Assembly (NCBI GenBank): GCA_902591485.1
Contig: CACJAV010000001.1
Span: 142,563 to 206,562 of the forward strand
Direction: 5' to 3'
From: an uncultured Alphaproteobacteria bacterium
GTDB taxonomy: Bacteria > Pseudomonadota > Alphaproteobacteria > HIMB59 > GCA-002718135
Length of the DNA stretch: 64,000 nt
Each line of letters starts with the position of its first letter. Position 1 is the stretch's first letter. The notes beneath the pieces were generated by a model that worked only from the letters and a program-made list of their open reading frames with translations, was not told the origin of the DNA and did not search any database. Shown here one piece after another: positions 1-64,000 of this stretch. Position numbers and translations under genes: made by a program.

Positions 1-567
1 TGAAGCACCGTCCATCCTTGAAGCATCTTCTATTTCTGTGTTTAATTCATCAAAAAAACTTTTCATCATCCAAATAGAAAAAGGAAGATTGAAAGCTGTA
101 TACATCAATATAATGCCTGTATAAGTTCCAGCTAGACCTGTGATTCTAAATATCAAAAATATTGGAACAATAACTATTATGGGAGGAAGCATTCTTGTAG
201 TCAGAATAATGAACAAATAAGTGTCATTACCTCTAAGTGGATGCCTTGAAAATCCGTATGCTGCTAAAGTACCAATTAACAGTGCAAGCAATACACTCAT
301 TCCTGAAATATAAATACTATTAAAAAAATATACATGAAAACCAGTTGCAACATACTCCGTACTGTTTGCCATCGCTCTAAAAAATATGTGATAAAAATTT
401 TCAAAAGTAGGTGTGAAAAACCATTTAGGAGGTGTTGCTAATGTATCACTTCTAGATCTAAAAGCTGTTAAAATAATAAAAAGAACTGGAAAAAAATATA
501 TGAAAGCTACAATACTAGCTAATCCTGTCCAAAGCCAACCAGCTTGTCCTATTGCTTTTTTCTTCAT
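1..567 (-). CDS. Carbohydrate ABC transporter permease (MalG-like), 3' end beyond window start (partial)
   Basis: My reverse-strand translation from 567 is MKKKAIGQAGWLWTGLASIVAFIYFFPVLFIILTAFRS...TLAAYGFSRHPLRG...LTTRMLPPIIVIVPIFLI...NLPFSIWMMKSFFDELNTEIEDASRMDGA, open to the window edge, with an EAA-like loop. ATGA overlap with the upstream permease stop. Confidence 0.93.
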   Translation of the reverse strand, partial: MKKKAIGQAGWLWTGLASIVAFIYFFPVLFIILTAFRSRSDTLATPPKWFFTPTFENFYHIFFRAMANSTEYVATGFHVYFFNSIYISGMSVLLALLIGTLAAYGFSRHPLRGNDTYLFIILTTRMLPPIIVIVPIFLIFRITGLAGTYTGIILMYTAFNLPFSIWMMKSFFDELNTEIEDASRMDGAS

Positions 568-1472
568 ATATCTTCACTTTCTCTTTGCTTAATTACATAC
601 AAATATAAACTTGTTAATACGATTACTGCAAAAAGTAAGATATAACCCATTGCAGCAGAATTACTGGTTCTAAAAAATTGGAACGCAGTTCGATAAACTA
701 GAACACCAATAGTTTCAGTAGCTGTTCCAGGTCCTCCATTAGTTAGAATAAATACTAAATCAAAAATTTTAACTGTTTCAATTGTTCTAAATAAAACTGC
801 AAGTAATAATAAGCTCCTAACATATGGAAACGTAATAGTGGTAAACTTTCTCCACCAACTCATCCTATCAATTTCTGCAGCCTCATATAAGTGTTTAGGA
901 ACACTAACTAAACCTGCTAAAACTAGTAACATAACAAAAGGAGTCCATTGCCAAGCATCAGCAACAATCACACCAATGAGTGCTCCAGCAGGAGTTGAAA
1001 GTAAAACATACATTTCACCAGTAATAAATGATTGTACAAATTGACTTAAAAGACCAAATTCTGGTTCATAAAATAATTTAAAATAAATTGCCACAGCAAC
1101 ATTACTTAGCATCATAGGTGCTAATACAAACATAAGAAGAATTTTTCTTAGCGGAAATTGTGAAGCAAATAAAAGTGCCAAGAGAAATCCTAAAATCATT
1201 TGAAGGCCTACACTTCCAGCTACAATTATCGCTGTAGTTTGAAGAGACTCCCAAATATTATCTTTAGTTAAAACTTTTTCGTAACTATAAAACCAACTAA
1301 ACTTAGGAAGCTTTAAAGTATTTGCTCTGTATTTAAAAAAACTTAGGCCAAAAGACCACATTAGTGGAATAATATTTACAAGTAACAAAACTATAATTGC
1401 TGGTGCAATTAGTAAAGGGCCTCTGCGACTAGGATCCAAAAACCAAGAGAGAAAACCTTTATTATTATTCAT
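564..1472 (-). CDS. Carbohydrate ABC transporter permease (MalF/UgpA-like)
   Basis: Multi-TM protein with EAA motif (YEAAEIDRMSWWRKFTTITFPYVRSLL). Confidence 0.93.
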   Translation of the reverse strand: MNNNKGFLSWFLDPSRRGPLLIAPAIIVLLLVNIIPLMWSFGLSFFKYRANTLKLPKFSWFYSYEKVLTKDNIWESLQTTAIIVAGSVGLQMILGFLLALLFASQFPLRKILLMFVLAPMMLSNVAVAIYFKLFYEPEFGLLSQFVQSFITGEMYVLLSTPAGALIGVIVADAWQWTPFVMLLVLAGLVSVPKHLYEAAEIDRMSWWRKFTTITFPYVRSLLLLAVLFRTIETVKIFDLVFILTNGGPGTATETIGVLVYRTAFQFFRTSNSAAMGYILLFAVIVLTSLYLYVIKQRESEDI

Positions 1473-1500
1473 AATTATTATTTCTTATAGAGTAATTTGA

Positions 1501-1532
1501 AAAAAAAGCCCAATTTTCATTGGGCTTTTTTA
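1501..1532 (-). terminator. Intrinsic terminator/attenuator between SBP and permease genes
   Basis: AAAAAAAGCCCAATTTTCATTGGGCTTTTTT: GC-containing hairpin followed by a T tract on the minus strand, in the SBP-permease gap. Confidence 0.8.
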
Positions 1533-1542
1533 ATGTTAATTA

Positions 1543-2970
1543 TTATTGAATTCTATCAACTTCTTCCAACAATTCTTGTTGGAATTCAGCGATATTATCA
1601 AGAGTAGTTTGAGCATCTTGTTGACCAGTAATTGCTTTGTCAAACTCTTCTTGTTGTTGAGTTAATAATTCAAAGAATTCTGGAATATGCCAAACATCTT
1701 TTTGCCAGTCCATACTTGCAACATAAGCTGCATTCCATGGAGCTAAAGCATTGTATCCGTCAGAGTAAATAATACTCTTCATACAACTTTGACCACCTGC
1801 TTTAACAGCTGCAATTTGGGTATCAAAAGATAACCACCATTTAATAATTTTAAATGCTGCATCTATTTCCTCATCAGTCATCCAAGTTGTTAATACAAAT
1901 GGTTGGCCTCCAAGATTGGCCCAACGAGATATTGTGCCATCATCCTGCATTGTGCCTGGTTGACGAGCATAGCCAGTTATATCGTGAACTTTAGATAAAT
2001 TTGGATCAACAACTGGTGCACCTAAACCAACCCAGTTAATCATTGAAGCAATTTTACCTTCTAGATATAAAGCTTGCATTTCAAAAATACCCATACCCCC
2101 TGTCTTATGAGAAGGATGCATAGTTGCAAGTAAGTCCAGGTATTTAGTTAGTGCTGCAACGTTAATATCTGAATTAACAACACCAATAGCTTGTGCGTCA
2201 GGCTGTTGATCTTCTCTCCATATATCTCCTCCGTATTGCCAGAAGAAACCGTTTATTTGCATAGAAGAGAAGTCGTAAGCTTTACCAGCTTGATATGTTA
2301 CACCAAACATGTCATCTTCAAGTGGTTTACCAGCTAACATTTCACCTTTTTTACGAGTTAAGAACTCATTGATATCAAAAATATCATCCCAAACTACAAT
2401 CTCCCAGTCTGCATAAGTACAAGGAAGTTTTTTTCCATACTTAGCTCTGAAAGCTGCATTTTCATCAGGGTTACAGAAAATATCAGTTCTGTAGAAGTTT
2501 ACATAGTTATCAGGGAATTGAGGAAAGCCATAATAGTTTTCACTCTTATATGGATAAGTTGTGTAACCTTCTTTGTAACCTTGATGCATATCATCAAAAA
2601 TAGCTTGAAGTTCAGGATCTGCATCAATGTATTTATTTAATTTTTGAAAGTAGCCACCTTCAATAAATGCACCTAGCCATTGACTGTCTGATACAATCAT
2701 TGAATATTTTTGCTCACCTGAAGTAAGTGAAGCTGCTACGTTTGTATAGAAGTTATCCCATGGAATAAAATCTAGTGTTAACTTTATCTCAGTATCACCT
2801 GTCTGAGGAAAGTTAGAGTTAAAATACTCTTGCATGAAACGAGTTGGAGGCCAATCAGGCGCTGCCATAATTATTTCAACTGTTTTCGCATTAACAGTTT
2901 TCGAAACACCTACAGAAAAAACAATAGATGCTAAGAAAGCAAGAAGGAATTTTTTCGTTAAATTTAACAT
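1543..2970 (-). CDS. Extracellular solute-binding protein of sugar ABC transporter
   Basis: Signal peptide (KKFLLAFLASIVFSVGVSKTVNA), SBP-like fold and composition, start of the transporter operon. Confidence 0.9.
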   Translation of the reverse strand: MLNLTKKFLLAFLASIVFSVGVSKTVNAKTVEIIMAAPDWPPTRFMQEYFNSNFPQTGDTEIKLTLDFIPWDNFYTNVAASLTSGEQKYSMIVSDSQWLGAFIEGGYFQKLNKYIDADPELQAIFDDMHQGYKEGYTTYPYKSENYYGFPQFPDNYVNFYRTDIFCNPDENAAFRAKYGKKLPCTYADWEIVVWDDIFDINEFLTRKKGEMLAGKPLEDDMFGVTYQAGKAYDFSSMQINGFFWQYGGDIWREDQQPDAQAIGVVNSDINVAALTKYLDLLATMHPSHKTGGMGIFEMQALYLEGKIASMINWVGLGAPVVDPNLSKVHDITGYARQPGTMQDDGTISRWANLGGQPFVLTTWMTDEEIDAAFKIIKWWLSFDTQIAAVKAGGQSCMKSIIYSDGYNALAPWNAAYVASMDWQKDVWHIPEFFELLTQQQEEFDKAITGQQDAQTTLDNIAEFQQELLEEVDRIQ

Positions 2971-3189
2971 TTTACCTCCCGATATTATATTCTTAAATAT
3001 ACTAAATCAGAATTTTATATTAAAAATATAAAGAATCTTTATATATATAAAAAAAAATGCTCTTATTTTTCAACAATATTTTTAAGTTTTTTTTAATGTT
3101 TTGATAAATAAAAATAAGAATTTTACTAAATTTCATATATGAAGAACATATTTACTAATAAATTATTGTTTATTATTAATTTCTAACCA

Positions 3190-3576
3190 ATGCTTGAAAA
3201 TACAATAAAGAAATATTTAAAGAGAAAAATTAAACATTTTGATGACTCTCAAGATGAGCGAAATGAGACGATAAATTACTTTAGACGTTCTAGAATTCAC
3301 TGGCTTTTTTTACTAAATATTCTTAAAGCACATTATGAAAAAGATATTATCACTAAAAGTGATTTGATACACAAAATACAAGTCTCACATATAACTATAT
3401 TAAAATATATTAGAGAAACTATTAATCGGAAAATTATTTTAGAGGTAAGATCAAAAAAAGATAAGAGAAAAGTAGGTTTAATTCCTTCAAAAGAATTAAT
3501 TGATTCTTTTGAAAATTTTTTTTATGATGAAACAAGATCTTTAAAAGATCTTTTTGATGAAAGAATGGAAGATTAA
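3190..3576 (+). CDS. Small winged-helix/MarR-like putative transcriptional regulator
   Basis: 128 aa with an HTH-like segment (ITKSDLIHKIQVSHITILKYIRETINRKIILEVRS); divergent from the SBP gene. Confidence 0.6.
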   Translation: MLENTIKKYLKRKIKHFDDSQDERNETINYFRRSRIHWLFLLNILKAHYEKDIITKSDLIHKIQVSHITILKYIRETINRKIILEVRSKKDKRKVGLIPSKELIDSFENFFYDETRSLKDLFDERMED

Positions 3577-4653
3577 TTAATTAAAAGCACTAACACCTGT
3601 CTCATTAGAAAATAAATATGAATTATCAATATTAAAATTGACCTTAATATTTTGACCTGTTTCATATTTAATAGCATCTTCTTCTGGTAATATCATTTTT
3701 AACTTTGTGTCTTTAATAGTTAAATCTAAAATAGTTACATCTCCAAGCGGCTCTTTTAAAAAGATTTTAGCTTCATAATTATCTGCGTTACTAGAAATAT
3801 GAATGTCATTAGGTCTAATTCCAAACATAAGATCTGTTGAAATAAAGTCAGAATTTATTTTTTTATTTTTATTAGTTGATACATTTCCAAATGGTAATTC
3901 AATCTGATTATTAACAATTTTTGCATTAATTAAATTCATTTCAGGTGAACCAATCATTTTTCCAACATATAAATTTTTAGGATTTAGATATAATTCATCT
4001 GGAGTACCTTTTTGTATTAATTTACCGTCTTTAATAATAGTAATATTATCTCCCATCGTTAATGCTTCCAGTTGATCGGGTGTTGCATAAACCATTGTCA
4101 TATTCAAATCTCTTTGAAGTCTTTTTAGTTCAGCTCTTGTATCGTGACGAAGTTTTGCATCAAGATTAGCAAGAGGTTCATCTAAAAGCAATAATTTTGG
4201 TTGTTGTATCAAAGCTCTACCAATGGCTAATCTTTGTTGCTCACCACCAGATAAAGTATCTGGTTTTCGGTTTAGCGCATGACTAATTCTTAACATTTCT
4301 GCTGTTTCAGAAATTCTCTTAGCTATTTCATTTTTATCAATTTTTTTCTTTATTAAAGGGTAAGCGAGGTTATCATGCGTTGTTAGATGAGGATAGAGAG
4401 CGAATGTTTGAAAAACCATTGCCATTTCCCTTCCTTGAATTGGTGCGTCTGTAAAATTATTTTGATTAAACCAAACTTCACCGTTTTCTGTTTTTTCTAA
4501 ACCCGCAATGCATCGAAGAGTTGTAGTTTTGCCTGCAGCAGAAGATCCAAATAAAACAGCAAATTCATTTTTTTCTACAGAAAAATTTAATTGATCAACT
4601 GCAACTAAATCATCATATTTTTTTGTAATATTTTTTAATTCTAAATATGCCAT
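3577..4653 (-). CDS. Sugar ABC transporter ATP-binding protein (MalK/UgpC-like)
   Basis: Walker A GSSAAGKTT, signature LSGGEQQRLAIGRAL, Walker B LLLLDEPLANLDAKL, C-terminal TOBE-like region. Confidence 0.95.
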   Translation of the reverse strand: MAYLELKNITKKYDDLVAVDQLNFSVEKNEFAVLFGSSAAGKTTTLRCIAGLEKTENGEVWFNQNNFTDAPIQGREMAMVFQTFALYPHLTTHDNLAYPLIKKKIDKNEIAKRISETAEMLRISHALNRKPDTLSGGEQQRLAIGRALIQQPKLLLLDEPLANLDAKLRHDTRAELKRLQRDLNMTMVYATPDQLEALTMGDNITIIKDGKLIQKGTPDELYLNPKNLYVGKMIGSPEMNLINAKIVNNQIELPFGNVSTNKNKKINSDFISTDLMFGIRPNDIHISSNADNYEAKIFLKEPLGDVTILDLTIKDTKLKMILPEEDAIKYETGQNIKVNFNIDNSYLFSNETGVSAFN

Positions 4654-4655
4654 AA

Positions 4656-5405
4656 TTAATAAGTAGCTCGACCACCACTTATATCAAAGACACCACCAGT
4701 AGTAAAAGAGTTTTCTTCAGAAACCATCCATGAAACTAAGGAAGCTAATTCATCTACCTTTAAGAATCTATTTCTTGGAATTTTTGATAACATATAATTG
4801 ATATGTTCTTCACTAATCTGATCAAATATCTTTGTTTTTGCTGCGGCTGGAGTAACACAATTAACAGCAATATTGTAGTCAGCTAATTCTTTACCAAGGG
4901 ATTTTGTTAAAGCAATAACAGCAGCTTTTGCAGCACTATAAGCAGAAGCATTTGGGTTACCATCTTTACCAGCAATACTGGCAATATTTACAATACGTCC
5001 ATAATTATTTTTTATCATATAAGGTGTTACTGACTTACAACAATTAAATGTGCCATTTAGATCAATATCTATTACCTTATTCCAATCATCTGAAGGGTAC
5101 TCCCATGTTTTAAAAGAGGGCCCTGCTATACCTGCATTGTTAACAAAAATATCTATATTTTTATATTTTTCTATTATTGTTTTAATAGTTTCTTCAACTA
5201 TCTCAGCTTTTGTAATATCAATTTCAAAAATATCAGCATAAGTAAATTCACCTTTACTTTTAGCTTCAGCAGTTGCTACTGGATCTTTATCGATATTAAT
5301 TACTTTGGCCCCTGAGTCTGTTAGTCTTTTTGCTATCGCATAACCAAAACCTTGTGAGGCACCAGTAACAACTGCTATTTTATTTTTTAAATCGATGTTG
5401 TTCAT
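4656..5405 (-). CDS. Short-chain dehydrogenase/reductase (SDR)
   Basis: TGASQGFGYAIA, NNAG, YSAAK motifs. Confidence 0.93.
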   Translation of the reverse strand: MNNIDLKNKIAVVTGASQGFGYAIAKRLTDSGAKVINIDKDPVATAEAKSKGEFTYADIFEIDITKAEIVEETIKTIIEKYKNIDIFVNNAGIAGPSFKTWEYPSDDWNKVIDIDLNGTFNCCKSVTPYMIKNNYGRIVNIASIAGKDGNPNASAYSAAKAAVIALTKSLGKELADYNIAVNCVTPAAAKTKIFDQISEEHINYMLSKIPRNRFLKVDELASLVSWMVSEENSFTTGGVFDISGGRATY

Positions 5406-5422
5406 TTAATTAATTTTTGCAA

Positions 5423-6331
5423 TTAACCATATTTAGATACAAGACCATCAAGAGCGGATTTGCATTTCTCAGTAGCATCCCACGCTTCTGGCCAAAAACA
5501 AAGATCGACTGTCCACCAATCGTGACCAATATTTTCCTTAGCAAGTACAGGAACTATTTGATCAAAATCCAATATGCCGTCACCAAAAGGAGGGTGTGCA
5601 CTTGTTTCATCATTTCCATCGGCATCCTTATGGCACGTGTTGTCAGAGTCAATTAGGTGAATATGATTTATTCTTCCACTAAATTTACTTATTAATTCAA
5701 GTTGATCTTTTACAACTTCTTTTTCACCTTGTTGACGTGCACCAACAACGCCTAACATTTGCCCATGACATGTATCATACATAAGTCCAAAGTTTTCATG
5801 TTGTAATTTATCTAAAACTTTAAGCACGTATGATGGCTTGTTAAAAGCAAAGCCAGGTTCGAACTCCCATGTTACATATATACCTTTATCAGCGGCATAG
5901 TTAATACAAGTATCCCAAGTATTCGTTAATCTTGAAAACAGAGTATCATCGTCTACTTCATTATGAATAGTTGGAGGTTGAACACAGTCAACCCTCACAC
6001 CTTTGATGCCTAAATCTCCAGCAAAATCCACATTAGCCTTAAACTCTGAAATATACTTTGATTGATCATCAGTATTTAAAAGTTCTTCACTCCATAAATC
6101 TTGTGCAAAACCTGAAAAGGATAAACCCCAATTATCCATTTTTTCTTTGAGCGCATCACGTTGCTCTTTTTCTGGATGATTGTGAGGATTAGGGTAGCCA
6201 TTAAAGCCGCCTAATTCCATTCCTTGAAAATTCAATTTTGCTAATGTAGATCCTACAGTATCAAAAGGAATTGGATTTTCTCCATAAGGGCCAACATTAT
6301 AAGCCCAAGTCCCGATAGATGTTTTTTTCAT
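5423..6331 (-). CDS. Sugar phosphate isomerase/epimerase-like (xylose isomerase-like TIM barrel)
   Basis: AP-endonuclease-2/xylose-isomerase-like barrel features: VTWEFEPGFAF, GLMYDTCH, INHIHLIDSD, HPPFGDGILDFDQI. Confidence 0.87.
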   Translation of the reverse strand: MKKTSIGTWAYNVGPYGENPIPFDTVGSTLAKLNFQGMELGGFNGYPNPHNHPEKEQRDALKEKMDNWGLSFSGFAQDLWSEELLNTDDQSKYISEFKANVDFAGDLGIKGVRVDCVQPPTIHNEVDDDTLFSRLTNTWDTCINYAADKGIYVTWEFEPGFAFNKPSYVLKVLDKLQHENFGLMYDTCHGQMLGVVGARQQGEKEVVKDQLELISKFSGRINHIHLIDSDNTCHKDADGNDETSAHPPFGDGILDFDQIVPVLAKENIGHDWWTVDLCFWPEAWDATEKCKSALDGLVSKYG

Positions 6332-6339
6332 TTCTCCCC

Positions 6340-7395
6340 CTATTCTATTCCTAAAATTTTTTTATTTGCTTCTTTATTGTCACCACTTTTATCAATGAAA
6401 TCATCAAAAGCTCCTTGAGATACAGTGATAATATGATTTTGAATAAACGGCGCACCTTCTCGTGCACCCTGTACTGAATCTTTAATTGCACATTCCCATT
6501 CGAGAACAGCCCAACCAGAAAAACCGTAATACGTAAGTTTAGAAAAAATACCTGAGAAATCTACTTGCCCATCTCCAAGAGAACGGAAACGACCTGCCCT
6601 ATCTCTCCAATCAAGATAACCTCCATAAACACCATTTCTGCCTGATGAGTTAAATTCAGCATCCTTTACATGAAACATTTTTATACGATCGTGATACAAA
6701 TCAATGTAATGTAAATAATCTAGTTGCTGGAGTACAAAATGACTTGGGTCATACAACAAATTACACCTTGGATGCTCATTAACAGCACTCAAAAACATTT
6801 CCCAAGAAGCTCCATCATGAATGTCTTCACTTGCATGTGCTTCATAGCATAAGTCAACTCCATTATCTTCATAGACATCTAATATTGGAGTCCATCTTTT
6901 TGATAACTCTTTAAAACCGTCCTCAACAAGTCCAGGTAATCTTGGTGGCCAGCTATAAATGTATGGCCAAAGTAAAGCGCCAGGAAAACTTACTGAAACA
7001 TCAATACCTAAATTTCTCGATGCTTTGGCTGCCATTTTAACTTGATCAACAGCCCACTCTTGTCGTGATTTTGGATTGTTATGAACTTCACTTGGTGCAA
7101 ACTGATCAAATCCAATATCATATGCTGGATGAACTGCAACTAACTGACCTTGTAAGTGGGTTGATAATTCACTAATTTCAATATTATTATTTTTACAAAC
7201 ACCTTTTATTTCGTCACAATAATCTTTGCTCTCTGACGCTTTTTTAAGATCTATCATTCTTGAATCCCAAGTAGGGATCTGCACACCTTTGTATCCTAAA
7301 TCTGCAGCCCATTTTGTTATATTTTCAAGAGTATTAAAGGGCTCTTTATCCCCGGCAAATTGTGCTAAAAAAATAGCAGGACCTTTGATTGTCAT
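6340..7395 (-). CDS. Sugar phosphate isomerase/epimerase-like (xylose isomerase-like TIM barrel)
   Basis: LCYEAHASEDIHDG, NLLYDPSHFVLQ, IKMFHVKDAEF, LGDGQVDFSGIF, AVLEWECA. Confidence 0.9.
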   Translation of the reverse strand: MTIKGPAIFLAQFAGDKEPFNTLENITKWAADLGYKGVQIPTWDSRMIDLKKASESKDYCDEIKGVCKNNNIEISELSTHLQGQLVAVHPAYDIGFDQFAPSEVHNNPKSRQEWAVDQVKMAAKASRNLGIDVSVSFPGALLWPYIYSWPPRLPGLVEDGFKELSKRWTPILDVYEDNGVDLCYEAHASEDIHDGASWEMFLSAVNEHPRCNLLYDPSHFVLQQLDYLHYIDLYHDRIKMFHVKDAEFNSSGRNGVYGGYLDWRDRAGRFRSLGDGQVDFSGIFSKLTYYGFSGWAVLEWECAIKDSVQGAREGAPFIQNHIITVSQGAFDDFIDKSGDNKEANKKILGIE

Positions 7396-7506
7396 TGACT
7401 CCTCCGAATAATTATTAGTAAAATCATACTGAGGTAAATTATAAAAGAAAGCAATTATATAAATAATGTTTATTCATTTTTGTATCCATTTTAATAAATT
7501 TTATCA

Positions 7507-8472
7507 ATGCAATTAAATAGAGAAGAATTACTAAAAGCATATGAGGGAATGTGCTTAATAAGAGAATTTGATGATGCTGTTCATTATGAATTTGCAGCAG
7601 ACGCAATGCCTGGATTTGTTCATCTTTATGTAGGTGAAGAAGCATCTGCTATGGGTATTTGTATGAACTTAAATGAAAAAGACACTATAGCAAGTACACA
7701 CAGAGGTCATGGTCATTGTATCGCAAAAGGATGTGATGTCAATGATATGATGAAAGAACTATATGGAAAAAAAGATGGCATTTGTGGTGGTAAAGGTGGA
7801 TCAATGCATATTGCAGATTTATCAAAAGGAATGTTAGGAGCAAATGGAATAGTTGGTGGAGGTCCTCCAATTGTATTAGGTGCAGCTTTAACTTATAAAA
7901 CAAAAAAAACAAATAATGTGTCTGTTGGTTTTTTTGGTGATGGCGCTTCTAATCAAGGATCAATTTCAGAGTCTATGAATATGGCTAGTGTACTAAAGTT
8001 ACCTGCAATTTTTGTATGTGAAGATAATGGCTACGCTGAATCAACTGCAAGAGAGTATGCAGTTGGTGGAAAAATTTTAGATAGAGGAAAAGCCTTTGGC
8101 TTAGACTCTCATGAAGTTGATGGAGATAATTTTTTTGAAGTATATGAAGCGGCAAAACATGTGATCGATAATGCAAGAAACGGCAAAGGTCCTGCTTTGC
8201 TTCATATTAAAACTAGTAAAGTCTATGGTCACTTTGAGGGTGATGCTATCTCTTACAGAACTAAAGAAGAAAATGAGAGAATCAAAAATGACGAAGATCC
8301 ATTAAAAATTTTTAAAAAGAAAGTAATTGAGGCAGGTCTACTAGAATTAACTCAATTAGAAAATATTGAAAATGAATCTAAAGCAAAAATTAAAAAAGCT
8401 ATACAAGAGTCAAAAGAGGCTGAGTTTCCAAATGCAAATGATTTATTAACGGATGTTTATATAAAATACTAA
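7507..8472 (+). CDS. TPP-dependent dehydrogenase E1 alpha subunit (acetoin/pyruvate dehydrogenase type)
   Basis: E1-alpha pattern: RGHGHCIAKG, GKGGSMHI, GDGASNQGSISESMNMASVLKLPAIFVCEDNGYAEST. Confidence 0.93.
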   Translation: MQLNREELLKAYEGMCLIREFDDAVHYEFAADAMPGFVHLYVGEEASAMGICMNLNEKDTIASTHRGHGHCIAKGCDVNDMMKELYGKKDGICGGKGGSMHIADLSKGMLGANGIVGGGPPIVLGAALTYKTKKTNNVSVGFFGDGASNQGSISESMNMASVLKLPAIFVCEDNGYAESTAREYAVGGKILDRGKAFGLDSHEVDGDNFFEVYEAAKHVIDNARNGKGPALLHIKTSKVYGHFEGDAISYRTKEENERIKNDEDPLKIFKKKVIEAGLLELTQLENIENESKAKIKKAIQESKEAEFPNANDLLTDVYIKY

Positions 8473-8487
8473 AAGATAGGAAAATCT

Positions 8488-9489
8488 ATGCCCATAAAAA
8501 CATACAGAGAAGCTATTAATGAAGCGCTACTTCAAGAAATGAAAAAAGATGAAAATGTTGTTGTTATAGGAGAAGATGTTGCTGGAGGTGCTGGTACTAA
8601 TGGAGAGCAAGATGCATGGGGTGGTGTGCTTGGTGTTACAAAAGGTTTACTTAAACATTTTGGTAGAGAAAGAATTATAGATACACCTATTACCGAAACT
8701 GCAATTATGGGAATGGCATCTGGTGCAGCTTTGACAGGACTTAGACCTGTTGCAGAATTGATGTTTGTTGATTTTATGGGAGTGTGTTTTGATCAAATCT
8801 TAAATCAGACAGCCAAATTTAGATATATGTTTGGTGGTAAAGCAGTTACTCCACTTACAATAAGAACAATGTATGGAGGTGGATTAAGAGCTGCTAGTCA
8901 GCATAGTCAGTGCTTGTATCCAATGTTTACACATGTACCTGGCATTAAAGTTGTACTACCTTCAAATCCTTACGATGCAAAAGGTTTATTAATTCAATCA
9001 ATTAGAGATAATGATCCTGTTATTTTTATGGAGCATAAAAATCTTTATGATACTTCTGGTGATGTGCCTGATGAGTCATATTCAATTCCTTTCGGTGAAG
9101 CTAACTTTACTAGAGAAGGTAAAGATTTAACCTTTATTGCTATGGGTCAAACTGTTGAAATATGCAATAATGTTGCTGACACACTTAAAAAAGAAGGTAA
9201 AACTTGTACTGTTCTTGATTTAAGAACTTTATCACCACTAGATGAAGATTCAATTTTAGAGGCAGCTGAAGAAACTGGAAAAATAGTTATCGTAGATGAA
9301 TCCTATCCAAGATGTAATGTTGCTACGGATATATCAGCATTGATTTGTCAAAAATCATTTGATTCACTTAAAGCTGGAATTAAAATGGTTACACCACCAC
9401 ACACACCTGTGCCCTTTTCACCTCCATTAGAAGATTTATATCTTCCTAGTGAGGAAAAAGTGCTTAATGTCGCTAAAGAAATTCTCTAA
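8488..9489 (+). CDS. TPP-dependent dehydrogenase E1 beta subunit (acetoin/pyruvate dehydrogenase type)
   Basis: VVVIGEDVAGGAGT..., TPITETAIMGMASGAALTGLRPVAELMFVDFMG; directly follows E1 alpha. Confidence 0.93.
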   Translation: MPIKTYREAINEALLQEMKKDENVVVIGEDVAGGAGTNGEQDAWGGVLGVTKGLLKHFGRERIIDTPITETAIMGMASGAALTGLRPVAELMFVDFMGVCFDQILNQTAKFRYMFGGKAVTPLTIRTMYGGGLRAASQHSQCLYPMFTHVPGIKVVLPSNPYDAKGLLIQSIRDNDPVIFMEHKNLYDTSGDVPDESYSIPFGEANFTREGKDLTFIAMGQTVEICNNVADTLKKEGKTCTVLDLRTLSPLDEDSILEAAEETGKIVIVDESYPRCNVATDISALICQKSFDSLKAGIKMVTPPHTPVPFSPPLEDLYLPSEEKVLNVAKEIL

Positions 9490-9495
9490 ATTATT

Positions 9496-10617
9496 GTGAG
9501 CACTAACTTAGTAGCTATAACTATGCCTAAATGGGGCCTTTCGATGAAAGAAGGTTCAATTTTAAAATGGATTAAATCAAATGGAGACAATATTTCAAAA
9601 GGAGATATGATTTTAGAAATTGAAACAGAAAAAGTTGTAAACGAAATGGAGTCACCTGAAGATGGTAAAATTTTAAAAATATGTGCAAATGAGGGTGATA
9701 CAGTACCTGTAGGATCAATAATTGCAGTTTGTGGCAAACAAGATGCATCTAATGAAGAAATTGATGCATTTATTGAGGAGTTTAATTCTAATTTTAAATC
9801 TGAAATTAATTTAGAAGAAGGTGAAGAAGATCTAAATGAGAAAATCAAAGTTTCAGATTTAGAAATAAATTTTATCAAAAATATAAATTCCAATAATGAA
9901 AATATTTTGTTCATTCATGGCTTCGGGGGAGATTTGAATAATTGGATGTTTAATCAGAACGAACTCTCAGAAAAATTTAATACTTATGCAATTGATCTAC
10001 CTGGGCATGGAATGTCAGAGAAAAATATACATAGCTCGACTTTAGATGATTTAGCAAATTTAATATCATCTTTTTGTATTGCTACTGATATTAATTCAGT
10101 AAATTTAGTAGGCCATTCTTTTGGGGCAGGCATTTCAATAAAAACTGCTTCTTTATACCCTGATCTAATAAATTCTTTAACATTGATTAGCCCTATTGGT
10201 TTAGGAAAAGAAATTGACTCGGCTTATTTAGAAAATTTTATTAATGCTGAATCAAGAAGAGATTTAAAAAAAGAAATTGAAAAACTTTATTTTAACTCAG
10301 ATATTATAACTCGTGATATGTTAAATGAAGTTTTAAAATCTTTAAGAATAGATAATGTTCAGTCCACTCTTTCAAAAATACAAAATGAAATTATCATTAA
10401 TGGTGAACAAAAAAATAACTTAATAGATGAAATTAATTCTGCAAAAGTTCCTGTTTGTGTAGTTTGGGGCAAAGAAGATCAAATTATTCCATCAAATCAC
10501 CATGAAGTTTTAAACGATAGAATAAAAATAATCATAGAAAAAGATTGTGGGCACATGGCGCATATAGAAAAACCCTCAGTGGTTAATGATGCAATAAACT
10601 CTACAATTGTAGGTTAA
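9496..10617 (+). CDS. Lipoyl-domain/alpha-beta-hydrolase fusion (AcoC-type E2 of acetoin dehydrogenase-like complex)
   Basis: N-terminal lipoyl domain (ILEIETEKVVNEMESPEDGKI); C-terminal hydrolase with LFIHGFGGDLNNW, NLVGHSFGAG, CGHMAHIEKP. GTG start at 9496. Confidence 0.88.
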   Translation: MSTNLVAITMPKWGLSMKEGSILKWIKSNGDNISKGDMILEIETEKVVNEMESPEDGKILKICANEGDTVPVGSIIAVCGKQDASNEEIDAFIEEFNSNFKSEINLEEGEEDLNEKIKVSDLEINFIKNINSNNENILFIHGFGGDLNNWMFNQNELSEKFNTYAIDLPGHGMSEKNIHSSTLDDLANLISSFCIATDINSVNLVGHSFGAGISIKTASLYPDLINSLTLISPIGLGKEIDSAYLENFINAESRRDLKKEIEKLYFNSDIITRDMLNEVLKSLRIDNVQSTLSKIQNEIIINGEQKNNLIDEINSAKVPVCVVWGKEDQIIPSNHHEVLNDRIKIIIEKDCGHMAHIEKPSVVNDAINSTIVG

Positions 10618-10710
10618 TTTAATTTTATATAAATTAAATTTATTAATTACCATTCTTTTATATAAATATTCTTTATAGATTTATTCTCATAGTATTTTAT
10701 ATTTAGAATT

Positions 10711-11559
10711 ATGAAAATTGGTTTTAATATGTTGTTATGGACAACAAATCTTGTTGAAGATCAGTTTGATTTATTAACAAAGATTAAGGATGTTGGTTAC
10801 GATGGTGTTGAAATACCAATATTTGGTGGGGAAGAAAAAGTTTCTCATTTTGCTAATATTGGAAAAGCCCTAAAAGATAATGGATTAGACTGTACTAGTG
10901 TAACTGTCATTCCTGATGAAGATAGAAGTCCAATTAGCAACAATGAAAAGCAACGTGCAAATGCGTTAGAATATATGAAATGGGCAATCGATTGCAGTGC
11001 TGCATTGGGAAGTGAAATTTTAGCAGGTCCTTACTATCATCCACTAGGAGTTTTTTCGGGTGAGCCACCTTCACAAGAAGAAAAAGAAAATGGTGCAAAA
11101 GTTCATCAAGATGCTGCTGACTATGCTAAACAAGTATCTCTAAAACTATCAATTGAACCATTAAATAGATTTGAGTGTTATTTTTTGAATACCGGTAAAG
11201 ATGCTTCAGATTATGTGGATTTAGTTAACCGTGATAATTTTGGTTATTTGTATGATACATTTCATGCGAATATTGAAGAAAAAGATCCGGTTGGTGTCAT
11301 CAGTAAAACAATAAAAAACATAAACCATATTCATATATCTGAAAATGATCGTGGAACCCCAGGTAAAGGAAACATCCCTTGGATAGAAACTTTTGATGCT
11401 ATAAAAAACTCAGACTATGATGGTTGGTTAACCATAGAGGCTTTTGGTAGAGCATTGCCAGATTTGGCAGCTGCTACTCGAGTATGGAGAGATTTTTTTC
11501 CTTCAAAAGAAGAAGTTTACGAAGAAGGTTACAAATTTATCAAAAATAATCTTAATTAG
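10711..11559 (+). CDS. Ketose 3-epimerase-like (D-tagatose/D-psicose 3-epimerase family) TIM barrel
   Basis: SIEPLNRFECYFLNTGKDASDYV, YDTFHANIEE, INHIHISENDRGTPGKGNIPW. Confidence 0.85.
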   Translation: MKIGFNMLLWTTNLVEDQFDLLTKIKDVGYDGVEIPIFGGEEKVSHFANIGKALKDNGLDCTSVTVIPDEDRSPISNNEKQRANALEYMKWAIDCSAALGSEILAGPYYHPLGVFSGEPPSQEEKENGAKVHQDAADYAKQVSLKLSIEPLNRFECYFLNTGKDASDYVDLVNRDNFGYLYDTFHANIEEKDPVGVISKTIKNINHIHISENDRGTPGKGNIPWIETFDAIKNSDYDGWLTIEAFGRALPDLAAATRVWRDFFPSKEEVYEEGYKFIKNNLN

Positions 11560-12412
11560 ATTTAGTCTGATTTCTAATTACAAATACTCCTGAGAACGCA
11601 ATTACTAATGCACCAACAATTGTAGGTATATCAGGTATGTCACTATAAAATATATAACCAAAAATAATTGCCCAAAAAATTAATGTAAAATGAAATGGCT
11701 GTATTTTACTAGCTGGCGCTCTTGCTAGACCAATTATTAGAGAATAATGAGCGAGCGTCATCATTACTCCAATTAGAGGCAAAATAAAAAAAGAAAAATA
11801 AGTTAATGGATGCCAATAATACAACGCTAAAGCCGTTATAATAACTAGACCAAATATAGATGTAAAGAATAGAGATGTTTCATCTGAGTCATATTCAGAA
11901 GCCTTCTTTGTTATCACCTGATACAATGCAAAGAAAAATCCAGCACCTAAAGGCAGAAGTGATTTAATATCAAAAATATCAAAACCTGGCCTTAAAATAA
12001 TCAATACTCCAATAAAACCAAAAATAATAACAGCCCATAACGCTCTTTCAATTTTTTCTCTTAAAATAAACATCGACAAAATCACAACAAATACTGGAGC
12101 TAAAGAGGCAACACTATGAGCTGTTGCAAGAGATAAATATTTAAAAGAAGAAACAAAAAAAACAGTTTCAATTACAGAAACAATAGATCTACCTAATTGA
12201 ATTTTTATATTTTTCGTTTTGTAAAAAAATTTATTTTGTTTTCTTCTTGACTCTATGAAGGAAACAATAAGCAAAAAAAGATATCTAAAAAAAATTATTT
12301 GAAAAATAGTATGATTAATTGTTGCATATTTTTGTATGACATCAGATGAAGCAAAAATAAAGAAAGCTAAAGCTCCAAAGAAAATTCCAATATTTTCTCT
12401 TGATTTAATCAA
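11552..12412 (-). CDS. EamA/DMT-family transporter
   Basis: About 10 TM segments, duplicated EamA pattern (FKYLSLATAHSVASLAPVFVVILSMFILREKI). Confidence 0.85.
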   Translation of the reverse strand: MIKSRENIGIFFGALAFFIFASSDVIQKYATINHTIFQIIFFRYLFLLIVSFIESRRKQNKFFYKTKNIKIQLGRSIVSVIETVFFVSSFKYLSLATAHSVASLAPVFVVILSMFILREKIERALWAVIIFGFIGVLIILRPGFDIFDIKSLLPLGAGFFFALYQVITKKASEYDSDETSLFFTSIFGLVIITALALYYWHPLTYFSFFILPLIGVMMTLAHYSLIIGLARAPASKIQPFHFTLIFWAIIFGYIFYSDIPDIPTIVGALVIAFSGVFVIRNQTKSN

Positions 12413-12417
12413 TATAT

Positions 12418-13062
12418 TTAGAGATTTTGAATTGCCTCATGAAATGTTCTAAAAATTAGAGCACTAGAAGCTGCTCCAGGATCAATATGCCCCCTACTTC
12501 TTTCACCAAGTTTACTTGATCTGCCTTTTTTTGATAACATTTCTTTAGTTGAAAGCATTGATTCATTTGCAGCATGTGAACCTTTTTCTAAAATTTCGAT
12601 AATATCCTCTGTGTTGTTTGAAGTTTCTTTTATTTTTTCTGCAGTTGGTAACCACACATCAAGCATAGTTTTATCACCAAGATTAGCTTTACCTCTATCC
12701 TGAATTCCATTTGCTGCTGCCTCAAAAAAATCAGAAATATGAGAGCTATTAATAACAAATAAATCTTTTAATTTTGCTCCTCCCCTCATCAGAGCTGTAG
12801 CATACAGTGGACCTGCTGAAGCTCCAACAGCACTTAAAAAACTTGAAGCTATTTGCATACAAATTTTATCAAATGTTAAATTATCATCAAGGGTTGTTAT
12901 TTTTTCTTTTACAGCATTCCAGCCAATGCTCATAGTAACACCGTGATCCCCATCTCCTGTGGCCCTGTCTAACTCTGATAAATAATCTTTTTCTTTTTCA
13001 ACATTGTCACATATTGATAAAATAATTTGGATAAATTCATTGGTGTTTAATTCTTTTTTCAT
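12418..13062 (-). CDS. dhaL: Dihydroxyacetone-kinase-type DhaL (ATP-binding) subunit
   Basis: LDRATGDGDHGVTMSIGW, SAVGASAGPLYATALMRGG, GERSRGHIDPGAASSALIFR. Confidence 0.92.
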   Translation of the reverse strand: MKKELNTNEFIQIILSICDNVEKEKDYLSELDRATGDGDHGVTMSIGWNAVKEKITTLDDNLTFDKICMQIASSFLSAVGASAGPLYATALMRGGAKLKDLFVINSSHISDFFEAAANGIQDRGKANLGDKTMLDVWLPTAEKIKETSNNTEDIIEILEKGSHAANESMLSTKEMLSKKGRSSKLGERSRGHIDPGAASSALIFRTFHEAIQNL

Positions 13063-13066
13063 TTTT

Positions 13067-13815
13067 TTAAGCTAATTTACATATATCTATAAAATTATTA
13101 GCATTAATTGCAGATCTTCCAATAAATATTCCATCTAGATCACTAATTTTTAATAATTTTTTTGCATTAAGCTTGTTTACACTACCTCCATAAATAATAA
13201 TTATCTGATTCTGAGAAAAATTTAATTTTTTTACAAAATATTCACGTATTATTTTTATAGTTTCTGATACATATATAGCGCTTGCAGCATTATTTTTTCC
13301 AATAGCCCAAACAGGCTCATAGGCTAAAATTATTTTTTTATTTTGTTTTAAATTAATATTTTTAAACATTGTATTAATTTTTTTAATTAATTCTTTTTTT
13401 CTAAATACAATATTTGATATTTTTTTTTCTTCACCAAAGCATACTAATGGTATTAAATTATTTTTAATTGCCTGAATTATTTTTTTATTTACTAGAATGT
13501 CAGTCTCATTAAAATATTTGTATCTTTCTGCATGTCCAATTTCAACTATTTTGCAACCGCAAGACTTAACCATAGCAGCAGAGATTTCACCTGTATATGG
13601 ACCATAATCTTCATGGTGAATATTTTGAGATCCAAGTATAATTGGTAATTCTTTTAAATATTTTTGAAATGTTGTTAAGGATGTGTAGGGTGGAATTATA
13701 AAAAAATTAAAATTTTTTTTTTAAGATATTTTTTGTTCCTTATTAGCGTATCTATGTATCGATGAGTTTGAATAATATTATTATTCATTTTCCAACTTGT
13801 ACCAATCCACTTCAT
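13067..13815 (-). pseudogene. Triosephosphate-isomerase-family isomerase (EryH/LerI-like) interrupted by a -1 frameshift at an A10 tract
   Basis: ATG at 13815 reads MKWIGTSWKMNNNIIQTHRYIDTLIRNKKYLKKK then stops. The other frame continues FFIIPPYTSLTTFQKYLKELPIILGSQNIHHEDYGPYTGEISAAMVKSCGCKIVEIGHAERYKYFNETD...AYEPVWAIGK...IIYGGSVN. An extra A in the A10 run (T10 at 13713-13722) restores the frame. Called pseudogene only because the frame is broken; see findings. Confidence 0.8.
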
Positions 13816-13824
13816 AATTTTATC

Positions 13825-14850
13825 CTAAACTCTAAACATAGAGCATAATGTTTCACGCTCTAATAATGGTTGCAATTCTTCATCTAATTTCATCAATGTA
13901 ATGGAAGCTCCATTCATTTCCAAAGAGGTTACATATTCGCCAACAAAAGAAGAATGAATTTCAATTTGATTTTTATTCAATATTTCGTAAGTTTTTCGGT
14001 ACATAATATAAAGCTCCATAAGAGGTGTAGAGCCTAAACCATTTACCAAAACACTTACTTTTTTTGATCCATCCATTTCATTAAGTATTTTATCCATTAG
14101 TTCGGTAGTGATTTCATCAGCTGATTGTAATGGACCCTTTCTAACACCTGCTTCACCATGAATTCCTAGACCTATTTCCATTTCATTATCTTCTAATACA
14201 AAGCTAGGTTCTAATGTATGAGGGAGAGAGCATGGACCAAGTGCAACACCCATAGAGATAGTCATATCATTTGCTTTTTCTGCTAAACGACATACATCAT
14301 CTAATTCCATCCCCATATCAGCAGCAGCACCTGCAATTTTAAATACATAAAAATCTCCCGCTACGCCTCTTCTTTCAGATTTTTTATCAAGTGGTGCTGA
14401 AGCTATATCATCAGTAACTAAAACAGTTTTAACAGGTATGTCTTCCATCTGACACATTTCAGCAGCCATATCAAAATTCATTATATCTCCAGCATAGTTG
14501 CCATACATATATACTACGCCTTTTCCACCATTAATGGCTTTAGTTGCATCAACAATAGGATCTGGTGAAGGTGATGCAAAAACATTTCCGATAGCTGCAC
14601 CATCTGCTAAACCTTTTCCAACATATCCTAAAAATGCAGGTTCATGCCCAGAGCCTCCTCCAATCAATACACCAACTTTATCTTTAATGGGTGCATCTTT
14701 CCTAACAACTGCTCTTTTATTATTGTTTGCAAACTTTAACAAATCGCTGTGAGCAAGAACTATACCCTCAACCATTTCATCAACAACTTGATATGGATCA
14801 TTAATAATTTTTTTAAAAGCCATTTCGTTATTAAACATTTTTTTATTCAA
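13825..14850 (-). CDS. dhaK: Dihydroxyacetone-kinase-type DhaK subunit (possible tetrulose kinase)
   Basis: VGVLIGGGSGHEPAFLGYVGKGLADGAAIGNVFASPSPD, YMYGNYAGDIMNFDMA, GLGIHGEAGV. Start may be TTG 14850 or internal ATG 14838. Confidence 0.94.
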   Translation of the reverse strand: MNKKMFNNEMAFKKIINDPYQVVDEMVEGIVLAHSDLLKFANNNKRAVVRKDAPIKDKVGVLIGGGSGHEPAFLGYVGKGLADGAAIGNVFASPSPDPIVDATKAINGGKGVVYMYGNYAGDIMNFDMAAEMCQMEDIPVKTVLVTDDIASAPLDKKSERRGVAGDFYVFKIAGAAADMGMELDDVCRLAEKANDMTISMGVALGPCSLPHTLEPSFVLEDNEMEIGLGIHGEAGVRKGPLQSADEITTELMDKILNEMDGSKKVSVLVNGLGSTPLMELYIMYRKTYEILNKNQIEIHSSFVGEYVTSLEMNGASITLMKLDEELQPLLERETLCSMFRV

Positions 14851-14880
14851 AATATCAATAATAATGTATAATAAATTTTA

Positions 14881-15330
14881 ATGGAAAAACATAAAGTAAT
14901 TTTAGGAGCTGATCATTTAGGTCTACCATTAAAAAATTCAATTAAAGAACATTTAGTTAATAATAATTACGAAGTCGAAGATATTGGAGTCAATGAGAAC
15001 AACCCTATAGATTATCCTGATATAGGGGAAAAATTAGCTAAAGAAATTGCTAGTTCAAGATATCAGAGAGGAATTCTTTTTTGTGGAACCGGTGCTGGAA
15101 TGGCTATCGTTGCTAATAAAGTTAAGGGAGTAAGAGCAGTGTGTATTAATGACCCGTATACAGCTGAGAGAGCAATTGCTTCTAATAATGCGCAAGTAAT
15201 TACCATGGGAACTCTCATCACTGGTCCAGAAGTTGCTAAAAAACTAGTTGATATTTGGCTTTCAAATGAATTTCAAGGTGGTGGATCAGCTAAAAAAGTT
15301 GAAAAGATAAATAATCTTGATCAATTATAA
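14881..15330 (+). CDS. rpiB: RpiB/LacAB-family sugar-phosphate isomerase
   Basis: ILGADHLGLPLKNSIKEHL, RGILFCGTGAGMAIVANKVKGVRAVCINDPYTAERAIASNNAQVITMG. Confidence 0.94.
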   Translation: MEKHKVILGADHLGLPLKNSIKEHLVNNNYEVEDIGVNENNPIDYPDIGEKLAKEIASSRYQRGILFCGTGAGMAIVANKVKGVRAVCINDPYTAERAIASNNAQVITMGTLITGPEVAKKLVDIWLSNEFQGGGSAKKVEKINNLDQL

Positions 15331-15423
15331 ATTTCCCAAAAAAAATATATAAAAAAAGTTTATTGGTTTTTAATTTCTATCAAATAATCCTATACTTCAA
15401 GTTAATTTAAACTTGGAGGAAAA

Positions 15424-16566
15424 TTGAGTAAATTAAAATTAGGTATGGTAGGTGGCGGACAAGGTGCTTTCATTGGCTCTGTCCACCGTATTGCATCAAG
15501 AATTGATGATCATTATGAGTTAGTTGCTGGATCTTTAGCTAGCAATCCTGAAGTTGCACATGCATCTGCTAAAGAATTGGGAATTGCAGAAGATAGATCT
15601 TATTCGACATTTTTAGAAATGGCTGAAAAAGAATCTAATTTAGAAAATGGAATAGATGTTGTTGCTATTGTTACACCTAATCATCTTCATTATCCAATCG
15701 CTGAAGCTTTTCTTAAGAAAGGCATACATGTTATTTGTGATAAACCACTTACACATAATTTAGAAGATGCTGAAAAATTTTTTGAGTGTGTAAAAAATTC
15801 GAAAGCTTTATTCGCATTAACACATAATTACACAGGCTACCCAATGGTGAGACAAGCAAGAGAAATGTGTCGCAATGGATCAATTGGAAAATTAAGAGTG
15901 ATACAAGTTGAATATGCGCAAGATTGGCTGACATTACCAATTGAAAATGAAGGTCAAAAACAAGCATCATGGAGAACTGACCCATCAAAAGCTGGAATGG
16001 GTGGATCTATTGGAGATATTGGGAGTCATGCATTTAATTTAGCAGACTTTATTACTGGTGCAAAACTAACAGAATTATGTGCAGACATTAGCAACTTTGT
16101 TGAAGGCAGAAAAAATGATGATAATGCTCATGTGCTGTTGAGATATGAAAATGGCGTTAAAGGCATGTTATGGTCATCTCAGGTAGCTCCAGGAAATGAA
16201 AATGCTCTAAAAATTAGAATTTATGGAGATAAAGGTGGTTTGGAGTGGGAACAAGAAAATCCAAATTATTTAAGGGTTGATATATTTGGCGAAGCAAAAA
16301 AAATAATTCGACGAGCAGGAAATGAAACTACAGATGTTGCTGGACGAGTAACAAGAATACCACCAGGACATCCAGAAGGTTATTTAGAAGGTTTTGCAAA
16401 TATATATTCCGATTTTGCTAAACAAATACACGCTATCAAAAATAATCAAAAAATAGAAGATGAGTTACTCTTAGTTCCATCAATTGAAGATGGACTAAAA
16501 GGTGTAAAATTTATTTCTGCAGTTGTTGAATCTGGTTTGGGTGGAAGTAAGTGGTTAAAATTCTAA
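15424..16566 (+). CDS. Gfo/Idh/MocA-family oxidoreductase
   Basis: GMVGGGQGAFIGSVHRIA, HVICDKPLTHNLEDAE, WRTDPSKAGMGGSIGDIGSHAFNLADF; TTG start after GGAGGA. Confidence 0.93.
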   Translation: MSKLKLGMVGGGQGAFIGSVHRIASRIDDHYELVAGSLASNPEVAHASAKELGIAEDRSYSTFLEMAEKESNLENGIDVVAIVTPNHLHYPIAEAFLKKGIHVICDKPLTHNLEDAEKFFECVKNSKALFALTHNYTGYPMVRQAREMCRNGSIGKLRVIQVEYAQDWLTLPIENEGQKQASWRTDPSKAGMGGSIGDIGSHAFNLADFITGAKLTELCADISNFVEGRKNDDNAHVLLRYENGVKGMLWSSQVAPGNENALKIRIYGDKGGLEWEQENPNYLRVDIFGEAKKIIRRAGNETTDVAGRVTRIPPGHPEGYLEGFANIYSDFAKQIHAIKNNQKIEDELLLVPSIEDGLKGVKFISAVVESGLGGSKWLKF

Positions 16567-16580
16567 TATAGGAGGTTTAA

Positions 16581-17729
16581 ATGAAAAAGAAATTAAGAGT
16601 GGGTATGATTGGTTATGGCTTTATGGGAAAAGCTCATACAAATGCTTTTCGTCAAGCTGCCAAATTTTTTCCAGATCTTCCATATGAGCCTGAATTAAAA
16701 ATGTTTTGTGCAAGAAATGAAGAACGTGCAAAAAGTTTTGCCTCTAATTGGGGATATGAAAAAGTTGTTACTGATTGGAAAGAAGTCGTTGAGAGTAAAG
16801 AAATAGATGTGATAGACATATGTGCACCTAATAATATGCACCGTGATATTGCGATTGCTGCGGCGGAAAATGGTAAGTGGGTATTAACAGAGAAACCTCT
16901 TTCACTTAATGTTTCAGAGGGAGAAGAGATGGTTGCAGCTGTTGAAAAAGCAGGTGTTCCTAATATGGTTTGGTACAACTACAGACGAATACCTTCTGTA
17001 ACACTGGCAAAAAATATCATCGATAGAGGATCTTTAGGCAGAATATTTCATTATCGAGCTAATTTTCTTCAAGATTGGACAATTTCATCTGATTTACCAC
17101 AAGGTGGAGAGGGTTTATGGAGACTAGATGTTGATGTAGCAGGAAGTGGCGTAACTGGAGATTTGTTAGCACATTGTATTGATACTGCTATGTGGCTAAA
17201 TGGTGCGATTACTGAAGTAAGTGCAATGACTGAAACATTTATAAAAGAGAGAACACATAGTCTTACTGGAAAAGTTCAAAAGGTTGGGATTGATGACGCA
17301 TGTGCATTTCTTGCTAAATTTGAAAATGGATCATTAGCAATATTTGAGTCAACACGATATGCTCGTGGTCATAAGGCTTTATATACATTTGAAATTAATG
17401 GAGAAAATTCTTCAATTGCATGGGACTTACATGATCTGCATCGTTTAAAATATTTTGATCATAGTGATGAGTCAATTGTACGTGGTTGGAGAGATATACA
17501 TGTTACAGATGGTGATCAACCCTATATGGATAAATGGTGGGTGCCTGGACTTAATATAGGATTTGAACATTCTTTTACACACGGAGTTGCTGATTTCTTA
17601 GCTTCCGTTGACAGTGAAAATAAAGCTCAACCAGATTTTAGAAATGCATTACAAACACAAAAAGTTTGTGAAGCAGTAATTAATTCTGGAAATACTAAGC
17701 AATGGCATAAAACAAATGTTGAACTCTAA
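16581..17729 (+). CDS. Gfo/Idh/MocA-family oxidoreductase
   Basis: [54 protein letters not shown]. Confidence 0.93.
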
Positions 17730-17740
17730 GCTAATTCAAA

Positions 17741-18577
17741 ATGTCTTTTAAATATTCTTACAATACAATTGTCTATTCAGGTGAAGATTATCTTACTCAA
17801 GTAAAAAGATTAAATAAATTTGGGTATGATGGCATTGAACTTGTTGGAGAACCCAGTTGGTACAACTTCAATGAAGTAAATAAATTGAATGAAGAATATA
17901 ACATTAAAGTAAATTCCATATGTTCAATATTTACGAGTGAAAGAGATTTAATCAATCCTGAAAAATCAATGCGAATAAAAGCAATAGATTATTGCAAACA
18001 AATAGCAGACATGGGGGCAGAAATTCAATCAACCACAATGATCGTAGCCCCCTCTCCTGTTGGTAAAATTGAATCAATAAAATCTGAAGAGGAAGAAATG
18101 AAATATGCAATTGAGTCCATCCAGCAAGTTGGCGAGTATGCCCAAAAAGCTGGCATTAGTATATCCATAGAACCTTGGAATAGATATGAAACATATTTTA
18201 TAAATAGATTAGAACAAGCTGAAAAAATTTTGGATGCATTGGACTTAACAAATGCAGGTATTCATGGTGATACATTTCATATGTCTATTGAGGAAGTTAA
18301 TATTGCAAACGCATATAGAAAAATTGGATCTAAATTAAACCATTGTCATATCGCTGACTCTAATCGAGCAGCACCAGGTACTGGTCACACTGATTTCAGA
18401 CCAATTCTTCAAGCATTAAAAGATATTAATTTTAGTAATTACATAACTATGGAACTGATTCCTCCAGTGTCTGATCCTTTTGCTTGCGTTAGAGGTGGTA
18501 GAGCTGAAGAGTTCAAAGATAATTACACTGAACAATCAATTAATCATTTAAAAAGTATCGAGAAAGATCTAGAATAA
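17741..18577 (+). CDS. Sugar phosphate isomerase/epimerase-like TIM barrel
   Basis: ISIEPWNRYETYFINRLEQAEKIL, GIHGDTFHMSIEE, LNHCHIADSNRAAPGTGHTDFRPI. Confidence 0.88.
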   Translation: MSFKYSYNTIVYSGEDYLTQVKRLNKFGYDGIELVGEPSWYNFNEVNKLNEEYNIKVNSICSIFTSERDLINPEKSMRIKAIDYCKQIADMGAEIQSTTMIVAPSPVGKIESIKSEEEEMKYAIESIQQVGEYAQKAGISISIEPWNRYETYFINRLEQAEKILDALDLTNAGIHGDTFHMSIEEVNIANAYRKIGSKLNHCHIADSNRAAPGTGHTDFRPILQALKDINFSNYITMELIPPVSDPFACVRGGRAEEFKDNYTEQSINHLKSIEKDLE

Positions 18578-18582
18578 TTATT

Positions 18583-19530
18583 ATGCCAAAGAAATATGAT
18601 ACCACAGTTTTAGGATTAGTTGTTTTAGATATATTGGGAAGACCTGTTTCAAAAATTCCTGATGGAGGTAATCTTGCTTACATTGATGAATTAAGATTAA
18701 CTGTTGCTGGAACAGCTGGAGGAACTGTAATAGACTGTGCTAAGCTAGGCGTATCGACTTTGGGAGTTGGTGCAGTTGGAGACGATGAAAAAGCAGATTT
18801 TGTAATATCAACTCTAGAAAAATTTGGTGTTGATACCATTGGTTTTGAAAGACTAAAAGGAATACCTACATCATCAACAATTTTAAATATAAGACCTAAT
18901 GGAGAAAGGCCAGCTTTACACTTAAGAGGTGCTTGTGATTATTTTCTTCCACCAGAAAAAGGAAAGGTGGATATATATGATTGTAAAGTTTTTCACCTTG
19001 GCGGTACTGGTTTACTTAAAAAACTTGATGGTCCAGTATCAGTAAATATATTAAAAGAAGCCAAGAGCAGAGGTTGCATTACTACATGGGATTTAATCGG
19101 AGCAACTGAAGAGACAGCAAGTATTGTTGACCCTCTTCTCCCCTACATTGATTATTTTATGCCTAGTATTGAAGAGGCAAGTATAATGTGTGGCCTAGAA
19201 AAACCTGAGGATGTTGCACAATATTATTTAGATGGAGGAGTCAAAAACTGCGTACTAACTATGGGTGGCGAAGGTTCTTTATTCATGAATAAGGATAATA
19301 AAATAATTACTCCAGCTTTTGATATTAAGGTAGTTGATACAACAGGGTGTGGAGATGCGTTTGACGCAGGTATGATTGTTGCATTAATTAAAGAAATGGA
19401 TATCGAAACTTCTCTAAAATTTGCTACAATTACATCAGGTCTCGTTGCAACCGGATTAGGTTCTGATGCAGGTATTGTAAATTTTGAAGACTGCATAGAA
19501 AAAATGAACACCTTTAAAATTAAACAATAA
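18583..19530 (+). CDS. PfkB-family carbohydrate kinase
   Basis: AGTAGGTVIDCAKLG near the N-terminus and VVDTTGCGDAFDAGMIVAL (PfkB signature 2). Confidence 0.92.
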   Translation: MPKKYDTTVLGLVVLDILGRPVSKIPDGGNLAYIDELRLTVAGTAGGTVIDCAKLGVSTLGVGAVGDDEKADFVISTLEKFGVDTIGFERLKGIPTSSTILNIRPNGERPALHLRGACDYFLPPEKGKVDIYDCKVFHLGGTGLLKKLDGPVSVNILKEAKSRGCITTWDLIGATEETASIVDPLLPYIDYFMPSIEEASIMCGLEKPEDVAQYYLDGGVKNCVLTMGGEGSLFMNKDNKIITPAFDIKVVDTTGCGDAFDAGMIVALIKEMDIETSLKFATITSGLVATGLGSDAGIVNFEDCIEKMNTFKIKQ

Positions 19531-19589
19531 TTTTTATTACTGGTGAAAAATAATTATTATTTTTTAAAAAATAATATAACTAATAAAAT

Positions 19590-21644
19590 ATGAAAAATAA
19601 CTGGAATCAAAATGAAGCAAATAATTTTATTAAATCATATAAGCAAAAAAATATATCGAAAGATTTAGCTTTAAGAGTTTATACTACGCAACTGTTAGGT
19701 AAAAATAATAAATTAGTTCTTCATGGTGGCGGAAATACATCACTGAAAACAACTGCAAAAAATATTTTTGGAGAAAAAATTGACGTTATGCATGTCAAAG
19801 GTAGTGGTTGGGATATGGGATCAATTGACTCTCCTGGTCTACCAGCAGTTGAATTAGATCCATTACTAAAAACAAAAAAATTATCTAAATTAAATGATTT
19901 TGATATGGTCAACCTTCAAAGAAGATGTCTGCTAGACTCAAAATCACCAAATCCTTCAGTAGAAACGTTACTTCATGCTTTTCTACCTTTTAAATTCATA
20001 GATCACACTCATGCAAATGCTATTTTAAGTTTAATTGATCAACCAAATGATGTTGAAATTTGTAAAAAAATATTTGGTAAAAAAATGGGTATTGTTCCAT
20101 ATGTAATTCCTGGATTTGATTTAGCAAAATTAGCTTACAAAGTTTTTAAAGAAAATGAAAAAGTAGAAGGATTAATTTTATTAAATCATGGCATATTTAC
20201 TTTTGGTAATACAGCTAAAGAAAGTTATGATCGAATGATTAAATATGTAACAATAGCTGAAAAAGAGTTGAGTAAATACAAAAATAATATCTTAAATAAA
20301 AAAAATAATTCAAAGAAAAACAACAAATTAAAAAGTCATATTATTTTACCATTAATAAGAAAAAACCTATCAGTTAAAAATGAAAATGGAGATTACACAA
20401 AATGGATTTTCGATATACGAGTTAATAAAAATATACTTAATTATTTAGATCATAAAAATTTAAAAAATTTTACAAGCAGAGGCACAGTAACACCTGATCA
20501 TGTGATTAGAACAAAATCAAAACCTCTTATTCTAAATATTGGGAATTTAAATCAAGTTAAAATTGATTATTTGCTTCATAAAGAAATAGAAAAATATAAA
20601 AAAAACTACAAAAAATATTATTTAAAAAATAAAAAATTTGAAAAAAATGCAATTGAGCTTGATGGAAATCCAAGGTTAATTTTTATTCCAAATTTTGGAA
20701 TTGTCGCAATTGGTCGATCAAAAAAGGAAGCTAAAATTGCTGGAGACTTAGCTGAAGCTCAAGTAGATATCATTTCGAAGGCAGAGTCATTTGGAAGATT
20801 TTCCTCTATATCTGAAAAAGAAATTTTTAAAGTTGAATATTGGCCATTAGAGCAAGCTAAATTGAAAACTTTAAAAAGGGCAAAATTAACTAGCAATGTA
20901 GTTGTTATAAGTGGTGGTTGTGGTGCTATTGGCTTAGCAATAGCAAAAGAATTTTTAATGAATGGAGCTGAAGTAGTTCTTCTAGAAAATAACTCAATTA
21001 ATATAAAAAATACACCAACGGACATTGCAAATAATTGCACTATTATAAAATGTGACGTTACAAATAGTAATAATGTCAATAAAGCAATTGTAAAAATTGT
21101 TGATATTTATGGTGGTATCGACATTATGGTTTCTAATGCTGGAGCAGCATGGCAAGGGGAAATTGGTAAAGTTAATACAAAGATACTGAAAGAGAGTTTT
21201 GATCTCAACTTTTTTGCTCATCAATACTTATCTCAAGCTTGCATTGATATTATGTTAAAACAACAAACTGGAGGTGTGCTTTTATTTAATATTACAAAGC
21301 AAGCAATTAATCCTGGCAATAACTTTGGGCCTTACGGCATACCAAAAGCATCGACTTTATTTTTAATGAGGCAATATACATTAGAATATGGAAAATTTGG
21401 AATAAGATCAAATGGTGTAAATCCAGATAGAATTAGATCTGGTTTAGTCAGTGACAAGATGATAGCATCCAGATCAAAGGCTAGAAATGTTTCTGAAAAA
21501 GAATACATGTCAGGAAATTTACTAAAGGAAGAAGTTTTAGCTGAAGATGTAGGGAAAGCTTTCCTATCTCTTGCTTTAGCTAAAAAAACAACAGGTGATG
21601 TTATGACGGTAGATGGAGGAAATATTCAAGCTGTTTTAAGATAA
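19590..21644 (+). CDS. Bifunctional class-II aldolase/short-chain dehydrogenase (RhaD-like rhamnulose-1-phosphate aldolase/dehydrogenase architecture)
   Basis: N-terminal aldolase (LVLHGGGNTSLKT, HVKGSGWDMGSIDSPGLPAV, FIDHTHANAILSL, LLNHGIFTFG); C-terminal SDR (VVISGGCGAIGLAIAKEF, SNAG, YGIPKAS). Confidence 0.9.
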   Translation: MKNNWNQNEANNFIKSYKQKNISKDLALRVYTTQLLGKNNKLVLHGGGNTSLKTTAKNIFGEKIDVMHVKGSGWDMGSIDSPGLPAVELDPLLKTKKLSKLNDFDMVNLQRRCLLDSKSPNPSVETLLHAFLPFKFIDHTHANAILSLIDQPNDVEICKKIFGKKMGIVPYVIPGFDLAKLAYKVFKENEKVEGLILLNHGIFTFGNTAKESYDRMIKYVTIAEKELSKYKNNILNKKNNSKKNNKLKSHIILPLIRKNLSVKNENGDYTKWIFDIRVNKNILNYLDHKNLKNFTSRGTVTPDHVIRTKSKPLILNIGNLNQVKIDYLLHKEIEKYKKNYKKYYLKNKKFEKNAIELDGNPRLIFIPNFGIVAIGRSKKEAKIAGDLAEAQVDIISKAESFGRFSSISEKEIFKVEYWPLEQAKLKTLKRAKLTSNVVVISGGCGAIGLAIAKEFLMNGAEVVLLENNSINIKNTPTDIANNCTIIKCDVTNSNNVNKAIVKIVDIYGGIDIMVSNAGAAWQGEIGKVNTKILKESFDLNFFAHQYLSQACIDIMLKQQTGGVLLFNITKQAINPGNNFGPYGIPKASTLFLMRQYTLEYGKFGIRSNGVNPDRIRSGLVSDKMIASRSKARNVSEKEYMSGNLLKEEVLAEDVGKAFLSLALAKKTTGDVMTVDGGNIQAVLR

Positions 21645-21652
21645 AATATATT

Positions 21653-22423
21653 ATGCCAATTATATCAAAATTATATTTTAGTCCTGTAAAATCACTTTCA
21701 TTTCAACCAGTCAATAAATGTCAAATAATAAAAGATATAGGTATTAAGTATGATAGAGAGATTGCATTTACAAGAAATGCAGATTTAAAATTTGCGAAAG
21801 AATTAGAAAATAACTCTTACGTTAGAAATCATAAAGATTTTTTATCTTTGAAAAATACTATATCTCTTAATAAATATTCTTTTAACAGAGAAGAAAATAA
21901 ATTAACTTTGTATTTAAAAGATGAAAAAATTATTGAAATCAATTTAGATAATAAAGGTGAAAACATTTTATTATGTAAAAAATTAGCAGAGATTGAGAAA
22001 AAGATTTGTTCACCTACATATTTGCTACAGAACAGAGAATTTCCGTTTTTTGACACAACTCACTCCAAAGAAACACATAATACAATTTCATTAATTAATT
22101 TGAATAGCATAAGAGACTTATCTAAAAAATTAAATGAAGAAATTGAGTATGAAAGATTTAGGGGCAATATTTATATTGAAAATATTGATGCATGGAAAGA
22201 AAGAGAATGGATTGGAAAAACAGTTACAATTAATGATGTAAAATTTACCGTTGATTCGCATATACCAAGATGTAGTGCTACTAATTTAAAACCAAACACA
22301 GATATTAATACAATCAATTTACCTTTGGAAATAAAAAAAATTTACAATCATTCTGATATGGGTGTGTATTTAAAGCCTAAGGATAATGGGTTAATACAAA
22401 AAAATGATACAATTTATGTTTAA
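21653..22423 (+). CDS. MOSC-domain protein (with beta-barrel N-terminal domain)
   Basis: ISKLYFSPVKSLSFQPVNKCQII N-terminus and FRGNIYIENIDAWKEREWIGKTVTINDVKFTVDSHIPRCSATNLKP. Confidence 0.8.
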   Translation: MPIISKLYFSPVKSLSFQPVNKCQIIKDIGIKYDREIAFTRNADLKFAKELENNSYVRNHKDFLSLKNTISLNKYSFNREENKLTLYLKDEKIIEINLDNKGENILLCKKLAEIEKKICSPTYLLQNREFPFFDTTHSKETHNTISLINLNSIRDLSKKLNEEIEYERFRGNIYIENIDAWKEREWIGKTVTINDVKFTVDSHIPRCSATNLKPNTDINTINLPLEIKKIYNHSDMGVYLKPKDNGLIQKNDTIYV

Positions 22424-22853
22424 AGTTTTTTTTAATTACAAAAGATTTAGTATTTTTTTATTTTTATTTTTTATCTCTTTTGCTAAACATACATTATCCA
22501 ACGAAATTAAACCTTTAGAAGAAATTCTTGATGATAATAATACTAATAAAAATTCAATAAATATAATGAGTAGATGTGCCGCTATATATGGTGCACTATA
22601 TTTTATTAATCCTTCAGATACAAATAGTAAAGAATACGAAAATAGATATAAAATATTTTTACAATCTGCAGTTTTAGAAGATATAAAAATAAACAACACA
22701 GATGAAGAAGAGTCTTATAAAAAGCAAATTGAAGAATTTAAAACTTCAATCAAATTCTTTATACAAATATATATTCAAAATTACAAAAAACATAATTCTT
22801 ATTTAAAAAATCATTGGCTTGAAAATGATTTCATTATTTGTGAAAAGTTTTAA
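22404..22853 (+). CDS. Hypothetical secreted/membrane-anchored small protein
   Basis: Signal-peptide-like N-terminus (FSIFLFLFFISFAKHTLS); in-register spacing in the operon; no recognised domain. Confidence 0.6.
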   Translation: MIQFMFKVFFNYKRFSIFLFLFFISFAKHTLSNEIKPLEEILDDNNTNKNSINIMSRCAAIYGALYFINPSDTNSKEYENRYKIFLQSAVLEDIKINNTDEEESYKKQIEEFKTSIKFFIQIYIQNYKKHNSYLKNHWLENDFIICEKF

Positions 22854-22862
22854 AAATATTTA

Positions 22863-23348
22863 ATGAATGATTTATTGTTAAAAAAAACTGTAAAAAAAGT
22901 TTCAGACTTTCTTAATAAATTTGATAAAAATATTAAATTAATCGCACTTACAGAAACTGCTAGAACTGCAAATGATGCAGCCACATCTCTTAACACAGAT
23001 GTAGGCTCAATTGTCAAAAGTCTATTATTTAAAGATGCAAAAAATGATTTTCACCTTTGTTTAGTATCTGGAGATAAATTTGTTTCTATAGAAAAAATAT
23101 CAAATCTTTTTAATTCAAAAACTACTAAAGCTAATGCAGATGAATGTAAAAAATTTACTGGATTTAGCATTGGTGGCATATCTCCAGTAGCCCATGAAAA
23201 TAAACCAAAATCAATCTTGATAGATACTAATTTGAGAAAATTTAATAAAATTTATGCAGCTGCAGGTCATCCACATGTAGTTTTTGGTGTAACATTTAAA
23301 GATTTATGCGACATGACTAAAGGAATTGAAAGTCATATAACGAATTAA
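22863..23348 (+). CDS. YbaK/EbsC-family aminoacyl-tRNA deacylase
   Basis: AATSLNTDVGSIVKSLLFK, CLVSGDKFVSIEKI, FTGFSIGGISPVAHENKPKSILIDTNL, AAAGHPHVVFGVTFKDL. Confidence 0.88.
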   Translation: MNDLLLKKTVKKVSDFLNKFDKNIKLIALTETARTANDAATSLNTDVGSIVKSLLFKDAKNDFHLCLVSGDKFVSIEKISNLFNSKTTKANADECKKFTGFSIGGISPVAHENKPKSILIDTNLRKFNKIYAAAGHPHVVFGVTFKDLCDMTKGIESHITN

Positions 23349-23355
23349 TTATAAT

Positions 23356-23392
23356 AAAATTAAGTTAAAAGAAAAAAGCAGCTTAATTTTTT
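23356..23392. terminator. Probable bidirectional terminator between convergent genes
   Basis: AAAATTAAG...CTTAATTTTTT inverted repeat between the convergent ybaK-like and serB stop codons. Confidence 0.5.
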
Positions 23393-24276
23393 ATTCCCAT
23401 AAAATACAATAAAGATGTTAAATCTGTATTATTTATTTGGTTTTCAAAATTGGCTTTAACAATATCTTGAGCTTTAAATGCTATTGGCAATCCAACTGAT
23501 AGTAGCATGTTCATATCATTAGCTGCATCACCCATTCCTATAATTTGATCACTATTAATTTTTAATTCTTTAGATATTTTTTTTACAATCTTTTGCTTGT
23601 AATTAGCATTTACTATCGGTCCCACTGTTTTACCATTAAAAAGATCTCCAATAACACCAAATGTATTTGAATATTCTTGATCAATTTTGAGATAACTTCT
23701 AACATAACTAGTAATTGGTTTGAAACCTCCAGAGACCAATATTGTATGTATTTTATTATTTTTTAATTCTTGAAACAATTTTTTTGCGCCTTTCATAAAA
23801 GAAACAATTCGTTTTGCCTCCTCTAAAGATGATAAACGTAATCCTTTTAAAAGATGTACTCTGTTCTCAAGGGAGGTAGAAAAATCTAATCTACCTTTTA
23901 AACCAAGGTCAGTAATTTTTTTTACTTGTTCCCCCTTACCCAAAAATTTTGCAATATCATTTAATGTTTCATTTTCAATAATAGTACCGTCCATATCTGT
24001 AATTAATACTTTCTTTTTTCTTAATGATGAATTTTGAATACAGAAATCAACTTTAATTTTGTTAACTCTTTTTTTTAAATTTTTTAATTTAAAATAACTT
24101 AAATTATCATTAAAATAATAATCACAAGCTTTATTTTTTTTTAAAACTGATTGTTTTTCAATTTTTATATCTAGAGATAAAAAAAAATTTCTTATGATTG
24201 TTGTTAGTCTTTGATAATTAGTTATTTCGGCATCTTTTAATACAAATGTTAAAACGAAATTTTTATCATACTTCAT
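23383..24276 (-). CDS. serB: Phosphoserine phosphatase
   Basis: HAD motifs: VLITDMDGTIIENETLNDIA, TILVSGGFKPITSYV, GMGDAANDMNML. ATGA overlap with the serA fusion. Confidence 0.92.
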   Translation of the reverse strand: MKYDKNFVLTFVLKDAEITNYQRLTTIIRNFFLSLDIKIEKQSVLKKNKACDYYFNDNLSYFKLKNLKKRVNKIKVDFCIQNSSLRKKKVLITDMDGTIIENETLNDIAKFLGKGEQVKKITDLGLKGRLDFSTSLENRVHLLKGLRLSSLEEAKRIVSFMKGAKKLFQELKNNKIHTILVSGGFKPITSYVRSYLKIDQEYSNTFGVIGDLFNGKTVGPIVNANYKQKIVKKISKELKINSDQIIGMGDAANDMNMLLSVGLPIAFKAQDIVKANFENQINNTDLTSLLYFMGIKN

Positions 24277-26027
24277 ATTACAATCGACTTTACTTGATTT
24301 ACATATTTAATTTTTCTAAGTGAATTTAATAATATTTCATCACATAATTGATCAGTTTGTATTAGAGCTATTGCTTCGCCGTTTTGAGATACCCTACCTA
24401 GATTAAAAGTTGCTATGTTGATTTTATTTTTAGTTAGAATTTGTGTAATATTGTTAATCACTCCCACCTTATCTTTATTAGTTATATAAATATTAAAATT
24501 TCCTAACTCAGCGTCTATCTTAATTCCTTTTATTTCAACTATTCTTGCATTCCCTCCAAAAATTGAACCTGCTACAGATCGAGATCTTCTATCAGTGGTC
24601 ACAGTTAACCTTATAAGTGTGTTGTATTCTGATGGATGATCATTTTTTAAAGTTGAAATTTTAATATTTCGTGATTTGGCGATTTCAATTGCATTGATAG
24701 TATTTACATTATCAACAAATGAAGCTAAAAGATTGTGAACTACGCTTCTAGTTATTAAATCTTGATTTATCATAGAAGCTGTTCCCTCAAACTCAATTGT
24801 AATTGCCTTTATTGCATTTTCAGTTAATTGACCTGCAAAAGATCCAATTTTTAGAGATAAATCTAAATAAGGACCTAAAATTTTTCTTTCATTACCAGTA
24901 ATTGAGGACATGTTGACAGAGTTAATCACTGTGTCATTTTTTAAATAATCAGATATCTGATTTGATATTTGAATTGATGCTGCATTTTGTGCCTCTATAG
25001 TAGATGCACCTAGATGAGGAGTAAGAATAATATTATCAAGGGAATGTAATGAAGAATTTGTAAGAGGTTCATTCTCAAAAACATCAAGAGCAGCGCCAGT
25101 AATTAATTTTCTTTTTAAAGCACTATATAAATCTTTTTCATTAATGAGCCCTCCTCTTGCAGCATTAACTAAATATGATGTTTTTTTCATTTTTTTAATT
25201 TTCTTTAGGTCAATGATGTTTTTTGTATTTTTCATCAGAGGAAGATGCAAAGAAACAAAATCAGAATTTTTTAAAACTTCATCTAAAGAAGATTTCTCAG
25301 CATCAAGAGATTCAATTCTTTCAGCACTGAGAAATGGATCATACACCATGACGTTCATTTCTAATGATTTTGCAATTCTTGCAACTTCAGAACCTATGTT
25401 ACCACAACCAACTAAACCTATTGTTTTGGATTTTAATTCTATTCCTTTAAAAAGTTCTTTTTCCCATTTTTTTTGAATTGTAGAATGATGAGCAAAAGGA
25501 ATTTTTCTAGCAAGAGAAAATACCAGACTAATTGCATGCTCAGCAGTAGTTCTTGAAGTACTTTGAGGAGAATTCATTACTACAACCCCCCTATTAGTTG
25601 CTGTTGTTACATTTACATTATCAACACCAACACCAGCTCTAGCAATAACTTTTAAACGATTAGATTTTTCAATGATTTTTTTTGTAACTTTCGTTGATGA
25701 TCTTACTACAATGCCATCATAATTAGAAATAATAGATAAAATCTGATCTTCTGTAAGATTATATTTTTTATCAATTAATATATTATTATCTTTAAAAATT
25801 TTAAAAGAAGCATCAGAAATTTTATCAGCTATTAAAACTTTAAAACTAGTCTTACTTTTGATGGATCCAATAGATTGAGCTGATAAGTTTGGTTTATAAC
25901 TATGTTTTTTGGCTAATCTTAAAATCGTGTCTTTAGTTTTTTTACTAATGTCTGGGTAATCATTTAGAGCTCTTGATATAGTCGATGGATTTATACCAAT
26001 TCTTTTTGAAAATTCTTTTAGATTCAT
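24273..26027 (-). CDS. serA: LacI-type DNA-binding domain fused to D-3-phosphoglycerate dehydrogenase (SerA)
   Basis: Residues 1 to about 60, MNLKEFSKRIGINPSTISRALNDYPDISKKTKDTILRLAKKHSYKPNLSAQSIGSIKS, form a LacI HTH plus hinge. From about residue 63, FKVLIADKISDASFKIF...ARAGVGVDNVNVTTA...GLVGCGNIGSEVA...AARGGLINEKDL...TPHLGASTIEAQ... is SerA, ending in an ACT-like region (NIYITNKDKVGVINNITQILTKNKINIATFNLGR). Confidence 0.93.
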   Translation of the reverse strand: MNLKEFSKRIGINPSTISRALNDYPDISKKTKDTILRLAKKHSYKPNLSAQSIGSIKSKTSFKVLIADKISDASFKIFKDNNILIDKKYNLTEDQILSIISNYDGIVVRSSTKVTKKIIEKSNRLKVIARAGVGVDNVNVTTATNRGVVVMNSPQSTSRTTAEHAISLVFSLARKIPFAHHSTIQKKWEKELFKGIELKSKTIGLVGCGNIGSEVARIAKSLEMNVMVYDPFLSAERIESLDAEKSSLDEVLKNSDFVSLHLPLMKNTKNIIDLKKIKKMKKTSYLVNAARGGLINEKDLYSALKRKLITGAALDVFENEPLTNSSLHSLDNIILTPHLGASTIEAQNAASIQISNQISDYLKNDTVINSVNMSSITGNERKILGPYLDLSLKIGSFAGQLTENAIKAITIEFEGTASMINQDLITRSVVHNLLASFVDNVNTINAIEIAKSRNIKISTLKNDHPSEYNTLIRLTVTTDRRSRSVAGSIFGGNARIVEIKGIKIDAELGNFNIYITNKDKVGVINNITQILTKNKINIATFNLGRVSQNGEAIALIQTDQLCDEILLNSLRKIKYVNQVKSIVI

Positions 26028-26045
26028 ACGAAATCGATTTCGTAT
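26026..26045. promoter_or_regulatory. Putative LacI/PurR-type operator overlapping the serA-fusion start codon
   Basis: Perfect 20-bp palindrome ATACGAAATCGATTTCGTAT with a central CG; overlaps the ATG (26025-26027). Confidence 0.7.
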
Positions 26046-26093
26046 ATAATGATTAAATTATAAAAACAAGTAATTTTTATAGATTGATTATAA

Positions 26094-27008
26094 TTAATGA
26101 CCTCTGTTTATAACGTCTCTGATGCGACTTTTATTGCTAACAAAAGGCCTAATACCTACTTTATATTCTCTGTAAATAATAAAGAGTCCAGAGAGAGATA
26201 TTATTAAAGATCCAATTATTTCATATAAGTCAGGTATATCTCTAAAAAATACATACCCAAAAATAAATCCAGCAATTAATTGAAAATATTGCAGAGGTGC
26301 AAATACGCTAGATTCAAGTATTTTTGATGCAGCACTAATGCATAAACCGCCAGTGCCAGCAATTATACCACATAAAATAAATACATAAATATCAGACCCT
26401 TTTAAGGGGACATAGTTATTATAAACTAAGAAAGAACTTAATACTAAACCTGATACAGAACCATAAAAAGCAAAAGCTATGGATGATTGATTATTTGCGT
26501 ACATTCTAATTAATAAAACATTTACAGCTAAAATTATAGCACCAATAAACAATAGAAATAAACTGAATGTAAAATGTATTGTTCCTGGTCGAGACACAAT
26601 TAAAACACCTATAAACCCAATTAAGACAGCTAAAATTCTTCTAGGTCCCACTTTTTCTTTTAGAATAAAATAAGAAAAGATTGTCAAAATTAAAGGAGCA
26701 CTAAATAAAATAGGATAAATTTCACTGAATGCATGTTCTTTAAATGAATTGATAATAATCGCTGCACAGATTAATCCTAAAAATCCCCTTAAAAGTTGAA
26801 TATGTAATTTGTTATTTATTAAAACTTTCCATCCGCTAATAAAATGAAGAGCAAAAGAAATTGGAATTAAACTAAATAAAGTAATATAAAAATTAATTTC
26901 AAGAACTGGATAATTTTGCACTAAATTTTTTTTGATTATAGAATCAAGTAATACAAAAATTGTATACCCAGCAAAACCAAGAAAAATACCTGCAAAGTTT
27001 GAATTCAT
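26094..27008 (-). CDS. EamA/DMT-family transporter
   Basis: About 10 TM segments; EIYPILFSAPLILTIFSYFILKEKVGPRRILAVLIGFIGVLIVSRPG. Confidence 0.85.
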   Translation of the reverse strand: MNSNFAGIFLGFAGYTIFVLLDSIIKKNLVQNYPVLEINFYITLFSLIPISFALHFISGWKVLINNKLHIQLLRGFLGLICAAIIINSFKEHAFSEIYPILFSAPLILTIFSYFILKEKVGPRRILAVLIGFIGVLIVSRPGTIHFTFSLFLLFIGAIILAVNVLLIRMYANNQSSIAFAFYGSVSGLVLSSFLVYNNYVPLKGSDIYVFILCGIIAGTGGLCISAASKILESSVFAPLQYFQLIAGFIFGYVFFRDIPDLYEIIGSLIISLSGLFIIYREYKVGIRPFVSNKSRIRDVINRGH

Positions 27009-27023
27009 TTTTTGAATATAATA

Positions 27024-28082
27024 CTAATTAGTAGATAATTTAAAAAGAATTACTTCATTAAATGTACCTAATCGCATTTTTGGTCCCCATGGCCCTGATC
27101 CAGACGAAACATACAATAATGAGTTTCTAAATTTATGAAGATTGTATTTAAACTTAAACTGTATTCTAACAAAATAATTAAAAGGGAAGATTTGTCCATT
27201 ATGAGTGTGTCCAGATAACATTAGATCAATTTTTTCACGAATATCTAACCAAATTGCAGGCTTGTGTATTAGTAATAAATTATATTTATTTTGTTTTAAA
27301 TGATTGTTTGTAATTTCAATTTGTTGATTTTTTGAAATATTATCATCGATACAAATTAAATTAATATCATTTAAATTAATTGAGTTATTAGAAATATAAT
27401 TAATATTATAATTATTAATTTGAGATAAAAATTCTTTAGAGTTTTTTATATAATATTCATGGTTTCCAGTTACAAAATATATTGGACATTGAAATTCTTT
27501 AAAATGTTTTAAAGAATTTATATTTATTGATGATGAATCAACTAAATCACCACCAATTAATATAAAATCAAATTTATATTTATTTATTTCTTTGATTATT
27601 TTTTGTAAGTGTTTTACACTATTTGATCCTAAATGAAGGTCACTAATAAATATAAAAGATTTATTTTCTTTTATTTTATTTGAAGAAATATTTATCTCTT
27701 TTGAAAAAACTTTATTTCCATAATAAAAAGATATTAATGAAATTAACAAAATAATAAATAGAGCAGTAATACCTAAATTGTAAGCATTCAAAAAACTAAA
27801 TTTACTCAAAAAATATGCAATTGTTACAACCCAAAAACTAATAAATCCAATACCCATGCCTTCATAAATAAAAATACGAAGTGGTTTTAAAGATGCATAA
27901 GAGCGAAAATAGAAGATAATTAAAATAGAAATTATAATGGTATAATAAAATGAAACCCTTCTATTTACTATTTCATTAAAAATTAATTCATTTAAAATTT
28001 CGAAAGGATAAACATAAATAAAATAAGTAACACAGAAAACAACAACATAAAAAAGACTATTTTGAAGAATTTTATTCATCAA
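27024..28082 (-). CDS. Membrane-anchored metallophosphoesterase
   Basis: N-terminal TM segments then FISDLHLGSN, IGGDLVDS, VTGNHEYY, LLIHKP, SGHTHNGQIFP. Confidence 0.93.
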   Translation of the reverse strand: MMNKILQNSLFYVVVFCVTYFIYVYPFEILNELIFNEIVNRRVSFYYTIIISILIIFYFRSYASLKPLRIFIYEGMGIGFISFWVVTIAYFLSKFSFLNAYNLGITALFIILLISLISFYYGNKVFSKEINISSNKIKENKSFIFISDLHLGSNSVKHLQKIIKEINKYKFDFILIGGDLVDSSSININSLKHFKEFQCPIYFVTGNHEYYIKNSKEFLSQINNYNINYISNNSINLNDINLICIDDNISKNQQIEITNNHLKQNKYNLLLIHKPAIWLDIREKIDLMLSGHTHNGQIFPFNYFVRIQFKFKYNLHKFRNSLLYVSSGSGPWGPKMRLGTFNEVILFKLSTN

Positions 28083-28089
28083 TAAAAAA

Positions 28090-28260
28090 TTAAGCGAGCA
28101 ATTTAAATATATAATAAAAAGATAATAAAACTAAAATTATAGCTACCCATATACTAAGATTTGTAAAAAAAGTTTTTAAATTTTGATTTGTTTTTATAAA
28201 AGCAGGTAAAACTAATAACAAAACACCTATCATGTATATTATTGGTATTAATTTACTCAT
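28090..28260 (-). CDS. Small membrane protein, 56 aa (not in ORF track)
   Basis: Reverse-strand ATG at 28260 to TAA at 28090: MSKLIPIIYMIGVLLLVLPAFIKTNQNLKTFFTNLSIWVAIILVLLSFYYIFKLLA; two hydrophobic helices; fills the gap between neighbours. Confidence 0.65.
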   Translation of the reverse strand: MSKLIPIIYMIGVLLLVLPAFIKTNQNLKTFFTNLSIWVAIILVLLSFYYIFKLLA

Positions 28261-28266
28261 AAAATA

Positions 28267-29130
28267 TTAATATTCTTTTTCTATTAACTCACTAACAAGA
28301 TGATCTCCATAACCTTTATCTTTAGCGGAATGATAAAAATTCATTGCAATTCTAGATAATTGCTCGGCATTACTTGAATCTTTAAGAAGATCATTAATGT
28401 ACGTTAAATCTTTTAGAGTGTTATTTACGGAAAAAACATAGCCTTTATAATCTCCCTCAAGTGCTTTATCAGCAATTCTACCTAAAGCACCTGAATTGCC
28501 AGAGCCTAATTTAGCTACATCACACAAAAGATTAATGTCGATATCAAGTTGTTTGGCTGATCTAAAAAATTCAATCACAGTTGTTGTAGTTAATAAAGAT
28601 AAAAAGTTAGATAATAATTTTGCTTGAGCTGCTTTTTCAACAGAGCCAAAATTAAAAATATTTTTACAAAAACTTAAAAGATATTTTTTTGACTCTTCAA
28701 AATTATTAGCCTCACCTCCCCATATACCTCCAAGTATACCTTCCTCACTTTGAACAGGCCCTCCCATAACAGGATTAACTGTGTATTTTATATTATTATT
28801 ATTAAAAATAGATTTCATTTTAGAAGTGCCAGATTTATTATGTGTAGTAAGATCTATAATTAGTAATTCACTTTTAATTAATGGAGCTATTACCTCTGCA
28901 ATACTTAATGCGATAGGTGTATTGGTAACACACATCATTAGACAATTAAGATTATGATTTATTAAATCATTATATGAGTTTACCTCAATAGCACCTTCAT
29001 TAACCAGTTTATCTATTGGTTCTCTATTTTGGTGAGCGATTACATATACATCATTTTGTTTTAATAAATTTTTAGCCATACCATACCCCATATAGCCGGC
29101 ACCGATAAAACCAATTCTAGATTTACTCAT
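28267..29130 (-). CDS. 3-hydroxyisobutyrate dehydrogenase-family NAD(P)-dependent oxidoreductase
   Basis: IGFIGAGYMGYGMAKNLLK, NPVMGGPVQSEEGILGG, AKLLSNFLSL. Confidence 0.9.
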   Translation of the reverse strand: MSKSRIGFIGAGYMGYGMAKNLLKQNDVYVIAHQNREPIDKLVNEGAIEVNSYNDLINHNLNCLMMCVTNTPIALSIAEVIAPLIKSELLIIDLTTHNKSGTSKMKSIFNNNNIKYTVNPVMGGPVQSEEGILGGIWGGEANNFEESKKYLLSFCKNIFNFGSVEKAAQAKLLSNFLSLLTTTTVIEFFRSAKQLDIDINLLCDVAKLGSGNSGALGRIADKALEGDYKGYVFSVNNTLKDLTYINDLLKDSSNAEQLSRIAMNFYHSAKDKGYGDHLVSELIEKEY

Positions 29131-29173
29131 AAAAACTATCTAATATAAATATTATAAATTTGAAACAAACAAT

Positions 29174-30331
29174 TTATCTATTATTTTTTTTTAAAAATAA
29201 AAAAATTAATAAAATTATTAATAATGGCAAACATATTATGTTAAGTGTTTTCCAACTTGTTGCAAATAGTAATATACCTGCTGATAAAGCACCTATTGAT
29301 TGAGAAGAGAAAACAATAAAATCATTTAATCCTTGAGCTAAAAATTTATCTTCCTTGTTATATGAAATAACCAGAAGACTTGTACCGCTAACAAACAAAA
29401 AATTCCATCCCACACCTAATAAAATTAATCCAACCATAAAACCGTAATATGTTTCATAATTAAAATGAATAAATGTGGTAATGAAAAGAATTATTATACC
29501 TGTAAAAATTATGTTTTTATGACCAAATTTTTTTATTAAATCACCTGTTACCAATGAAGGTAGAAACATTCCGATAACATGCATTTGTAAAACTATTCCT
29601 GTAGAAAAAATACTAAAACCATGCATCATATTCATATGAATTGGGGTTGCTGTCATTAAAGTGCTCATAGTCGCATATCCTACACCTGCACTTAATATAG
29701 ATAATTGAATATCTTTATTTGATAATAGATCTATAATTGATTTTTGTGATTTAATGTAAACTTCTTCTGTTCTCTTTTCATTTTGATAAAAAACAAAAAA
29801 GAAAAATGGAATTATGGTAAGTAAAGACATAGCGATGTAAGAGCCAACATATGTGCTATTAAAAATATCTTTTGATAAAGAAACAATATTAGCACCAAGT
29901 AAGGAAGCGACAATCCCTAAAAGTAAAATTAAAGAGATTGCTTTTGGTATATTAGAGGTTTGAACAGACTCTGAAGCAGCAAAGCGATATTGTTGTGCAA
30001 AAGAAACCGATAATCCTATTGTTAAATTACCTAAACAAAAAACAGCAAAATTATCTATAAAAATTGCATAAGCACATACCAAGGAAAAAAAACTATTTAT
30101 TATTGATGCAAGAGAAAAGCCAAATCTTCTTCCTTTCACTTTCATAATTTTTGATGCAATTAATGAACCAATCGCTGTTCCGACAATCATTAAAGCAGTT
30201 GGTAATGTAGCTAAATAATTAATATTCGTCATTGAGGCGCCAATTATTCCACTAAGTAAAACACTTACAACAGGAGAAGTGAAAGAAAAGACTTGCCCAA
30301 TAGATAGAATTATCAAATTTCGATTAATCAC
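29174..30331 (-). CDS. MFS transporter
   Basis: 12-TM pattern with MKVKGRRFGF loop-2-like motif and FGHKNIIFTGI. Confidence 0.85.
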   Translation of the reverse strand: MINRNLIILSIGQVFSFTSPVVSVLLSGIIGASMTNINYLATLPTALMIVGTAIGSLIASKIMKVKGRRFGFSLASIINSFFSLVCAYAIFIDNFAVFCLGNLTIGLSVSFAQQYRFAASESVQTSNIPKAISLILLLGIVASLLGANIVSLSKDIFNSTYVGSYIAMSLLTIIPFFFFVFYQNEKRTEEVYIKSQKSIIDLLSNKDIQLSILSAGVGYATMSTLMTATPIHMNMMHGFSIFSTGIVLQMHVIGMFLPSLVTGDLIKKFGHKNIIFTGIIILFITTFIHFNYETYYGFMVGLILLGVGWNFLFVSGTSLLVISYNKEDKFLAQGLNDFIVFSSQSIGALSAGILLFATSWKTLNIICLPLLIILLIFLFLKKNNR

Positions 30332-30369
30332 TATAACTGTCTATATTCAATGAACTAATTGACAACTAG

Positions 30370-30834
30370 TTAATTTACATAAGTGAGAGGAAGTGTATGG
30401 TTTTTTTTAATTATTTGAAGAGAGATGTGAGATGACATGTAAGTACACTCAATTTCTTTAATAAGAACTTGTTGGAATTTATCATATTCATCAATTGAGG
30501 GAGATAAAATTGTAATTTGATAATCACTATTATTACCTGTTAATCTATGAACTTCTAGAATTTCATCGTATTTCTTAACTACGTTTTGAAAATTTGTTAA
30601 CCATTTTTCTGTATGATTTTGAATGGAAATAGATAAAAAAACAGTAATTGGAAGATTAATTTTTTTATTATCTAAAACTGCTGTTCTGGATAAAATGACT
30701 TTATCTTCTTCTAGTTTTTTTATTCTATTCCAGCAAGGCGTATTGGACAGCCCAACTTTCTTTGAAAGTTCTGAAAGAGGAATTGATGAATTTTTTTGTA
30801 ACTCCTCTAATATTTTTTTATCTATTGCATCCAT
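30370..30834 (-). CDS. Lrp/AsnC-family transcriptional regulator
   Basis: MDAIDKKILEELQKNSSIPLSELSKKVGLSNTPCWNRIKKLEEDKVI HTH and RAM-like C-terminus. Confidence 0.94.
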   Translation of the reverse strand: MDAIDKKILEELQKNSSIPLSELSKKVGLSNTPCWNRIKKLEEDKVILSRTAVLDNKKINLPITVFLSISIQNHTEKWLTNFQNVVKKYDEILEVHRLTGNNSDYQITILSPSIDEYDKFQQVLIKEIECTYMSSHISLQIIKKNHTLPLTYVN

Positions 30835-30944
30835 TCCTTTTAGTTAACTTAATATAGAATATTTTTCTAAAATATTCAATAAAAAGAAAATTATTAGAAA
30901 ATTATTAATTTTTATATATATTTTTTAGAATTATTTTCTATAAA

Positions 30945-31010
30945 TGCTCCAACGGTATTTGATTTTCAGATTGTACACCGTTTTAACAAATTTGTACTAA
31001 AGAGAAGGGA
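30945..31010 (+). ncRNA. Putative SAM-II/SAM-V-type riboswitch upstream of metY
   Basis: 6-bp stem AACGGT (30951-30956)/ACCGTT (30977-30982), A/U-rich loop ATTTGATTTTCAGATTGTAC, pseudoknot-capable GTAC/GTAC, and a 3' strand TTTGTACTAAAGAGAAGGGA that includes the metY RBS. Confidence 0.65.
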
Positions 31011-31015
31011 TTAGT

Positions 31016-32341
31016 ATGACTACAAAATCACAACACGCTGATACAATAGCTTTGCATGGCGGAAATTATAGAAAAGATGAAACTACTAATTCAGTAGCCG
31101 TTCCAATTTATCAAACTACTAGCTATCAATTTAATAATCAAGAACATGCAAGTAATTTATTCTCGTTAAAAGAACTAGGAAATATTTATACTAGGATCAT
31201 GAACCCAACAACAGCTGTTTTAGAAGAGAGAATTTCACAACTCGAGGGAGGTCTTGCTGCATTAGCAGTATCATCTGGTCAAGCAGCTTCTGCTATTGCA
31301 ATTCAAAATTTATGTCAAGCTGGAGACAACATAGTTTCCTCAACAGATTTATATGGAGGAACATGGAATCAATTTGCAAATACCTTTAAACAGTTAGGAA
31401 TTGAGGTTAGGTTTGCTGATCCAAAAGATCCAGACTCATTCATTAAATTAACTGATAATAAAACAAGAGGGTTTTATGCAGAAACACTTCCTAATCCTAA
31501 ATTAAATGTTTTTCCAATTGAAGAAGTTGCCTCATTAGGAAAGAAAATTGGCATACCACTTATAGTTGATAATACAGCAGCTCCAATAACATGCAAACCA
31601 CTTAAGCACGGTGCTGCAATTGTTGTGCATTCATTAACGAAATGGATAGGAGGACATGGAAACTCTATAGGCGGAGTGATTGTTGATGGAGGAAATTTTG
31701 ATTGGACTCAGTTTCCTGAACGTCATCCATTATACAATCAACCAGAACCTAGTTATTGGGGATGGGTTTTAGGTAAGGTTGTTCCAGAGGTATTAGGAGC
31801 AAATATCACTTATGCTGTTAGAGCAAGATTTGTATTACTGAGAGATTTAGGCGCTGCACTCTCTCCTACTAATGCATTTAATTTCATTCAAGGTTTAGAA
31901 ACATTGCCTTTACGTTTTCAAAAGCATCAAGACAATGCAGAAAAAGTTGCAGATTACTTAACAACTAAAAAAAATGTAAATCGCGTTATTCATCCAAAAT
32001 ATCAACTTGGAATTCATAAAGAAAGAGCTGACAAATATCTTGAGGATGGTGCCGGTCCGCTAGTTGGTTTTGAGCTTGAGGGTGGTATTGAAGCTGGAAA
32101 AGCATTTATAGATAATTTGGAACTTATCTATCATGTTGCCAATATTGGTGATGCTAGGACACTTGCCATACATCCTGCCTCAACAACTCATTCTCAATTG
32201 AATAGTGAGGATCAGTTAAGAGCTGGTGTAACTCCAGGATATATCAGATTATCCGTAGGGATAGAGCATATTGATGACATTATACATGATATTGATCAAG
32301 CAATTAATAAAGCTCAAGAAAAGGTTAAGAACGTGGCATAA
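31016..32341 (+). CDS. metY: O-acetylhomoserine sulfhydrylase / aminocarboxypropyltransferase
   Basis: DTIALHGGNYRKDETTNSVAVPIYQTTSYQFNN, SGQAASAIAIQNL, VHSLTKWIGGHGNSIGGVIVDGG. Confidence 0.95.
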   Translation: MTTKSQHADTIALHGGNYRKDETTNSVAVPIYQTTSYQFNNQEHASNLFSLKELGNIYTRIMNPTTAVLEERISQLEGGLAALAVSSGQAASAIAIQNLCQAGDNIVSSTDLYGGTWNQFANTFKQLGIEVRFADPKDPDSFIKLTDNKTRGFYAETLPNPKLNVFPIEEVASLGKKIGIPLIVDNTAAPITCKPLKHGAAIVVHSLTKWIGGHGNSIGGVIVDGGNFDWTQFPERHPLYNQPEPSYWGWVLGKVVPEVLGANITYAVRARFVLLRDLGAALSPTNAFNFIQGLETLPLRFQKHQDNAEKVADYLTTKKNVNRVIHPKYQLGIHKERADKYLEDGAGPLVGFELEGGIEAGKAFIDNLELIYHVANIGDARTLAIHPASTTHSQLNSEDQLRAGVTPGYIRLSVGIEHIDDIIHDIDQAINKAQEKVKNVA

Positions 32342-32372
32342 ACTCCTTGTAAAGTGTAATATCTCGTTCTTG

Positions 32373-32406
32373 AAATAAAGGGTAGATTTCTACCCTTTAT
32401 TTTTTT
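32373..32406 (+). terminator. Intrinsic terminator downstream of metY
   Basis: AAATAAAGGGTAGATTTCTACCCTTTATTTTTTT: long hairpin followed by a T tract. Confidence 0.85.
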
Positions 32407-32416
32407 ATAAACATCT

Positions 32417-33313
32417 ATGCCTTCTAGTCACGACTACATTAAAGATAAAAGAAATCAAAAAATAAAAATTTTTATAAATAATAAATTTTACCAAAGAGAA
32501 AAAGCAAATGTATCTGTATTTGATTCTGGTTTTTTATTGGGAGATGGAGTTTGGTCTGGAATTAGATTCCATAATAATAAATTTTTATTCTTAAATGATC
32601 ACTTAAATAGATTATTTGATGATGCAAAAAAAATTAATTTAAAAATTCATTTAAACAAAAAACAACTTACAAAAATATTATTTGATACAATAAAAATTAA
32701 TAAAATGAAAACTGATGTCCATATCAGGCTTGTTGTTTCAAGAGGTATTAAAAGCACACCATATCAAGACCCTGCTTTCACCATTTCTAAACCAACTATT
32801 GTAGTAATACCTGAATACAAGCAACCTCAAGAAACAATATACAAAAAAGGTCTTATTTTAAAAACTGTTAAAACTATTAGAGGTCCTCATAATGTGCAAG
32901 ATCCACGGATTAATTCTCTTAGCAAATTAAATTGCATAATTGCTTGCATTGAAGCTAAAAAGAAAAAAGCTGATGAAGCTTTAATGTTTGATATCAATGG
33001 AAATATAGCAACAAACAACAGTACTCACTTCTTCTTTGTTAAGAATAATTGTGTTTACACTTCTACTGGTCAATACTGTGTTAAAGGTATCACACGGCAA
33101 AAAGTCATTGATTTATGTAAAAAAAATAAAATAAAAGTTTATGAAAAAAATTTTAAACTAAAAGATGTATTAAATGCAGATGAAGCTTTTGTTACGGGAA
33201 CATTTGCTAATATCATTCCAGTTAAAAGAATAAATAACAAAATATATAATTTAAATAATAACTTAACTACAAAAAATATAAGAGAACTTTATTTAAAATT
33301 AATGGATAAATAA
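32417..33313 (+). CDS. Class-IV aminotransferase (BCAT/D-amino-acid transaminase family)
   Basis: VSVFDSGFLLGDGVWSGIRFHNNKFLFLNDHLNRL, IRLVVSRG, INSLSKLNCIIACIEAKKKKADEALMFD. Confidence 0.92.
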   Translation: MPSSHDYIKDKRNQKIKIFINNKFYQREKANVSVFDSGFLLGDGVWSGIRFHNNKFLFLNDHLNRLFDDAKKINLKIHLNKKQLTKILFDTIKINKMKTDVHIRLVVSRGIKSTPYQDPAFTISKPTIVVIPEYKQPQETIYKKGLILKTVKTIRGPHNVQDPRINSLSKLNCIIACIEAKKKKADEALMFDINGNIATNNSTHFFFVKNNCVYTSTGQYCVKGITRQKVIDLCKKNKIKVYEKNFKLKDVLNADEAFVTGTFANIIPVKRINNKIYNLNNNLTTKNIRELYLKLMDK

Positions 33314-34020
33314 TGATCATTTTCATGTGGTCAGGACCTAGAAATCTAAGCACTGCCTTGATGCGATCATTTGAAAATCGAAATGATACAATTGTACATG
33401 ATGAACCATTTTATGCATATTATTTATTTAAAACTCAATTAAATCATCCTATGAAAAATGAAATAATTAAGAATTATCCATTTACACAAAATGAAATAAT
33501 AAAAAAAATTACAAAAAATCCAAAAAATAAAATTTATTATCAAAAACACATGACGCATCATATTATTAAAAATACAAAACTTACTTGGATTAAAAAAGGT
33601 TATAATTGTTTTTTAATTAGACATCCATCTAAAGTTATAAATTCATATATTCAAAAGAATACGTTACGAAATATAAATGATATAGGATTTAAAAAACAAT
33701 TTGAAATTTTTAAAAAAATTAAAAAAAATAACTCAAAATTTACAGTAATTAATGCTGATGATATTCTTATCAATCCAATAATTTCTATGAAAAAATTATG
33801 TAAAAAATTAAATATAAATTTTTCAAAAAAAATGATTAATTGGCCAAAAGGAAAAAGGGATACTGATGGTATTTGGTCTAAAGTTTGGTACAAAAATGTA
33901 ATACAATCTTCTACTTTTAATAAGTTTAAAAGTGAAAAAATAAATGTTCCAAAAAGGTATTCAAAAATTTACGATGAGTCGCTAAAATATTATGAAGCTA
34001 TGAACAAATATTCATTGTAA
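33313..34020 (+). CDS. Sulfotransferase-like P-loop protein
   Basis: MIIFMWSGPRNLSTALMRSFENRNDTIVHDEPFYAYYL (PAPS-loop-like), NCFLIRHPSKVINSYI; ATG overlaps the upstream stop. Confidence 0.75.
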   Translation: MIIFMWSGPRNLSTALMRSFENRNDTIVHDEPFYAYYLFKTQLNHPMKNEIIKNYPFTQNEIIKKITKNPKNKIYYQKHMTHHIIKNTKLTWIKKGYNCFLIRHPSKVINSYIQKNTLRNINDIGFKKQFEIFKKIKKNNSKFTVINADDILINPIISMKKLCKKLNINFSKKMINWPKGKRDTDGIWSKVWYKNVIQSSTFNKFKSEKINVPKRYSKIYDESLKYYEAMNKYSL

Positions 34021-34817
34021 TGAAACATTTAAATTGTCAAGAAGCTGCTAAGTTATTATTTGAACACAGACTAAATAAATTAACTGTAAGTGAATTACCT
34101 AAACAATTAATTCCGACTAGCTATGAAGATGCTTATTTAATTCAAGAAGAATTAAAGCTTCTTTATCTTTCATTAAAAGATAATATTACCATTGGAAAAA
34201 AAGTTGGTTGTACAAGTACAGAAGGTCAAAAACAACTTAGTATAGATGAACCATTTTACGGTAATCTTTATTCTAGATTTTATGATGTTGATATAGATGA
34301 GTTATCATCAAAAAAATTCAATAAACCATTTATTGAACCTGAAATCGCACTAAGAATAAAAAAAGATATAGATATTTCAAAAGCACCTTTCTCATTAAGA
34401 GATATTGATACTTTATTTGATGGTTTTGTATGTGCATTAGAAATTGTAGATTTTAGATTTAATAAAAGTTTAAAAGAAATTGGTGCTTTGAATTTAATTG
34501 CAACAAATGGCGCCTCTGAATATTGGATCAGAAATTCTGAAATTTTTGATTTAAATTCAATCAACTTTGATAATCATCCAGTTAATATTTTTTTTGATAA
34601 TAATCTTGTTGGAGAAGGTAACACAAATTCTGTTATGGAAAACCCTCTCAATTCTGCATTATGGCTAATAAATAAGATTTCCAAAAAAGGAGAAACCCTC
34701 TTAAAAGGACAGTTCGTAACAACTGGCACTTGCACAAAAGCTCATGAGCTTATTCCAAATTCAAAAATTTCAGCAGATTTTGGACAATATGGTAAAGTTG
34801 AATTTTTCTATAAATAA
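34020..34817 (+). CDS. 2-keto-4-pentenoate hydratase / FAH-superfamily protein
   Basis: ITIGKKVGCTSTEGQKQLSIDEPFYG, FIEPEIALRI, LKGQFVTTGTCTKAHELIPNSKISADFGQYGKVEFFY. Confidence 0.88.
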   Translation: MKHLNCQEAAKLLFEHRLNKLTVSELPKQLIPTSYEDAYLIQEELKLLYLSLKDNITIGKKVGCTSTEGQKQLSIDEPFYGNLYSRFYDVDIDELSSKKFNKPFIEPEIALRIKKDIDISKAPFSLRDIDTLFDGFVCALEIVDFRFNKSLKEIGALNLIATNGASEYWIRNSEIFDLNSINFDNHPVNIFFDNNLVGEGNTNSVMENPLNSALWLINKISKKGETLLKGQFVTTGTCTKAHELIPNSKISADFGQYGKVEFFYK

Positions 34818-34831
34818 CCTAGCTTAACTAT

Positions 34832-35194
34832 ATGAAAATAAATGGTTATTTTAATGAATCTTGCAAAATATGTAGGACGGAAATAAATCATTATAAAAAA
34901 ATTAATAAAACTATTCATTGGGTAGACGTTATTAGCGATAAAAACGCGTTAATTGAAACTAATCTATCAAAAAAAGATCTAATAAGAAGACTTCATATTA
35001 TTAAAAATAATAGAGTTTTCAAAGGTTTAGATGCATTTTTAATTGTATGGGGTGAAATTCCTAGATACAAAATATTGGCTAAATTTGCTTCAATTCCAGG
35101 CATATATCACTTAGGTTGGTTGATTTATGAGTTTATTGCCTTAATTTTATTCTATAAGAATAAACACCTATTGCAAAATGAACAACAACTTTGA
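34832..35194 (+). CDS. DUF393/DCC-family thiol-disulfide oxidoreductase-like protein
   Basis: NESCKICRTEINHYKK near the N-terminus; DAFLIVWGEIPRYKILAKFASIPGIYHLGWLIYEFIA. Confidence 0.8.
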   Translation: MKINGYFNESCKICRTEINHYKKINKTIHWVDVISDKNALIETNLSKKDLIRRLHIIKNNRVFKGLDAFLIVWGEIPRYKILAKFASIPGIYHLGWLIYEFIALILFYKNKHLLQNEQQL

Positions 35195-35552
35195 AATATT
35201 AGAAAAAATAGTTCTCTCCATACTTTTAGTATGTACACTAATAGCAATTGGTCAAGAAATACTCGTGATGGTAGAAAATAAAAGAGTATCACTTGCAGAT
35301 ATTCTTCTTTTATTTATTTATGTTGAAGTTCTGGGAATGATAAAAGAATACTGGCTAGCTAAAGTTATTAGAATGAGCTACCCTCTTTTCATTGCTATGA
35401 CAGCTTTAGCAAGACTTATCATACTTCAACGAAAAGATATTGAGCCAGTAACTTTAATTTACGAGTCTTTATCAATCTTAATAATAGCAATTTCAATTGT
35501 AGTTCTTCGTGTAAGACATTTAGATTATTTTAAAAGAGACAAAAAAGACTAA
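35178..35552 (+). CDS. PsiE-family phosphate-starvation-inducible membrane protein
   Basis: Four-TM pattern, DILLLFIYVEVLGMIKEYW, ALARLIILQRKDIEP. Confidence 0.8.
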   Translation: MNNNFEILEKIVLSILLVCTLIAIGQEILVMVENKRVSLADILLLFIYVEVLGMIKEYWLAKVIRMSYPLFIAMTALARLIILQRKDIEPVTLIYESLSILIIAISIVVLRVRHLDYFKRDKKD

Positions 35553-35560
35553 TAATTTTA

Positions 35561-36763
35561 ATGTTTCTATCTAACTTGAAGGAAGCGCAAGCTTTCCTAT
35601 CAAAATATTTACCTAACACTGGTACTTACTATAGTTCTAAAAGAAATTACTCTTATGATTTTGAAAATAAAATACATTCTACTTCATTGCTCTCTCCTTA
35701 CATTCGCTATCGTTTATTATCTGAAGAAGATATAATAAAAAAAGTGTTAGCAATTCATCCATTTGTAAAAGTTGAAAAGTTTATTCAAGAAATTTTTTGG
35801 AGAACATATTGGAAGGGTTGGTTAGAACATCGAGAGGAAGTTTATGATGACTACTTATCAGAAAAAAAATTTTTATTGCAAGAATATGTTTTTAACCCAG
35901 AATATAAAAAAGTAATAAATGCAGAAACTGAAATTGATTTTTTTAATAATTGGGTGACTGATTTAACAAATAATGGATATCTTCATAATCATGTGAGAAT
36001 GTGGTTTGCAAGTTTATGGATTTTTACATTTAATTTACCTTGGCAACTGGGTGCTAATTTTTTTATGGAAAACCTTCTTGATGGTGATCCAGCATCTAAT
36101 ACTCTTTCATGGAGATGGGTTGCAGGAATACAGACAAAAGGCAAACATTATTTGGCTAGAAAAGATAATATCGCAAAATTTTCTAATATTAAAATCAATA
36201 ATAAAATATTTATCAATGAAAAAGCAACAAGCAAAGTAGAAGAAAAAAATTACGAAATAAATAAAATTAATTTAGCAAATCAAAATCATTTAATTTCTGA
36301 AGCAATTTTAATACCATCAGATGAGCTAAATTTTATACAAGACAACAACTATAAATTTAAATACATATTTTCAGGAGTCCCTATAGATGAATATAATGAT
36401 CATAATTTTTCAACAAATGTCATAAGACATTTAAAAAAAATTATTACATCTAATTTTCAGGATAATAAATTTTACAAAAATATTTCTTATGAAATTCACT
36501 TTGATGATTATCATAAAAATTTTAATGAATGGATTAAAAGATATGAGATAAAGAATGTATGCATTCCATATGTAACAAAAGGAAACTGGAGAACAATAAC
36601 AAAAAAAATAATAAATGATAATCCATCTATTAATTTTATATATTTAAACAGAAATTATGATAAAGAAGCATGGAAATACTCAAAAAAAGGTTTTTTTAAC
36701 TTCAAAAAACATATTCCTGAGCTAATTACTAAAATTAATAATGAGAGAAATTTTAAAAATTAA
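35561..36763 (+). CDS. Photolyase-like FAD-binding-domain protein with atypical C-terminal domain
   Basis: FAD-binding-domain motifs near the N-terminus: LSPYIRYRLLS, FIQEIFWRTYWKGWL, GYLHNHVRMWFASLWIF, LLDGDPASNTLSWRWVAGIQTKGKHYLA; no preceding antenna domain. Confidence 0.85.
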   Translation: MFLSNLKEAQAFLSKYLPNTGTYYSSKRNYSYDFENKIHSTSLLSPYIRYRLLSEEDIIKKVLAIHPFVKVEKFIQEIFWRTYWKGWLEHREEVYDDYLSEKKFLLQEYVFNPEYKKVINAETEIDFFNNWVTDLTNNGYLHNHVRMWFASLWIFTFNLPWQLGANFFMENLLDGDPASNTLSWRWVAGIQTKGKHYLARKDNIAKFSNIKINNKIFINEKATSKVEEKNYEINKINLANQNHLISEAILIPSDELNFIQDNNYKFKYIFSGVPIDEYNDHNFSTNVIRHLKKIITSNFQDNKFYKNISYEIHFDDYHKNFNEWIKRYEIKNVCIPYVTKGNWRTITKKIINDNPSINFIYLNRNYDKEAWKYSKKGFFNFKKHIPELITKINNERNFKN

Positions 36764-37685
36764 TAATATCACTAAAATTTATAAAAACCAATTCAAAGCA
36801 TTGGATGAGCTAAATCTAAACATTAATGAGGGTGAAATATTTGCATTATTAGGACCTAATGGAGCTGGTAAATCCACCCTAATTAATACAGTGTGTGGTA
36901 TTCTTAATTTTGATAAAGGTGATATTAAAGTCAATGAATTTGACATCATCAAAGATTACCGTAAAGCAAGATCTCTAATAGGTATAGTACCTCAAGAATT
37001 AAATTTAGAGGCTTTTGAAACTGTTTGGGATAACGTCAATTATTCTAGAGGCCTATATGGTAAATCACCTAACCACAAATACATTGAAAAATTGTTAAAA
37101 GAATTATCTCTTTGGGATAAAAAAGATAGTAAACTACGAGAATTATCTGGAGGGATGAAAAGACGTGTTTTAATAGCAAAAGCTCTTTCTCATGAGCCAA
37201 AGGTGCTATTTTTAGATGAACCAACTGCTTCAGTAGATGTAGAATTACGCAAAGACATGTGGAAAGTGATACAAAAACTCAAAGAAAAAAATGTTACTAT
37301 CATTTTAACAACACATTACATAGAAGAAGCTGAAGAAATTGCTGATAGAGTTGGGATTATCAACAATGGTAAAATCATTTTAGTAGATGAAAAGGAAAAT
37401 TTGATTAAAAAACTTGGTCAAAAAATTCTTAAGATTGAACTATCAGAGCCTATAAAATTAATCCCAAAGGAGTTAAAAAATTTTAAATTACAGCTTAATA
37501 GCGATAAAAATATTTTAATTTATACTTATGATACAAAAGGTAAAAATACTGGTATTACTTCTTTATTGTCAGATATAAAAAGTTTGGGATTACAATTAAA
37601 GGATATCAGTACCGAACAAAGCTCATTGGAGTCAATATTTTTAAATTTAGTAAAGGAGTCAGAAAATGAATTGGCAAGGGCTTAA
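36741..37685 (+). CDS. ABC transporter ATP-binding protein (ABC-2 type)
   Basis: LLGPNGAGKSTLINTVCG, LSGGMKRRVLIAKAL, VLFLDEPTASVD. Confidence 0.95.
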   Translation: MREILKINNITKIYKNQFKALDELNLNINEGEIFALLGPNGAGKSTLINTVCGILNFDKGDIKVNEFDIIKDYRKARSLIGIVPQELNLEAFETVWDNVNYSRGLYGKSPNHKYIEKLLKELSLWDKKDSKLRELSGGMKRRVLIAKALSHEPKVLFLDEPTASVDVELRKDMWKVIQKLKEKNVTIILTTHYIEEAEEIADRVGIINNGKIILVDEKENLIKKLGQKILKIELSEPIKLIPKELKNFKLQLNSDKNILIYTYDTKGKNTGITSLLSDIKSLGLQLKDISTEQSSLESIFLNLVKESENELARA

Positions 37686-38427
37686 AGCAATTTACTTTCA
37701 TGAAATGGACAGAATGAGAAGAACTCTTTTTCAAAGTTTAGTTTCACCATTTATATCTACTTCGTTATATTTTGTAGTATTTGGTTCAGCAATTGGCTCC
37801 AGAATTACAGAGATTGAGGGAATTAGTTATGGGTCTTTTATCGTACCAGGAATGATTATGCTTACAATTTTAACTCAATCCATTTCAAATGCCTCCTTTG
37901 GTATTTTTTTTCCAAAATTTACAAATACTGTTTATGAAATTCTAGCAGCCCCTCTTTCTAGTTTTGAAATTATCTTAGGTTTTGTAGGAGCTGCTGCTAC
38001 AAAATCTTTAATCATTGGCACTGTAATTATTTGCACTGCAGGCTTCTTTGTTGATCTTCAAATAGAGCACCCATTTATAATGATGTTTTTTTTAGTACTT
38101 ACCTCAGTTACATTTGCCTTATTTGGATTTATAATTGGTATGTGGGCAGACAATTTTGAAAAACTGCAACTAATACCTATTCTTATTATCACTCCTTTGG
38201 TTTTTCTTGGAGGAAGCTTCTACAGCATCAATATGCTCCCAGAGTTTTGGCAAAAAGTCTCTCTTTTAAATCCTGTGTTGTATTTAGTCAGTGGTTTTAG
38301 ATGGAGTTTTTATGAAATTGCTGATGTGAGTATCTATACAAGTCTAATAACAATTCTATTTTTTTTATTTTCCTGTGTTCTAATAATAAGTTATACTTTT
38401 GCTAAAGGTTATAAAATCAAAAATTAA
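37666..38427 (+). CDS. ABC-2 type transporter permease
   Basis: Six-TM ABC-2 permease; IVPGMIMLTILTQSISNASFGIFF, FLGGSFYSINMLPEFWQKVSLLNPVLYLVSGFRW. Confidence 0.92.
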   Translation: MNWQGLKAIYFHEMDRMRRTLFQSLVSPFISTSLYFVVFGSAIGSRITEIEGISYGSFIVPGMIMLTILTQSISNASFGIFFPKFTNTVYEILAAPLSSFEIILGFVGAAATKSLIIGTVIICTAGFFVDLQIEHPFIMMFFLVLTSVTFALFGFIIGMWADNFEKLQLIPILIITPLVFLGGSFYSINMLPEFWQKVSLLNPVLYLVSGFRWSFYEIADVSIYTSLITILFFLFSCVLIISYTFAKGYKIKN

Positions 38428-39232
38428 AATTAAATCAGTGATTAATAAATCAATTATTAATAGATATAATAAACAGGGTGTTATAGTTTTAAGAAATATC
38501 ATAAGTAAAAAATGGATCTCTATTCTTAAGCAAGGTTTAAAAAAAAATTTTGATAAACCAAGTAAGTACAAATGTGTTTATGAAATAATTAATAAAAAAG
38601 AACTTTTCTATGATGATTATTGTAATTGGAAACGAATAACTGAGTACAAAAATTTTATTTTTAATTCAAATATTGCATTTATTGCCAAATTATTAATGCA
38701 ATCAAATAAAGTCAATTTATTTCACGAACATGTTCTAGTTAAAGAAATAGGTTCTAAGAAAAGAACACCGTGGCATCAAGATCAATCTTATTACTGTGTA
38801 AATGGTAAGGATAATTGTAGTTTTTGGATTCCGCTAGATGAGGTTAGTAAGTCTTCATCTCCTGAATTTGTTTTAGGTTCAAATAAATGGAATAAGCAAT
38901 ATTTACCTACTAAATTTTTTGGTCATAGTTATGAACAAAAAGATGGTGAATTTGAGCATATACCCAATATAGAAAATAATAGAAAAAAGTTTAAAATTAA
39001 AAGTTGGAAAGTAAATCCAGGTGATGCTGTAGTTTTTAATTTTTCTACAGTACACGGTGCCCCAGAAAATAAATCAAAAAATAGACGTAGAGCTTTTTCA
39101 ATACGGTTTACTGGTGATGACGCTACCTACATTAAAAGAAAAGGTGAAATGTCTCCACCATTTCCGAATATTAAACTTAAAAACGGAGATCCCTTAGACT
39201 CCAACACTTTTCCAGTCCTAATTTCTTCTTAA
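38399..39232 (+). CDS. Phytanoyl-CoA dioxygenase (PhyH)-family Fe(II)/2OG oxygenase
   Basis: TPWHQDQSYYCVNGKDNCSFWIPLDEVSKSSSPEFVLGSNKW and NPGDAVVFNFSTVHGAPENKSKNRRRAFSIRFTGDDA (HxD...H and R). Confidence 0.9.
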   Translation: MLKVIKSKIKIKSVINKSIINRYNKQGVIVLRNIISKKWISILKQGLKKNFDKPSKYKCVYEIINKKELFYDDYCNWKRITEYKNFIFNSNIAFIAKLLMQSNKVNLFHEHVLVKEIGSKKRTPWHQDQSYYCVNGKDNCSFWIPLDEVSKSSSPEFVLGSNKWNKQYLPTKFFGHSYEQKDGEFEHIPNIENNRKKFKIKSWKVNPGDAVVFNFSTVHGAPENKSKNRRRAFSIRFTGDDATYIKRKGEMSPPFPNIKLKNGDPLDSNTFPVLISS

Positions 39233-40054
39233 ATAATAAATATAAGGTAGTGCAGTAGCATACATTATTAAACTATACGTTGCAGCGGGAATTAAATATG
39301 CGCCACCATCAAAAAAAACATTTGCTACAACAATTGCCAGTGTACCATTTTGTAACCCACATTCAAAAGTAATAGCTCTTTGTTGTGAAATATTAGAAAT
39401 AAGTGACTTGCTAAGATAATAAGCAATTAACATCATCAATATATTTAATATCAATGTAATTAAACCAGCTTGAGCAAAGTATGAAACAACATTTTCTCTT
39501 TCAGCAAGAACTGCTCCTAAAAGAACTAAAAAAAATAAAACAGTAGATATTTTTTTAGCAATATTTTCAAAAGAACTAAGAATATTTTTTAATAACATAC
39601 CGATTAGAACAGGAACGGTTACTATTAAAAACATTTTTAAAGCAATATCCATAAGAGATATCCCTTCACTTGCAAGATTTGTGCCAAGTAATGATAGTGA
39701 AATACCTAAAATTAATGGAATTGTAATAACACTTAATATGCTTATAACTGCAGTTAGAGATATAGAAAGAGCTACATCACCTCTAGCAAAGGAAGTTAAA
39801 ATATTTGAAGTTGCTCCGCCAGGTGCTGCAGCAAGAATCATAACGCCAATAGCTATTTCAGGAGATAGTGGCCAAATGAAAACAAGTATTAATGCAATTA
39901 GAGGTAAAATTATTAATTGTGAAATAAAACCAACAAAAAATTCTTTTGGTTTTACAAATATTCTTGAAAAATCAGAAATGGATAAACCTAATCCTAGAGA
40001 AAACATAATAAATGCTAGAGCAATAGGCAAAACTACATCAGTAACAATATTCAT
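39218..40054 (-). CDS. Bile acid:sodium symporter (BASS)-family transporter
   Basis: LGLGLSISDFSRIFVKPKEFFVGFISQLIILPLIALIL, AAAPGGATSNILTSFARGDVALSISLTAVISIL, FECGLQNGTLAIVVA. Confidence 0.93.
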   Translation of the reverse strand: MNIVTDVVLPIALAFIMFSLGLGLSISDFSRIFVKPKEFFVGFISQLIILPLIALILVFIWPLSPEIAIGVMILAAAPGGATSNILTSFARGDVALSISLTAVISILSVITIPLILGISLSLLGTNLASEGISLMDIALKMFLIVTVPVLIGMLLKNILSSFENIAKKISTVLFFLVLLGAVLAERENVVSYFAQAGLITLILNILMMLIAYYLSKSLISNISQQRAITFECGLQNGTLAIVVANVFFDGGAYLIPAATYSLIMYATALPYIYYLRRN

Positions 40055-40132
40055 AATTTAAAATATCATTTGATTCTTATAATAAACATAAAATTTTAGA
40101 ACAATTATTAAATTAAATGTTATAAAATCTAA

Positions 40133-40861
40133 ATGTTTCTTAATTTAGATAAAATTAATAAGAATAAAATAGCAGCTTGGGCTGTACATGGTTTCACAGG
40201 ATCAGGTGCTGTGTTAGGGTTTTTAGCCATAATTGCAATATTAAATAGTGATGCTGTAGGAGCATTTTTGTGGTTAGGATTGGCATTATTAATTGATGGC
40301 TTAGATGGAACTTTAGCAAGGAAGGTCAATGTTTCAGAACAGACACCAAATATAGATGGAACAATATTAGACAGTGTTATTGATTATTTAAATTATGTCA
40401 TCATTCCAAGTTTGATGATCTACTGGTTTGGAATGGTTCCCGACATACTAGAAATTATTTTACCTGCAGCAATTTTTTTAGTTTCATTGTTTACTTTTGC
40501 AAACCTTCAAATGAAAACTGACGATTATTATTTTAGAGGTTTCCCTGCAGTATGGAACATAGTTGTTTTGTATTTTTTTATTCTTGGCACACATGAGTAT
40601 GTAAATGTTGTAGTCATAATTATTTGTTTAATTTTGACATTTGTGCCTATAAAATTTGTGCATCCTCTAAGAGTAAAAGAGCTTAGAAACTTAACAATTT
40701 TTTTTACAATTATTTGGTCTGCTACAACCCTTAAGCTTGTTACAACACCCTCTTCTAAAATTTTTATGATTGATAGTACTATTATTTTTACTCTTTGGGC
40801 TTTAACTTCTATTTATTTTGCAGTAATTTGCTGGGGTCGATCCATTAAAAATAATAAGTAA
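40133..40861 (+). CDS. pcs: Phosphatidylcholine synthase (CDP-alcohol phosphotransferase family)
   Basis: AAWAVHGFTGSGAVLGFLAIIAIL N-terminus and DGLDGTLARKVNVSEQTPNIDGTILDSVIDYLNYVIIPSLMIY (DGxxD...D-type CDP-alcohol motif). Confidence 0.88.
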   Translation: MFLNLDKINKNKIAAWAVHGFTGSGAVLGFLAIIAILNSDAVGAFLWLGLALLIDGLDGTLARKVNVSEQTPNIDGTILDSVIDYLNYVIIPSLMIYWFGMVPDILEIILPAAIFLVSLFTFANLQMKTDDYYFRGFPAVWNIVVLYFFILGTHEYVNVVVIIICLILTFVPIKFVHPLRVKELRNLTIFFTIIWSATTLKLVTTPSSKIFMIDSTIIFTLWALTSIYFAVICWGRSIKNNK

Positions 40862-40863
40862 TA

Positions 40864-41253
40864 TTAACTAATTGTTTTTAGAAAAGAATATAGATCTTCA
40901 TTTAACTTTATTATTTTACCTGAAGAATTAATTGGAATAACAATTACTTCAGCATCAACTAATAGTTCATTATTCCTTATTATTTTTTGATTAAAATTTA
41001 ACTTAACCCTACTTAATAGATTTAATGAAGTTTGCACTTCTATTATATCCTCAAAAAAAGCTGGTTTTAAATAATTTATGTTAAGACTCTTAACTACAAA
41101 TATAATGTTAAATTTTTTGAACAATTCTTGATGGTTGTATTTTGATTGATAAATTAGATTTGATCTACCTCTCTCGAGATATTTCAAATAATTTGCATGA
41201 TAAACCCGTCCGGATGCATCTGTATCTTCATAATATACTCTAATTTTATTCAT
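40864..41253 (-). CDS. YbgC-family acyl-CoA thioesterase (hotdog fold)
   Basis: IRVYYEDTDASGRVYHANYLKYLERGRSN. Confidence 0.92.
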   Translation of the reverse strand: MNKIRVYYEDTDASGRVYHANYLKYLERGRSNLIYQSKYNHQELFKKFNIIFVVKSLNINYLKPAFFEDIIEVQTSLNLLSRVKLNFNQKIIRNNELLVDAEVIVIPINSSGKIIKLNEDLYSFLKTIS

Positions 41254-41351
41254 TAATGGACAATATCAATGTTCATAAAAATTAATTTATAGGTTGCAGA
41301 ATGCATACTAATTGAAAATTTATAAATAATCATTAATTAGCAAGTATAAAT

Positions 41352-41927
41352 ATGAATACTTACTTAGAATCAATAATTAAAAGGGATCCTGCTGCAAGAG
41401 ATAAATTAAGTATTATTTTAACATATCCAGGAGTGAAAGCTGTTTTTTTTCATCATTTGGCTCATAATATATGGAATTATAAATTTTATCTTATTGCAAG
41501 GATGTTATCCCAATTTAGTCGTTTTTTGACAGGAATTGAAATTCATCCAGCTGCTAAAATTGGTAAAAATTTATTTATTGATCATGGTATGGGCGTAGTA
41601 ATTGGAGAAAGCTCAGAAATAGGAAATGATGTTACACTCTACCACGGTGTTACTTTAGGGGGTATATCACCTTCAGAAAATTCTGATGACCAAAGAAACA
41701 GTAAAAGACACCCAACTTTATTGGATAATGTAATTGTTGGTTCTAGTGCACAAATATTAGGCCCTATTACTGTTGGTGAATGCGCAAGAATTGGTGCTAA
41801 CACCGTTGTATTAAAAGATGTTCCTGCGAATGCAACAATGGTTGGTAACCCTGCAAAAAATATAAGTACAAATACAGATACTAGCTTTAAACCATATGGT
41901 GTACGAGACATAAATGATAACAAATAA
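41352..41927 (+). CDS. cysE: Serine O-acetyltransferase
   Basis: [43 protein letters not shown]; left-handed beta-helix hexapeptides. Confidence 0.95.
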
Positions 41928-42912
41928 TATTGTTGATTTAATTGGCAATACACCTCTTATAAAACTCAAATATCCATCTGAAATAACAAACTGTGAAATT
42001 TATGGTAAAGCAGAATTTCTCAATCCTGGTGGATCGATTAAAGACAGGACTGCTCTTGGACTTATACTAGATGCTGAAAAAAACAATCTAATTGAACCTA
42101 GTGGAATTTGTGTTGAAGGCACTTTTGGAAATACAGGTATAGGTTTAACTTTAGTAAATAATGCAAGAGGATATAAAACTGTTATAGTCATGCCAAACAT
42201 AACTGCACCATCAAAAAGAGATATACTACAAAACATGGGTGCAGAACTTCATCTCGTAGACCCAAAACCTTTTTCAGATCCAGGAAATTACCAGAGAGTA
42301 TCTAAGAGGTTAGCGAAGGAAATAGAAAAGGATAGAGGTATAAAAACATTTTGGGCAGGACAATTTGAAAATACAGCAAATTATATGTTTCATGAAAAAA
42401 CTACAGCTGCTGAGATCTACAAGCAAACTAGTGGAAAAATAAATGGGTTTACCTGTGCCATCGGTACAGGTGGAACTTTGACTGGTGTTGGTATAGGTTT
42501 AAAATCTAAAGATAAAAATATAAAAATTGCTTGTACTGACTCACAAGGATCTTCGATGTATAACTATTTCACCCAAGGTAAATTAGAAAAAAAAGGTGAT
42601 CCTTCTTTTACAGAAGGCATAGGACAAGCAAGAGTTACAAAAAATTTAGAAAGTTGTTCTGTAGATATGTCATATTTTGTAGATGATAACGAATGCTTGG
42701 AGATCCTCTATAAATTAATCAAAACTGAAGGTTTGTTTCTCGGGACAAGTTCAGGTGTAAATGTTATGGGTGCTATTAAAATGGCAAAGGAACTTGGTCC
42801 AGGTAATACTATTGTTACTATTCTTTGTGATGACGCTAACAAATATTATGACAAAATGTTTAACAAGAAATTTTTAAATGATAATAATTTACCTTTGCCT
42901 GACTGGTTATAA
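41914..42912 (+). CDS. cysK: Cysteine synthase
   Basis: [58 protein letters not shown]. 14-nt overlap with cysE. Confidence 0.93.
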
Positions 42913-42914
42913 AT

Positions 42915-44075
42915 ATGAACAAAAAAAATAAATTATTCAATACAAAAGTAATTCATAGTGGACACAAAGAAGATAAAGATACAGGAGCTGTCATGCCTCC
43001 AATACATTTATCATCGACGTTTAAACAAAAAAGTCCTGGTGATTTTAAGTATGAATATGCCAGAACTAATAATCCTACCAGAGAAATATTAGAAAAATTA
43101 TTAGCCGAAATAGAAGAAGGAAAATATGCATTTGCTTTTTCATCAGGAATGGCAGCAATAAATTGCTTAACAGATGCAATGGAAAAAGAATTTCATATAA
43201 TCTGTTCTGATGATGTTTATGGTGGCACTAGAAGAATTTTTGATAAGGTGAAAAATGTAAATCAGAATATTGAAATCACTTACACCGATTTTAATAAAGA
43301 AGATAATTGGCCAGGTCTCATAAAAAAAAATACGAAAATGATTTGGCTGGAAACACCATCTAATCCTTTACTTAAAATTGTTGATATCAGTAAAATTAAA
43401 TCTGAAATTTCAAATGAAAATATCAAAATAGTATGTGATAATACCTTTGCATCACCATATAATCAGCAACCATTAAAATTAGGTGCTGATGTTGTAGTGC
43501 ATTCTTCTACTAAATATCTTGGAGGTCACTCAGATTTAATAAGTGGAGCGGTAATTGTTAAAGACGATACTCAATTATCAGAAAAAATTAAATATCTTCA
43601 GAATGCAATAGGATCAGTTCCTTCGCCCTTCGATTGCTATATGTTAATACGAAGCATCAAAACACTTGCTGTCAGAATGGAGCGACATAATTCGAATGCG
43701 ATGACTATAAGTGAGTTTTTAAATAATCATAAAAAAATAAGAAAAGTAAGATATCCTGGTTTAAAATCAGATGATAATCACAACATTGCTAGTAAGCAAA
43801 TGAAAGGGTATGGAGGGATAATATCAGTAGAATTAGACACTAACTTAAAAGGAACACTTAAGTTCTTAGAAAACATAGATGTTTTTACATTAGCAGAAAG
43901 TTTAGGTGGTGTTGAAAGCTTGATAGAGCATCCAGCTATTATGACTCATGCTTCAATTGAAAAAAATATTAGAGAAGACTTAGGGATTAGCGACTCTCTT
44001 GTCAGGTTATCAATAGGTATTGAAGATCCAGAAGATTTAAAAGTTGCCCTAGATAAGGCATTAGGTTTAATCTAA
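42915..44075 (+). CDS. Cystathionine gamma-synthase/lyase-family PLP enzyme
   Basis: TKVIHSGHKEDKDTGAVMPPIHLSSTFKQKSPG, YARTNNPTREILE, VHSSTKYLGGHSDLISGAV. Confidence 0.94.
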   Translation: MNKKNKLFNTKVIHSGHKEDKDTGAVMPPIHLSSTFKQKSPGDFKYEYARTNNPTREILEKLLAEIEEGKYAFAFSSGMAAINCLTDAMEKEFHIICSDDVYGGTRRIFDKVKNVNQNIEITYTDFNKEDNWPGLIKKNTKMIWLETPSNPLLKIVDISKIKSEISNENIKIVCDNTFASPYNQQPLKLGADVVVHSSTKYLGGHSDLISGAVIVKDDTQLSEKIKYLQNAIGSVPSPFDCYMLIRSIKTLAVRMERHNSNAMTISEFLNNHKKIRKVRYPGLKSDDNHNIASKQMKGYGGIISVELDTNLKGTLKFLENIDVFTLAESLGGVESLIEHPAIMTHASIEKNIREDLGISDSLVRLSIGIEDPEDLKVALDKALGLI

Positions 44076-44453
44076 ACCAATAGTTCTTTTTAAATTTGGT
44101 GCAAAGTAATTAGGACCTTTCATTACTTTGCCATGTTCATTATAAATTGGCTTTCCATCTTCGCCTAATTTACTCATATTGGATCTTTGAACCTCATCAA
44201 AACAAGTATCTAAATCAATACCAAATGAATGACCAGCACCATAAGTAACATATAGAATGTCAGTTAAGGCATCTGCTACCTCAACAATATCTTTGTTATT
44301 TATTGCTTCTTTAAGCTCGTTTAATTCTTCTTGAATTAAGTCAATTCTTAACTGGACTATTTTAGAAGCAGGAAACTCTGGGTTATCTTTAACCTCCTGC
44401 CCATAGGTATTCATAAAAGTTTTAACTTTAGTAAAATTAGACATATCACTCAT
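44067..44453 (-). CDS. MazG-like/PRA-PH all-alpha NTP pyrophosphohydrolase
   Basis: LIQEELNELKEAINNKDIVEVADALTDILYVTYGAGHSFGID (ExxE...ExxD). Confidence 0.85.
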   Translation of the reverse strand: MSDMSNFTKVKTFMNTYGQEVKDNPEFPASKIVQLRIDLIQEELNELKEAINNKDIVEVADALTDILYVTYGAGHSFGIDLDTCFDEVQRSNMSKLGEDGKPIYNEHGKVMKGPNYFAPNLKRTIGLD

Positions 44454-44464
44454 TTCGTTAATAT

Positions 44465-45493
44465 TTATTTATAAAAAATATCGTTAAATGTAACAAAAAT
44501 AAATAAAAAAGATATAATTGTTAAACCTGTAGTAATATAAATTCTTGTGATTAACTCTGGAACAGAGTTGGAAAAGATTTTGCTTATAACAAAATAAACA
44601 ATATGACCTCCATCTAAAAGAGGGATTGGTAACAGGTTAAAGACTCCTACGAATAGGGATATGACAATAAAAAGAAAAATTACTCCTCTAATATTATCTA
44701 ACATCATTTGATCAGCCATTTTAACAATTCCAACCGGACCAGCTAATTGCTCACCCAATGTATTGTCTTTATAAGATTGCTTTAAGAAATTAATTGAAGC
44801 TGAATAATAAGTTGGAATAAACTGGGACGAATTCTGAAGAGATTTGGATATATTAAATTTATAAATTATAGGATCGTTATTGCTTGAAATTCCCATTACA
44901 TATCTGTTTAGTTCATCATTAAATTGTAATTTAAATTTTTTTTCAATCAGTTGAGAATTTCTCTGAACAATAAGGGAGATTTCTTCACTGTTTCCTAAAG
45001 CAACTGGTATGTCACTAAATTCAAAAATTTCATTATCATTGACAGAAATAATAATATCATTGACTCTTACATCATGCAATTTAGCAGGAGAATTATCTAA
45101 AACATTTCCAACAATAGGAGCAAATGTAGCAATACCAAAAAAAAAGAAAATACAAAACAAAGCTATCCAAGCTGAAAAAATATTAAAAATACTACCAGCA
45201 AGAAGAATTAATATCTTTTGATATAATTTTAAAGATTGAAAAGAACCTGGTTCTTGATTTGAATTTTTTTGAAATACAGAGTCTAATCCTTTAATTTTAA
45301 CATATCCTCCAAGAGGTATAGGAGAAATTTTCCATACTGTTTTATTTTTGTCAGTAAATTTAAATATTGGCTTACCAAAACCTATGGAAAAATCTGTTAC
45401 TTCTGCTTTAAAAATTCTTGCAAAAAGATAGTGTCCAAACTCATGAATAAACACGATACAAATGAAAACTAAAAGCAGATTTAAATATATCAT
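44465..45493 (-). CDS. RseP-like site-2 protease (M50 metalloprotease with PDZ)
   Basis: VFIHEFGHYLFARIFKAEVTDFSIGFGKPIFKF, PLGGYVKIKG, NLLPIPLLDGGHIVYFV. Confidence 0.93.
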   Translation of the reverse strand: MIYLNLLLVFICIVFIHEFGHYLFARIFKAEVTDFSIGFGKPIFKFTDKNKTVWKISPIPLGGYVKIKGLDSVFQKNSNQEPGSFQSLKLYQKILILLAGSIFNIFSAWIALFCIFFFFGIATFAPIVGNVLDNSPAKLHDVRVNDIIISVNDNEIFEFSDIPVALGNSEEISLIVQRNSQLIEKKFKLQFNDELNRYVMGISSNNDPIIYKFNISKSLQNSSQFIPTYYSASINFLKQSYKDNTLGEQLAGPVGIVKMADQMMLDNIRGVIFLFIVISLFVGVFNLLPIPLLDGGHIVYFVISKIFSNSVPELITRIYITTGLTIISFLFIFVTFNDIFYK

Positions 45494-45497
45494 TTAG

Positions 45498-48350
45498 TTA
45501 GGCATTTGATACGTCTTCATAATCTTCAATAGGCGGACATACACAAAAAAGATTTCTGTCACCATAAACATTATCAATTCTTGCAACTGGTGGCCAATAT
45601 TTATTGTTATAAAGATATGAGTGAGGAAATACTGCTTCTGATCTTGAATATTTATGCTCCCACGCATCAGATGATACTTCTTCTATTGTATGAGGTGAGT
45701 TTTTAATTGGATTGTCTTCAGAGTCATAGGTTCCATTACGAACTTTCTCAATTTCCTTGTGAATAGATATCATTGCAGTACAAAATCTATCTATTTCTTC
45801 TTTCGACTCACTTTCTGTTGGCTCAATCATTAAAGTACCAGGTACAGGAAAAGACATCGTTGGTGCATGGAAGCCATAATCAATCAGTCTTTTGGCAATA
45901 TCTTCTTCTGATATATTCAACTCTTCTTTGATAGGCCTAATATCTATTATACATTCATGAGCAACCATTCCGTTTTTGCCAGAATACAAAAGTGGAAAAT
46001 ATTCTTTTAATTTTTCCTTAATATAATTAGCATTTAGGATTGCTACCTGTGTTGCAAGTTTTAATCCTTCATCACCCATCATTGAAATATATGAATATGA
46101 AATTGGCAAAATTGATGGACTACCCCAAGGAGCTGCAGAAACTGCATCTAAACTAGTTAGTCCTAGTTCATTTTGTACAATAGGATGTCCAGGTAAAAAA
46201 TTTTCTAAATGTGATTTAACACCAATTGGTCCCATACCGGGACCTCCACCACCATGGGGAATACAAAATGTTTTATGCAGATTCATATGCGAAACATCAG
46301 GTCCAAATTTTCCCGGTTTGGCAATTCCTACCATGGCGTTTAAGTTAGCACCATCCATATAAACCTGGCCTCCTGCATTATGAATTTTTTCACAGATAAT
46401 TGAGATTGATTCCTCAAAAACTCCATGCGTAGATGGATAGGTAATCATTAAAGCTGATAATTTATTGCCAGCTTCTTTAATTTTGTCATCTAAATGATTT
46501 AAATCAACATTACCTAAATTATCACATTTTACTATTGAAACTTCCATACCACACATTTGTGCGCTGGCTGGATTTGTCCCATGAGCACTATTAGGTATCA
46601 AACATATGTTTCTATCACCTTGTTTATTAGCTTCATGATATTTTTTAATAGCAAGTAAACCCGAAAACTCTCCCTGTGCTCCAGCATTAGGCTGTAATGA
46701 TATAGCATCAAAGCCAGTTATATCCTTTAACATCGAAATTAACTCTCTCAACATTTGATTATAACCTTCTCTTTGATGTTTTTCTAAAAAAGGATGAGCA
46801 TTTGCAAATCCTGGAAGAGTTATAGGTAGCATTTCTGAAGCAGCATTTAACTTCATAGTGCATGACCCAAGAGGAATCATAGATCTGTTAAGTGCAATAT
46901 CTTTATTTTCTAATTTTTTTAAATATCTCATCATTTCTGTTTCTGAATGATAAATATTAAATATAGGGTGTGTTAAGATCTTATCATCTCTTAGCAAATC
47001 ATTTTCTTTAAAAATTTCATCAAGATTTTCTTCAATATTCTTAGTGTCTAACGTTTTGTTTTCAGTATTGAAAAAAGTTATAAGATTATCAATGTCTTCC
47101 AGAGTTGTTGTTTCATCAATTGTCAAAGAGAGGGTTTTGTCATCAATCAATCTAAAATTAATACCCTCCTCAACTGATTTGTTAAACCAGTCTTTAGCTT
47201 TATTATCGTGAATAACTAAAGTGTCAAAATAGCGACGAGAAAGAATTTTAAAACCTAGTTTTTCCAATGATTTTTTAAGATATCGAGCATTGTAATTAAT
47301 AGTTTTAGCAATATTTATTAATCTCTCAGGACCATGATAAATAGCATAAGCTGCAGCAATAATTGCCAATAAAGCTTGTGCAGTACAAATATTGCTGGTT
47401 GCTTTTTCTCTTCGAATATGTTGCTCCCGAGTTTGAAGAGCCATTCTGTAAGATCTTTTATTATTTCTATCAACGGAAACACCAATTAATCGACCTGGCA
47501 TTAATCTTTTAAATTCATCTTTTGTTGCAAAAAATGCTGCATGAGGTCCGCCAAATCCCATAGGGACACCAAATCGTTGTGAACTGCCTATAACTATATC
47601 AGCATCATAAAAACCTGGTGATTTCATTATAATCATGCTCATGATGTCAGCAGCAACTATACTAATAATATTCTTAGATTTATTATCGGAAATCAATTTA
47701 TCTAGGTTTTCTATCTCACCGTAAGTATCTGGATTTTGTATTAAGCAACCAAAAGTATCTTCATCAGGTTGACCGATGATAATTTTTATACCAAGAGGAT
47801 TAGCTCTCGTTTTTAGAACAGATAGAGTTTGAGGATGGCAGCTATTTTGAATACAAAAAGTATGTTGCTTACTTTTTTTAATTTTATAGGCCATCATCAT
47901 AGCTTCAGCTGCAGCAGTACTTTCATCTAATAAAGATGCATTTGCAATGTCCATACCAGTTAAATCAATAATCATTTGCTGAAAATTCATCAGCATTTCC
48001 AAGCGACCTTGGGACACTTCAGGCTGATATGGCGTGTATGCAGTATACCATCCAGGATTTTCCAAAATATTTCTTAAAATTACACTAGGGGTAATAGTAT
48101 TATGGTAACCAAGACCAATATATGTTTTTTTAAATTTATTTTTTAAAGATAATAATTGCATATTTACTTTATTGAAATCTTCAGACATTCCAGGTTTTAA
48201 TTTTAACTTATCCGTAAATAGAATATGTTCAGGAACAGTTTTTTTAATTAATTCATCTAGACTTTTACAGTTAACAATTTTTAGCATTGCTGCAATATCT
48301 TCATTTCGTGGTCCAATATGTCTGCTTGCAAATGAATTTATATTGATCAT
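45498..48350 (-). CDS. gcvP: Glycine dehydrogenase (glycine cleavage P protein)
   Basis: [59 protein letters not shown]. Confidence 0.98.
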
Positions 48351-48351
48351 A

Positions 48352-48723
48352 TTATTTATCCAAAAATTCTTTGTACTGATCCAATGTCATCAAATTATTT
48401 ACTTGGGAGATATCTGAAACTTTTAGTTTGAATATCCACCCTTCGTTTTCAGCGTCTTGATTGACAATCGATGCATCATTTGAGAGATTTTCATTTACTT
48501 CTAATACTTCACCATCAAGTGGTGAATAAATATCTGATGCAGCTTTAACAGACTCAATAACACAAAGTTCTTCTTTTGCTTTTACTTCTTTACCAATTGA
48601 TGGCAAATCAACGAAAACAATATCACCCAAACTCTCTTGAGCATGATCAGTGATACCTACTATTGCTGTATCACCCTCTAATTTAACCCATTCATGCTCT
48701 TCGGTATATTTTTTTTCAGACAT
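48352..48723 (-). CDS. gcvH: Glycine cleavage H protein (start corrected from ORF-track 48771)
   Basis: MSEKKYTEEHEWVKLEGDTAIVGITDHAQESLGDIVFVDLP...VIESVKAASDIYSPLDGEV. ATG at 48723 preceded by AAAAGGAGA. Confidence 0.96.
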   Translation of the reverse strand: MSEKKYTEEHEWVKLEGDTAIVGITDHAQESLGDIVFVDLPSIGKEVKAKEELCVIESVKAASDIYSPLDGEVLEVNENLSNDASIVNQDAENEGWIFKLKVSDISQVNNLMTLDQYKEFLDK

Positions 48724-48724
48724 A

Positions 48725-49837
48725 TTAATCTCCTTTTTTATAATTTTTTTTAACAAATGGAATTTTCTCAATTTGAATTTCTTCTAATTTATCACGAATA
48801 TTCACATATAATTTTTCTGACATATCCGACGTTTTATTTATATAACCTATGGCAATTGATTTTTTTAAAATTGGAGAATAACAGCCACTAGTAATTTTGC
48901 CAATTTCTTTATTATTTTTATTATGTAAAGTCATCTGAGCACGCAACATACTCTTGTTTATAGGACTTAATCCAATTTTTTTAATTGATTGAGATGTGTC
49001 AATTTCTTTGGATAATATATGAGAACAGTTTAAATTTTTATCATTCAATCTTTTTTTATCTAAAGCCCAAGATAAACCTGCTTGTATTGGATTGATTTCT
49101 TCACTTAATTCATTGCCATATAAACTTAGCCCCGCCTCCATTCTAAGTGAGTCTCTACATCCTAAACCACATAAAATTGTATTTTCATTTTTAATAATTT
49201 TTTGAACAAAATTTTCAGCTATATTATTTAATATAGATATTTCAAAACCATCTTCACCTGTATAACCAGATCTAGAGATAAAAACTTTAGTATTTTTATA
49301 TTCTAATATTTCAACATCTAAAAATTTCATTGAAGAGGATAAGTTTAGTATTGAGGTAATCACTGAAAATGAATCTGGACCTTGTAAGGCAACCAAACAT
49401 CTATCTTGAATGATTTTATAATTAAAAAGTATCTTTTCAAATATTTCATTAAGAACTTTTTTTCTTGAAGCATTATAAACAATATAAATATATTCCTCAT
49501 CTTCAATTTTAATCTTTGATACCATAATATCATCAATAACTCCTCCATGTGAGTTCAAAATAAATGAATAGTGACACTTATTGAATTGTAATAACTTAAT
49601 ATCTAGTGGAATATAAAACTCTAAAGCAAGAATATTTTCGCTAGTAAGAGAAATTAAGATTTGCCCCATGTGTGAAACATCAAAGAGACCTGCATGAGTT
49701 CTGACATGAATATGTTCATTAATAATTCCATATTTGTAGTTTATTGGCATATTATAGCCTGCAAAAGGAACAAACTTAGCGTTATTATTTTTATGAAAAT
49801 TATTTAAATAAATATTTTGTAGAGCTTCTTCAGTCAA
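48725..49837 (-). CDS. gcvT: Glycine cleavage T protein (aminomethyltransferase)
   Basis: FVPFAGYNMPINYKYGIINEHIHVRTHAGLFDVSHMGQI, SRSGYTGEDGFEI, GLGCRDSLRMEAGLSLYG. TTG start after GGAGAA. Confidence 0.96.
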   Translation of the reverse strand: MTEEALQNIYLNNFHKNNNAKFVPFAGYNMPINYKYGIINEHIHVRTHAGLFDVSHMGQILISLTSENILALEFYIPLDIKLLQFNKCHYSFILNSHGGVIDDIMVSKIKIEDEEYIYIVYNASRKKVLNEIFEKILFNYKIIQDRCLVALQGPDSFSVITSILNLSSSMKFLDVEILEYKNTKVFISRSGYTGEDGFEISILNNIAENFVQKIIKNENTILCGLGCRDSLRMEAGLSLYGNELSEEINPIQAGLSWALDKKRLNDKNLNCSHILSKEIDTSQSIKKIGLSPINKSMLRAQMTLHNKNNKEIGKITSGCYSPILKKSIAIGYINKTSDMSEKLYVNIRDKLEEIQIEKIPFVKKNYKKGD

Positions 49838-49844
49838 AAATTCT

Positions 49845-49998
49845 CCTGTCTAAGCCCTCTGTATTTTTACCTGAGAGTTTTTACTCCTTCGGTAGAGAAT
49901 AATCTCTTTTCCAGATTTTTATTTTAACGGTCCTTTTTGCCTGAGAGTTTCCGGGTCGTTGCTCCTTCGGCTCTGTATATTAACAGCATCTCCCGTTA
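49845..49998 (-). ncRNA. Tandem glycine riboswitch upstream of gcvT
   Basis: The minus strand carries two copies of the core: GAGCCGAAGGAGCAACGACCCGGAAACTCTCAGGCAAAAAGGACCG and CTACCGAAGGAGTAAAAACTCTCAGGTAAAAATACAGAGGG. Confidence 0.95.
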
Positions 49999-50032
49999 TA
50001 AGTTATTTATACTTATTTCTTATAATATTCAA

Positions 50033-50614
50033 TTAATTTAGAGGGATGCTATTCGAAATTTTAGAAGATTGATAGAGCTCTGATAAATTTTCGTAAAGAT
50101 CTCTAATTTTTCTTACTTTTTCTGTAAGCTTTTGTTTATCTGGATCCTGTAATTCATTAATAGATTCCAGAATTGAGTGACTTTTCCAGTAATAATTATC
50201 CTTAATATACTCTCCATTATTAATATTAAAAACTTCTTTTAAAATTTTTAAATCATGGGGAATATTAAAACTCGACTCAGTATCTGAATAAGGAAAAAAA
50301 TAATAAAAATTATCAAATCCACACCATGTAATTGCTGATAAACACATTGAGCAAGGCTCATGCGAGCTTATGAATAAATAATCTTTTGGATTTAAATTTT
50401 TGGATTTAAAAAAATTAATAATTGTTGAAATTTCTCCATGAAACAAAGGATTTTCTGTTTCATTATTTGTGCCAGATATAGTAAAACTTAAATCATCTTT
50501 TTTTATTATAAAAGCTCCAAAAATTTTATTACCTTTAGAAACAGATTTTTTAGTATCAGGGATAAGTTCTTTTAAAAACAAATCAAGGATGACCTCATAT
50601 TTTAAAATAGACAC
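50033..50614 (-). CDS. Cytidine/nucleoside deaminase-superfamily protein
   Basis: FHGEISTIINFF ... SSHEPCSMCLSAITWCGFDNFYYFFPYSD (H-x-E / P-C-x-x-C zinc motif). GTG start. Confidence 0.85.
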   Translation of the reverse strand: MSILKYEVILDLFLKELIPDTKKSVSKGNKIFGAFIIKKDDLSFTISGTNNETENPLFHGEISTIINFFKSKNLNPKDYLFISSHEPCSMCLSAITWCGFDNFYYFFPYSDTESSFNIPHDLKILKEVFNINNGEYIKDNYYWKSHSILESINELQDPDKQKLTEKVRKIRDLYENLSELYQSSKISNSIPLN

Positions 50615-50650
50615 AAAGACGCTTTATATTAAAAAATTTGATTTGGACAA

Positions 50651-50682
50651 AAAAAAAGACCCAGCAAGCTAGGTCTTTTTTA
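50651..50682 (-). terminator. Intrinsic terminator at the end of a structured leader or sRNA
   Basis: Minus strand: AAAAAAGACCTAGCTTGCTGGGTCTTTTTTTTT. Confidence 0.8.
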
Positions 50683-50768
50683 TGTATCGTGCATTTCCTC
50701 CCGATACAAACTAAATAAAGTTTCCCTTATTTAATTTGCTTACTACCTTTGCGTGTAATAAGTAATTA
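50651..50768 (-). ncRNA. Candidate structured leader RNA or sRNA upstream of the deaminase gene
   Basis: Consecutive inverted repeats: TTACT/AGTAA; AAATTAAATAA/TTATTTAGTTT (11 bp with one G-U); GTATCG/CGATAC with loop GGAGGAAATGCA; then the terminator hairpin. No CDS covers it. Confidence 0.5.
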
Positions 50769-50857
50769 TAACTTACTTTGTAAAAAAATAATTATCAAAC
50801 AAAAAAAACATTAATTTAATTTTATTGTGAATATGTATGTTGATAAGTTGTTTAAAA

Positions 50858-51808
50858 TTATCTTATTGGTTTATCTAAATTCACTTTTATACTTAATTGA
50901 TACTCTCGATACAAAGTAAAAAAACTTGCAATTAATATTAAAGATAAACCCACAACACTAGTAATGTTTAAATAATCATTCCAAATTAAGTAACCAAAAA
51001 GAATGGACCAAATAATTAAACTATATTCATATGGTGCAATAGTTGCTGGAGAGCCAATACGATATGCTCCAAATAAAGAAAAGAAACCAATAACACCTGT
51101 AAATCCTATGATTATGAGTATTGAAAGAAAGTACAAACTAGGTATTTCCCAAGTCATGAGAACAAATTTATATTCTGAAACTTGATAAGAGTTAAAAGTT
51201 ATATTTTGTATTACAAAATATATAATAATTGAAAATAATATAGCTGATAAATAGGTGTGAATTATTTGAGTGAATAATGAATCCTTATCAGATGTTTTTT
51301 TTTGTATGACAACAGTAAGCGCATAAAAAAAAGCACATAATATTGGAAATAAACTGTAAATATTAAAATTATTAAAATCTGGATTTAAAACTAAATATAC
51401 CCCAAAAAAACCAATAAAAATTGCACCCCACCTAAAGATACCTACTTTTTCTCCAATAATAAACTTAGAAAAAATTGTTACAAAGAAAGGACTAACAAAA
51501 AAAAGAGTTACAGCTTCAGGTAATGAAATTTTTGATAAAGAAAAATAATATAGGCTAAAACCTAAAAAAAAGCCAGAGACTCTTAAAATAGTAATGAATG
51601 GATAATGAGTTTTGAATACAATTTTAATTTGTTTAAATTTACAATAAATAAAAATAGCGAAAAGCCCCACTATAGATCGTGCTAAATAAATTACATAAAT
51701 ATTAATTGAGTCAGATATAATTTTGATTAGGGCATCTTGTATAGAAAATACAAACATACCTAATATTATTAAGAGAATTGCTTTTATATTATTATCTAGT
51801 GTCATCAT
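50858..51808 (-). CDS. EamA/DMT-family transporter
   Basis: About 10 TM segments; SLPEAVTLFFVSPFFVTIFSKFIIGEKVGIFRWGAIFIGFFGVYLVL. Confidence 0.87.
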   Translation of the reverse strand: MMTLDNNIKAILLIILGMFVFSIQDALIKIISDSINIYVIYLARSIVGLFAIFIYCKFKQIKIVFKTHYPFITILRVSGFFLGFSLYYFSLSKISLPEAVTLFFVSPFFVTIFSKFIIGEKVGIFRWGAIFIGFFGVYLVLNPDFNNFNIYSLFPILCAFFYALTVVIQKKTSDKDSLFTQIIHTYLSAILFSIIIYFVIQNITFNSYQVSEYKFVLMTWEIPSLYFLSILIIIGFTGVIGFFSLFGAYRIGSPATIAPYEYSLIIWSILFGYLIWNDYLNITSVVGLSLILIASFFTLYREYQLSIKVNLDKPIR

Positions 51809-51837
51809 ATTTTAATGAGTGTTATAAAGTTTTGTTA

Positions 51838-52923
51838 ATGAAACAAAAGAAATTATTTAATGTAATTGGAGTAATGACTGGAACATCAATGGATGGCATT
51901 GACATATCTTATGTTTCAACTGATGGAATTAAAAAAATCAGAATTTACAATGAAAAAAGCTATCAATATTCAATAAAAGAAATTCAAAATATAAAAAAAT
52001 TTTTATTAATAAAAAAATATCCAAAGGATATCATAAGAAATCAAGATACAAAAATAACAAAATTAATAGTAAAATATTTAAGTAAATTTTTAAAAGAGTT
52101 TAAAGTAAAAAAATTTGATTACATTAGTTTAAGTGGGCAAACTATTTTTCACAATCCTGATAAAAAAATTTCTATTCAATTAGGTAATGCTAAGTTTGTA
52201 TCTAAAACTTTTAAAACTAGTGTAATAAGCAATTTTAGAGAAAATGATATCAAGAATGGTGGTCAAGGTGCTCCAATTGGTGCGTTTTATCATAAACTAC
52301 TATTAGACAAGATTAATAAAAAAGCTGTATTAATAAATTTAGGTGGAGTTGCAAATTTTGCACTTACTCATCAAAGAAAATTTATTTCATCTGATATTGG
52401 CCCAGCAAATGCATTATCAGATGACTTAATGATGTTTTTCTTTAAAAAAAATTATGACAAAAACGGTATATTAGCATCTAAAGGTAAAATAAATTTAAAT
52501 ATTTTAAATTTATTTAAAAAAGATAAATTCTTTAAACAAAAAATTCCTAAATCACTTGATAGAAATAATTTTCACTATCTAATTAAAAAACTGAAAAGAA
52601 TAAAATCTCATAATGCCTTATGTACATCAATTTATTTTACAATATTTTCAATAATGAATTTATTAGAAAAAGATATTTGCTCTGGAATAAATGAAATAAT
52701 ATTTACAGGCGGAGGAAGGAAAAATAAGTTTTTAATTTCACAATTCAAATATCTCAATCATAAGTATAAAATCTCAATTATAGATAATTACGGGTTTGAT
52801 GGAGATTTACTTGAAGCACAAATGTTTGCTTATATAGGTATTAGATCACTAAAAAAATTAAATTTAAGCACTCCATATACAACGGGAGTTAAAAATAATC
52901 TTACTGGTGGTAATGTTTATTGA
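51838..52923 (+). CDS. anmK: Anhydro-N-acetylmuramic acid kinase (start corrected from 51778)
   Basis: NVIGVMTGTSMDGIDISYVST, ISLSGQTIFHNP, NGGQGAPIGAFYHKLL, INLGGVANF, FTGGGRKNKFL. ATG at 51838 avoids overlap with the divergent EamA gene. Confidence 0.93.
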   Translation: MKQKKLFNVIGVMTGTSMDGIDISYVSTDGIKKIRIYNEKSYQYSIKEIQNIKKFLLIKKYPKDIIRNQDTKITKLIVKYLSKFLKEFKVKKFDYISLSGQTIFHNPDKKISIQLGNAKFVSKTFKTSVISNFRENDIKNGGQGAPIGAFYHKLLLDKINKKAVLINLGGVANFALTHQRKFISSDIGPANALSDDLMMFFFKKNYDKNGILASKGKINLNILNLFKKDKFFKQKIPKSLDRNNFHYLIKKLKRIKSHNALCTSIYFTIFSIMNLLEKDICSGINEIIFTGGGRKNKFLISQFKYLNHKYKISIIDNYGFDGDLLEAQMFAYIGIRSLKKLNLSTPYTTGVKNNLTGGNVY

Positions 52924-53897
52924 TTTTTTTTAACTATCTGATTCCAAGATTGATAATCAATATTTGATCCACATAATAAAATCAATGTATTTTGATTTCT
53001 TAATTTTAAAGGACTCATTTTTTTTAAAGCCGCAAAACCTGCTACACAGGCAGGCTCAAGAAATAATTTTAAATTTTTAAAAGCAAACAACATTGAATCA
53101 ATCATATCTTGATCATGAATATTAATCATTTGATCAATTACTTTTCTTGCAACATCAAAAGAATATGGCATATGAAGAGGTGCACACAAACTATCAGCAA
53201 TGCTATCTATCTCTACTTTACTAAGTGGAGAGTTATCTTTTAAACTATTCGTCATTCCTTTTGCACCATTTGGCTCAACACCTACAATATTTACATTAGG
53301 AAATATTTGTTTTAATGCAGAACCTATTCCACTTATTAAACCTCCTCCACCAACTGAAATTATCACATTATTAATTGTAGTATTTAAATTTTTAATTTGA
53401 TTAGCTATTTCTAAACCTAATGTTGCTGATCCTTGCAAAGTATACAGACCATCAAATGGATGTATAAATTTATAACCTTCTTTTTCAGCTTTTATAACTT
53501 TATCAAATGCATTGGTAGCATTAGTAAATAAAATATTAGCACCATATTTTTTACATATGTTTACTCTGTAAGGATTTGCAGACTCATAAAGAAAAATTTT
53601 ATTTTTTAGATTAAAAATATTTGATATATATGCAGCTGCTATTGCATGATTACCTGCACTAACAGCAGTAATACCATCTTGTAGATCTTTTTTTTTACTA
53701 GATATAATATTATTGACTGCTCCTCTTGCTTTAAATGATCCACTTTTTTGAAAGCATTCAAATTTAAAATATAAATTAGTGTTAAATTGCTGATCAATTA
53801 AATTATTGGCTTTGATTAACGGTGTAACATTAATAAAAGATTTAATATTTTTATAAACTTGCTCTATAGAATTAATTGAGAGTTCTTGGGGTATCAA
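52917..53897 (-). CDS. Threonine/serine dehydratase (PLP)
   Basis: FKFECFQKSGSFKARGAVNNI, AVSAGNHAIAAAY, SVGGGGLISGIGSALK, LLCGSNID. Confidence 0.92.
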   Translation of the reverse strand: MIPQELSINSIEQVYKNIKSFINVTPLIKANNLIDQQFNTNLYFKFECFQKSGSFKARGAVNNIISSKKKDLQDGITAVSAGNHAIAAAYISNIFNLKNKIFLYESANPYRVNICKKYGANILFTNATNAFDKVIKAEKEGYKFIHPFDGLYTLQGSATLGLEIANQIKNLNTTINNVIISVGGGGLISGIGSALKQIFPNVNIVGVEPNGAKGMTNSLKDNSPLSKVEIDSIADSLCAPLHMPYSFDVARKVIDQMINIHDQDMIDSMLFAFKNLKLFLEPACVAGFAALKKMSPLKLRNQNTLILLCGSNIDYQSWNQIVKKNQ

Positions 53898-54022
53898 GAT
53901 TTTGCTCTAATTTCTTTTATTTTATCAAATGCACTTCCAGCCATTACACCTAATATTGCTCCAATAGGACCACCTAATGCAAAACCTGCAGCACCTCCCA
54001 ATAATCTTCCCCAAATACTCAT
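53894..54022 (-). CDS. 42-aa glycine-zipper microprotein resembling the N-terminus of DjlA-type co-chaperones (not in ORF track)
   Basis: Reverse-strand ATG at 54022: MSIWGRLLGGAAGFALGGPIGAILGVMAGSAFDKIKEIRAKS*. Confidence 0.6.
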   Translation of the reverse strand: MSIWGRLLGGAAGFALGGPIGAILGVMAGSAFDKIKEIRAKS

Positions 54023-54264
54023 TGCAGCATCTCTACAATTTCTTTTAACTCTTCTAATTCTGAAGATGAAATTAATTGATCTTTGTTAATATCAATCAAT
54101 TGAAATATAATATTGATTGATTGATTAATCTCTTCAATAGACACAAAGCCATCATTGTTTAAATCAATAATCTTAAAATAAGTTATTTCTTGCTGATTTA
54201 ATTCAGCAGATTTTACAGAGGATAGAAATAGAAAAAAAATTACAATTATTCTTAACCAAACCAT
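54019..54264 (-). CDS. Small secreted EF-hand protein
   Basis: Signal-peptide-like N-terminus; two EF loops, DLNNDGFVSIEE and DINKDQLISSSE. Confidence 0.78.
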   Translation of the reverse strand: MVWLRIIVIFFLFLSSVKSAELNQQEITYFKIIDLNNDGFVSIEEINQSINIIFQLIDINKDQLISSSELEELKEIVEMLQ

Positions 54265-54473
54265 CTATACATTCCTATAATACCAGCACTTGCATAGAAA
54301 ACTTGTAATAATAGTATACCTTTGTATCCTAATTTATAAGCCCAGATACCAATCAAAAGAGCTGATATTAGTAATAAGCTAAAGCCTAGAAACTCTAGGC
54401 CAATGTTTAATGCAACGAATAAAGAATACAAAATGGCCGTTAATACTCCAGCCCATTCTAAAATCTTAATCAA
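54252..54473 (-). CDS. Small membrane protein, 73 aa
   Basis: Two or three hydrophobic segments (ILYSLFVALNIGLEFLGFSLLLISALLIGIWAYKLGYKGILLLQVFYASAGIIGMYRWFG). Confidence 0.65.
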   Translation of the reverse strand: MIKILEWAGVLTAILYSLFVALNIGLEFLGFSLLLISALLIGIWAYKLGYKGILLLQVFYASAGIIGMYRWFG

Positions 54474-54476
54474 ATA

Positions 54477-54683
54477 TTATGATACTTTTTTTACGTTAAT
54501 AGCGTTTTCTTTTCCTCTGTTCTCACCAATTTCAAATGAAACAGCTTCTCCTTCTTGTAGCTGATCAATTCCAGCTTCTTCTAAAGCAGAAATATGCAAA
54601 AAAACATCTTTGCCGCCAGCATCGTTTTCAATAAATCCGTAACCTTTAGTTGGATTAAACCATTTAATTTTACCTGTAGCCAT
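54477..54683 (-). CDS. cspA: Cold-shock protein
   Basis: MATGKIKWFNPTKGYGFIENDAGGKDVFLHISALEEAG. Confidence 0.97.
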   Translation of the reverse strand: MATGKIKWFNPTKGYGFIENDAGGKDVFLHISALEEAGIDQLQEGEAVSFEIGENRGKENAINVKKVS

Positions 54684-54827
54684 GTAGTCTCCTTTTGTTT
54701 TATTGTATGGGAATGTAAGATTTGTATTTTAATTAGTAAATATAACTATAAATCTCGTCGGTAATTAATTAAGAAAGTAACTAACAATAATTCTAATAAT
54801 TGCAAGCTATATTATAAAGTTAAAGAA

Positions 54828-55658
54828 ATGCTAAGCTATAAACATGGATATCATGCAGGAAATGAAGCCGATGTACTAAAACATATCTGCCTAATTCAAG
54901 CATATAAAAGCATAAAAAGGCATCATAAATCAATTACTTACATAGATACGCATTCAGGTAGTGGAATTTATAAATTTGATAGCGATTATATGTCTAAAAA
55001 TAAAGAGTACATTAGAGGTATTACTAAATTAGAAAATTATAAATTCGAGAACCAATCTATAAATTATTACTTAAAGGTTTTAAGAAATATAAATAACTCT
55101 AAAAAATTATTATTTTATCCTGGATCACCGTTAATTATGAATCATCTTACTGATAATCTGGATAAATTATTATTTTATGAACTTCATAATAATGAATTTA
55201 ATTTGTTGAGAAAAAATCTATCAAAAAACATTAATGCAAAAATATGCAATGAGGATGGATTTGTATTTCTTGATAAAATAAATGCAAACAGAAAAACTCT
55301 AGCATTAATTGACCCATCTTATGAAATAAAAGATGATTTTAATAAAGTTTTAAATACACTAGCAATATTAAATGCAAAATTTGAAAATTTGACAGCAATA
55401 ATTTGGTACCCAGTTTTGAATATTGAAAAAAATGACCTATTTATTGAAAATGTAAGAAAAATTGGCTCAAATAGAATAACTAGAATTGAGTTACCCTTAA
55501 AACAATATGATGAGGAAGTTGGCATGAAAGGATCAGGTATTATATTATTTGATGGATCACCCTATCTAATAAATTTAATGAGAGATTGTGTAAGAGAGCT
55601 GTATCTTCTTTTAAAAGATGGATATTGCAACATAAGACCAAAAATTCAAAAATTATAA
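54828..55658 (+). CDS. rlmJ: 23S rRNA (adenine2030-N6)-methyltransferase RlmJ
   Basis: MLSYKHGYHAGNEADVLKHICLIQ, TYIDTHSGSGIY, LIDPSYEIKDDF. Confidence 0.94.
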   Translation: MLSYKHGYHAGNEADVLKHICLIQAYKSIKRHHKSITYIDTHSGSGIYKFDSDYMSKNKEYIRGITKLENYKFENQSINYYLKVLRNINNSKKLLFYPGSPLIMNHLTDNLDKLLFYELHNNEFNLLRKNLSKNINAKICNEDGFVFLDKINANRKTLALIDPSYEIKDDFNKVLNTLAILNAKFENLTAIIWYPVLNIEKNDLFIENVRKIGSNRITRIELPLKQYDEEVGMKGSGIILFDGSPYLINLMRDCVRELYLLLKDGYCNIRPKIQKL

Positions 55659-57022
55659 TGTCTAATAATAGTATAAATTTAAAAGAAGATAGTATTTATT
55701 CATTATTTATAAAAATTGCTATCCCCTCCTCTATAGGAACAATATTTCAAAATTTATATTCAGTTGTAGACTCAATCTTTGCTGGTAAAATGATTTCTGA
55801 TCAAGCTCTGGCAGCAATAGGACAAATATTTCCAATTTATTTTATAATAATAGCTTTAGGTGTAGGTTTAAGTATTGGAACAACTGCTCTTATAGCTAAT
55901 AGTATAGGTGAAAATAATTTAAATAATTCTGGTAATATTTTCACTCAATCTTTTTTACTTTCAATTTTAGTAGCATTATTAGTTACTTTTATTGGTATAT
56001 ATTTTAGTCCTTCATTAATTATGTTTATGAACAAGGATTTAATCACATTGGATTTATCCTTACGATATTTAAATATTATTTTCTTTGGCTCAATTTTCAT
56101 CTTTATTCTGATGTCAATTAACTCATCTTTGAGTGCACAAGGAGACACAAAGAGTTACAGGAATGTTTTAATTTTTAGTTTTTTTTTAAATATAGCTCTT
56201 AATCCAATATTAATTTCGGGAAAATTTTTTAATTATCAAATATTTTCACCTTTAGGAATTGATGGTATTGCCTATGCTACTATAATCTCTCAATTTGTTG
56301 GTATTTTTTATCTTTTTATAAAGCTATCTAAAACTTTAATTTATAAATATGTAAAAATTACAATTATTCCAAATATTAAGATTATTAAGAATATATTATC
56401 ACAAGGAATTCCAGCTTCTATTGGTATGATGATGATTGCAGTTGGATCTTATATTTTAATTTATTTTGTAAGTATTTTTGGAGTAGATGCAATTGCGGGC
56501 TATACTGCCGCAGGAAGGTATGAACAATTATTTTTTTTACCTTTACTTGGATTAAGTACTGCTACTGTATCAATAGTTGGGCAAAATTTTGGAGCAAAAC
56601 AATTTTTACGTGTTTTGGAAACATATAAAAAAGCTGTTGGGGTCGCATTAGTAATATTATCAATTCTAGGCATAATAATTTTTATTACATCAGAAATAGC
56701 TATGAGCTTGTTTACCGAAAATGAGGAAGTTAAAAAATTTGGTTCAAATTATCTTAAAATCTCAGCTTTGATGTTTCCTGCATTTCCATTTTTTTTCATT
56801 GGAAATGCAACTTTTCAAGGATTAAAAAAAGCTATAATTGTTATGTATATGGCAATCATGAGATTTGTTTTTATTCCTTTAGTTATGATATCAATAATTT
56901 TTTATCAATTTGGTGAAAGTTATATGCTAATGTTTTATTCAATTGCTTTCATGCATTGGGCAATAGGCTTATCATACTACTATTTCTGTTCAAAAAAATT
57001 CAGAAGTATTCTAAATTTATAA
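55658..57022 (+). CDS. MATE-family efflux transporter (start corrected from 55586)
   Basis: LFIKIAIPSSIGTIFQNLYSVVDSIFAGKMISDQALAAIGQIFPIYF; TAATG coupling with rlmJ. Confidence 0.92.
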   Translation: MSNNSINLKEDSIYSLFIKIAIPSSIGTIFQNLYSVVDSIFAGKMISDQALAAIGQIFPIYFIIIALGVGLSIGTTALIANSIGENNLNNSGNIFTQSFLLSILVALLVTFIGIYFSPSLIMFMNKDLITLDLSLRYLNIIFFGSIFIFILMSINSSLSAQGDTKSYRNVLIFSFFLNIALNPILISGKFFNYQIFSPLGIDGIAYATIISQFVGIFYLFIKLSKTLIYKYVKITIIPNIKIIKNILSQGIPASIGMMMIAVGSYILIYFVSIFGVDAIAGYTAAGRYEQLFFLPLLGLSTATVSIVGQNFGAKQFLRVLETYKKAVGVALVILSILGIIIFITSEIAMSLFTENEEVKKFGSNYLKISALMFPAFPFFFIGNATFQGLKKAIIVMYMAIMRFVFIPLVMISIIFYQFGESYMLMFYSIAFMHWAIGLSYYYFCSKKFRSILNL

Positions 57023-57023
57023 T

Positions 57024-57650
57024 TTATTCGATACCTGATAAATTAGGAACAAAAAGAACATCATCAAAAGTTTCTGACTCTAATTTATTTTCTATTTTTT
57101 TATACTTAACAATTATCTGTTTATTTTTCTCAACCATTGGAGCAACAATAATTCCACCTTCAACAATTTGTGACTCTATTTCCTTAGATATCAATGGAGT
57201 TGCAGCTGTTATTATAATCCTATCAAATGGAATTTGCTCTTTCCAACCATGATTACCATCTGCATATTTAGTTACTATATTTGAGATTTTTAATTCTTTA
57301 AAAACTTTTTCAGCTTTAACGAGTAAATTTTTAATTCTTTCTATGGTATAAACTCTTCTTACTAATTTTGATAAAACTGCACTTTGATAACCACTGCCAG
57401 TTCCAATTTCTAAAATTTTATGTTTTGGCTGAACTTCCAATAGTTGAGTCATTTTTGCAACAACAAATGGCTGACTAATTGTTTGATTATCGCCAATTGG
57501 TAAAGCAATATTATCATATGCTTGGTTGCGAAAATTATAGGGTATAAATTTATCCCTTGGTATTTTTTCTATAGCCGATAGAATATTTGAGTCAGCAATA
57601 CCTGACTCTCTTAATTCCAAAATTAGCCTAATTTTCTTAACATCTAGCAC
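57024..57650 (-). CDS. pcm: Protein-L-isoaspartate O-methyltransferase
   Basis: IPRDKFIP, QTISQPFVVAKMTQLL, KILEIGTGSGYQSAVLSKL. Confidence 0.95.
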   Translation of the reverse strand: MLDVKKIRLILELRESGIADSNILSAIEKIPRDKFIPYNFRNQAYDNIALPIGDNQTISQPFVVAKMTQLLEVQPKHKILEIGTGSGYQSAVLSKLVRRVYTIERIKNLLVKAEKVFKELKISNIVTKYADGNHGWKEQIPFDRIIITAATPLISKEIESQIVEGGIIVAPMVEKNKQIIVKYKKIENKLESETFDDVLFVPNLSGIE

Positions 57651-58912
57651 TAAAATAAAGTATCTGAATTATCAAAATATTTTTTAAGAACATCAGGAAT
57701 TTTAACATTACCATCTGCGGTTTGATAATTTTCTAAGATAGCTATTAAAGTTCTCCCAACAGCCAATCCTGACCCATTTAATGTATGAATATAAATATTT
57801 TTATCATCTTTTTTGTATCTAGTATTCATTCTTCTTGCTTGGAAATCTCCACAATTTGAGCAACTAGAGATTTCTCGGTATTTATTTTCTCCTGGAAGCC
57901 AAACCTCAATATCATATGTTTTATTGGCATTAAAACCCATATCACCAGTGCATAAAGTCATAACCCTATAATGAAGATTCAAATCTTTAAGTATTCCTTC
58001 TGCACAGTTAAGCATTCTTTCTAGTTCATCTTTTGAATGTTCAGGTTCCACTAGTGAGACAAGTTCGACTTTAGTAAATTGATGCTGTCTTAGCATTCCT
58101 CTTGTATCTTTTCCAGCCGCACCTGCTTCTGATCTAAAACAAGGAGTGTAAGAAGTGACTCTCATTGGAAGTTGGCTTATATTTAATATTTCATTACTAT
58201 GAAGAGCTGTAAGAGGTATTTCTGCAGTAGGTATGAGCCAATGATCATCACCTGCAGTGAATAAATCATCTGCAAATTTTGGTAACTGCCCGGTTCCATA
58301 TAATGTATCTGCTTTTACTAAATATGGTACGTGCATTTCGACATACCCGTTTATTGAAGTATGTTTATCTATCATAAAATTTGCAATTGCTCTTTCTAGT
58401 TTAGAGAGATTACCTTTCAAAATTACAAATCTAGATCCTGATAGTTTTGTTGCAGTCTCAAAATTCATAAAGCTAGCATTTTCACCAATTTCAAAATGTT
58501 GTTTTGGGTCAAAATCAAAAGAAGGTTTTCCCCCCCAATCCCTATAGAATACATTTTCTTCCTCATTAGTTCCTATCGGAGTGCTAGAGTCTGGCATGTT
58601 AGGAAGTCTACTTAAAATTGCGTTCAACTCATCATTTTTTAGAGTTTCTAATTCTTTTAAGGCATTGATCTTATTTTTTAAATCATCTACTTGAGCCATT
58701 TCATTGGTAGCTTCTTTTTTTTCACTTTTCAATTTACCTATAGTTTTTGACAATTGATTTCTATCTGCTAATAAATTTTGTAACGCTGTTTGAGCCTCTC
58801 TTTTTTCCTTATCTATATCTATAATTTTTTGTGAAATAGAGTTTTCACCTCTTGATTTCATAAAGTTATCAAATTCTACAGGATTGTCCCTTATATAATT
58901 AATATTATGCAT
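57650..58912 (-). CDS. serS: Seryl-tRNA synthetase
   Basis: PTAEIPLTALHSNEIL, CFRSEAGAAGKDTRGMLRQHQFTKVELV, EISSCSNCGDFQARRMNTRY, LNGSGLAVGRTLIAILENYQ. Confidence 0.98.
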   Translation of the reverse strand: MHNINYIRDNPVEFDNFMKSRGENSISQKIIDIDKEKREAQTALQNLLADRNQLSKTIGKLKSEKKEATNEMAQVDDLKNKINALKELETLKNDELNAILSRLPNMPDSSTPIGTNEEENVFYRDWGGKPSFDFDPKQHFEIGENASFMNFETATKLSGSRFVILKGNLSKLERAIANFMIDKHTSINGYVEMHVPYLVKADTLYGTGQLPKFADDLFTAGDDHWLIPTAEIPLTALHSNEILNISQLPMRVTSYTPCFRSEAGAAGKDTRGMLRQHQFTKVELVSLVEPEHSKDELERMLNCAEGILKDLNLHYRVMTLCTGDMGFNANKTYDIEVWLPGENKYREISSCSNCGDFQARRMNTRYKKDDKNIYIHTLNGSGLAVGRTLIAILENYQTADGNVKIPDVLKKYFDNSDTLF

Positions 58913-59670
58913 TAATCGTCTTGTTTATTTTTCTGAATGATTTTAGCTATATAAATAGAAACTTCATAGAGTAATATTATTGGTAAAGCGAGACTAATTT
59001 GACTAAAGGGATCTGGTGGTGTTAAAAATGCAGCTGATAAAAAAGCAATTACAATTGCATACTTCCTAAACTTTTTAAGAGATTCATGATTAACAATTCC
59101 AACTTTTGCCATCAGACCCAAAACAACTGGTAATTGAAATGCTAATCCAAACGCAAAAATAAATCTCATCATTAAGGATAAATACTCACCCATTTTTGCT
59201 TCCAATCGAATAGGCACACCTGCACTACTCATATTTTGATAAGAAAGAAAAAAATTCCAAGCAAGAGGGGCAATTAAATAATAAACCATAGCCCCACCAG
59301 CAAAAAATAAAATTGGGGTCGCTATTAAAAAAGGTAAAAAAGCATTTTTTTCATGTCTATATAGTCCTGGTGCAATAAATTTCCAAATTTGAATAGCTAT
59401 TAATGGGAAGGCAAAAAATAAAGCAAAAAAGAAAGCAATTTTAAGTTCTGTGAAAAAAGCTTCTTGTAAGGCCGTATAAATAAATCCTTGCCCTTTATCA
59501 ATTTGTAATAAGTTGACTAGAGGTTTGGCTAGAAAATAAAATAAATCACTTGCAAAATAAAAACATATTACAAAAATAATAATTATGTAAATAAAACTCC
59601 ATAAAAGCCTTTTACGCAATTCTGTTAAATGATCAATTAATGACATTTCTTTAAATTCTGGATTATTCAT
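58912..59670 (-). CDS. tatC: Sec-independent protein translocase TatC
   Basis: MSLIDHLTELRKRLLWSF, FAFGLAFQLPVVLGLMAKVGIV, AFLTPPDPFSQISLALPIILLYE. Confidence 0.97.
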   Translation of the reverse strand: MNNPEFKEMSLIDHLTELRKRLLWSFIYIIIIFVICFYFASDLFYFLAKPLVNLLQIDKGQGFIYTALQEAFFTELKIAFFFALFFAFPLIAIQIWKFIAPGLYRHEKNAFLPFLIATPILFFAGGAMVYYLIAPLAWNFFLSYQNMSSAGVPIRLEAKMGEYLSLMMRFIFAFGLAFQLPVVLGLMAKVGIVNHESLKKFRKYAIVIAFLSAAFLTPPDPFSQISLALPIILLYEVSIYIAKIIQKNKQDD

Positions 59671-59678
59671 AATATTTA

Positions 59679-60098
59679 CTAAATTAAATCAGCCTCATCT
59701 TGAATCTTACTTTTTTTTTTATCATGAACATCTTTTTCTGCTAAAGAAGCTGTTTCTTTTTTTGAATTAATTTCATTTTCTAAATTTTGTAAGCCCTTAA
59801 CTTCATTTTCAATGATAGTAGTTGTGTCTTTAAAAGATTTTATTTCAGACTTAAACTTTCCTTTCAAATCAATATCATCTTTAATTTTATTAACTTCATT
59901 TAAAGAAGACTTAACATCTTTAAAATCTTCATGATCAGCAATTTCATTTAAAGAGTATTTAAATTCTCTAGATAATTTTTTTAATGATTTAGTAAAAGTG
60001 GATAATTGTTTAATTAGTTTAGGAAGATCTTTGGGTCCAACAACTACTATTATAACAACAGTAACTAGAAGAATTTCACCCCAGCCAAAAGTAAGCAT
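59679..60098 (-). CDS. tatB: Sec-independent protein translocase TatB
   Basis: MLTFGWGEILLVTVVIIVVVGPKDLPKLIKQLS and charged C-terminus; between tatC and tatA. Confidence 0.92.
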   Translation of the reverse strand: MLTFGWGEILLVTVVIIVVVGPKDLPKLIKQLSTFTKSLKKLSREFKYSLNEIADHEDFKDVKSSLNEVNKIKDDIDLKGKFKSEIKSFKDTTTIIENEVKGLQNLENEINSKKETASLAEKDVHDKKKSKIQDEADLI

Positions 60099-60100
60099 AA

Positions 60101-60286
60101 TTACTTTTCACTATCAGAATTATTCTCTATGTTTTTATCTTCTTTTTTATCATCATCGCTCATACCTTTTTTAAAAGATTTAATTCCTTTAGCCATATCG
60201 CCCATGAGCTGAGGTATTTTACCTCGACCAAATAATAATAACACAATAACTAATACTATCAAAAGTTGCCAAATGCTTGGTGTCAT
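60101..60286 (-). CDS. tatA: Sec-independent protein translocase TatA
   Basis: [39 protein letters not shown]. Confidence 0.95.
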
Positions 60287-60382
60287 AAATTATCTCCTTT
60301 TATGAATGCTCATAACGTATAATTTAAAAAAGTAAAACTCAATAAATGAAATAAACTTATAGAAAACTAAATATTTTGGTAA

Positions 60383-61021
60383 TTATGAGCTGCTTTCTTC
60401 TGGAATAAAATCCTCAAGGGTTTCTTCATCATCAGCTTCTTGGGCTTCTATTTCCTCATTTTTACCTGCAATATCAGTAATTGTAGCTATGGCTGACCTT
60501 TTCTCTAAAAATCCACTTGCTTTAAGCTCGTCTTTACTAGGTAAATCAGATATGTTTTCAATTCCAAAATGCTCCATAAAGATTTCTGTAGTAACCCATA
60601 GAGCTGGCTTACCTGGTATATTTTTTCTTCCAGATGGTTTGATCCATCCTATTTCCATGAGATGATCAATTGAACCTCTGCCCATTTGAACTCCACGAAT
60701 ATTTTCAATTTCAGATCTAGTTATAGGTTGTTGGTAAGCAATTATAGAGAGGGTTTCAATTGCGGCTCTAGATAACTTTCTTTTTTGTGTTTTAAAAATA
60801 GTAAGCTCATCTTTAATTGACTCAGCGGTTCTGAAAGACCATTTATTTCCTGTTTTAATTAAATTGATACCTCTATTTTGATAAAACTCTCTTAGGCTTT
60901 CTATTTCTTTTTTAAACTCTTTTTTGTTAATCATTTTATCTTTTAAATCTTCCTCTAAAACAGGAGACCCAGATGCAAACAATATTGCTTCTAATATTTT
61001 ACTATCTCTATTTAAACTCAT
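60383..61021 (-). CDS. scpB: Segregation and condensation protein B
   Basis: ILEAILFASGSPVLEEDL, LSRAAIETLSIIAYQQPITRSEIENIRGVQ; overlaps scpA. Confidence 0.96.
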   Translation of the reverse strand: MSLNRDSKILEAILFASGSPVLEEDLKDKMINKKEFKKEIESLREFYQNRGINLIKTGNKWSFRTAESIKDELTIFKTQKRKLSRAAIETLSIIAYQQPITRSEIENIRGVQMGRGSIDHLMEIGWIKPSGRKNIPGKPALWVTTEIFMEHFGIENISDLPSKDELKASGFLEKRSAIATITDIAGKNEEIEAQEADDEETLEDFIPEESSS

Positions 61022-61788
61022 GATTGTTTCAATTTTACAAAAATATTACCAAATGATTCATTTTGCTTAACTTCAATAAAACCATTTTTTGCTAATTCTA
61101 GAGAAGCTACAAAATTAGAAGATAAAATAGATTTATTTATAATTTTTTTAGCGTTAAATTTTGGAATTAATTTTAATAAATTTGTCCACTCTGTTACATT
61201 TCCAAAAATATTTTTTAATCTTTGTATTGCATTATCAACAGAATAAAGTTCAGAATAAGCAATTGTTAAATGGTTAATATTATCACCCTTTTGAATAATA
61301 CTAGAATAAGCACGAATTAAATCAAATAAATTTGAAGAATATGTAATATTATATTTTAATTTGACTCCTTCGGCTGAACCACCATAAAAAACATCTCGAC
61401 CTACAAGAGCTTTTGAGTATAATTTTTTTGAAACTGATTGAAATGCTTCTAATCGCTGAAGTTGATATTTAAGAGCTTCTTCTAATTCTTCAGGCGTATG
61501 ATCTTCCGATTTCTCTTCTTTAGGGAGAAGAAGTCTTGATTTTAAATAAGTGAGCCATGCAGCCATAACAAGGTAATCAGCAGCAATTTCTAAATGTATA
61601 TCTTGATATTGGTTAATAAAATTAATGTATTGCTCAGCTAATTCCAATATAGAAATTTCCGATAAATCGACTTTTTGCTTACGAGCCAAATCTAATAATA
61701 AATCAATAGGCCCCTCATATGAGTTAAGGGATATATTAAATTGTTTAGAAGAACTTATTTCATCTAATTTCCCTTTAAAATTAAGCAT
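61018..61788 (-). CDS. scpA: Segregation and condensation protein A
   Basis: LNSYEGPIDLLLDLARKQKVDLSEISILELAEQYINFI, AADYLVMAAWLTYLKSRLLLP. Confidence 0.96.
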   Translation of the reverse strand: MLNFKGKLDEISSSKQFNISLNSYEGPIDLLLDLARKQKVDLSEISILELAEQYINFINQYQDIHLEIAADYLVMAAWLTYLKSRLLLPKEEKSEDHTPEELEEALKYQLQRLEAFQSVSKKLYSKALVGRDVFYGGSAEGVKLKYNITYSSNLFDLIRAYSSIIQKGDNINHLTIAYSELYSVDNAIQRLKNIFGNVTEWTNLLKLIPKFNAKKIINKSILSSNFVASLELAKNGFIEVKQNESFGNIFVKLKQS

Positions 61789-61824
61789 AATTTTTTATAG
61801 TTATTTAATATGATTCTGGCTAAT

Positions 61825-62346
61825 TTAAAATTTGGTAGTATCAACTATTAGACAATTTTCAATTTTTGAAAGATAATTTGCACAATATTTTTGGGCATCT
61901 TGTCTTGTTGCAAAATTTTTATAAATTAAAAAATAATCGATACCTATTTCTGTACTTAATGCCAAAATGTAAAAATCTTCTATTTGAAATATAGTTTCAT
62001 TAGAGTTAATAATTTTTTTTAGATGATTATTTACATTACCATATTCTGCATCAGAATAAATTTGTATGCTGTATAGTAAATCATTTGGGAAATTAATATT
62101 TTCATTGACTGTTTCTAAAGATTTTATATTTAAACTTTTTTTATCTAGATTTTCAACTTTCTGACCTCCTCGATCCTCTGGCACAATGTAAAAAAGGTTT
62201 TTATTTTCAGGTATAATTACAAATTCATATCTATTATCTAAAAAGAAATTATAAATGGCCATGATAATCAACAAGAGTAATAAAGTAATAATAATAGATT
62301 TTCTTTTAGATTTTCTTCTTTTAAAAATTTTTCTTACAATCATCAC
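61825..62346 (-). CDS. Single-pass membrane protein, possible SPOR-like domain
   Basis: N-terminal TM then periplasmic domain; YSIQIYSDAEYGNVNNHLKKIINSNETIFQIEDFYILAL...FATRQDAQKYCANYLSKIENCLIV. Position between argS and scpA fits the alphaproteobacterial SPOR gene. Confidence 0.7.
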   Translation of the reverse strand: MMIVRKIFKRRKSKRKSIIITLLLLLIIMAIYNFFLDNRYEFVIIPENKNLFYIVPEDRGGQKVENLDKKSLNIKSLETVNENINFPNDLLYSIQIYSDAEYGNVNNHLKKIINSNETIFQIEDFYILALSTEIGIDYFLIYKNFATRQDAQKYCANYLSKIENCLIVDTTKF

Positions 62347-64000
62347 ATAGTTTCGTGAAAATCAATTCCAATAATTTTAAAAACATTTTCAAATACTATT
62401 CTCATTGAATGCAACCATAATAATTTTGACTGAGTCTTAATTATATCTTGACTATCTATAAACCTAAGAGATTCATTCTCTTTTCCTTTATTCCAAAAAG
62501 AATGAAATAAAGTTGAAACATCTTCAACAAAATTCGTTAATCTGTGTGGCTCTCTGAAGTTTGAAGCTTGTTGTAAAATATAAGGGTAAGATAGTAATTT
62601 TAAAATTATTTCATTTTCGTCTTTAGTTAAATTTATATTTACTTTTTTATATTTATCAAATGTATCTAAATTTATTCCTATATCATTGGCCTTTTTTATA
62701 ACTGATGATGCTCTTGCATAAGCATATTGACAATAAAATACAGGATTATCTTTATTTTTTTCTATAACTTTATTTAAGTCAAAATCCATTGATGTTTCAC
62801 TTTTTGTTGAAATCATAAAATATCTAAGAGGATCTTTGCCTACTTGATCAAAAACTTCTCTTAAAGTTATAAAATTTCCCTCTCTTTTTGACATTTTTAA
62901 GACTTCATTATTTTTTATTAATCTAACAATTTGACAAGTTAAAATCTCAAGATAATTATCTGAGGCTGAAATAGTTTTTAAAACTGATTTCATTCTCGGA
63001 ATATAACCAATATGGTCAGCACCCCAAATATTAATCAGTTTATCAAAATTTCTTTTGTATTTATCTAGATGATAAGCTGCATCATTTGCAAAATAAGTCC
63101 ACTCACCATTTGATTTTTGAAGTGCTCTATCTTGATGATCAAAGATGTCAGATGATTTAAATAACAATTGCTCTCTCGGCTCCCAATCATCAGAGTCTTC
63201 ACCTTTTGGTTTTTCTAATTTTCCTTTATAAAGCAGCTTCTTTTCATTCAATATTTCAAATAATTCATTTATTATTTGATTTGATACTATATCTTTCTCA
63301 AAAGTAAATTTATCGAAATAAATATTTAAAAGTTGAAGATCATTATTAATAAACTCTATTAAATAACTTACAGCAAAATTTTTAAAATATTCCTCTCTTT
63401 CATTGGTATCTGCATTACTCCATTTATCTCCATCAATTTTTTTAATTTTTTCAGCAATTTCAATTAAGTAACTACCAGGGTACTCGTCATTGTTAAGCTC
63501 TATTGATTCACCAAATAATTCTAAATATCTTTTGTATAAAGAATTACCCAGTATATCGATTTGTGAACCAGCATTATTTACATAATATTCTCTGGTTACT
63601 TCAAATCCAGATTCTGTAAGCAAAGAAGATATAACATCTCCTAATACAGCTCCTCGCATGTGGGCAACAGTAATAGGTCCTGTAGGATTTGCAGAAACAA
63701 ACTCAACATTAACTTTTTGACCATTACCTAAATTAGATTTTCCAAATGCATTTTTTACTTCTAGTAAATTTTTAATTTGCTCTAAAAGAAAATTTTTTTT
63801 TATATTTATATTTATAAATCCATTTTTGGAAATTTCACAATTCTCAACAAAAAATAAATTAGTAATTTTTTTTTGTAAATCATTTTTTAGATCAAATTTT
63901 TTATCTAAAATTTTCTTGATGGCAACTAAATAAAAATTAGAAGAAATATCACCCTGTCTTGATTTTGATGAAAAATCAATACTTATAGATTTTTTATTAA
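62343..64000 (-). CDS. argS: Arginyl-tRNA synthetase (N-terminal end beyond the window; ORF-track start 63659 is internal)
   Basis: Frame is open to the window edge (SIDFSSKSRQGDISSNFYLVAIKKI..., PTGPITVAHMRGAVLGDVISSLL, WGADHIGYIPRMKSVL, LKMSKREGNFITLREV). Confidence 0.95.
   Translation of the reverse strand, partial: NKKSISIDFSSKSRQGDISSNFYLVAIKKILDKKFDLKNDLQKKITNLFFVENCEISKNGFININIKKNFLLEQIKNLLEVKNAFGKSNLGNGQKVNVEFVSANPTGPITVAHMRGAVLGDVISSLLTESGFEVTREYYVNNAGSQIDILGNSLYKRYLELFGESIELNNDEYPGSYLIEIAEKIKKIDGDKWSNADTNEREEYFKNFAVSYLIEFINNDLQLLNIYFDKFTFEKDIVSNQIINELFEILNEKKLLYKGKLEKPKGEDSDDWEPREQLLFKSSDIFDHQDRALQKSNGEWTYFANDAAYHLDKYKRNFDKLINIWGADHIGYIPRMKSVLKTISASDNYLEILTCQIVRLIKNNEVLKMSKREGNFITLREVFDQVGKDPLRYFMISTKSETSMDFDLNKVIEKNKDNPVFYCQYAYARASSVIKKANDIGINLDTFDKYKKVNINLTKDENEIILKLLSYPYILQQASNFREPHRLTNFVEDVSTLFHSFWNKGKENESLRFIDSQDIIKTQSKLLWLHSMRIVFENVFKIIGIDFHETM

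Follow-up and report, generated by a model that had tools for sequence, protein, structure and literature searches.

Enzymes that carry a DNA-binding domain of their own are few, and each is informative on the link between metabolism and transcription. PutA, BirA and NadR are trigger enzymes of this kind, in which a metabolic enzyme is fused to a DNA-binding domain; to our knowledge, neither a LacI head nor a SerA body occurs in any of them. A 2-hydroxyacid dehydrogenase fold serves transcription control in CtBP. In repressors of the LacI family, the hinge helices of two subunits pair at the centre of the operator. Type-I 3-phosphoglycerate dehydrogenases (PGDH, SerA) are inhibited by serine. 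In MocR/GabR-type regulators, an aminotransferase-like domain carries a head of the GntR family (PMC5320631). The operators of LacI-family regulators are in most cases even palindromes centred on a CG pair (1173 of 1303 regulators), and autoregulation is found in most local LacI regulators (PMC4052901).

Here we describe a LacI-type head joined to a complete SerA. The window (the whole 64-kb stretch of DNA analysed; GC content 29%) belongs to an assembly of 1.43 Mb in 54 contigs. Positions 24273-26027 of its minus strand form one unbroken ORF of 584 aa with an ATG start, in which a LacI HTH and hinge (residues 1-55) are followed by a complete type-I PGDH (residues 62-584). The sequence-only reading had proposed such an uninterrupted frame, and profile searches recognised both partners on the one protein. 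Pfam LacI matched residues 3-47 with 29.9 bits (cut-off 27; E = 4.8e-7), and the NCBIfam PGDH equivalog TIGR01327 matched residues 63-583 with 581.6 bits (cut-off 454; E = 1.6e-174). The Pfam ACT model gave 24.0 bits on residues 513-572, slightly below its cut-off of 27. No Pfam match to a periplasmic-binding-protein-like effector domain was found in the fusion; PGDH fills residues 62-584, which bears out the earlier view that a whole enzyme replaces the LacI effector domain. The features of the locus are collected in Table 1.

Table 1. Features of the fused serA gene, its operon and its putative operator (positions in the window)
Feature	Position	Strand	Evidence or remark
Putative operator, perfect 20-bp palindrome ATACGAAATCGATTTCGTAT	26026..26045		Central CG; two bases shared with the ATG
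LacI-type HTH head, residues 1-47	25887..26027	-	Pfam LacI, AlphaFold2 helices, Foldseek, dN/dS
Hinge helix and short linker, residues 48-61	25845..25886	-	PurR/LacI hinge alignment, conservation among fusions
SerA catalytic part (substrate- and NAD-binding domains), residues 62-374	24906..25844	-	TIGR01327, 2-Hacid_dh, 2-Hacid_dh_C
PGDH intervening domain, residues 384-500	24528..24878	-	Pfam PF19304 (PGDH_inter), E 1.3e-33
ACT domain, residues 513-583	24279..24491	-	Pfam ACT sub-threshold, TIGR01327 coverage, D519 and N537 invariant
serB, phosphoserine phosphatase, second operon gene	23383..24276	-	TIGR00338, 188 bits against a cut-off of 144

In an AlphaFold2 model of the fusion, which is a monomer prediction, the head helices spanned residues 3-10, 14-21 and 29-41. 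The PGDH was well modelled (mean pLDDT 88), and the hinge and linker (residues 49-60) were of low confidence. A hinge helix was predicted at residues 48-54, also at low confidence, as expected without DNA. Residues 48-61 could be aligned with the hinge of PurR and LacI. Using the head alone, Foldseek retrieved the repressor–DNA complexes of SghR, CcpA, LacI and PurR with a probability of 1.00; the E values were at least 0.006, the model being so short. By Pfam, alignment and fold, the HTH is like that of the LacI/PurR repressors, and the hinge may be so too. The fusion has a LacI head, yet it is not a full member of the LacI family, since the effector domain is missing and its position is taken by a full PGDH.

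The body matched the structures of Mycobacterium tuberculosis SerA (3dc2, 1ygy). The catalytic, intervening and ACT domains follow each other in identical order in the two proteins, whereas the fusion adds a 61-residue DNA-binding head and linker and a putative operator at its own start. R291, E320 and H338, which correspond to the catalytic Arg, Glu and His of 2-hydroxyacid dehydrogenases, were invariant among 21 sequences, and the NAD motif was intact. Judged by these residues and TIGR01327, the fusion belongs to the SerA family. The ACT residues D519 and N537 were likewise invariant among 21 sequences; they are presumably two of the three serine contacts of M. tuberculosis SerA, the third having changed from Tyr to Asn. 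Animal CtBP corepressors were among the sequence matches. In contrast to the fusion, they have no DNA-binding domain of their own, work via partner proteins and are of separate origin.

The junction had been described as free of start codons. This observation extends to codons 2-140 of the fusion genes in both the genome of the window (G000) and a second species of the genus (G035), neither of which contains ATG, GTG, TTG or CTG in that region, so that SerA is left without an ordinary internal start. The nearest unfused SerAs begin with MYKVLIADKLS, and the fusion reads SFKVLIADKIS at that point; therefore, the entire enzyme minus its first Met has been joined to the hinge.

We searched related genomes for the same architecture. 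The search covered 102 genomes from the genus and 163 from the order, and a long PGDH occurred in only three. Besides G000, these were G035, with a full-length fusion that is 81% identical, and a third congener (G006), in which residues 53-584 were matched at 82% identity. The reading of G006 as an unfused SerA was rejected: its contig terminates inside the linker (IGSIKTSNSF), and since the head side is lost to the contig end, G006 is no counterexample. In another order, one of the 198 genomes searched (G907, 98% complete) encodes the full fusion with 63% identity; it is the sole carrier among the 54 genomes of its family. The linker motif IGSIK is conserved in all four copies. Among 399 genomes of the phylum, a match reaching into the head was obtained for the window only. 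In many GC-rich genomes, the long frames that precede SerA proved to be read-through (HTH in 0 of 80 public and 0 of 19 class loci checked), and the best other head of G064 was part of an ordinary LacI gene. No report of a LacI–SerA fusion was found in the open-licence papers searched, a scope in which absence is not proof; to that extent, the suggestion that the architecture had not been described still holds.

Phylogenetic analysis placed the four SerA parts in one clade (100/100) on a long branch (0.84). Its sister was a set of unfused SerAs (99/94), one of which shows the gene order serC-serA-serB. Because the SerA parts form one clade with an unfused sister, a single fusion event is the simplest account.

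The serB gene overlaps the fused serA by four bases (ATGA) and adjoins it in G035, G006 and G907 as well. Within the genus, serB scored above the model cut-off in 4 of 102 genomes and serC in 84 of 102. Where close relatives have no fusion, a YbaK-like gene or typA comes immediately after the upstream EamA gene; in G000 and G035, serA-serB lies between neighbours of this kind, and in G907 the genes flanking the fusion are wholly different. This comparison of neighbourhoods indicates that serA-serB is either a gained cassette or was lost by most lineages. What lies beside the EamA gene varies within the genus (loci L174-L182 and L106): YbaK, typA or serA-serB can follow, and the site is possibly a hot spot of gene exchange. 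SAR11 bacteria vary in serABC and in serine prototrophy (PMC10030771).

In every comparison of coordinates, G000 and G035 among them, a short SerA without an HTH lay beside serC; these cells therefore possess the fused enzyme as a second PGDH-like protein. The G000 assembly is broken inside serC, as pieces of this gene are found at two contig ends (C1:3-590 and C31:7776-8099). With a short SerA at hand, as in most of the genus, the fusion might be mainly a regulator whose PGDH body senses 3-phosphoglycerate, NAD(H) or serine, while the ordinary second SerA performs catalysis. The long branch of the fused clade is consistent with such a specialisation, but the catalytic residues and the NAD motif are intact, the fusion is co-transcribed with a serB that most of the genus is without by the serB model, and the regulatory domains have diverged more than the catalytic part. 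We consider a mainly regulatory role to be unlikely and favour a fusion that is both enzyme and regulator.

No riboswitch was found near serA. At 49918-50005 (-), immediately upstream of a set of gcvT-gcvH-gcvP-like genes (45498-49837), lies an aptamer of the glycine riboswitch (RF00504 in Rfam; 63.2 bits). RNA is the glycine sensor at these genes, whereas serA-serB is without a riboswitch. An IMES-4 RNA motif (RF02037; 101.4 bits), known from marine metagenomes and of unknown role, was located at 50683-50762 (-); its neighbours are a deaminase-like gene and a transporter of the EamA type. Elsewhere in the window, 19590-21644 (+) encodes a 684-aa protein in which an aldolase-type domain seems to precede a short-chain dehydrogenase domain, as judged by eye from the translation; the gene run around it resembles sugar catabolism.

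A self-directed operator at the start of the fused gene had also been suggested. The core of the palindrome is the 16-bp sequence ACGAAATCGATTTCGT (26028-26043), which is of the PurR/LacI type with a central CG. In the window, ATACGAAATCGATTTCGTAT was the sole perfect central-CG palindrome with arms of at least 8 bp. A first-order Markov model of the window predicts 0.19 such palindromes on average, and the presence of the palindrome by itself is therefore modest evidence. The 16-bp core was identical letter for letter in G000, G035 and G907, 0-4 bp ahead of the fusion ATG, and the 54 aligned bases flanking the palindrome were 28-35% identical, which is background for the composition. This conservation between species and orders is strong evidence that the core serves as an operator. 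Among the 216 loci fetched, the exact 16-mer occurred at fusion genes only. No second site within two mismatches of the core was present in G000 or G035; the search for further operator sites returned three-mismatch matches only, and these were fewer than a reversed control pattern gave. Promoter scans yielded scores no better than those of shuffles, and the notion that the operator covers the promoter thus rests on operator position.

An even central-CG palindrome of 16-20 bp at the own gene is a further likeness to the LacI/PurR repressors. Palindromes built on the same central-CG plan but with other letters, for example AACCAAAACGTTTTGGTA, precede LacI genes of the genus. One such core, ACCAAAACGTTTTGG(T), precedes several ordinary LacI genes of the genus (L120, L121, L126, L132, L134 and L146). 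In the two ACCAAAACGTTTTGG(T) loci read, sugar-binding-protein genes lie beside the LacI gene, and this core is likely the operator of a genus-wide sugar regulon.

The palindrome at serA might instead be the site of another LacI-family regulator, with the fusion head binding elsewhere or only oligomerising. G000 does encode further LacI-type heads (on contigs C4 and C50), but these are just 35-37% identical to the fusion head. The same 16-mer accompanies the fusion in two orders despite different neighbours, and a separate regulator is also difficult to reconcile with the lack of other close sites in G000 and G035. We judge this explanation to be quite improbable; that the fusion would target its own operator is strongly supported by the comparison of genomes.

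Between G000 and G035, the dN/dS ratio was about 0.13 for the head, at a dS above 1 (saturated), and 0.10 for the enzyme. This pattern of substitution indicates that the head is under purifying selection. Between G000 and G907, identity was 79% in the head, 66% in the catalytic part and 57% in the regulatory domains. The nearest other heads (≈ 42-50% identical) came from within the genus, from ordinary LacI regulators of the sugar type, which are a likely source of the domain. A functionless passenger would agree with a head carried by few genomes only; given the low dN/dS, an identity between orders above that of the enzyme and an operator preserved to the letter, we find it very hard to accept. 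Chance and an assembly chimera are excluded by the recurrence of the full-length fusion, with the same junction, in genomes that are 63-81% identical in protein, and separate translation of two proteins is very unlikely in view of the start-free codons of both genus copies, the headless G006 being explained solely by its contig end.

We propose that this PGDH is probably a repressor of its own serA-serB operon that is tuned by a ligand, with serine as the likeliest signal. In the oligomeric enzyme, a pair of LacI heads would bind the palindrome at the start codon, and their binding would block transcription of serA-serB. Because the PGDH body replaces the usual effector domain, a ligand of the enzyme would tune DNA binding, the body carrying the signal in place of the sugar-binding domain. 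For control of transcription by the state of the enzyme, it is the conserved operator that speaks. Some doubt remains as to whether two PGDH N-termini can approach each other closely enough at the operator centre. Serine, acting via the ACT and intervening domains, would be a corepressor, which would combine feedback inhibition and gene repression in a single protein. Serine gating of binding is plausible, since the active-site residues and presumably two of the three serine contacts are kept. For a biosynthetic operon, serine as corepressor would also be the simplest arrangement, given that type-I PGDHs are serine-inhibited and that D519 and N537 are invariant. Taken on its own, the choice of serine as the signal is tentative and falls below an even chance. 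The most complete version of the model may come slightly nearer to even, though still short of it: a LacI effector body was replaced once by a serine-feedback dehydrogenase, and the resulting enzyme senses serine, inhibits itself and represses its own operon via one operator, forming a new class in two orders of small-genome bacteria.

The fusion would thus be a trigger enzyme of the HTH-headed kind, in a new form. It resembles PutA, BirA and NadR in uniting a metabolic enzyme and a DNA-binding domain in one chain, with expected control of the own pathway; these proteins serve other pathways, with ribbon-helix-helix, winged-helix or other HTH types as their DNA-binding domains. MocR/GabR regulators similarly attach a DNA-binding head to an enzyme fold of amino-acid metabolism, but they use a GntR winged helix, with a PLP fold as the sensor, and have neither a LacI head nor a dehydrogenase.

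The fusion brings together a head of the LacI type, one of the best-understood modules of DNA recognition, and an enzyme with well-studied serine allostery, and its likely target operator is identified. The coupling of a catalytic body to a LacI head is now directly testable. For small genomes, the arrangement suggests a compact regulation of the serine operon in which a separate regulator gene would not be needed.
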